This document shows, piece after piece, positions 1 to 28,276 of a stretch of DNA of 28,276 nucleotides (positions are counted from its first letter, which is position 1; the number at the start of each line of letters is the position of its first letter). The DNA is from a virus. Location: positions 1-28,276 of IMG/VR virus record IMGVR_UViG_3300034045_000035; one strand, written 5' to 3'. The notes beneath the pieces were generated by a model that worked only from the letters and a program-made list of their open reading frames with translations, had not been told where the DNA came from and did no database searches. Position numbers and translations under genes: made by a program.

Positions 1-3000
1 GTATTACTCTCGTAAGCAATTACTTCCTCAGCATCGTCCCATGTTGTGCTATTAAAGTTAGGCTGACGGTGGATAATGCGTTTCCGGCTCTTATCGAAGA
101 ACAGCACGTTAGGCCTACCGCCTGACGCATCACTCCATGTATTTAATACAAGCGCATCGTGATAGTCATACGTTTGATTTGAGTCAAAAGCCCCATCTTT
201 GTCAGTAAAGAACGCGCTGACACCACGAGCGGCAAACTGGTTTGGTTTTAAGGTTCTGTTATTCACAGCCACGAATGAGTAGTGGGTATGTGTGCTAGGC
301 GTAAACGTACTAGGCTTACCTGTTATAGCTGACCAATCGTGCGTGTGATTGCCTGCGGCATAGTTAGTCGCACCTGTACCGATGTTATTGTTACCTGCGT
401 GGTAAAAAGCAGGAGCACCTGTTATATCGCTCCAAGCATGGTTATGTGCTTGTACAGTACTTGAAACAGGCTCATCTGCTATAAATGAATCCAAGTTACC
501 GTAAGTAGTAAATAGGGATGGATTCCCTGCTGTACGTGTAATTACTACACGAAACTGGTAATAGGTTTCGGTAATAGTACCTACTTGTTTTGTTTGGTTT
601 ATAAATATTTGCTCATGGATAAAATAATCACCAGGAGTACTGCCATCAGGCTCTCCAGATAAGTCAATCTGTTCCCAAGTACCTGTAACAGTGATTGCAG
701 CACCTTCAGCAGACCATGCTGACCAATTAGTGTTGTCTGTGGAAGTACGCTTATAGAACTGTACTGTTACTGAAGGTGTATTAGTTGTACCAGGGGTGCT
801 TCTGTAATAGCTGTTTGTACCAGATCCCTGCAAAGACAATGTAATTGTCTTACCGCCGCTGTATATACTGTCTCCAGTTATTTGGAAATCGCCTGTTAAT
901 GTAGAAGCAGAGCCGTAGCTAATTGTACCGCCTGTAGAAGCAGATGATATTAGGATACCTAGCCGATCCCTCAGATCATCAATACCCTCTTTAGTAAAGA
1001 ACTTAGCATCTGTGATAGTGTCGTTCTTTATCTTACCTCGGAAAAATAACTCAGTATTCCCACTAACTTGCTCTACACCAAATATAGGGGCGTTACTGGA
1101 ATTAAATATAGTTAAAGAGTTCGTGCTAGACGTAAGCTCTACACGTTGGCCTGTGGTTGCTGTACGTATAGTTGTACCTGTTATATCACCTGAAGTGATT
1201 GTACCTAAATTAGCACTTAATGAAGACAATGACGTAACAGTTAATTTATCGGCAGAGATAGCACCAGCACTAAGATTCTGTATTAGCGCATCACCATTAA
1301 CCACTAAATTACCATCAACTACTTTATTGGCGGCAATCCAACTAGAAGTGGCAGTATCCCAGTAACGTGTAGCCACAAATGCTGGGCTAATTCCATTGTT
1401 ATATACAGTTACTTCGTCTAGAAGTACTTTTGTTAGTCCTTTAGTAGAGTAATAGCTGTCTATCTCAGACTCTACTGTAGTATTCCAAGATGTCTGTGTG
1501 GTAGCTAAGCCAAATGCTATAGAACCTCTTTCCCCGTCATTACCAGGTTGTCCAGGTTGCCCTGTTTCCCCTTTGATAAGGATAGGATCGCCAGCATCTA
1601 CCCAAGCAGCACCAGAATTTTCTCTGGTTTGTAGCTTCATATAGATGTGTGCTGCAGTAGGTGAAGTAGTCCACCCACTTACACCATCAATACTGAATAC
1701 AAACCGACTTGTTTCACTTTCTTGTACGAGTAATGATGGAGTAGACCATGCTGCTTCTTGTGGGCTTTGCCCATCCGATGTAAATATCCGCTTAGACATA
1801 TACACAGGAAGTGACCCATTAGGTATACCATCTGACCAATCTCCTTGATCTGGCATAGGAGTACCGAAAGAACCGCCTGTGGGTAATTGCCCTCCAGTAG
1901 GTGTAGTAGCAAACCTACCAAAGATATAAGCAGTATAAACAGACTGGCCAGCATTACCATCTTCGCCTTTATCCCCTTTAACGATGTAAGGCTTAGGTAT
2001 GCTCCAACCATTATTAGACCATACACCAGTATTAGGATGCTGGCTATATACTGTTTTTGATATGTAAGTAACTTTACCTTCCTCATAGACTGGTGAGTCA
2101 CTCCATCCTGTATCAGGAGGTGTCTCATTAGCCCCATCAAATGAGCCATTTTGAGGGTAATCTGCTTCCGTAGGTGGCGTAGCAAAGGCTTTGTACACAG
2201 AGCTGTAAAAACGGCCCGTATAGAAGAAATCTATGCCTAACTGGGGTGTGTCGCCATCTGCCCAAGTAACCGTATTGCCATTGACCGTTATACTGTAAGT
2301 ACCGTCTCCATTAGCTGTCACTACAGGAGGGACGGCGTCTTCACCATCAGATACTGTAACAGTACCCCCTGTACTGTCTGTAATAGTGTATGTGCCGTCA
2401 CCATTGTCATTAACAGTTATTGTGGCATCTGCCCCTTTAACACCTGCTTTCGATTTAGATATGGTGTAACGTTTGGTAATAGTCTTACCTGTGGTATGTG
2501 TTGCGGTGAACTCAACAACAGCATTATCACTAGTTAGGGAGCTTACCGAATAGTGTCCATCAGTTAGCCCAATATCCACTGAGATATTGCCACTAACTAC
2601 AGAATACGTGTAAGTACACTCACTAGAGACATCGTCTAGGCCGAGGAATACTTTGAAATAACCATCAGAACCAACAAATGTAACGACATTGCCATCACTA
2701 TCTGCAGATACTGTATGACTCTCATTGGTTAAGTATCCTGACATATTTGCTTCAAAGACAAACTTACTGGGCGTTGACCAGGCACTTCCTGCCCAATTAC
2801 CGCCATTGTCTTTGGTATATGTCCTCTTACTTACATAAGTAACCTCATTACTTGCAGGCGTTTCTGGGTTATCTTTCCACCCACTAGGCAATGTTTCAGT
2901 AGCGCCGTCATAAGAGCCACCTGTAGGTAACTCAATAGTCCCATTAATGGCGATATTCTTAAATACATAACTGATGAACACGCCTTCGCCATCGTAGTAA

Positions 3001-6000
3001 TCAACGCCTTTGGTAGGGATATAGGTGTGTTTTACTGGCGTAGTCCAAGTGCCTGTATTGTCATATACACTTGTACCGTCTACAGCTATAGAGGCTGTGT
3101 AACGTTTTTTAGAAACCCAAAGGAAATTACCTGAGCTTGGTTTAAAGGCGTCATCTTTCCATACAGCGCCTGGCGTACTGTTAGACGCGGTTTTAGGTAA
3201 TACTTCTGTTACACCATCATAAGTACCGTCTATTGGTGCTTCAGGCGCTGACGCGCCTTCCGCATAGACGGTACTTATGTAAGTTCCGCTTAGGCCATCT
3301 GTATAGTCTACGCCTTTTACAGGAGTTTTACCGTCTTTTACCTTAATAAGAGTAACGCTGTCAGAAAGAGCACCTACAGTAGCAGTAACAGTAATACTAC
3401 CATCTACAGCTATTTGATCAGGTGTTATAGTCAATACATTACTTAACGGTGTTGCTTGTGCTACTCCGTTGATGTACCAGACTTCACTACCTAATGTAAT
3501 ATTCTGTGTGTGTAGGATTAAGGTAATGTCATCAGGTATAGCTACAGATTCATCTGCACTTAATTTAAATACTTGGCCTGTTGCTTCTATTCGGATAGAC
3601 TGTGCATTTAAGCCATCTGCTCCTTTAAGGTCTTTAATGTATGTCCATGTAGTGGCGTCAATTTTTTGATAAACTAAATTACCGCCAACAAGGGCATAGT
3701 CACCAATCTTACCTAACTCAGCTCCTGGCACACCAGAATCCAGATAATGCCAAATAGTCCCATCTACGCCATCTCTACCGTCAGAGCCAAAGATCACTAC
3801 AGACCACGAGCCTATTAAATTATCATCACTATCGAAATTACCAACAGCTAGCCATAGTTGTTCTGTGCCTGTAGTTAATCCAGGAGTATCAACCCAGCCT
3901 TGGTTAGATATATCATTGCCTGTAGGTACAGGAGGCTCAGTATTAGATCTCAAAAACCAGAACTCAGTATGCTCGCCTTTTTGACCATCCTCTCCTTTAA
4001 ATAATAAAGGATCGCCCCAAGTAACCCCACCATCGGTAGAGGTTCTAAAATACTTATCGCCTGCAGTGTATGTATCCGACCAATTGCTTACCCCATCCAA
4101 AGAGAACTGCAGTTTTACGTCCTTACCATCAGAATAGTCCACACCGTATTGTGGCGTATAACCATCATTAGTTCGTGTGACTGTAAAAGTCTTTTCAATA
4201 GTGAATGTCTTACCTAATGGGCTGACATAAGTAGCTTCAAAAACCACTCCACCAAAGTGATCAGTGATACCATTAATGTAATAAGAACCATCTGACGTGA
4301 TAGTAGGGGCTACTACATTAAGTTCAGTCCCTGGCTTAACATTAAAAGTACAGTCAGCAGTGACATCTGTAGAGCCATAGTAAACAATAAAATTACCTTT
4401 AGCTTCCGCTAAGGCAGTAGCATCTACATTACCTGATGAATCTGCAGGCAAGTTATGTGATTCATTAGTCAAATAACCAACGACTGCTGAGGAATTTTCG
4501 TATACCTTTATTAGGGTAACAGTATCAATAATACCGTCTGATTCCGCACTAATCGTAATAGTATCTGTACTAACATCGCTTACGTCTAGTACAGCATTCT
4601 CATTAAAATCACCTGAAGTAGTTAGCGGCACTCCTACAGGAACGGTAGACCACGTTACAGCTTCAGTTAAGTTTATTAGTTTTGCTGATAGATTAGCTTT
4701 CTGATTAGCAGGTTCAGGGACACCATCTTTATTGATGTTAAATACGTTAATATCAGAAGTTAGAATCAACGAATATGGCTGATCCCCTGACATTCTTGCA
4801 GGTGTAGTCCATCCTAAAAATGACCAACTTCCACCATCTAGCTCTTTGTAACGTCCTACAGACATCCAAATAACTTCTTTACTGCCAGGAGTAGGTGTTA
4901 CAGGGTCGTCTGTCCAACCAGTTGGTATTACTTCATTAACGCCATCATAACTGCCTGTGCCAGGTAATCCTGGCTGCGTTTCAGACAATGTAAATATAAA
5001 TGACGTATACATGCCTGCCAGACCATCTTTGTAGTCTATACCAGGCTGAGGATCATAGCCGTCTAATCCAGAGAATCTAAATGGCTCTCCCCAAGTAGGT
5101 GTAATCCATGTAGTACCATCATAGTGGTACGTGCCTTTACTAGCCCAAATGTATTCACCTTTATTTGGAGATACGGGATCATCTGTCCATCCGCCTGCAG
5201 GCATTGTCTCATTCACACCATCATAAGAACCACCAACAGGCTTGGCTGGTTTAGTGGCACTATTATGGAATACGAAAGATACGAAGTTACCTACTGTATC
5301 TGTATAGTCCAGCCCTTTGACTGGTGTTTTACCATCTAAGCCACTTAGTCTTACTGGTCTAGACCATTCACCATTTAGTACCCATGTATTAGTGTCTCGG
5401 TCATGTTTATAGGTATTTTTAGAAACCCAAATGTACTCACCAGTTTCAGGAGCTGCTGGGTCATCAGTCCAGCCTCCTGGAGGCATAGTTTCATTTACAC
5501 CATCAAATGTACCGCCTGCAGGTTTAGGTGGCTCATCTGTACTGTTTTTAAATACAAAACTAATGTAGTTACCATTCTCACCATCAAAGTAATCCGTATA
5601 CTTCTGTGGAGTATAGCCCTCATCACCTGAGAACTTAGTAGGATCTGACCAAGCGCCTTTAACCCATGTGTTAGTAATGTCGTTGTACTTGTATACCGCT
5701 TTACTGATCCATACGTACTCGCCTTTAACTGGTGCACTAGGATCATCAGTCCAATCATCGGGTATTACTTCGTTCTCACCGTCATACTCACCACCCACAG
5801 GAACACCTGGTTTAGTAGGGCTATTTCTGAATACGAATGAAGTGTATTGACCGTGTACACCGTCTTTATAGTCTGTACCATAGATAGGAGTGTAGCCATC
5901 AACACGAATAAGTACTGGATCAGACCAGTCCCCATTAGTAATAGTATTACCTTCAAAATCAAGCTCTACTGTACGGCTACGTTCATAATAATCCGCTGTA

Positions 6001-6443
6001 GTCTTAACATCATGCCATTGCGTAACGCCATCAACAGAGTATTGAAATTCTTTGAACCGTATATTGCCTGGTAGCCCATCATTATAGTCAACACCTTTTA
6101 CAGGCACATAACCTTGTTGGATTACTGCAGTATTGCCTTCAGCATCAGTGATTACTACATTACCATCAGCATCTAGAGAAACTGTAGGACTTTTCCCGTC
6201 AGTGCCAGGAGTGCCGTCTCTAAGTGTAATAGAGCCATTACCGCCAGTGATAGTATATGTACCATCCCCATTATCGGTAACAGTAGGTGTATCCCCTTTC
6301 TCACCTTTATTTAATTCAATGTTCTCAGCGATTAACTTTAAGCGAGGTAGCTCTTGGTATATTTGGCGGATGATGTCAAATGATGAGCCAAGGTACTTAT
6401 CAATTGCGCCAATTGTTTCGTTAGTCTTATTATCACAACTCAT
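1..6443 (-). CDS. Giant modular tail fibre / appendage protein (partial, C-terminus beyond window)
   Basis: One leftward frame stays open from the ATG at 6443 to the window edge, giving at least 2147 residues; I checked the frame at both ends and near 1570. It most likely encodes the host-contacting tail fibre or appendage, in the place of N4 gp66. After a short helical N-terminus come collagen-like GEKGDTP stretches (about residues 46-53), repeated NDNGDGTYTI-type segments, four tandem modules of about 93 residues (184-555), and more diverged copies of the same module near positions 3350-1800. Two Ig-like TNESH...ADS segments lie near 4450-4200 and 2740-2470. A GQPGQPG collagen-like run sits near 1550. 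Towards the visible C-terminal side there are HxHxWSDITGxP and HTHDWSAITGKP motifs typical of phage fibre shafts. The start overlaps the stop of the upstream neck gene (ATGA), indicating translational coupling. Assignment as a fibre is firm; its receptor is unknown. Confidence 0.85.
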   Translation of the reverse strand, partial: MSCDNKTNETIGAIDKYLGSSFDIIRQIYQELPRLKLIAENIELNKGEKGDTPTVTDNGDGTYTITGGNGSITLRDGTPGTDGKSPTVSLDADGNVVITDAEGNTAVIQQGYVPVKGVDYNDGLPGNIRFKEFQYSVDGVTQWHDVKTTADYYERSRTVELDFEGNTITNGDWSDPVLIRVDGYTPIYGTDYKDGVHGQYTSFVFRNSPTKPGVPVGGEYDGENEVIPDDWTDDPSAPVKGEYVWISKAVYKYNDITNTWVKGAWSDPTKFSGDEGYTPQKYTDYFDGENGNYISFVFKNSTDEPPKPAGGTFDGVNETMPPGGWTDDPAAPETGEYIWVSKNTYKHDRDTNTWVLNGEWSRPVRLSGLDGKTPVKGLDYTDTVGNFVSFVFHNSATKPAKPVGGSYDGVNETMPAGGWTDDPVSPNKGEYIWASKGTYHYDGTTWITPTWGEPFRFSGLDGYDPQPGIDYKDGLAGMYTSFIFTLSETQPGLPGTGSYDGVNEVIPTGWTDDPVTPTPGSKEVIWMSVGRYKELDGGSWSFLGWTTPARMSGDQPYSLILTSDINVFNINKDGVPEPANQKANLSAKLINLTEAVTWSTVPVGVPLTTSGDFNENAVLDVSDVSTDTITISAESDGIIDTVTLIKVYENSSAVVGYLTNESHNLPADSSGNVDATALAEAKGNFIVYYGSTDVTADCTFNVKPGTELNVVAPTITSDGSYYINGITDHFGGVVFEATYVSPLGKTFTIEKTFTVTRTNDGYTPQYGVDYSDGKDVKLQFSLDGVSNWSDTYTAGDKYFRTSTDGGVTWGDPLLFKGEDGQKGEHTEFWFLRSNTEPPVPTGNDISNQGWVDTPGLTTGTEQLWLAVGNFDSDDNLIGSWSVVIFGSDGRDGVDGTIWHYLDSGVPGAELGKIGDYALVGGNLVYQKIDATTWTYIKDLKGADGLNAQSIRIEATGQVFKLSADESVAIPDDITLILHTQNITLGSEVWYINGVAQATPLSNVLTITPDQIAVDGSITVTATVGALSDSVTLIKVKDGKTPVKGVDYTDGLSGTYISTVYAEGASAPEAPIDGTYDGVTEVLPKTASNSTPGAVWKDDAFKPSSGNFLWVSKKRYTASIAVDGTSVYDNTGTWTTPVKHTYIPTKGVDYYDGEGVFISYVFKNIAINGTIELPTGGSYDGATETLPSGWKDNPETPASNEVTYVSKRTYTKDNGGNWAGSAWSTPSKFVFEANMSGYLTNESHTVSADSDGNVVTFVGSDGYFKVFLGLDDVSSECTYTYSVVSGNISVDIGLTDGHYSVSSLTSDNAVVEFTATHTTGKTITKRYTISKSKAGVKGADATITVNDNGDGTYTITDSTGGTVTVSDGEDAVPPVVTANGDGTYSITVNGNTVTWADGDTPQLGIDFFYTGRFYSSVYKAFATPPTEADYPQNGSFDGANETPPDTGWSDSPVYEEGKVTYISKTVYSQHPNTGVWSNNGWSIPKPYIVKGDKGEDGNAGQSVYTAYIFGRFATTPTGGQLPTGGSFGTPMPDQGDWSDGIPNGSLPVYMSKRIFTSDGQSPQEAAWSTPSLLVQESETSRFVFSIDGVSGWTTSPTAAHIYMKLQTRENSGAAWVDAGDPILIKGETGQPGQPGNDGERGSIAFGLATTQTSWNTTVESEIDSYYSTKGLTKVLLDEVTVYNNGISPAFVATRYWDTATSSWIAANKVVDGNLVVNGDALIQNLSAGAISADKLTVTSLSSLSANLGTITSGDITGTTIRTATTGQRVELTSSTNSLTIFNSSNAPIFGVEQVSGNTELFFRGKIKNDTITDAKFFTKEGIDDLRDRLGILISSASTGGTISYGSASTLTGDFQITGDSIYSGGKTITLSLQGSGTNSYYRSTPGTTNTPSVTVQFYKRTSTDNTNWSAWSAEGAAITVTGTWEQIDLSGEPDGSTPGDYFIHEQIFINQTKQVGTITETYYQFRVVITRTAGNPSLFTTYGNLDSFIADEPVSSTVQAHNHAWSDITGAPAFYHAGNNNIGTGATNYAAGNHTHDWSAITGKPSTFTPSTHTHYSFVAVNNRTLKPNQFAARGVSAFFTDKDGAFDSNQTYDYHDALVLNTWSDASGGRPNVLFFDKSRKRIIHRQPNFNSTTWDDAEEVIAYESN
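4779..5894 (-). repeat. Four tandem ~93-residue protein modules in the tail fibre
   Basis: Residues 184-276, 277-371, 372-462 and 463-555 of the fibre share one pattern: a [YK]xPxxxxDY start, YxSFVFxNS, PxGGxYDGVNExxPxGWTDDPxxP, GEYxWxSK, a W-containing strand, then SGxDG. The copies have diverged at nucleotide level, so this is an old internal duplication of a folding unit. Further degenerate copies occur nearer the C-terminus. Confidence 0.8.
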
Positions 6444-7153
6444 AGCCAGTTATTTTCCTTGAATAGGTTAGCCTTAAATGAAGGTACAGGAATTAAGCCA
6501 GATTTCTTAACTGCCTCACACTCTCTTTCAAACTTAATTAGGTAGTTGTCTTGTACGCTTGAGTTATCTGAAGTCAGGCCATTGATAGCAGGTATACGTG
6601 AAGCTACATTAAAAATCAAAGCATCTACAAGTGCAGGATGTATATCGACATTAACTGTACTTGGGTCAGCGACATTGGTAGGTATTCTGTTAGGCAATGC
6701 GCTGTAATGAACGACCATAGTTAGATCATCATAAGGCTGTTGTACTAATAATGTACGATAATCCAATAAGCTAATCTCATCAGGTGTACCGCCTGAGTTA
6801 AATGGCATATCGCAACCATTCTCATCAACAATATACAATATTTGGTTAATGTCTTCTTTGAATGGCTGACTCACTGTGTCAAGAATATACAGAGGAGAAG
6901 CAGTAGCATCCATATTAGAGATAGCATAGTCATAACTAAGTACATATCGAGTGATATGGGAGTATTGTTGGACTACAACAGAATCGAATTTATAAGGAAT
7001 TCGCTTATTTACTGCCACTAAACCAAGGTTAATTAATGTGATTATCTGTGGGTAGTTTGATGACTCTATGCCAGCACCTAACTCACCACCACCCAGTCTA
7101 AGGGAAGATAATTCCCCATAACTCAAGTACTCAAAAAGCTCATTCAATTTCAT
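6440..7153 (-). CDS. Head-tail connector / neck protein (N4 gp67-like)
   Basis: A 237-aa protein lying between TerL and the tail fibre. It begins MKLNELFEYLSYGELSSLRL, a start I associate with the small adaptor or neck proteins near TerL in N4-like and related podoviruses, and has mixed alpha/beta composition with no signal peptide or membrane segment. Gene order (fibre, this gene, TerL, leftward) matches N4 genes 66-67-68, which supports a role at the head-tail junction. A purine-rich AAGGTAGG lies just upstream of the ATG. The TerL stop is 14 bp upstream, and its own TGA overlaps the fibre ATG by 4 nt, so the late genes look like one operon. Function rests on position and general resemblance, not on a diagnostic motif. 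Confidence 0.6.
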   Translation of the reverse strand: MKLNELFEYLSYGELSSLRLGGGELGAGIESSNYPQIITLINLGLVAVNKRIPYKFDSVVVQQYSHITRYVLSYDYAISNMDATASPLYILDTVSQPFKEDINQILYIVDENGCDMPFNSGGTPDEISLLDYRTLLVQQPYDDLTMVVHYSALPNRIPTNVADPSTVNVDIHPALVDALIFNVASRIPAINGLTSDNSSVQDNYLIKFERECEAVKKSGLIPVPSFKANLFKENNWL

Positions 7154-7167
7154 TATATCTACCTACC

Positions 7168-9810
7168 TTACACGATGTAGTTGGAGTAGCTATCGAGTCC
7201 TGCATCTAACTGATTATCATAGTCTACTTCCCAAATTTTACTTTCCTCATTATATACCAACGGCACATCATTGCTAGGTTTCCATGCCTTCATCAACGAC
7301 AACATAGATACTATATCAATAAAGTCATCATGTTTACTTTTAAATCCGCCATGTGAGGCTAATGTAAGCTCATTTATAGCTTCCTTGATAAGGGCAGTAT
7401 CCTTCATTTCTTCAGGGAAATAGATCTTACCTGCCTTAAATAACGGAACTACAGTACTGAAACGAGTAAATTTATTAGTACTAGGACGGATACCAGGATT
7501 ATTATTGTTGCCTTCAGATGTTAGTGGGAAGAATATATTGCGTTCTATCATCATATTCTTAATGAATGGTATAAAACCACCTTGCTGTCCAGTAACTTCG
7601 ATACCTACACCAATAGGTTTATACATTTGCGCTAGTCTAAATAGGTCATCTAATGACTTATCTAGTGTCTGTCTTACACAAATACCATCTATTAAGTACC
7701 AACTACCTTCTGCAGAGTAAGCCCATACACCTACTATACTGTAATCTGCACTAGTCTTCTCACTGACTGCAAAGTCAGTAGTAATATACACATTAAAGTT
7801 GTGTAGATTGCGAATTACAGTGTCTCTACTAAACCAACGTATGTCATTATCTTGTATTAATCTGTCATCATCAGACATAATACGTAACATAAGCTCTTGG
7901 TTAAATGTATCTATCTTGCCTTGTAACAATGCTTTCTCGTACTTGGCTTTAACATAGCCATAATCAAAGCGATCTTCCCATGCACCTCTAAATTCTTCTC
8001 TAGTACACGGAAATTCCTCACAAACTGGGAATACATTAACTTTCCATGCACCTGATTCAACCGCTTTATACAGCGGATCTCTCGCATTAAACGGAGTACC
8101 TGACCAAATTATCTTATGTCTTTGTGGGTGTAGAGCGTAATCTATTGCTTTATAGATGGTATCCTCAACACTTGTAATAACAGTAGCAGAACGTGCATCT
8201 TCATCACTAATCAAGTCATCCAGTACAGCTAAATAAGGACGTTGACCCATTTCTTTAGCACCACGAACACCTGTATTATGTGTACGGAAGTAACAATCAG
8301 CTATGAACTGTCTTTCTTCGTTATCTACTGCAATACATTGACTTGGTTCTTGTTCAATAGGAGTAATGGACTCTACAGCCACTAATCGGGTTCTGGGTTT
8401 ATTATTTAAAGCTTTACGAGGTAGACGAAAAAGAGGAAACTCGCTCCATATTTCAACGCACCATGCTTCTGCATGTGAATGTTTTGATATAAATGCTGTA
8501 CCACCCAAAGACCGAATAATACATGCTAAATCGTCACATAACTGATGTGAGCTACTTGTGAAAGTGGTTCGTCCGTTTGCGGAGCAAGTACCGTCTGTGT
8601 CCATTAGCCCCTGAACCAACGCTAAACGCTGTTCAATGCTACTATAGAAATAGCTTTCAGGTATAAACTTTAATTCCCCACGTACATTTAAACCTAGTTT
8701 TACCAACGTCTTTCCCAGTCCTCGGATAGACTGTGTAACTGCGTTTGATCGTGGGTCTTTATACAGACTACCAAATGCGTAAGGAATATGTGTGTGGTAG
8801 TGATGCAACTCTTCAAAATGGCAAGTCAGCTCTACCGAACCACAGTCTTTGCGTATTCTACCATCTCCTAAAATTACACCCAACGTATATGGATCTATCG
8901 GTAACTCAACCTCTGGGTACACCATTGGTTCAACATTACGGACAAACATAGTTCGTTCATTTGATATGTAATCAGGTTTACCTTTTCGTTTACGTTTACG
9001 TGAAAACAACAAAGGCTGTTCCAGTAAGTCTAAAGTAGAGAGAACATAATCTGAGTACTTAGCTTTGTTGTGAAGATTTTCCTTCAACACTACAGGATTT
9101 AAGTGGTCTTCACTTACTTTTAGACATCTCCCGTCTTCTAATTGAATACGGTACATTGGTTTATGAAAAATTTCGCTTTTCTTTGTAATACGTGTGAGTT
9201 TCCCATCTGCACCGAAAATCTCATCACCTACCTGACACTCCCTAATAGTAGTCTTACCGGAAGGTGTAAATAGTTCAGTATCTAGTGATAGTGCTTTTGC
9301 ACCATATCCTTTTACTACAAAATGTTTCCCCTCTATGTTGATAAATTCCCAACGAGTGTCTGTAAATTTGATCTTAGGTACGTAAGTCTGTAGGAATTCT
9401 GAGTTAGCCCAGCGATGTTCCAAGTTCTTACGCATGTTCTTAACACCGTTATCTATACTGTCAGAAACATACATAGCCAAGGGAACATCACCAAAACCAG
9501 GTATATGGCCATATACGCCTAAATACAGGAACAAATACTCTGTTAATGTAGTCTTAGCCATACCACGGCTACACATATTAGCTACATAAGGGTTCTCATC
9601 TACGAAACTATCCAATATCTTACAATGGATAACAGGTGATTTATTCTCTTCTCCTTCTGCCCCATTAACCAACTTAATGAAAGCCAGGAACTCTAAAGCA
9701 AAATCACTAGGGATATAGCTTGGATCTGGGGCATAATTTACTTCATTAAGCCATTCTTCTACTGATTTAGCAGTAGGCGTAAGTCCTGTATTTACATCAA
9801 GTTGTTGCAT
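7168..9810 (-). CDS. Large terminase subunit (TerL) interrupted by an intein
   Basis: An 880-aa reading frame that would give a 540-aa TerL after splicing, a normal size. TerL is the ATP-driven packaging motor and headful or end-cutting nuclease. Walker A variant CSRGMAKTT is at residues 80-88; Walker B LAVLDD is at about 527-532, followed by ISDED. ATPase-domain sequence continues with IIWSGTPFNARDP (coupling motif region). The RNase H-like nuclease domain shows the first acidic residue in YITTDFAVSE and a late acidic pair in KHDDFIDIV. Residues 173-512 are an intein (separate entry), inserted between GYGAK and TGVRG just before Walker B, a highly conserved spot. The start has AGAGGA upstream and lies 3 bp after the TerS-candidate stop. 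It closely resembles N4-like TerL (gp68) in layout and neighbours. Confidence 0.93.
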   Translation of the reverse strand: MQQLDVNTGLTPTAKSVEEWLNEVNYAPDPSYIPSDFALEFLAFIKLVNGAEGEENKSPVIHCKILDSFVDENPYVANMCSRGMAKTTLTEYLFLYLGVYGHIPGFGDVPLAMYVSDSIDNGVKNMRKNLEHRWANSEFLQTYVPKIKFTDTRWEFINIEGKHFVVKGYGAKALSLDTELFTPSGKTTIRECQVGDEIFGADGKLTRITKKSEIFHKPMYRIQLEDGRCLKVSEDHLNPVVLKENLHNKAKYSDYVLSTLDLLEQPLLFSRKRKRKGKPDYISNERTMFVRNVEPMVYPEVELPIDPYTLGVILGDGRIRKDCGSVELTCHFEELHHYHTHIPYAFGSLYKDPRSNAVTQSIRGLGKTLVKLGLNVRGELKFIPESYFYSSIEQRLALVQGLMDTDGTCSANGRTTFTSSSHQLCDDLACIIRSLGGTAFISKHSHAEAWCVEIWSEFPLFRLPRKALNNKPRTRLVAVESITPIEQEPSQCIAVDNEERQFIADCYFRTHNTGVRGAKEMGQRPYLAVLDDLISDEDARSATVITSVEDTIYKAIDYALHPQRHKIIWSGTPFNARDPLYKAVESGAWKVNVFPVCEEFPCTREEFRGAWEDRFDYGYVKAKYEKALLQGKIDTFNQELMLRIMSDDDRLIQDNDIRWFSRDTVIRNLHNFNVYITTDFAVSEKTSADYSIVGVWAYSAEGSWYLIDGICVRQTLDKSLDDLFRLAQMYKPIGVGIEVTGQQGGFIPFIKNMMIERNIFFPLTSEGNNNNPGIRPSTNKFTRFSTVVPLFKAGKIYFPEEMKDTALIKEAINELTLASHGGFKSKHDDFIDIVSMLSLMKAWKPSNDVPLVYNEESKIWEVDYDNQLDAGLDSYSNYIV
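8275..9294 (-). other. Intein with LAGLIDADG homing endonuclease inside TerL
   Basis: 340 residues (TerL 173-512) bounded by ALSLDTELFTPSG at the N side and YFRTHN followed by Thr at the C side; removing them joins GYGAK to TGVRG. Block A is ALSLDTE, with Ala at position 1 instead of Cys or Ser. Block B is DGRCLKVSEDHLN, with the usual His. Block F is QCIAVDNEERQF, with Cys at the F:4 position. Block G is THN with Thr as +1 residue. The endonuclease part has two LAGLIDADG motifs, LGVILGDG (about 310-317) and VQGLMDTDG (about 399-407), each with its catalytic acid, so homing activity may be intact. Ala1, F:4 Cys and Thr+1 fit class 3 inteins, but the class 3 Trp at B:12 is Asn here. Splicing is inferred, not shown. 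Confidence 0.92.
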
Positions 9811-9813
9811 AGA

Positions 9814-10527
9814 TTAATCCTCTCTGTCAGGCGTTATATCTATGATACGACTTTCTGCTATCTCTTTAACAGAACTGGATTGGCTTTGTATCATAGCTTT
9901 TTGTTGTGCTACCAATTCCATAGTCGTCTTACGTAGCTCATCAATAGTACCATCCTCTTTAACGCTCATATCTATTTCTAATTTCTGTGTCTCTGGGCGC
10001 TTCAAATGAGTCAATAAGCTATTAGCTGCATCACTCCTTACTTTCTCACTCTTCGCATTCATCATCAAATCTGCCTGTACATTGATTGCTTTTTGGTAAA
10101 TATCAGCATTCATAATATGTACAGGTACTAACGTCTGCTCTAATATCTGCGTAACCAGCTTATTATTGTTATACATAGACACATAAGAGGATATTTCCTT
10201 AGGTGTTCTACCATCAGCTACCAGCTTATTGTATCTATCAGGGAATGTCTTAATATATGCTTGTAAATTAGAGTTACCTAACAGCTTATTGGTTACATAC
10301 CTAACAGCATCCAGGTAGTTCTCCATCTTAAACTTACCGTCCCTTAACACTGTACTATATGTAATTAAGTTATCTCGGTAAGCCTCTCTAAATTCATCAT
10401 CCATAACCAAACTATTTAAAGTAGCTACCATCTGTGGCGTAACTGCTTTACGTACCGACTTAGGTACTACTTCCTTCAGCTCTGCTTCAGTTATTACTGG
10501 TTTATTAATTGTTACATCATTACTCAT
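9814..10527 (-). CDS. Probable small terminase / terminase-associated protein
   Basis: A 237-aa, mostly helical protein immediately upstream of TerL (3-bp gap), the usual place of the small terminase in leftward N4-like late operons. No clear catalytic motif is seen. The sequence has a charged N-terminus, central helices (about 60-125, including KTFPDRYNKLVADGRTP) and a Gln/Ser-rich C-terminal helix ending in an acidic tail (DITPDRED), compatible with a DNA-recognising oligomer that hands DNA to TerL. An AGGTG precedes the ATG by 6 nt. The role comes from gene position and general composition; a TerS-like DNA-binding helix-turn-helix was not securely identified. Confidence 0.55.
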   Translation of the reverse strand: MSNDVTINKPVITEAELKEVVPKSVRKAVTPQMVATLNSLVMDDEFREAYRDNLITYSTVLRDGKFKMENYLDAVRYVTNKLLGNSNLQAYIKTFPDRYNKLVADGRTPKEISSYVSMYNNNKLVTQILEQTLVPVHIMNADIYQKAINVQADLMMNAKSEKVRSDAANSLLTHLKRPETQKLEIDMSVKEDGTIDELRKTTMELVAQQKAMIQSQSSSVKEIAESRIIDITPDRED

Positions 10528-10599
10528 GTGAACACCTATTGACTGGTTTATTATCCCTTGATATTATCATTTTGCTTTTTCTGCAAAAGCTCCTGTTGT

Positions 10600-10646
10600 C
10601 CCGCTTATAGGTTTTCTCACATTTTCCTATAAGCGGGTTTTTTATT
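10600..10646 (+). terminator. Strong intrinsic terminator in rightward orientation
   Basis: A perfect 12-bp stem (10600-10611 with 10626-10637), 14-nt loop, then TTTTTTATT on the + strand. The reverse orientation has no T-tract. It therefore faces against the flanking leftward genes and would stop antisense rightward transcription. Confidence 0.8.
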
Positions 10647-11055
10647 ACCCTGCTTTACGTATAGCCTCCAATAATCCCTCATCAGCACCATATTCTCTTT
10701 CAAGGTTCTTAATTGCCCTTACAGAGTCTAAACCAATGAAGAAGTATATAAACTTAACGCCTTTATTAGACTTCATCTGTACTTTATAGAAATAACCTGC
10801 TTTTTCAAGCCGTAGGCGCTCTTTCTGCACTGTCTGGGTACTTACCCCTAGGATATTAGCAAAATAGCTGTCATCGAACGTACAGTCCTCTATATGACAT
10901 GAATCCAAGTAGAGTAAATAAAGTAGTGTAGCCCTCTCACCTACTGCTTGTAATAAAGCCATCTTATCTTTAACAGTGGTATATACGTTAGTGTGTTTAG
11001 TGTTGTCTTGTGTATCTGCTTTTACTGCTGTGATTATTTTTAAAGGTTTTGTCAT
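10645..11055 (-). CDS. Small winged-helix-like DNA-binding protein
   Basis: 136 aa from the second in-frame ATG (11055), chosen because GGGAG lies 7 nt upstream; an upstream ATG at 11073 (142 aa) has no ribosome-binding site. The central part reads ATLLYLLYLDSC, then SYFANILGVSTQTVQKER, then LEKAGYFYKVQ, the order of a helix-turn-helix recognition segment followed by a wing, as in plasmid initiator or MarR-like folds. It is the most upstream leftward gene, next to the early/late divide. Three 31-bp spaced ATATCTA boxes lie at or just upstream of its start, suggesting autoregulation or a replication/transcription control site. No family name is secure. It could be a late-gene regulator, a repressor-like factor or an initiator. 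Confidence 0.6.
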   Translation of the reverse strand: MTKPLKIITAVKADTQDNTKHTNVYTTVKDKMALLQAVGERATLLYLLYLDSCHIEDCTFDDSYFANILGVSTQTVQKERLRLEKAGYFYKVQMKSNKGVKFIYFFIGLDSVRAIKNLEREYGADEGLLEAIRKAG

Positions 11056-11069
11056 GATAAGCTCCCAAA

Positions 11070-11162
11070 CCATATCTAGGTAAACATTACATGCCCTATT
11101 CTATATCTAATTAGGTATGTTGTCACCCATTTCATATCTAGATAGATACGATTTGGGACATA
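11070..11162. repeat. Three 31-bp direct repeats with an ATATCTA core (iteron or operator array)
   Basis: ATATCTA starts at 11072, 11103 and 11134, exactly 31 bp apart. Flanking positions are partly conserved (TA three bases after the core, AT or CAT near the end of each unit). 31 bp is about three helical turns, so the boxes sit on one face of the DNA. The third box is extended into a 10-bp palindrome, TATCTAGATA (11135-11144). The array is next to the winged-helix-like gene. Confidence 0.65.
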
Positions 11163-11388
11163 GTAAAAAGTACTAATATTATATATTTCAATAACTTACT
11201 AAAAATTGATGTGGTTTTTCCCCTTAAGTATTATAAGAGAAAAGAAGTGCTCTCTTTTTGTAATAGTCCTCAACTTTTTTATCAAAAATAAAAAATTAGT
11301 ATGATGGTAGTATACACAGTCTAAACAGACTGAAACCGAATATCCCCCCCTACTCGGTTTACAAATCACCTTATGCCTTTAATCCAAA

Positions 11389-11407
11389 CCTGCTGGCGCA
11401 GGCGTTG
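11389..11407 (+). promoter_or_regulatory. Putative hairpin promoter 1 (TGGC loop), early unit A
   Basis: CCTGC-TGGC-GCAGG (11389-11402), followed after four bases (CGTT) by GG at 11407, the predicted start. The layout (5-bp stem, small loop, 5-bp stem, 4 nt, purine start) resembles N4 vRNAP promoters, though those have 3-nt loops. The predicted transcript starts with GGCA-ATAA-TGCC, a second small hairpin. The leader would be 32 nt. Confidence 0.5.
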
Positions 11408-11438
11408 GCAATAATGCCTTAACTAGGAGGAATGACCC

Positions 11439-11591
11439 ATGCGTAAGTGTTGGGCTTTATTTTGGGAGACGGCGTTTAATGTATTGACGTCGCTCTTCTA
11501 TTTAAGTGAGGCTGCTAAGTCGGCCTCGCGTGAGTTGACGGAGTCAGATGATTCTGATTCCGAAGATATACGTAAAGAGCTCCTGAAATAG
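11439..11591 (+). CDS. Small early protein, 50 aa (unit A)
   Basis: ATG at 11439 with an ideal AGGAGG 8 nt upstream; stop TAG at 11589. The product starts MRKCWALFWETAFNVL and has an amphipathic or hydrophobic first half (residues 5-22), then a charged half with a Ser/Asp-rich stretch (ESDDSDSED, about 35-43) and RKELLK at the end. It is the first rightward gene, alone between a TGGC-loop hairpin and a strong terminator whose stem includes its stop region, so it should be expressed very early. I do not recognise a family. Small early N4-like proteins often target host functions, but nothing here shows which. The coding sequence itself contains two hairpins, GAGGCTG/CGGCCTC and GAGTCAGA/TCTGATTC. 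Confidence 0.7.
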   Translation: MRKCWALFWETAFNVLTSLFYLSEAAKSASRELTESDDSDSEDIRKELLK

Positions 11592-11606
11592 GGGCTCTTT
11601 TTTTTT
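11574..11606 (+). terminator. Intrinsic terminator of early unit A
   Basis: 10-bp stem (11574-11583 with 11591-11600, one G-U), 7-nt loop, followed by a nine-T run starting inside the stem's 3' side. The stop codon of the 50-aa gene lies in the loop and stem. Confidence 0.9.
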
Positions 11607-12029
11607 ATCCCATACACACACAAGAAGATATTACCTCTAAATACTCTTATAAGCTCCTGTGAGCCATTCTAAGCGTATTTCTCTTATCACCCTATACAAT
11701 CACCTTATTTACCTCTAATAAGCTCTTATATCGCTATTCATTAAGTTATTCATGCAGCCGAGCGTATAGCGAGGCGTACACAAGACACAGGGAAGATAGA
11801 ACAATCAAGAAGAGGAAGAAGGGCGTATAAATTACTGTGTTTTGTGGTATAGGCTATTGTGTGTAAGTTACTGTGTATAAATTATTACGTATAAGTATGC
11901 TGATTATATAGGTAAAAATATAGGTAAAAGTGACATAAGTCATTGATTTACATAAGTAAAAGTAAGCTAAGTTATTGATTATTATATTCCTTAATCTACC
12001 CTAAGCATTAACACCCACCTCTACTTTAC
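11607..12029. other. AT-rich non-coding region with short direct repeats
   Basis: No gene or credible small ORF seen. Repeats: GTRTAARTTAYTRYGT-type units at 11825, 11861 and 11875; a 12-bp tandem TATAGGTAAAA[A/G] at 11907 and 11919; TAAGTYATTGATT at 11936 and 11968. It could hold a terminal-repeat boundary, an origin or regulatory sites. Confidence 0.5.
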
Positions 12030-12050
12030 ACCTGTTTGACAACAGGTTTA
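12030..12050 (+). promoter_or_regulatory. Putative hairpin promoter 2 (TGAC loop), early unit B
   Basis: Perfect 7-bp stem ACCTGTT/AACAGGT around loop TGAC (12030-12047). Counting from the inner 5-bp stem plus four bases puts the start at A12050. A second hairpin follows at once (GCTATGCC/GGTATAGC, 12055-12075 region). A TTGACA overlaps the loop, but no good -10 lies 16-18 bp downstream. Confidence 0.5.
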
Positions 12051-12106
12051 GGAAGCTATGCCATTTAGGTATAGCTATTTATTAACAATCTATATATGGA
12101 GGATTT

Positions 12107-12424
12107 ATGGAATATATAGATATTGACTTGTACGGTAATAGAACTACCGTAATCAAGTCTAAGGGTGGTAGGGCGGATGTCCTGCCATCCGTAAAACAGC
12201 TAGTGGCTCATCTAAGAGCTACTAGGATGTATGCCCAAGAGTGGGGAGAAGACGAATGGCACCATGATGCCCACTCAGGCCAATTGTTCCTAGAGTCTGG
12301 AGTAAGACTCCGGACTTTATTTGAAATGACTAGCCGTATATTTATAACGGCTAGCCAGGAGAAATTGTGGGATCGTGTATTCGATTCCGCAGTTTCACAC
12401 ATTCAGTACGGCTCATATAAGTAG
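12107..12424 (+). CDS. Early protein of unknown function, 105 aa (unit B), very hairpin-rich message
   Basis: ATG at 12107 with GGAGG 6 nt upstream. The soluble product starts MEYIDIDLYGNRTTVIK, has a Trp/His-rich centre (EWGEDEWHHDAHSG, about 46-59) and an aromatic C-terminus. No membrane segment or known motif is seen and I do not recognise a family. It lies alone between a TGAC-loop hairpin and a long terminator. The coding DNA carries eight successive inverted repeats: 12125-12159 (13 bp with a 2-nt bulge), 12174-12191, 12200-12225 (10 bp), 12239-12276, 12294-12316 (10 bp, 3-nt loop), 12330-12354, 12367-12390 and 12401-12435 (13 bp across the stop codon). Such density is far above what I see in the later genes and implies selection on RNA or single-stranded DNA structure. 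Confidence 0.8.
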   Translation: MEYIDIDLYGNRTTVIKSKGGRADVLPSVKQLVAHLRATRMYAQEWGEDEWHHDAHSGQLFLESGVRLRTLFEMTSRIFITASQEKLWDRVFDSAVSHIQYGSYK

Positions 12425-12440
12425 CCGTACTGGATTTATT

Positions 12441-12488
12441 AAAGAGACACCATCTATGCAATAAGCATGGGTGGTGTCTCTTTTTTTT
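12441..12488 (+). terminator. Intrinsic terminator of early unit B
   Basis: A 19-bp, nearly complete stem (12441-12459 with 12465-12483), loop AATAA, then a T-run to 12488. The architecture matches the unit C terminator at 12749 closely (same AAAG[A/G]-CAC start and ATTAA/AATAA loop), suggesting duplication. Confidence 0.92.
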
Positions 12489-12492
12489 ATAA

Positions 12493-12515
12493 ATGAGCAT
12501 CTGGCGATGCTCATA
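12493..12515 (+). promoter_or_regulatory. Putative hairpin promoter 3 (TGGC loop), early unit C
   Basis: Perfect 9-bp stem ATGAGCATC/GATGCTCAT around TGGC (12493-12514). Inner 5-bp stem plus four bases predicts a start at A12515. The ATG is 27 nt downstream. It follows directly after the unit B terminator. Confidence 0.5.
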
Positions 12516-12541
12516 GATGATAGATAGCTGGAGGGTTTACT

Positions 12542-12733
12542 ATGTTATCTATATTTGATACTTCTTCAGGTGAAGAAGTAACCTTAGAGGCCATTGGTAA
12601 TGGCCAATTCCCGCAACAATTGTGGGAACTAAGGGACGATAAAGGCAATATAGCTTTTGTCGATACATTCACTCTTGGGTACTATGCCCAAGAGATACTT
12701 GATGGGTCTTTTGACTTTAACATACCGTTTTAG
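12542..12733 (+). CDS. Early protein of unknown function, 63 aa (unit C)
   Basis: ATG at 12542 with GGAGGG 6 nt upstream. The product starts MLSIFDTSSGEEVTLEAIGN, is acidic and soluble, and contains LWELRDDKGNIAFVDTFTLGYYAQEIL-like mixed beta/alpha sequence in its second half. No recognised family. It is a single-gene unit between a TGGC-loop hairpin and its own terminator. The coding region also carries consecutive inverted repeats: 12559-12580 (9 bp, loop AGGT), 12589-12605 (7 bp, loop GGT), 12608-12628 (9 bp with one G-U, loop CAA), 12641-12658 (weak) and 12672-12694 (8 bp). Confidence 0.75.
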   Translation: MLSIFDTSSGEEVTLEAIGNGQFPQQLWELRDDKGNIAFVDTFTLGYYAQEILDGSFDFNIPF

Positions 12734-12748
12734 TTAAAAGATCTATCT

Positions 12749-12797
12749 AAAGGCACAGTATCTATACATTAAGTATAGGTACTGTGTCTTTTTTATT
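12749..12797 (+). terminator. Intrinsic terminator of early unit C
   Basis: Stem 12749-12767 with 12773-12791, loop ATTAA, ending in a T-run. Sequence and shape are closely related to the unit B terminator. Confidence 0.9.
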
Positions 12798-12853
12798 TCC
12801 ATACACAGATAGTATTCCATAGCAAATCATAGTTATTAATTATGGTTTGGTAT

Positions 12854-12875
12854 AAAGATACTGTCGTATCTTTTG
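12854..12875 (+). promoter_or_regulatory. Putative hairpin promoter 4 (TGTC loop), early unit D
   Basis: Perfect 8-bp stem AAAGATAC/GTATCTTT around TGTC (12854-12873). After the inner GTATC come TTTT and GG at 12875, which is how I recall N4 promoter P2 (5-bp stem, 3-nt loop, TTTT, GG). The predicted transcript begins GGCAAC and folds into a second hairpin, TTGGCAAC/GTTGTCAA (12873-12892). The GGCAA start is shared with unit A. Confidence 0.55.
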
Positions 12876-12928
12876 GCAACATGTGTTGTCAAGTCTTATT
12901 AATTAATTTAGCTACTAGGAGAAACATC

Positions 12929-13210
12929 ATGGCTATTATCAAAGAAACTTCAGCTCAAACAACTGGCCCACGTAAAGTCAGCAAATTTGTGAATATTCAC
13001 CTGTTAAATAAATCAGGTGAACCAGTGTCCCAAATCGGGGCAATCCTTGTATTTGAGGGTGAAAAGCCCTCGAAATATATGCAGGCATTGCTCGATTTGG
13101 CTCAAGAAGAACCGAACCGAATTTCTGAAATTCGTTGCGGTATTAGTATCAGGGATAATACCCCTGATAATACCAAAGTCGACCTAATGAATGAGTTAGG
13201 TCTACTTTAA
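12929..13210 (+). CDS. Early protein of unknown function, 93 aa (unit D)
   Basis: Start set at ATG 12929 because AGGAG lies 7 nt upstream; an in-frame ATG at 12842 would place the promoter hairpin inside the gene. The product begins MAIIKETSAQTTGPRKVSKF, with a basic N-terminus, then beta-rich sequence (VNIHLLNKSGEPVSQIGAIL), a helix with LLDLAQEEPNRI, and an acidic end. Conserved-looking but not recognised. It is the last of four single-gene early units and lies directly before the RNA polymerase genes. Inverted repeats cover much of the message: 12996-13021 (8 bp), 13048-13079 (bulged, about 12 bp), 13111-13141, 13139-13174 (13 bp with bulge) and 13175-13208 (12 bp with one mismatch, including the stop). 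Confidence 0.8.
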   Translation: MAIIKETSAQTTGPRKVSKFVNIHLLNKSGEPVSQIGAILVFEGEKPSKYMQALLDLAQEEPNRISEIRCGISIRDNTPDNTKVDLMNELGLL

Positions 13211-13216
13211 CAATTA

Positions 13217-13250
13217 GCCCTATAGCAGATGCTATAGGGCTTTTATTTTA
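13217..13250 (+). terminator. Intrinsic terminator of early unit D
   Basis: Perfect 10-bp stem GCCCTATAGC/GCTATAGGGC (13217-13226, 13231-13240), loop AGAT, then TTTTATTTTA. Transcription of the RNA polymerase genes must read through it or start in the 30 bp after it. Confidence 0.88.
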
Positions 13251-13272
13251 TATTTATTGATAGAGGACTACC

Positions 13273-14070
13273 ATGAATATCCAAATAGAAATAAAGAAAC
13301 TAGAACAAGTCATTATAGAAGATACTTACGGTAAACATAATATACGTAAGTATCTAAAATTAGCATTAAGGGATTACTTTGATAATCACCCTAATCAATT
13401 CATACCTCAAGATAGATATGAGTTGTATGTAACCAATATTTTGTTACTAACAATAGACTATCCGTCTGTGTTAGTTACATCTCTACTAGGTGTTGTAGCT
13501 CAACAATTAGACATGGAGTATAACCAAGCTCTATGTACTGTATTAGATGAGCTACAGCACCTTGAATGTATAGATATTTACGATAGTGAATATCCATACA
13601 TCATTCCTAAAATCTCATTACAGGATGAGATTATTGAGTATATCAAGTCCAAAGAATATCTACCGCCTATGGTGTGTAGACCAAGACTTATCTTAAAGAA
13701 TACTGATGAACCTTACTTAACCAAACGTAAGGGTTCAGTGATTCTAGGTGATTCATTTAATCATCATGACAAGCCTCTGGCATTAGATGTATTAAATATA
13801 TTGGGCAAAGTCCAACTGTCGTTGGATGAGGATATTTTATCTGTACCACGGGATAATCCCGATGATGATGAAATGCTAGCCATATTTGATGCTACGTCTG
13901 CGTACATGGCATTAGATATTGTGCATAAATATGATAACACTTGTTATCTGCCTTGGAAGTATGACAAACGAGGCAGAGTATACAGTCAGGGCTATCATAT
14001 TAACATTCAGAGTGATGCGTATAACAAAGCTCTGATTAACTTAAATAAACCTATTACTTTAGAGGACTAA
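13273..14070 (+). CDS. Phage RNA polymerase subunit 1 (N-terminal half of a split T7-type polymerase, N4 gp15-like)
   Basis: 265 aa, close to the length I recall for N4 gp15 (about 269). Together with the 417-aa protein encoded at 14660 it should form the heterodimeric RNAPII that transcribes middle genes. Near its C-terminus, PWKYDKRGRVYSQG (about 227-240) matches the T7 polymerase DxRGRVY segment that lies before catalytic motif A; the catalytic aspartates are on the other subunit. The rest is helical with no membrane segment. GAGG precedes the ATG by 7 nt. The early coding DNA holds an 11-bp inverted repeat (13320-13355), and a TCCAAC-TGTC-GTTGGA hairpin lies at 13811-13826. Two small genes separate it from its partner, unlike what I recall for N4, where the two are neighbours. 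Confidence 0.88.
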   Translation: MNIQIEIKKLEQVIIEDTYGKHNIRKYLKLALRDYFDNHPNQFIPQDRYELYVTNILLLTIDYPSVLVTSLLGVVAQQLDMEYNQALCTVLDELQHLECIDIYDSEYPYIIPKISLQDEIIEYIKSKEYLPPMVCRPRLILKNTDEPYLTKRKGSVILGDSFNHHDKPLALDVLNILGKVQLSLDEDILSVPRDNPDDDEMLAIFDATSAYMALDIVHKYDNTCYLPWKYDKRGRVYSQGYHINIQSDAYNKALINLNKPITLED

Positions 14071-14072
14071 TT

Positions 14073-14462
14073 ATGACTACTGCAACTACTATTTATCTAT
14101 CTTTAACTGTGGCTTTAGTGATTATATTATTTATCAATTACTTAGGTAATAAGAAGTTACATGAAGCCCAAGAGGAATTTGGGCTACATCTGGATGATAG
14201 TACATCAATTCTCAGGGAATTTGAGAAGAAGCTCAAAGCCATCAAAGTGGATGGCAAAATAGATTATTCTCAGTTATCTAGAGATGAGCTAATGGCAATG
14301 GAATATGCCTTAGAGCGTATTAAATATAATCTAGACGAAATGTTTAGTAATGCATTCTATCGCAAGCATAAAGAGGATTTAAATCCTTATATTGCGGTAG
14401 TGTCAATGGGAGTAATGGTGCTCAATAAGGCAATTATGGGAGCTAAGAAAAATGCTGAATAG
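14073..14462 (+). CDS. Membrane-anchored hypothetical protein, 129 aa
   Basis: Starts 2 bp after the polymerase subunit 1 stop. One N-terminal membrane segment (about residues 6-24, IYLSLTVALVIILFINYL) is followed by a mostly helical soluble part rich in Glu/Lys, and a moderately hydrophobic stretch near 108-122 (YIAVVSMGVMVLNKAIM). The short hydrophilic N-terminus makes a signal anchor more likely than a cleaved signal. No family recognised. It overlaps the next small membrane protein gene by 11 nt, so the two are probably made together. Their location between the two polymerase subunits suggests an inserted cassette. Possible roles include superinfection exclusion or membrane association; none is shown by sequence. 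Confidence 0.7.
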   Translation: MTTATTIYLSLTVALVIILFINYLGNKKLHEAQEEFGLHLDDSTSILREFEKKLKAIKVDGKIDYSQLSRDELMAMEYALERIKYNLDEMFSNAFYRKHKEDLNPYIAVVSMGVMVLNKAIMGAKKNAE

Positions 14463-14613
14463 ACGTAAAAGAGCTCTTAGTATATTGAGCGGTATTGTGG
14501 GATTTACCTCACTTAATACTGCTCTATGGGCAATGATGACCTACAGTGTGCCAGTAGCCATTGTAGGCTTAATTGGGATGTTAATAGCTATAGCTATCCA
14601 TCCAAGTAAATAA
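14452..14613 (+). CDS. Small two-helix membrane protein, 53 aa
   Basis: ATG at 14452 inside the end of the previous gene, with GGGAG 9 nt upstream; stop at 14611. The product starts with a basic cap (MLNRRKRALS) followed by two hydrophobic segments (about 11-28 and 32-50) and ends HPSK. This looks like a helical hairpin in the inner membrane with the positive N-terminus inside. Size and topology resemble small holin-like or exclusion proteins, but there is no family match I can name. A terminator hairpin follows within 6 bp. Confidence 0.65.
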   Translation: MLNRRKRALSILSGIVGFTSLNTALWAMMTYSVPVAIVGLIGMLIAIAIHPSK

Positions 14614-14618
14614 ATAAC

Positions 14619-14642
14619 AGCCAGTAGCAATGCTGGCTTTTT
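14619..14642 (+). terminator. Short intrinsic terminator
   Basis: AGCCAG/CTGGCT stem (14619-14624 with 14633-14638), 8-nt loop and TTTT. It lies between the small membrane gene and polymerase subunit 2, so it may only attenuate. Confidence 0.65.
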
Positions 14643-14659
14643 AATTAGAGGACTAGATT

Positions 14660-15913
14660 ATGGAATCATTTAATGGTTATCAGTATTTATTAATTGCATT
14701 TGCGAATGCTATTGATGGGCTTGATAAATTAAACTATGAAGAACGTATATTACAGGCAGAGGCTATTTTAGCTAAGTCTGATCAAGAGATTGCTGATGTA
14801 ATCAATGATCAAAAAGAAAAGTACTTAGCTTACAAGTATTATCGAGAAATAACGGAATACCGGGACAAAGGCAAACTAGAAACCAATGTATTAATTGGTC
14901 TAGATGCCACTGCTAGTGGTATGCAGTTACTAGGCGTGCTTACAAGATGCGAGCGTACTATGCGCATAGCCAATGTGCTTGATACACCTAACCGAGCAGA
15001 CCCTTATACTCATGTATACAGAGTGTTTAACAGTAAGTTAAACCATAAAGGGACTGCTACTCGTAGTGAGGTGAAACAGGCTATAATGACTAGCTTCTAT
15101 GGTAGCCAGGCAACACCTCGTAATCTGTTCCCTAATCCAGGTGATTTGGAAACATTTCACCAGTCTCTAGCAGAAGAAGCGCCTGGTGCATGGGCTGCTA
15201 GAAACTACTTATTGAGTTTGCATAACCCTGATGTAGACTCAGTATCATTTGTGATGCCTGATAATCACCATGTTTATCTACCGTACAAAAGCAAAGAAAC
15301 ACTGGAGCTATGTGTGGATTACTTGAATAATCCTATTCAGCATCAAGTGGTGATGAACAAACCTGTTCAACGTGATGTATCTATCGCTGCTAACCTAGTG
15401 CATGCAGTAGACGGATATATTGTAAGAGAGCTAGTACGTATGGCTAATATAAGCCAAGGTTCTCTTACAGGCTTAATATCAGCGGTTAAGAGTGAAATTG
15501 ATTTTCGTGTATTACATGAAAACAATGAAACCAAAGTAATTAATCGTATGCCGTCATTAGCATGGATGTACCAAGACTGGTCACAGTTGGCATTAGAAGA
15601 GTTAAGGAATTTTTATCGTTACTTAACCATATTCAATGCAACTAATCACATGCTATCTAAGCATGGGAAGAATAGGCCACATAAGCCAGTATATGACTTA
15701 TTGCCTATACATGATTCATTCTGGATGCATCCTAATTATGGCGATTACACTAGAGCATACTATTCAATGATATTAGCTGAAATTTACCAATCAGACTTAT
15801 TTTCTGATTTAGTATGTCAGCTCACTGATACTGCGCCAGAGAAGTTAATAGAAAACCCTATTAATACTGACGTATTGAATAGTATCTATAACAGTAATTA
15901 CTCAATTTGTTAG
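14660..15913 (+). CDS. Phage RNA polymerase subunit 2 (catalytic half of a split T7-type polymerase, N4 gp16-like)
   Basis: 417 aa (N4 gp16 is about 404 by memory). It carries the catalytic centre of the T7-type fold: motif A GLDATASGMQLL with Asp82, motif B RSEVKQAIMTSFYG with Lys139 and Tyr147, and motif C PIHDSFWMHP with Asp352. A T7-like NLVHAVDGYIVREL segment is at about 245-258. The two aspartates coordinate the metals for nucleotide addition. It should work only with the 265-aa subunit encoded at 13273, and in N4 also needs gp2 for promoter use; no gp2 homologue was recognised. GAGG lies 7 nt before the ATG. Its message also contains several 6-7 bp hairpins (for example GTTTAAC/GTTAAAC near 15027). 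Confidence 0.92.
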   Translation: MESFNGYQYLLIAFANAIDGLDKLNYEERILQAEAILAKSDQEIADVINDQKEKYLAYKYYREITEYRDKGKLETNVLIGLDATASGMQLLGVLTRCERTMRIANVLDTPNRADPYTHVYRVFNSKLNHKGTATRSEVKQAIMTSFYGSQATPRNLFPNPGDLETFHQSLAEEAPGAWAARNYLLSLHNPDVDSVSFVMPDNHHVYLPYKSKETLELCVDYLNNPIQHQVVMNKPVQRDVSIAANLVHAVDGYIVRELVRMANISQGSLTGLISAVKSEIDFRVLHENNETKVINRMPSLAWMYQDWSQLALEELRNFYRYLTIFNATNHMLSKHGKNRPHKPVYDLLPIHDSFWMHPNYGDYTRAYYSMILAEIYQSDLFSDLVCQLTDTAPEKLIENPINTDVLNSIYNSNYSIC

Positions 15914-15923
15914 AGGATTAGAT

Positions 15924-16304
15924 ATGAGTTATCAATATAAAGACCAAGTAAAATTTAAGCCATGCACTAAGCTAATCAGCAGAGGTGCTAAGGGCAGTAG
16001 CTCTTATTGGTATGCCCAAGACCCTGTAAGGACATTGGGTATTAATGTGCCTGTTAATGCCGATACTTATACCAAAGATGATTTGGTAGGTATCAGTGTT
16101 AATGGTAAGCGGCATAATCGGGTAGCACCTGATTATGATTTAATAAAGAAAGCCGCTGATGCTGGTGTCAGATTTGTGACTGATAACAGCTATCATCGTA
16201 ATCGCCCATTTAATGTGGGTGAACGTGAAGTAGCCGCTTTCTTAACATCATTGGGTTACTCGAATGAAGAAACCCCTGATGGTTGTGTGTGGTGGAAACC
16301 TTAA
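15924..16304 (+). CDS. Conserved-looking hypothetical protein, 126 aa
   Basis: Begins 10 bp after polymerase subunit 2 with GAGG at 15912-15915 before the ATG. The soluble, basic product starts MSYQYKDQVKFKPCTKLISR and contains many Tyr, Asn and Arg residues (for example DNSYHRNRPFNVG) and ends in CVWWKP. No known domain, signal peptide or membrane segment. Its position immediately downstream of the polymerase subunit and its basic character would suit a nucleic-acid-binding accessory factor, but that is only a possibility. A strong terminator follows, so it closes the polymerase transcription unit. Confidence 0.75.
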   Translation: MSYQYKDQVKFKPCTKLISRGAKGSSSYWYAQDPVRTLGINVPVNADTYTKDDLVGISVNGKRHNRVAPDYDLIKKAADAGVRFVTDNSYHRNRPFNVGEREVAAFLTSLGYSNEETPDGCVWWKP

Positions 16305-16330
16305 TCCACCGCTACCTCTCTCACCACTTT

Positions 16331-16362
16331 CCCTAAGACCTCGCGTCTTAGGGCTTTTTTTT
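16331..16362 (+). terminator. Intrinsic terminator after the polymerase operon
   Basis: Perfect 9-bp stem CCCTAAGAC/GTCTTAGGG (16331-16339, 16345-16353), loop CTCGC, followed by C and eight T. Confidence 0.93.
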
Positions 16363-16375
16363 ATAAGGCTTTTAT

Positions 16376-16564
16376 ATGTATTACGACGAAGAGATAGAAA
16401 CAGCTACTGCCTTAGAAGATATGGAAATAGATAAGATAGAACTAACCGATGAAGGTGTTCTTATTTATACTAATGGAGCAGTTGCATTCACATTAACATA
16501 CAATGAGCTATTGGTTCTTAATAACCATGCTAATAAACGAGCCTTGAAGAAACTGTTATCATAA
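16376..16564 (+). CDS. Small acidic hypothetical protein, 62 aa
   Basis: ATG at 16376 with AAGG about 9 nt upstream; short leader right after the terminator. The product starts MYYDEEIETATALEDMEIDK, is strongly acidic in its first 30 residues, then has a beta-type segment and a C-terminal helix with basic residues (NHANKRALKKLLS). It could be a DNA mimic or a small binding protein, but no family is recognised. It is followed by a 160-bp non-coding repeat region. Confidence 0.6.
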   Translation: MYYDEEIETATALEDMEIDKIELTDEGVLIYTNGAVAFTLTYNELLVLNNHANKRALKKLLS

Positions 16565-16686
16565 CCTATTTAGGTTATGTTTAGGTTTCTAAATAGGCTC
16601 TAAATCGCCCTAAAACGCTCTTTAAGGTAGTTGTGGGGCTAACCTTTAAACTAAATAGTAAAATCGCTAAAATCGCTTAAAATGAC
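16565..16686. repeat. Non-coding region with an inverted repeat and TAAAATCGC-type direct repeats
   Basis: A perfect 9-bp inverted repeat CCTATTTAG/CTAAATAGG (16565-16573, 16589-16597) is followed by TAAATCGCC and TAAAACGCT in tandem (16601, 16611), then two perfect tandem TAAAATCGC (16659, 16668) and TAAAATGAC (16678). It is placed upstream of the 97-aa gene, so it may be a middle promoter or operator region. Confidence 0.55.
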
Positions 16687-16727
16687 TATATACACCCTAT
16701 AAACTAACCAGTAAAAGATAGACTCCT

Positions 16728-17021
16728 ATGAAACCTATAATCCTTCCAAAGAAACCAGTACCTGAGCAATTCAAATTAAAGACCTCAGAAGAATGTATTG
16801 ATACATTATTACTGTGCTATCTAGTGAACTTAGATGAGCCAGCTAGTAAAAGATTTAAACGTATTAAAATAACAGCTAACAATCTGCTAGATAAAACAGA
16901 CGATGAGATTGTTGTAGGGTTGTGCTTACGTATTTTAGCTACAAGAAGCACTAAAGCCCTTAAAGAAGCGATGAATCGCTTATTACATCCTGAGAAAGCT
17001 CTAGCACTTCAAGAGAAATAA
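16728..17021 (+). CDS. Small basic hypothetical protein, 97 aa
   Basis: ATG at 16728 with no clear Shine-Dalgarno; the frame is clean and the next gene starts 2 bp after its stop. The product begins MKPIILPKKPVPEQFKLKTS and is rich in Lys and Leu, with helices such as ECIDTLLLCYLVNLDEPASKR and a C-terminal helical part. No domain recognised. Composition suggests a compact helical protein; its role is unknown. It is probably co-transcribed with the next gene and thyX. Confidence 0.6.
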   Translation: MKPIILPKKPVPEQFKLKTSEECIDTLLLCYLVNLDEPASKRFKRIKITANNLLDKTDDEIVVGLCLRILATRSTKALKEAMNRLLHPEKALALQEK

Positions 17022-17023
17022 CC

Positions 17024-17302
17024 ATGATTATATTAACTGAGCAAGAACACTCAAAACTTGTGGACGAGTACTATGAGTTAGATAGACTACTCAGTACCCA
17101 TGGTATTCCTGAGGATGTTCACCAGAATATTCTTAATACCATGGATAAGATAGAGAAGATTCTCGAAGAGAATGCTAATCCAAAGCATGTATTAAAATTA
17201 CACCCACAAAACAAGAAACTTAAAGGTATTAAAAAATATGACGGTAAAAGTAAAACTCCTGGCTTACAGCGAATTCAATGGCGAAACTGCTGCAACAATT
17301 GA
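17024..17302 (+). CDS. Hypothetical helical protein, 92 aa, overlapping thyX
   Basis: Starts 2 bp after the previous stop with AAGAG upstream. The first 60 residues (starting MIILTEQEHSKLVDEYYELD) look like two helices, possibly a coiled coil; the rest is Lys-rich and overlaps the first 65 bp of thyX in another frame, where its sequence looks less constrained (ends RNCCNN). No family recognised. The overlap implies translational coupling with thyX. Confidence 0.6.
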   Translation: MIILTEQEHSKLVDEYYELDRLLSTHGIPEDVHQNILNTMDKIEKILEENANPKHVLKLHPQNKKLKGIKKYDGKSKTPGLQRIQWRNCCNN

Positions 17303-18098
17303 ATTAACTTATCCTCGTTTTATCCATGCGGAAGTAATGACACATCGGGTATTTTCCCGTAACTCAGCAAGCAGTAGAGCTATCCCTGCCAAGAAGATGA
17401 GACAAGCAGTATTGAAAGATATTGCTATGCCTATTCATTGGGGGGCTAACCAAGCAGGTATGCAAGCATATGAAGAAATATCAGCTAAGCGTAAAAAGCT
17501 AGGCGTATTCTTATGGAAAACTGCAGCTAAATTAGCCTGTGGTATGCATTACCTCATGGAAAAAGCAGGTATACATAAGCAAGTAACCAACCGTATTATT
17601 GAACCATTCATGCACATGCGTGTGGTGGTTACCTCTACTGACTGGGAATCATTCCTTTGGTTACGTGATCATAAAGCAGCTCAGCCTGAAATACAGTTAT
17701 TAGCTAAGAAGATACGTAATGTACTTTCTTACAATAACCCAAGAAAATTAAAAGAAGGCGATGTACACCTGCCTTATGTAACCAAGAAAGAATTACGTAA
17801 ATACGTCAGTCTAGATAGTTTGTTAGCCCTGTCTTCTGCACGTTGTGCTGCAGTAAGTTACAATACTTATTCAGACAATATTGATCTCAATAAAGCCAAG
17901 CAAATTAAGGCTAAATTGATGGCTTCTAAAGATGACCCAGAAGATAGATTCCATGCGTCTCCATTCGAGCATCAGTTATTTGCTGTAAGTGATCCAGAAC
18001 ATCCTGGATGGACGCACATAGACAGACATGGTAGATACTATTCAGGTAATGTTTGTGGGTTTGTACAATACAGACACATACTAGAACAAGACAGATAG
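17238..18098 (+). CDS. thyX: Flavin-dependent thymidylate synthase
   Basis: 286 aa. ThyX makes dTMP from dUMP using methylene-tetrahydrofolate, FAD and NADPH, supplying phage DNA synthesis. The signature RHRxxSxNxxSxR appears as THRVFSRNSASSR (residues 35-47), preceded by the typical YPRFIHAEVMTHR. Other family segments are SSARCAAVSYNTY (about 205-217) and HASPFEHQLFAV (about 243-254). The first Arg of the motif is Thr and the usual Glu is Ser; His36, Arg37, Ser40, Asn42 and Arg47 remain. The start fits the family N-terminus. A gene overlap upstream and a non-coding stretch downstream mark it as the last gene of this set. dCTP deaminase at 19671 feeds the same pathway. Confidence 0.95.
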   Translation: MTVKVKLLAYSEFNGETAATIELTYPRFIHAEVMTHRVFSRNSASSRAIPAKKMRQAVLKDIAMPIHWGANQAGMQAYEEISAKRKKLGVFLWKTAAKLACGMHYLMEKAGIHKQVTNRIIEPFMHMRVVVTSTDWESFLWLRDHKAAQPEIQLLAKKIRNVLSYNNPRKLKEGDVHLPYVTKKELRKYVSLDSLLALSSARCAAVSYNTYSDNIDLNKAKQIKAKLMASKDDPEDRFHASPFEHQLFAVSDPEHPGWTHIDRHGRYYSGNVCGFVQYRHILEQDR

Positions 18099-18134
18099 TA
18101 TTTACTATTTTTAAAAATTAGTTATTATAGTTTT

Positions 18135-18217
18135 GTCTGTGAGGGGGTTTGTCTCTCTCCTCAGTCTTGCGATCAAGGTGTTTCTTCTAGTCCTCTAAAC
18201 ACCTTCCCCTTGCAGAC
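18135..18217 (+). ncRNA. Candidate structured RNA downstream of thyX
   Basis: In the 190-bp gap, GTCTG (18135-18139) pairs with CAGAC (18213-18217); GGGG (18143-18146) pairs with CCCC (18206-18209); and AAGGTGTTT (18175-18183) pairs perfectly with AAACACCTT (18197-18205) around a 13-nt loop. The last two helices would stack. An alternative TGAGG/CCTCA helix is possible. No T-tract follows, so it is not an ordinary terminator, and the T-loop of a tRNA is missing. Confidence 0.4.
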
Positions 18218-18288
18218 ATCATTCTTATGAGTATCTCCCATGCCTATCGAGGACATGCTCGGAATTGTATAACTAAAAGGGAACCAAA

Positions 18289-18654
18289 ATGACTAGAAGA
18301 ATAGAGTGCAGAAGATGCGGTACATTGAATAGAGCGGGAACGCCTTGCAGATGCCTCGCATATTACAATGTAATGCAGCTTGAAGATGAATTAATAGATA
18401 CTAGAGAGTCTAACTACGGTAAATTAGAAGATGGTGCTACTTTAATGCAGGCATTGAAACAGACTGCACGCCAACATCCTAATTGGGATAAGTTACCTGA
18501 TTATCAGAAAGAAGCTATTGAGATGATCTTCCATAAACTTGGTAGACAGATTAATGGAAATTATAAATATGAAGATAACTTCCTAGACATTGCAGGCTAT
18601 GCCAAGAAAGCCTTTAATATACTGCAGGCAGAGAACCTTAAAGAAAAGAATTAA
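18289..18654 (+). CDS. DUF6378-like protein with N-terminal zinc finger
   Basis: 121 aa. The N-terminus has a compact zinc-binding pattern CRRCGTLNRAGTPCRC (Cys8, 11, 20, 22). From about residue 40 the sequence follows the pattern I associate with the phage domain DUF6378: NYGKLEDGATLMQALKQTA, HPNWDKLPDYQKEAIEMIFHKLGR, then DNFLDIAGYAKKAF, a helical fold common in phage genomes near nucleotide-metabolism genes and sometimes compared with MazG-type folds. The biochemical role is not established. AAGGG lies upstream of the ATG. A bidirectional terminator separates it from the leftward holin-like gene. Confidence 0.7.
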   Translation: MTRRIECRRCGTLNRAGTPCRCLAYYNVMQLEDELIDTRESNYGKLEDGATLMQALKQTARQHPNWDKLPDYQKEAIEMIFHKLGRQINGNYKYEDNFLDIAGYAKKAFNILQAENLKEKN

Positions 18655-18669
18655 CTGCCTGAACAAACA

Positions 18670-18694
18670 AAAGAGTAGTTATCTACTCTTTTTT
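18670..18694. terminator. Bidirectional intrinsic terminator between convergent genes
   Basis: Perfect 9-bp stem AAAGAGTAG/CTACTCTTT (18670-18678, 18683-18691) with loop TTAT and T-rich flanks on the + strand. It contains the stop codon of the leftward gene. Confidence 0.85.
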
Positions 18695-19129
18695 CTTACC
18701 AGGTAAATTATCCATACGTTTGTAGAAATAGAACCCTACAATAGCAATAGCAACATACCCAATACTGTAAGCAGCAGCTAAGTCGGCAATACGTTGAATT
18801 ACCTTATCTACGTCTGTAAAATCACCTGTGAAGAAACCATAGAGCGTAAGCAATACACACAACACAAATGTAAAGCAAAACGTAGTGCTGTACAGTACTG
18901 CCAAATATCTTCTGGCTTTATTCATCCCTTGTGTAGCTTCTAAAAATTTAAGGTGTTGTTCGAACGCCATAAATTGAGCTTTGGATTTTTCTTCAGGAGT
19001 GAACTGCTGTTCATCAATCCAATTACCGACACCTTTAGCTACGTCCATGACTTGTTCAGGGCTGTCGAACAATTTAGGGAAAAACACACTCCCTAATAAT
19101 TTGAATGGTGCTTTAATAATATCTAACAT
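18683..19129 (-). CDS. Holin-like membrane protein (3TM holin type), leftward
   Basis: 148 aa from the ATG at 19129, selected because GAGG lies 5 nt upstream; the longer frame to 19249 lacks a good site. The N-terminus (MLDIIKAPFKLLGSVFFPKL) is amphipathic, followed by a charged helical region (about 35-72) and two membrane segments (about 76-99 and 119-137), ending in a Lys-rich tail KRMDNLPGKKKE. This order resembles the phage 3TM holin family (PF11351-like). It would form membrane lesions for lysis. It is the only leftward gene in the rightward half, so it probably has late timing and a promoter inside the divergent gene at 19161. No endolysin is next to it. It could also be an antiholin or an unrelated membrane protein. 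Confidence 0.6.
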   Translation of the reverse strand: MLDIIKAPFKLLGSVFFPKLFDSPEQVMDVAKGVGNWIDEQQFTPEEKSKAQFMAFEQHLKFLEATQGMNKARRYLAVLYSTTFCFTFVLCVLLTLYGFFTGDFTDVDKVIQRIADLAAAYSIGYVAIAIVGFYFYKRMDNLPGKKKE

Positions 19130-19160
19130 AGTAACCTCATTAAGTGGTGGAGTTTTACGA

Positions 19161-19508
19161 GTGAATGACAATAATAAATTAATCATTATCCGCGCCTCAA
19201 AGCAAGCCTCAAGGCATGGTAATGGTGCCGCTAATATCATAACAAACAACTACGGTGAAGTGTTCTTTTACGGACAAGGTAAATTCAATAACAACTATTT
19301 ACTTTGTGTATATGACTATTCAGGAAGACCTTTACCCGTACATATAATCCAAGCAAATATTAATCAAATGCTCGCAGACATAGGAGATAGAGATCGCGCT
19401 TTATCGTTATTGGATTCAGCATTTAATAAATTAACAGCAAACCATAAAGATATGCTTTCTGTAGTAACTCAGTTAAGGGGATATGCTTCAGATGATTTAC
19501 TGGTCTAA
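19161..19508 (+). CDS. Hypothetical protein, 115 aa, GTG start
   Basis: GTG at 19161 is preceded by GGAG 8 nt upstream, while further upstream the frame only runs through the holin gene, so GTG is the likely start. The product begins (f)MNDNNKLIIIRASKQASRHG, has a beta-rich middle (FFYGQGKFNNNYLLCVYDYS) and a helical end. No domain recognised. It diverges from the holin-like gene with only 31 bp between start codons; both ribosome-binding sites fit in that gap, so neither promoter does. It overlaps the next gene's start. Confidence 0.65.
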   Translation: MNDNNKLIIIRASKQASRHGNGAANIITNNYGEVFFYGQGKFNNNYLLCVYDYSGRPLPVHIIQANINQMLADIGDRDRALSLLDSAFNKLTANHKDMLSVVTQLRGYASDDLLV

Positions 19509-19668
19509 AGCAGATACCGACAAGATACCGCCTTTCATAGACTATCTTAGCGATATTAGAGGCAATCCTATGATAGTCTACTGGGATGGTAGTAAATGGC
19601 TTTCACGGGCTTCTAAAGAGCCTGTGGAAGTCTTTTTTATTAGTGAATATAACAAACCAGAGGAATAG
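19492..19668 (+). CDS. Small hypothetical protein, 58 aa
   Basis: Start set at ATG 19492 (AAGGGG 11 nt upstream); an in-frame ATG at 19483 is only 2 nt from that site. It overlaps the previous gene by 17 nt. The product starts MIYWSKADTDKIPPFIDYLS and contains a W-D-G-S-K-W turn (about 31-37) suggestive of a small beta fold. No family recognised. It ends 2 bp before the dcd start, so it is probably translated with it. Confidence 0.6.
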   Translation: MIYWSKADTDKIPPFIDYLSDIRGNPMIVYWDGSKWLSRASKEPVEVFFISEYNKPEE

Positions 19669-19670
19669 TA

Positions 19671-20213
19671 ATGTTATTATCGTATAACCGTTTATGTGAG
19701 CTACACGAGCAAGGTGTAATCATCTGTGATCCAAAGAATATTAACGGAGCAAGTATCGACATCACGTTAGGTGATGAAATGTTATTAGAAGTTCAGCCAG
19801 AAGATGCTAGTAATGTTTTAATAGACCCAAGAAATAAGAATCAAACATTAGATTTTAAAAAGACAGAAGGTTTTTTAGTGTTAACTCCCGGCAGTTTTGC
19901 TTTGGCAACAACAAATGAAGTATTCAATTTACCTGATAACATCGCATGTGAATATAAATTAAAAAGCTCATTAGCTCGTTCGGGTTTACAACACATGTTA
20001 GCTGGATGGTGTGATCCAGGCTGGAACAATTCCAAATTAACGATGGAATTTTATAACGCAACCAAGTTCCATCATATCTTATTAACTCCTGGCATGAAAA
20101 TCGGCCAAATGGTTTTCTTTGAATGTGACCCAGTACCTGCCGATAAGTCTTACGCCGTGACTGGTCAATATAATAACCAAGCTACTGTTACTGCCAATAA
20201 AGGGGCTAGATAG
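19671..20213 (+). CDS. dcd: dCTP deaminase
   Basis: 180 aa, normal for the family. It converts dCTP to dUTP, giving dUMP for ThyX. Family features: NINGASIDITLGDEML near the N-terminus (about 23-38), LTPGSFALATTNEVF (about 71-85), and the active-site segment KSSLARSGLQ (about 97-106) followed by GWCDPGW and LTMEFYNAT with the catalytic Glu. The C-terminal GMKIGQMVFFECDP also fits. The catalytic Ser, Arg and Glu are present. No sign of the bifunctional dUTPase variant can be judged without alignment. A large hairpin terminator follows. Confidence 0.93.
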   Translation: MLLSYNRLCELHEQGVIICDPKNINGASIDITLGDEMLLEVQPEDASNVLIDPRNKNQTLDFKKTEGFLVLTPGSFALATTNEVFNLPDNIACEYKLKSSLARSGLQHMLAGWCDPGWNNSKLTMEFYNATKFHHILLTPGMKIGQMVFFECDPVPADKSYAVTGQYNNQATVTANKGAR

Positions 20214-20226
20214 CCTCAATTCTTTT

Positions 20227-20292
20227 AACCCGCCTACAACGTTAATCTGTAACCTAATAATGCTGTTAGTCTGTTGTGGGTGGGTTTCCTTA
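20227..20292 (+). terminator. Large-loop terminator-like hairpin after dcd
   Basis: 14-bp stem including two G-U pairs (20227-20240 with 20273-20286) enclosing a 32-nt loop, then T-rich sequence. The large loop is unusual for a terminator and could serve as an attenuator or leader for the gene at 20309. Confidence 0.7.
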
Positions 20293-20308
20293 TTTTGGAG
20301 TTATTGTT

Positions 20309-20758
20309 ATGACAATACGTTTACTTACAGAGCCTGAAAGCTCTGATAAATTACTAATTCATGTATACGGTCATGTAACTAGAAAAGGTCTTATGACTAC
20401 AGATGGTACTTTCCCAGTGGTAGTAAAAGATATGTTACATAAAGGCGAAAGACCGTTACTCACATTTACCGTATATCATTCTACAGGGTCTATTGAGAAA
20501 GATGAGATAGAGCATTCCCCTGAAGAAATAACAGATCTTGAACGTGTCTACATTGGTTCTATCTATGTTCCTATCCATACAATCAGCGAAGAAGATATAA
20601 TGTCTTTGTATAAAAAAGAACACAAAGACAAAACTGTACAAGAATTAGATCAAAAGATATTAGAATTAAAAGAAACAACAGCTTCTTTAGTAAAGCTAAA
20701 AGAATCTTTGAAGGAAGAAGAGTATGTCTATCCTAACATTAACTACCATGAGCATTGA
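20309..20758 (+). CDS. Hypothetical protein with C-terminal coiled coil, 149 aa
   Basis: ATG at 20309 chosen for GGAG 8 nt upstream; the frame upstream passes through the terminator hairpin. The first 90 residues (starting MTIRLLTEPESSDKLLIHVY) look beta-rich, and the end (about 100-140, LYKKEHKDKTVQELDQKILE and on) is a strongly charged heptad-like helix. No family recognised. Its last 35 bp overlap the start of the DUF5675 gene. Confidence 0.7.
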   Translation: MTIRLLTEPESSDKLLIHVYGHVTRKGLMTTDGTFPVVVKDMLHKGERPLLTFTVYHSTGSIEKDEIEHSPEEITDLERVYIGSIYVPIHTISEEDIMSLYKKEHKDKTVQELDQKILELKETTASLVKLKESLKEEEYVYPNINYHEH

Positions 20759-21170
20759 TATTGCTACTGTGGGTAAGTTCACTGACCGTTTTGGGAATGT
20801 TATTTGTAAGTCAATGGAATTACCCTGGAAAGATAACAAACCGTCAATAAGTTGTGTACCAGCGGGTACTTATGATTTACAATTATATCAGTCACCTAGA
20901 TATGGGAATTCCTATCATCTGGTGAATGAAGGTTTAAATGTATCTATCACTGGCGAGAACACAACAAGAAGCCATATTCTGATACATCCTGCTAATTGTC
21001 CAAGTCAGTTGCAAGGGTGTATCGCCCCTTGTAAGAGCTATGGAATACTAGACATCAACCATAATGGTCAGTATGAACTAGCAGGCCTATCTTCACGTAA
21101 AGCATATAGCGAACTAATTGAGTACATAAAAGAAAACCAAATAACCAAATTAGTGATATATCGAGTGTAG
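20724..21170 (+). CDS. DUF5675 family protein
   Basis: 148 aa. The sequence follows the DUF5675 pattern: DRFGNVICKSMELPWKDN (about 21-38), SCVPAGTYDL (about 43-52), a YHLVN strand, then HILIHPANCPSQLQGCIAPC (about 83-102) with the conserved H-x-N and G-C-I residues. The family is common in phages and integrated elements, often near lysis or baseplate genes. Its biochemical function is not known to me; a catalytic Cys/His centre is plausible from the conserved residues. The start overlaps the preceding gene and has a GAAGGAAGAAG purine stretch upstream. The next two genes encode membrane proteins. Confidence 0.8.
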   Translation: MSILTLTTMSIDIATVGKFTDRFGNVICKSMELPWKDNKPSISCVPAGTYDLQLYQSPRYGNSYHLVNEGLNVSITGENTTRSHILIHPANCPSQLQGCIAPCKSYGILDINHNGQYELAGLSSRKAYSELIEYIKENQITKLVIYRV

Positions 21171-21173
21171 TGA

Positions 21174-21389
21174 ATGTTGTGTAGAGCCACTAAGAGAATG
21201 ATAAAGGTAATATTAGAGATCAGTAGTACTATTATTACTTTGATCGGACTTATCGTGGTTCTAATCCATAAAGATGATGTATTTATATTCCAGGTGATTT
21301 TTTATACTGGACTTACCTCAGGAGTAGGTTATATAATTTGTCTATTAGTACACCTACTCAAACAACAGAATAACAGATATGGCAGATAG
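21174..21389 (+). CDS. Small two-helix membrane protein, 71 aa
   Basis: Begins 3 bp after the DUF5675 stop; an alternative ATG at 21198 (63 aa) is equally possible because neither has a strong Shine-Dalgarno. Two membrane segments (about 12-31 and 38-62) joined by a short HKDDV turn, ending with KQQNNRYGR. Topology and size are holin-like, and its neighbours (DUF5675, then a membrane-anchored coiled coil) look like a membrane or lysis-associated cluster. No family match can be claimed. It overlaps the next gene by 11 nt. Confidence 0.6.
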   Translation: MLCRATKRMIKVILEISSTIITLIGLIVVLIHKDDVFIFQVIFYTGLTSGVGYIICLLVHLLKQQNNRYGR

Positions 21390-21786
21390 AAGAGACCTAG
21401 ACGTACATACAATACGATTAGAAGCTGATGTAGAGATTATTAAAAAATCTTTAGAGACCATGTCTTATAGTGTCGCTGAATCTGCCAAAAGCCAGAAAGA
21501 ACTTAATGGTAAATTATCTGAGCTAATAGTAGAAATGCGCGAACACGGTATTCATAATGAGTATCTCACAAAACAAGTAGCCCGTACTGAAGAAAAGCTA
21601 GATACTTTCATCCAAGAAACAAAACCTCACCTCGAACGTCTTAAAACCAGAAATGAATTTTATGATAACTTTATAAAAGGCATATCCTCTAACTGGGGTA
21701 GACTAGCCTCACTAGCCATACTGATAACTATTCTCTATTTCTTTGGCATTACTCCTGAAAATATCATTAACGCACTTAAAAAATAA
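21379..21786 (+). CDS. Coiled-coil protein with C-terminal membrane anchor, 135 aa
   Basis: Starts inside the end of the preceding membrane gene. Residues about 8-95 are highly charged and helical (starting MADRRDLDVHTIRLEADVEI), consistent with a long coiled coil. One membrane segment near the C-terminus (about 108-124, LASLAILITILYFFGI) is followed by a short tail. It therefore looks like a tail-anchored inner-membrane protein with the coiled coil in the cytoplasm. No catalytic motif. It may regulate or scaffold the small membrane protein encoded upstream. A very long terminator hairpin follows. Confidence 0.7.
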   Translation: MADRRDLDVHTIRLEADVEIIKKSLETMSYSVAESAKSQKELNGKLSELIVEMREHGIHNEYLTKQVARTEEKLDTFIQETKPHLERLKTRNEFYDNFIKGISSNWGRLASLAILITILYFFGITPENIINALKK

Positions 21787-21815
21787 CTAAACCCTCTAAA
21801 GTTAGGTGCAAAGCC

Positions 21816-21865
21816 AGGCCTACTACAGGCACATCTAGGTGTGTTTGTGGTGGGTCTTTTTATTA
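21816..21865 (+). terminator. Very long G-U-rich terminator hairpin
   Basis: The 20 bases 21816-21835 can pair throughout with 21838-21857, with six or seven G-U pairs, and TTTTTATT follows. The opposite strand could not form the same hairpin because G-U pairs become C-A mismatches, so it is strand-specific and acts on rightward RNA. Confidence 0.85.
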
Positions 21866-21886
21866 ACCCTTAAAAAGGAAATTACT

Positions 21887-22297
21887 ATGACTACATTAAC
21901 CCAACAGCAGAAAGATGAAATAACCAACACCATTGTGGAAAACGCTGCTGTTATCAGTGTTTTAGAAGAATTTCATAACACTTCTGCACACACATTCAAA
22001 GATGCTACATTAAGTATTATGAAAGTAGCAGACCATGCACGCACTGTTATTGATTTACTAGCTCAGGAAAACCCTGAACTAGATAGCGATAGTGCCAGAA
22101 AGGCCTTAAAGCAGATCATAGATAACATGGTGATGAGCCATCTTGTCTCTTTTGTTTCAGTAGCGAGCCAAGCGGTTCAATTCGGTGAAGTAGATTTCAC
22201 CGAAGATGTGAACAAGGTTATCGCTGAGAGCGACGAAAGCAAACTAATCGTAGATACAGTATCTATCCAAGTGACTTTAAAAGAAGAAGATAAGTGA
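21887..22297 (+). CDS. Hypothetical helical protein, 136 aa
   Basis: ATG at 21887 with AAGGA 8 nt upstream; the frame upstream runs through the terminator, so the longer version is unlikely. The product starts MTTLTQQQKDEITNTIVENA and is acidic and almost entirely helical, with an amphipathic central part (about 20-110). No domain recognised. It lies 7 bp upstream of the next gene of similar helical character; both precede the ATPase/VWA pair, suggesting that the four are used together. Confidence 0.7.
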   Translation: MTTLTQQQKDEITNTIVENAAVISVLEEFHNTSAHTFKDATLSIMKVADHARTVIDLLAQENPELDSDSARKALKQIIDNMVMSHLVSFVSVASQAVQFGEVDFTEDVNKVIAESDESKLIVDTVSIQVTLKEEDK

Positions 22298-22304
22298 GAT
22301 TACC

Positions 22305-22817
22305 ATGAGTAAAAGTACAGAAGAAATCATCAAATTAATTAAAGATCTGCACGATGACCCAGTTCTTGATAAAGAAATACAACGACTATTGTCAAGCATC
22401 ACAGATGCAGTAGGTTCTGCAGTAGGTAGTATTTCAGACAATGTACTATCTAGCCTAGAGCAATCTATGTCAGTACTAGATAACTCAGAACTCTCGGAAT
22501 CCCATAAGGACGCATTCAAAATGGTTGCCGACAGGTACTTAATACAGCAACTGATGAAAGCTACAGGTATTTTGTCTCAAATGATGGGATTCGGTAACAT
22601 CAATACAGATGATAATACTAATTACATAGCTATGCAGATTAATAGCACTGGTGACAAAGTAAAAGTTATTCGCCCTATCTTAAATGTAGAAATGAAAGAA
22701 ATGACTATCGAAGAAGCAGAACAACTGCCTTCTCTTTCACCTTCTATTGACGAATTACGTGAATTGGGTAGTAAATTCAAACCAACTGTATCTTCAGTAA
22801 ATACCAAAATACACTAA
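22305..22817 (+). CDS. Hypothetical protein, 170 aa, upstream of the ATPase
   Basis: A soluble protein starting MSKSTEEIIKLIKDLHDDPV. The first 110 residues are helical with Ser/Val-rich amphipathic segments (SSITDAVGSAVGSISDNVLS); the second part is mixed and ends SVNTKIH. No recognised family. Very short gap to its upstream neighbour and 27 bp to the ATPase gene, so probably one operon. A substrate or adaptor role for the ATPase/VWA module is possible but not shown. Confidence 0.7.
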   Translation: MSKSTEEIIKLIKDLHDDPVLDKEIQRLLSSITDAVGSAVGSISDNVLSSLEQSMSVLDNSELSESHKDAFKMVADRYLIQQLMKATGILSQMMGFGNINTDDNTNYIAMQINSTGDKVKVIRPILNVEMKEMTIEEAEQLPSLSPSIDELRELGSKFKPTVSSVNTKIH

Positions 22818-22844
22818 TACCCCATAACACTAGGAGAAATTATT

Positions 22845-23870
22845 ATGGCTTATCAAGTATCGCCTACACAGGCTTTTGACTTAATTAAAGATGCAGTACA
22901 AGCAGGATTAACTGCTATGTTAAGTGGTAGTCCTGGTATCGGTAAATCATCAATATTTGCCCAGGTAGCGGATTATTTTAACTTGGGGCTCATTGACGTT
23001 CGATTGGCTCAATGTGATCCAACGGACTTAAACGGTTTCCCTACTAAAATGGAAAATGGTAAAGCTAGTTACATGCCTATGGATACATTTCCTATTCAAG
23101 GCGATGATCTGCCTGAAAACAAAGATGGTTGGATGATTCTATTAGACGAATTGACTTCAGCCCCTAAAGCAGTGCAAGCAGCAGCTTACAAACTGATCTT
23201 AGACCGTCAGGTAGGGCAACATAAATTACATGATAATGTAGTAATTTGTGCTGCAGGCAACTTAGCTACAGACAATGCTGTAGTACATAAAATGTCTACA
23301 GCCTTGCGTTCACGTATGTTGCATTTGGAATTAAGCATTTCTAAAGATGATTGGGTAGAATGGGCATTGAAGAACAATATTGACCACCGTATTGTATCGT
23401 ATATCGAATTCTCGCCTAAGAGCTTATATACTTTTAACCCAGAGCACAGTGACAACACTTATTCATGTCCACGTACTCTTGAGTTTGCTTCACGGTTATT
23501 TGAAGTATGGGGCGAAAACATTGAACGTAATAAACTACCTTTATTGATTGGTACGTTAGGTGAAGCAGTAGGGCATGAGTTATTTACTTTCTCTAAAGTA
23601 TACTCTCAATTGCCTTCATTTGATGCCATCTTACAAGATCCAATCAATGCTCCTGTATCTAAAGACCCAAGCGTAAATTATGCATTAACTGGTGTTTTAT
23701 ACACTAACGCAGATGGTAATAACTTACCTAAAGTAATGGATTATATCGAACGTTTACCAATCGAATTCCAAGTAATCACATTAAAAGGTATCTGTACTTC
23801 TAAACCAGTATTAGGCCAACACAGCCGTATTATGGGCTGGTTGAACAAGAACGCACAAGCAATGGCATAG
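22845..23870 (+). CDS. MoxR-like AAA+ ATPase (N4 gp24-like)
   Basis: 341 aa. Walker A GSPGIGKS (residues 28-35), Walker B WMILLDEL (about 96-103), sensor 1 in CAAGN (about 135-139) and an arginine-finger region ALRSRM (about 153-158) are all present. MoxR-type ATPases remodel partner proteins together with a VWA-domain protein; the next gene encodes exactly such a partner, 8 bp away. N4-like phages have this pair (genes 24 and 25). Its target in infection is not known to me. GGAG lies 7-8 nt upstream of the ATG. Confidence 0.92.
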   Translation: MAYQVSPTQAFDLIKDAVQAGLTAMLSGSPGIGKSSIFAQVADYFNLGLIDVRLAQCDPTDLNGFPTKMENGKASYMPMDTFPIQGDDLPENKDGWMILLDELTSAPKAVQAAAYKLILDRQVGQHKLHDNVVICAAGNLATDNAVVHKMSTALRSRMLHLELSISKDDWVEWALKNNIDHRIVSYIEFSPKSLYTFNPEHSDNTYSCPRTLEFASRLFEVWGENIERNKLPLLIGTLGEAVGHELFTFSKVYSQLPSFDAILQDPINAPVSKDPSVNYALTGVLYTNADGNNLPKVMDYIERLPIEFQVITLKGICTSKPVLGQHSRIMGWLNKNAQAMA

Positions 23871-23878
23871 GCATAACA

Positions 23879-25108
23879 ATGACTAAAGAAATCACTGAAG
23901 AACAAATAGAGCAAATTAAGGCATCTATGGAAACACTGCAGAAAGCTGATCAAGCACTATATAAGACTAAATTAGGTTTTATGTCCACTTCTTCAGTGTT
24001 TCTTTCTACTGTTTTATTTAACCTAAAATTCCATTGGGTATCTTCCATAGAGGCGATAGCAGTACAAGACACAGATCTGTTCATTAACCCTGAGTGGTTT
24101 GTTAATTTAAAACCACAAGAGCGTGTATCTGTATTAGCCAAAGAAGCTATGCACGTAGCTCTACAACATGCTGCTCGTAGAAGCGATAGAGACATTAATA
24201 AGTGGTGTAAAGCCACTACATTTGCTGTCTCACACCTTCTAAAAGAAGGCAAAATGACTGTTGGCTTTGATCATATTCCTGAATGCCCTGACGAATTTAA
24301 AGGACTATCAGCGAATGAAATATATGAACTATTGCCAGATGAAGATAATGACGACGATGGAGATGGTGATGGAGGCTCTGCCACAGGTTTAGGTAGTGTT
24401 GCCTCTGATGGGACATTACAAGACCAACAAAAACAAGTAGGTGCAGAGCAACAACAGGAACAGGAAGACATCACTCAAAAGGCTGCAGTAGCCTCTAAAA
24501 TGAGTGGCAAAGACGTCGCCAATGACATTCCTGAAGAAGTTCGGCGAATGATAGAAGAACGAACAAACCCAAAACTACCTTGGTACGTTATTCTTCAAAA
24601 CTATATGTCTGACTATGATAGAGACGATTATTCCTACGCCAGACCTAATAGACGATATTTACCTGATTACTATCTTCCTAGTATGTATTCCGAGCACATG
24701 GGCGGAATAGGTGCATACATTGATACTTCTGGCTCTATTTCAGATGAAGATTTAAAAGTATTTATCTCTGAAGTAGAAGGGATTAAAGAAATGCTCAATC
24801 CAGAGAGTGTTCGTATAGTTCAGTGGGGTAGTGAAATCGTCTACGATAAAGAATTCCATAAAGAAGAATCACTAGACGTAGAGTATGTCGGTGGCGGTGG
24901 TACAGTTATAGGTAATGTAATTGACCACATTAAAAAACATAAGCCTGAAGTGGCTATTATCTTTACAGATGGTTACTTCTGGGATGACGAGTACCCTAAA
25001 GTAGATGATACAGATGTTATCTGGATCGTATTCGATAATCCTGGATTTACCTCACCTTTTGGCAAAATAATTCATTTTGATTTAGAGGCAGCCCATGACA
25101 AAAATTAA
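23879..25108 (+). CDS. VWA-domain protein with DUF2201-like N-terminus (N4 gp25-like)
   Basis: 409 aa. The C-terminal VWA domain has a MIDAS site: DTSGS (282-286), a Thr in GGGGT (about 342) and Asp in FTDG (about 364), with ID/Y strands around it. The N-terminal part resembles the DUF2201 metallopeptidase-like domain, RVSVLAKEAMHVALQHAARR (about 82-101). The family usually reads HExxH there; here the first His is Lys88, so zinc peptidase activity is doubtful. Between the domains is an acidic, Gln-rich linker (about 154-200). It works with the AAA+ protein encoded just upstream. Its stop overlaps the next gene by 14 nt. Confidence 0.9.
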   Translation: MTKEITEEQIEQIKASMETLQKADQALYKTKLGFMSTSSVFLSTVLFNLKFHWVSSIEAIAVQDTDLFINPEWFVNLKPQERVSVLAKEAMHVALQHAARRSDRDINKWCKATTFAVSHLLKEGKMTVGFDHIPECPDEFKGLSANEIYELLPDEDNDDDGDGDGGSATGLGSVASDGTLQDQQKQVGAEQQQEQEDITQKAAVASKMSGKDVANDIPEEVRRMIEERTNPKLPWYVILQNYMSDYDRDDYSYARPNRRYLPDYYLPSMYSEHMGGIGAYIDTSGSISDEDLKVFISEVEGIKEMLNPESVRIVQWGSEIVYDKEFHKEESLDVEYVGGGGTVIGNVIDHIKKHKPEVAIIFTDGYFWDDEYPKVDDTDVIWIVFDNPGFTSPFGKIIHFDLEAAHDKN

Positions 25109-25550
25109 GCTAAATAAAGATGGCTCTATGGATACCTACTTAGAGGTATGCAGCCACTGTAAGAAAAGTACAGGTATTCTATTAGGCACAATGTACGAAA
25201 ATACTGACACCAAGGGAATTACCCACTATGCCAGCACTCCACGTAAATACCAGAAAGAGTGTGAGCAACACGGTACTTTCTTTAATAAGCCTTTCACTAA
25301 AGTAGCGCCAAGTACTCAAATACCTACAGGACTGTGTGACGAATGTTACGAGAAGTTAGCAGATGAGCAGGCTTTATTTAGCGAGGTAGTTTCTCAAGGT
25401 GGTGTCTACTTCAAATGCAAAGAGTGTCATCAAACTGGTGCTATTAAGCCAAATGAATTTACAGCCAGTGTAAGGCGTTCTGCTGGAGTAGAGCCACCAG
25501 ATCCATTAGGAATTGAATTTTCTTCGTGTGAAGAGCATAAAACATATTAG
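25095..25550 (+). CDS. Zinc-ribbon-like protein, 151 aa
   Basis: Starts within the VWA gene's end (14-nt overlap), so translation is coupled. Cys pairs are CSHC (about 18-21), a CEQH segment (about 54-57), CDEC (about 79-82), CKEC (about 113-116) and a CEEH near the C-terminus (about 145-148), consistent with two or three zinc sites. No catalytic motif. It is likely a nucleic-acid or protein-binding factor attached to the ATPase/VWA block. Not a family I can name. Confidence 0.7.
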   Translation: MTKIKLNKDGSMDTYLEVCSHCKKSTGILLGTMYENTDTKGITHYASTPRKYQKECEQHGTFFNKPFTKVAPSTQIPTGLCDECYEKLADEQALFSEVVSQGGVYFKCKECHQTGAIKPNEFTASVRRSAGVEPPDPLGIEFSSCEEHKTY

Positions 25551-25557
25551 GTTCACT

Positions 25558-27774
25558 ATGACTATATTAACCACATCACAAGAACACGCATTACAGAAAT
25601 TGCAAGAATTCAGTGAAGATGTTACTGGGTATTACTACGTTTTAGATGGTGCTGCAGGTACAGGCAAGAATAAGCTAATCAGCGAGTTGATCAAACAAGA
25701 CATGATCAAAACAGATTTGCTTAAATTAGTTACAGACGTATTACCCACTAAAGCCCATATACTTGCAGGCACTACACAAGAAGTGGCGAGTGAATTTCTT
25801 ACTAATGTGCTTAATGATGTGGCTAAGGATAGACGATTCGTTGCTATAACAAAAGCACATGAAGAAAAATCCACTGCTCTGTTACTTAACGTAAATAACG
25901 ATACAGATGGTTTAAGATATGGTACAGGTACTTCTATTGTTACAGGTGGGTCATCTAAAGTAAACGTACACGTAAGTAGCCTGCCAGAAGAACACCAACA
26001 AAAAGTAACATACAGTGTGTCAAACTGCACTACCGTAATTTACGCCAATTCTTTGACTCATTTTACCGCAAATGCATTGAGCTTAGATGCAAATCCAGGT
26101 AGTTCTGCTTTACCATTCCGTACTGATTTAACTACATCTGACTTGAACGAATTTATTGCAAAAGCACTTATAGATTCTAATACGTTTTATACAGTTTATG
26201 ACAATTCAGCAAAAAGACTGAAAAATTCATATATTAGTGCATGGGATCTCAGCCACACTACGTTAAACAGTACAATAACAGCTAACATAGATAAAGCTTT
26301 TAACTATGAGGAAATTACTTTAATAGACGCAAGTAAGAATATGCCAAATGCCAAAAAACGGCATAAGAAGCCTACCAGGGTATTGAGCGGTATTTCTAGC
26401 ACAAGACAAGGGCGGGTATATTTGCCTGCGTTCATTAAAAAAGCCCCTGATTTAAACCAGGAATGTCCTCGATTATGCTCTGCTGTACATAATTTATACG
26501 ATTACCCTAAACAATCAGCGGAATACTCAGGCAATATATCTAAGGTAGTAGCAGCTATCGTCAATAGTCTCTCACATGGCTATATAAAATTAATAACACA
26601 TATCCAGTTAATTAACCCAGAAATGAGCGACGAGGATTTCACCACAGTGCAGGATACCCTGATATTGAACAGAAACGCTGATATAGACTGCTTATTGGAT
26701 TATCTTGGCTCTGAAGAGGGCAAAAGAAAGGCTGAAGAATTACAGAAGTTAACTAGACACATTACATCCACTAACCACAACAAGTCTAAAAATAATGTAG
26801 TACATGACCTGCTTTCATTTACTACATGCCTTAATCAACTTATTGAAGGCTATCTAGATCTACGTGAAAAAATAGACTATATCCCTTTGCCTGAGGGTAT
26901 ACATGTATGCCCAACTACCCATATCCAACATGTAGACGAAGCCTACAGAGTTGGTGATGGTGTGTTTCAATACATGCGGATGGCAGTAAATAAAGTGCGT
27001 CTATCTAACCCAATAGTACATTGTAAAGAATCTGGTAATTCTGTGTATCGTAGAGTACATAATTACAAAATGGTTGGGATATTAGATGCTAAGCAATTAA
27101 ACCCAATTCAAGACGAACCAAGCCTGTACAACTACTGTAAGGCTAAAGGCAATGTCGTTACCTTGACAGAAAATGTCAGACAACGAGAAAACCTGGCTAT
27201 AGCTAAAATAGTAGAAGAATTACGTGATGTGATAGGTACTCCGTATGTACCTAAATTAAACCTAGATGATCCTACTATTCATTTGTTTAGTAGAAGAAAC
27301 AGGTTTTTAGAGGATTACACAAAGAATATCCTAAAAGTCTACAAAGACGTATTACTTAAATATACACAAACTACGGACAAGAACGACCAACTTATATTTG
27401 ATGAAATTAGGGAAATGACAGGTATATTGCAAATGGAACTAAGCAATACTACGATTCCTCTCTATTTGACTTACACCAATAGAGATGTATTGGCTGCCAT
27501 TAGTACATTAACTACTCATTTACGTAAGTTACTTATGGGGGAATTTAAGATAAATGACAAAGATTGTGCAGGCCTCATAGAAGATACGCTGAACATAGTT
27601 ACGTCTAATATCACCACAATCCATAAAGCACAAGGGCTTACGTCTCACACTGTTTACATTAACTTATCAAGTCTTTCATCGGTAAGATCCAAGGATGATG
27701 TAGATAGGTTGATGTACGTAGCTTTTTCTAGGGCTACGCATGAACTAAAACTCTACAGTAACGGAGGATTTTAA
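25558..27774 (+). CDS. SF1B (RecD2/Dda-like) DNA helicase with a large insertion and variant Walker A
   Basis: 738 aa from ATG 25558; an upstream ATG (25513) lies inside the previous gene. Motifs in order: Walker A GAAGTGKN (31-38), motif II VDEAYR (about 459-464), motif III GILDAKQLNPI (about 507-517), ENVRQ (538-542), motif V TTIHKAQGLT (about 686-695) and motif VI MYVAFSRATHEL (about 719-730). The order and the last three motifs are typical of SF1B helicases that move 5' to 3' on DNA. The distance between motifs I and II is about 420 residues, against roughly 75 in Dda, so most of 120-450 is extra sequence of unknown fold. Walker A ends KN instead of KT or KS. No intein boundaries were found in the extra part. 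Shine-Dalgarno is weak (AGG). Confidence 0.82.
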   Translation: MTILTTSQEHALQKLQEFSEDVTGYYYVLDGAAGTGKNKLISELIKQDMIKTDLLKLVTDVLPTKAHILAGTTQEVASEFLTNVLNDVAKDRRFVAITKAHEEKSTALLLNVNNDTDGLRYGTGTSIVTGGSSKVNVHVSSLPEEHQQKVTYSVSNCTTVIYANSLTHFTANALSLDANPGSSALPFRTDLTTSDLNEFIAKALIDSNTFYTVYDNSAKRLKNSYISAWDLSHTTLNSTITANIDKAFNYEEITLIDASKNMPNAKKRHKKPTRVLSGISSTRQGRVYLPAFIKKAPDLNQECPRLCSAVHNLYDYPKQSAEYSGNISKVVAAIVNSLSHGYIKLITHIQLINPEMSDEDFTTVQDTLILNRNADIDCLLDYLGSEEGKRKAEELQKLTRHITSTNHNKSKNNVVHDLLSFTTCLNQLIEGYLDLREKIDYIPLPEGIHVCPTTHIQHVDEAYRVGDGVFQYMRMAVNKVRLSNPIVHCKESGNSVYRRVHNYKMVGILDAKQLNPIQDEPSLYNYCKAKGNVVTLTENVRQRENLAIAKIVEELRDVIGTPYVPKLNLDDPTIHLFSRRNRFLEDYTKNILKVYKDVLLKYTQTTDKNDQLIFDEIREMTGILQMELSNTTIPLYLTYTNRDVLAAISTLTTHLRKLLMGEFKINDKDCAGLIEDTLNIVTSNITTIHKAQGLTSHTVYINLSSLSSVRSKDDVDRLMYVAFSRATHELKLYSNGGF

Positions 27775-27775
27775 A

Positions 27776-28276
27776 ATGTATATAACAGGAAATTACCCAG
27801 ATGTAATGGCTAATGTAAATATTAATAGATTTAAGAAAATACGGGTTATTTCACCTAAATTCATAAGCAATATTATCATAGCCGAACTTATGCTTGGGTC
27901 TTATAGACAAATCAATGGCATGATATTGGATTTATCTATGCAAAATATTATCTGCCATATTGAAGATAATGGGGATAACTTCAAAATAATACCAATTGGA
28001 GTAATAGATGCTGAATTAGGTGTAATAGATAGCAGTAACTTGATAGCGTTAGGTAACTCATACTACGAGAGCCCTCTTGCAGTAATGCGTACAAATGCCC
28101 ATTTGCCCCTAGAATCATTGAAATTAGCTAGACCTGACATTGATATATACTCTTTAATTAGAATGTCTAATGGCGATTCTAGACGCTTTTCTAGACTACC
28201 GTTTAAGTTACACCCAAAATTAAAAGAAGATGCAAGATACGTTAAAGAATTCATCGAACAAGCTGATAAAGACCTT
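27776..28276 (+). CDS. Hypothetical protein, partial (C-terminus beyond window)
   Basis: ATG at 27776, one base after the helicase stop, with GGAGG 8 nt upstream. The frame stays open for 167 codons to the window edge. The product starts MYITGNYPDVMANVNINRFK and looks soluble and mixed alpha/beta, with a PLAVMRTNAHLPLESLK segment (about 101-117). No domain recognised in the visible part. It is probably in the same operon as the helicase. Confidence 0.7.
   Translation, partial: MYITGNYPDVMANVNINRFKKIRVISPKFISNIIIAELMLGSYRQINGMILDLSMQNIICHIEDNGDNFKIIPIGVIDAELGVIDSSNLIALGNSYYESPLAVMRTNAHLPLESLKLARPDIDIYSLIRMSNGDSRRFSRLPFKLHPKLKEDARYVKEFIEQADKDL

Follow-up and report, generated by a model that had tools for sequence, protein, structure and literature searches.

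Synonymous codon choice tiles the early messages of an N4-like phage with predicted RNA hairpins

In the window analysed here, the complete 28,276-base virus record IMGVR_UViG_3300034045_000035, a short early gene of 105 codons was described by an initial annotation as almost entirely covered by eight consecutive hairpins between 12125 and 12435, followed by a terminator. This raises the question of whether such an arrangement exceeds chance, and if so, whether it belongs to this gene, to its protein or to the place that the gene occupies, and what it may serve. The window encodes both subunits of an N4-type RNAPII, RNAP1 (phrog_2166) and RNAP2 (phrog_2051), the latter matching 463 phage records, as well as the large terminase and late genes on the minus strand and between them a block of short plus-strand genes, indicating that it is an N4-like (Schitoviridae) fragment that includes the early region.

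Hairpin tiling of the early transcription unit

All eight hairpins were recovered by folding (Table 1). The coding sequence of gene 1 folds at -128.7 kcal/mol as compared to -84.3 (SD 5.4) for dinucleotide shuffles, a z of -8.3 with 0 of 100 shuffles as good, and the excess remains when the shuffles preserve the protein and codon usage, or the protein, codon usage and dinucleotides (Table 1). A strand-symmetric stem counter detected 17 strong stems in 12000-13250, whereas 1.1 were expected. The observation of the initial annotation is therefore real, and yet it is larger than described, since what was treated as a property of one gene is a property of the whole early unit, about 11.4-16.3 kb. 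The upstream 50-aa gene, the two early genes that follow gene 1, the RNAP1 and RNAP2 genes and the gene at 15924 show the same excess. With codon-preserving shuffles the z values of the early genes between 12107 and 16304 range from -3.5 to -7.7, whereas nearly all middle genes range from -0.3 to -2.8 (16376, -0.8; 16728, -2.6; 17238, -2.8; 18289, -0.4), and the change occurs at the terminator at 16331-16363. Two long downstream genes reach -4.5 and -5.5, but their excess per nucleotide of 0.03-0.04 is that of the family background. Middle and late genes are near background.

Table 1. Features of the window, with folding z against shuffles keeping protein and codon usage (z1) or protein, codon usage and dinucleotides (z2)
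Position	Strand	Feature	z1	z2	Remarks
3-6443	-	Open-ended ORF of at least 2147 aa			Repeated WTDDP...GEY(I/V)W modules; probable tail or appendage protein
7168-9810	-	Terminase large-subunit gene			Intein-like insert
11389-11402	+	TGNC-tetraloop hairpin upstream of gene A, putative virion-RNAP promoter hairpin (inferred)			Conserved at L002 2727
11439-11591	+	Gene A, 50 aa, early	-3.9 (sense folding)		Overlaps its terminator (11574-11600)
11830-11970		Unexplained short repeats in the AT-rich stretch before gene 1			TATAAATTACTGTG-like and GTAAAAGT-like; possibly near the genome end
12030-12047	+	TGNC-tetraloop hairpin upstream of gene 1, putative promoter hairpin			Conserved at L002 3435 although gene 1 differs there
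12054-12076	+	9-bp hairpin			Likely the 5' end of the gene 1 transcript (inferred)
12088-12121	+	10-bp stem			Shine-Dalgarno and AUG of gene 1 in the loop
12107-12424	+	Gene 1, 105 aa, no known family	-7.1	-7.5	Tiled by the eight hairpins below
12125-12159		Stem			6+7 bp, 2-nt bulge
12163-12190		Stem			12 bp
12200-12225		Stem			10 bp
12239-12276		Stem			7 bp
12291-12319		Stem			13 bp including G.U pairs, 3-nt loop
12330-12354		Stem			Perfect 8 bp
12361-12396		Stem			15 bp
12401-12435		Stem			13 bp over the stop codon
12441-12483	+	Intrinsic terminator of gene 1			19 bp
12493-12514	+	TGNC-tetraloop hairpin upstream of gene 2, putative promoter hairpin			Core GCATCTGGCGATGC recurs at L002 3828 before an unrelated gene
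12542-12733	+	Gene 2, 63 aa, hairpin-tiled	-5.0	-2.1	
12749-12791	+	Terminator			19 bp; compensatory double changes relative to L002
12854-12873	+	TGNC-tetraloop hairpin upstream of gene 3, putative promoter hairpin			Conserved at L002 4181
12929-13210	+	Gene 3, 93 aa, hairpin-rich	-4.7	-4.4	
13216-13241	+	Terminator			11 bp
13273-14070	+	RNAP1 (N4 gp15-like), hairpin-rich	-7.7	-8.5	
14073-14462	+	129-aa early protein, moderately structured message	-3.6		
14660-15913	+	RNAP2 (N4 gp16-like), hairpin-rich	-6.5		
15924-16304	+	Last hairpin-rich gene of the early unit, 126 aa	-4.6		
16331-16363	+	Intrinsic terminator			9-bp stem, 5-nt loop, T tract; hairpin enrichment ends here

The stems in coding sequence are of about 7-15 bp with short loops, staying at or below about 16 bp, whereas terminators reach 19-22 bp, and no terminator-like U-tract follows the coding hairpins. 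As in gene 1, the Shine-Dalgarno and AUG of genes 2 and 3 sit in the loop of a short stem, so that the start sites stay comparatively open within otherwise structured messages.

Perfect hairpins with a TGNC tetraloop occur 7 times in the window, whereas 0.5 are expected. Perfect plus-strand copies lie at 11389, 12030, 12493, 12854, 13811 and 15863; four stand directly upstream of genes A, 1, 2 and 3, and two lie inside the RNAP1 and RNAP2 genes. They are good candidates for the hairpin promoters of the virion polymerase, possibly a variant class of N4-like promoter hairpins, although this is inferred from sequence and position alone, the motif was noticed upon inspection rather than predicted, and the N4 P1 hairpin has a 3-nt loop (PMC12633501).

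Gene 1 itself returned no PHROG or Pfam match, no relative in viral contigs and no confident structural match.

Gene replacement, strand bias and divergence

A viral contig, here L002, the only close relative found, matches the window at 95-97% on both sides, and yet 12086-12748 is replaced there by unrelated genes. The first of these (L002 3511-3801) is tiled as strongly as gene 1, with z of -8 to -9 and an excess of -0.184 kcal/mol/nt, whereas the second (3886-4056) is weaker, with z of about -2. The first encodes a protein of the Csx16 family (PF09652; 77.2 bits against a curated cut-off of 25, E 1.1e-21), a type III CRISPR ring-nuclease family whose cA4 ring-nuclease activity has been shown for family members (PMC12409355) and is only inferred for this protein. 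The site looks like a swap site for accessory, possibly counter-defence, genes. To ask whether the Csx16 protein sequence forces the hairpins we examined 28 other loci with Csx16-like sequence, nearly all cellular and a few overlapping. Their mean excess was -0.012 kcal/mol/nt (SD 0.028), the next highest being a copy in a Methanobacterium virus at -0.089, and therefore the structure follows the location and not the protein.

If DNA were the selected molecule, sense and antisense strands should gain equally, since G.T on one strand is A.C on the other. Sense minus antisense energy exceeded the codon-shuffle expectation with a combined z of -4.3 over 18 early genes, taken from the window, L002 and two further Schitoviridae lineages (L027 and L044), whereas eight middle genes gave 0.04. 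Most of this signal comes from the window and the Csx16 gene of L002, the L027 and L044 lineages contributing little. Counts of G.T over A.C mismatches in strong stems point the same way, 68:34 as compared to 56:46 expected (p 0.011), although the significance of the G.U count alone is modest (p 0.01-0.03).

The initial annotation had named folding energy no lower than in shuffles with the same protein and codon use, or lack of stem conservation among relatives, as grounds for rejection. The former was not seen, as described above. Since coding changes between the window and L002 were too few and stems turn over, counting compensatory pairs was replaced by a simulation in which each early gene received, at random sites, the same number and kind of substitutions that separate it from L002. 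The real relative folds better than the simulated ones for gene A, gene 3, RNAP1, 14073, RNAP2 and 15924 in both directions (z -0.5 to -4.1). Middle genes scatter round zero, most with few changes, the best-powered, 19671 with 45 changes, giving 0.6 and 0.1. Folding energy is thus maintained through divergence while individual stems turn over, and with this single relative clear compensatory double changes were seen mainly in a terminator, where there are three.

Strong tiling is not general among the Schitoviridae. N4 and seven other isolates show an excess of about -0.03 kcal/mol/nt everywhere, early or later, as do nearly all genes of Schitoviridae loci in general, as compared to -0.09 to -0.15 in genes 1-3 and RNAP1 of the window; in T7 the same test gave 0.000 for host-transcribed and -0.011 for T7 RNAP-transcribed genes. 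Family-wide, early genes are only slightly more structured (-0.036 against -0.032 per nt). Yet across about 80 loci the genes with an excess beyond -0.1 were 10 of 719 upstream of RNAP2 and 1 of 521 downstream (p 0.02). Among 88 loci the early kilobases of the window and L002 have nearly the highest stem excess, the one equal elsewhere being a downstream kilobase of locus L041 (10501-11500), made of long imperfect stems in one gene and perfect ones behind it. L027 (1665-3813), with its near-duplicate L039, reaches -0.17 and -0.13 in its first genes, which encode proteins unrelated to those of the window, and strong tiling has thus arisen or been kept in a few lineages. Loci L004-L008, found with a terminase-adjacent gene, were of little use for the early region.

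Possible roles of the hairpins

Based on these data we propose that the early unit is under selection, mostly at synonymous sites, for its messenger RNA to fold into back-to-back local hairpins, and of RNA-level selection in this lineage we are highly confident. The computation shows the excess, its restriction to the early unit, its presence in an unrelated gene at the same place in L002, its sense-strand bias and its maintenance during divergence, all for predicted structures. That the early genes are transcribed by the injected virion RNA polymerase (vRNAP), as in N4, is inferred from gene order, as the fragment does not reach the gene of this giant virion-encapsidated polymerase (about 3,500 aa) and contains no vRNAP gene, and the purpose of the hairpins is likewise inferred. 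The N4 polymerase lacks the module of T7 RNAP that separates RNA from the template, RNA:DNA hybrids form, and host SSB, binding the emerging RNA, restores template use (PMC4496689). In our view each hairpin would close within about 20-50 nt of emerging RNA and prevent the message from re-annealing to the single-stranded or negatively supercoiled template, leaving the RNA free for translation and the template free for reuse. The RNA would thereby do in cis part of what E. coli SSB is reported to do in trans for N4 (Davydova and Rothman-Denes 2003, cited in PMC4496689). This would explain the confinement to the early unit, the RNA-level selection, the indifference to the protein and the absence of U-tracts behind coding hairpins. 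However, N4 itself, in which the hybrid problem was demonstrated, shows no tiling beyond the family background, so that vRNAP transcription alone does not require it, and that the difference depends on how well the host SSB helps is a guess. We therefore give hybrid prevention as the main reason a probability of about 0.45. A further and more tentative thought is that a lineage of N4-like phages has replaced or supplemented SSB-dependent release by a coding constraint, by which genes entering the early cassette, captured counter-defence genes included, become recoded synonymously into end-to-end hairpins because their transcripts must peel themselves off a polymerase that cannot separate RNA from DNA.

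The initial annotation had suggested that the hairpins help displace RNA from the template, protect early mRNA or fold the entering DNA, and its interpretation is supported in part, as the first two remain the leading explanations and the third is disfavoured. Protection from host ribonucleases (RNase E and 3' exonucleases) is a close rival, although as the main reason we consider it doubtful. Early messages are made fast, may be poorly covered by ribosomes and must last until the phage takes over, stems of 7-15 bp would be too short for efficient RNase III cleavage, and the transcripts appear structured from 5' hairpin to terminator. The sense-strand bias fits this view, which explains nearly the same facts as hybrid prevention, and our data do not directly separate the two, and yet middle and late messages of the same phage lack the tiling and most relatives with the same need do without it. 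It is also conceivable, though improbable, that the hairpins hide the first transcripts from RNA-guided immunity such as type III CRISPR-Cas or Cas13, which need single-stranded target RNA. The Csx16 gene of L002 suggests that hosts of this lineage carry type III systems, and only the earliest RNAs are structured; however, no spacer or host was identified, the RNAP genes are structured too, and that stems of 7-15 bp would block such complexes in cells is an assumption.

A function in the DNA, whereby cruciforms or template-strand hairpins help polymerase or SSB loading, packaging or ejection, is very unlikely. N4 promoters are indeed DNA hairpins extruded by supercoiling (PMC4496689), and antisense folding is also significant because perfect stems are symmetric, but the asymmetry favours the sense RNA and the arrays end at a terminator. 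Similarly unlikely is a mutational origin, in which template switching at quasi-palindromes in single-stranded replication intermediates perfects inverted repeats without selection. Many stems are perfect, which speaks for it, whereas the confinement to the early unit, the sense-strand bias and the energy kept by L002 and the window despite stem turnover speak against it.

Relation to known systems and other features of the window

The window shares with N4 the RNAP1 and RNAP2 genes and an early block upstream of them, but differs in the strength of early folding and in the loops of its putative promoter hairpins. Genome-scale ordered RNA structure (GORS) of RNA viruses is likewise a pervasive folding of coding regions beyond shuffles that is not tied to one protein, whereas here it is found in a dsDNA phage, in only one temporal transcription unit, and is made of separate short hairpins. 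Selection on local mRNA folding in coding sequences is similarly defined against synonymous shuffles (for example PMC7063772), the effect here being -0.09 to -0.18 kcal/mol/nt in single genes. Literature searches, restricted to open-licence papers, found no earlier description of hairpin-tiled early phage genes. We consider this a strong case of whole-transcript RNA shape under selection in a DNA phage, limited to one temporal class and independent of the encoded protein. It offers a possible cis-acting answer to the problem of how RNA leaves the template of N4-type polymerases, and a sequence signature for finding early or injected-polymerase transcripts in unknown phages, and suggests a design rule for RNA made by polymerases prone to RNA:DNA hybrids.

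Outside the early unit, the intein-like insert of the terminase large-subunit gene carries a LAGLIDADG-type domain (PF14528, below cut-off) and seems to begin with Ala (GYGAK/ALSLDTELFTPSG) and to end RTHN before Thr.
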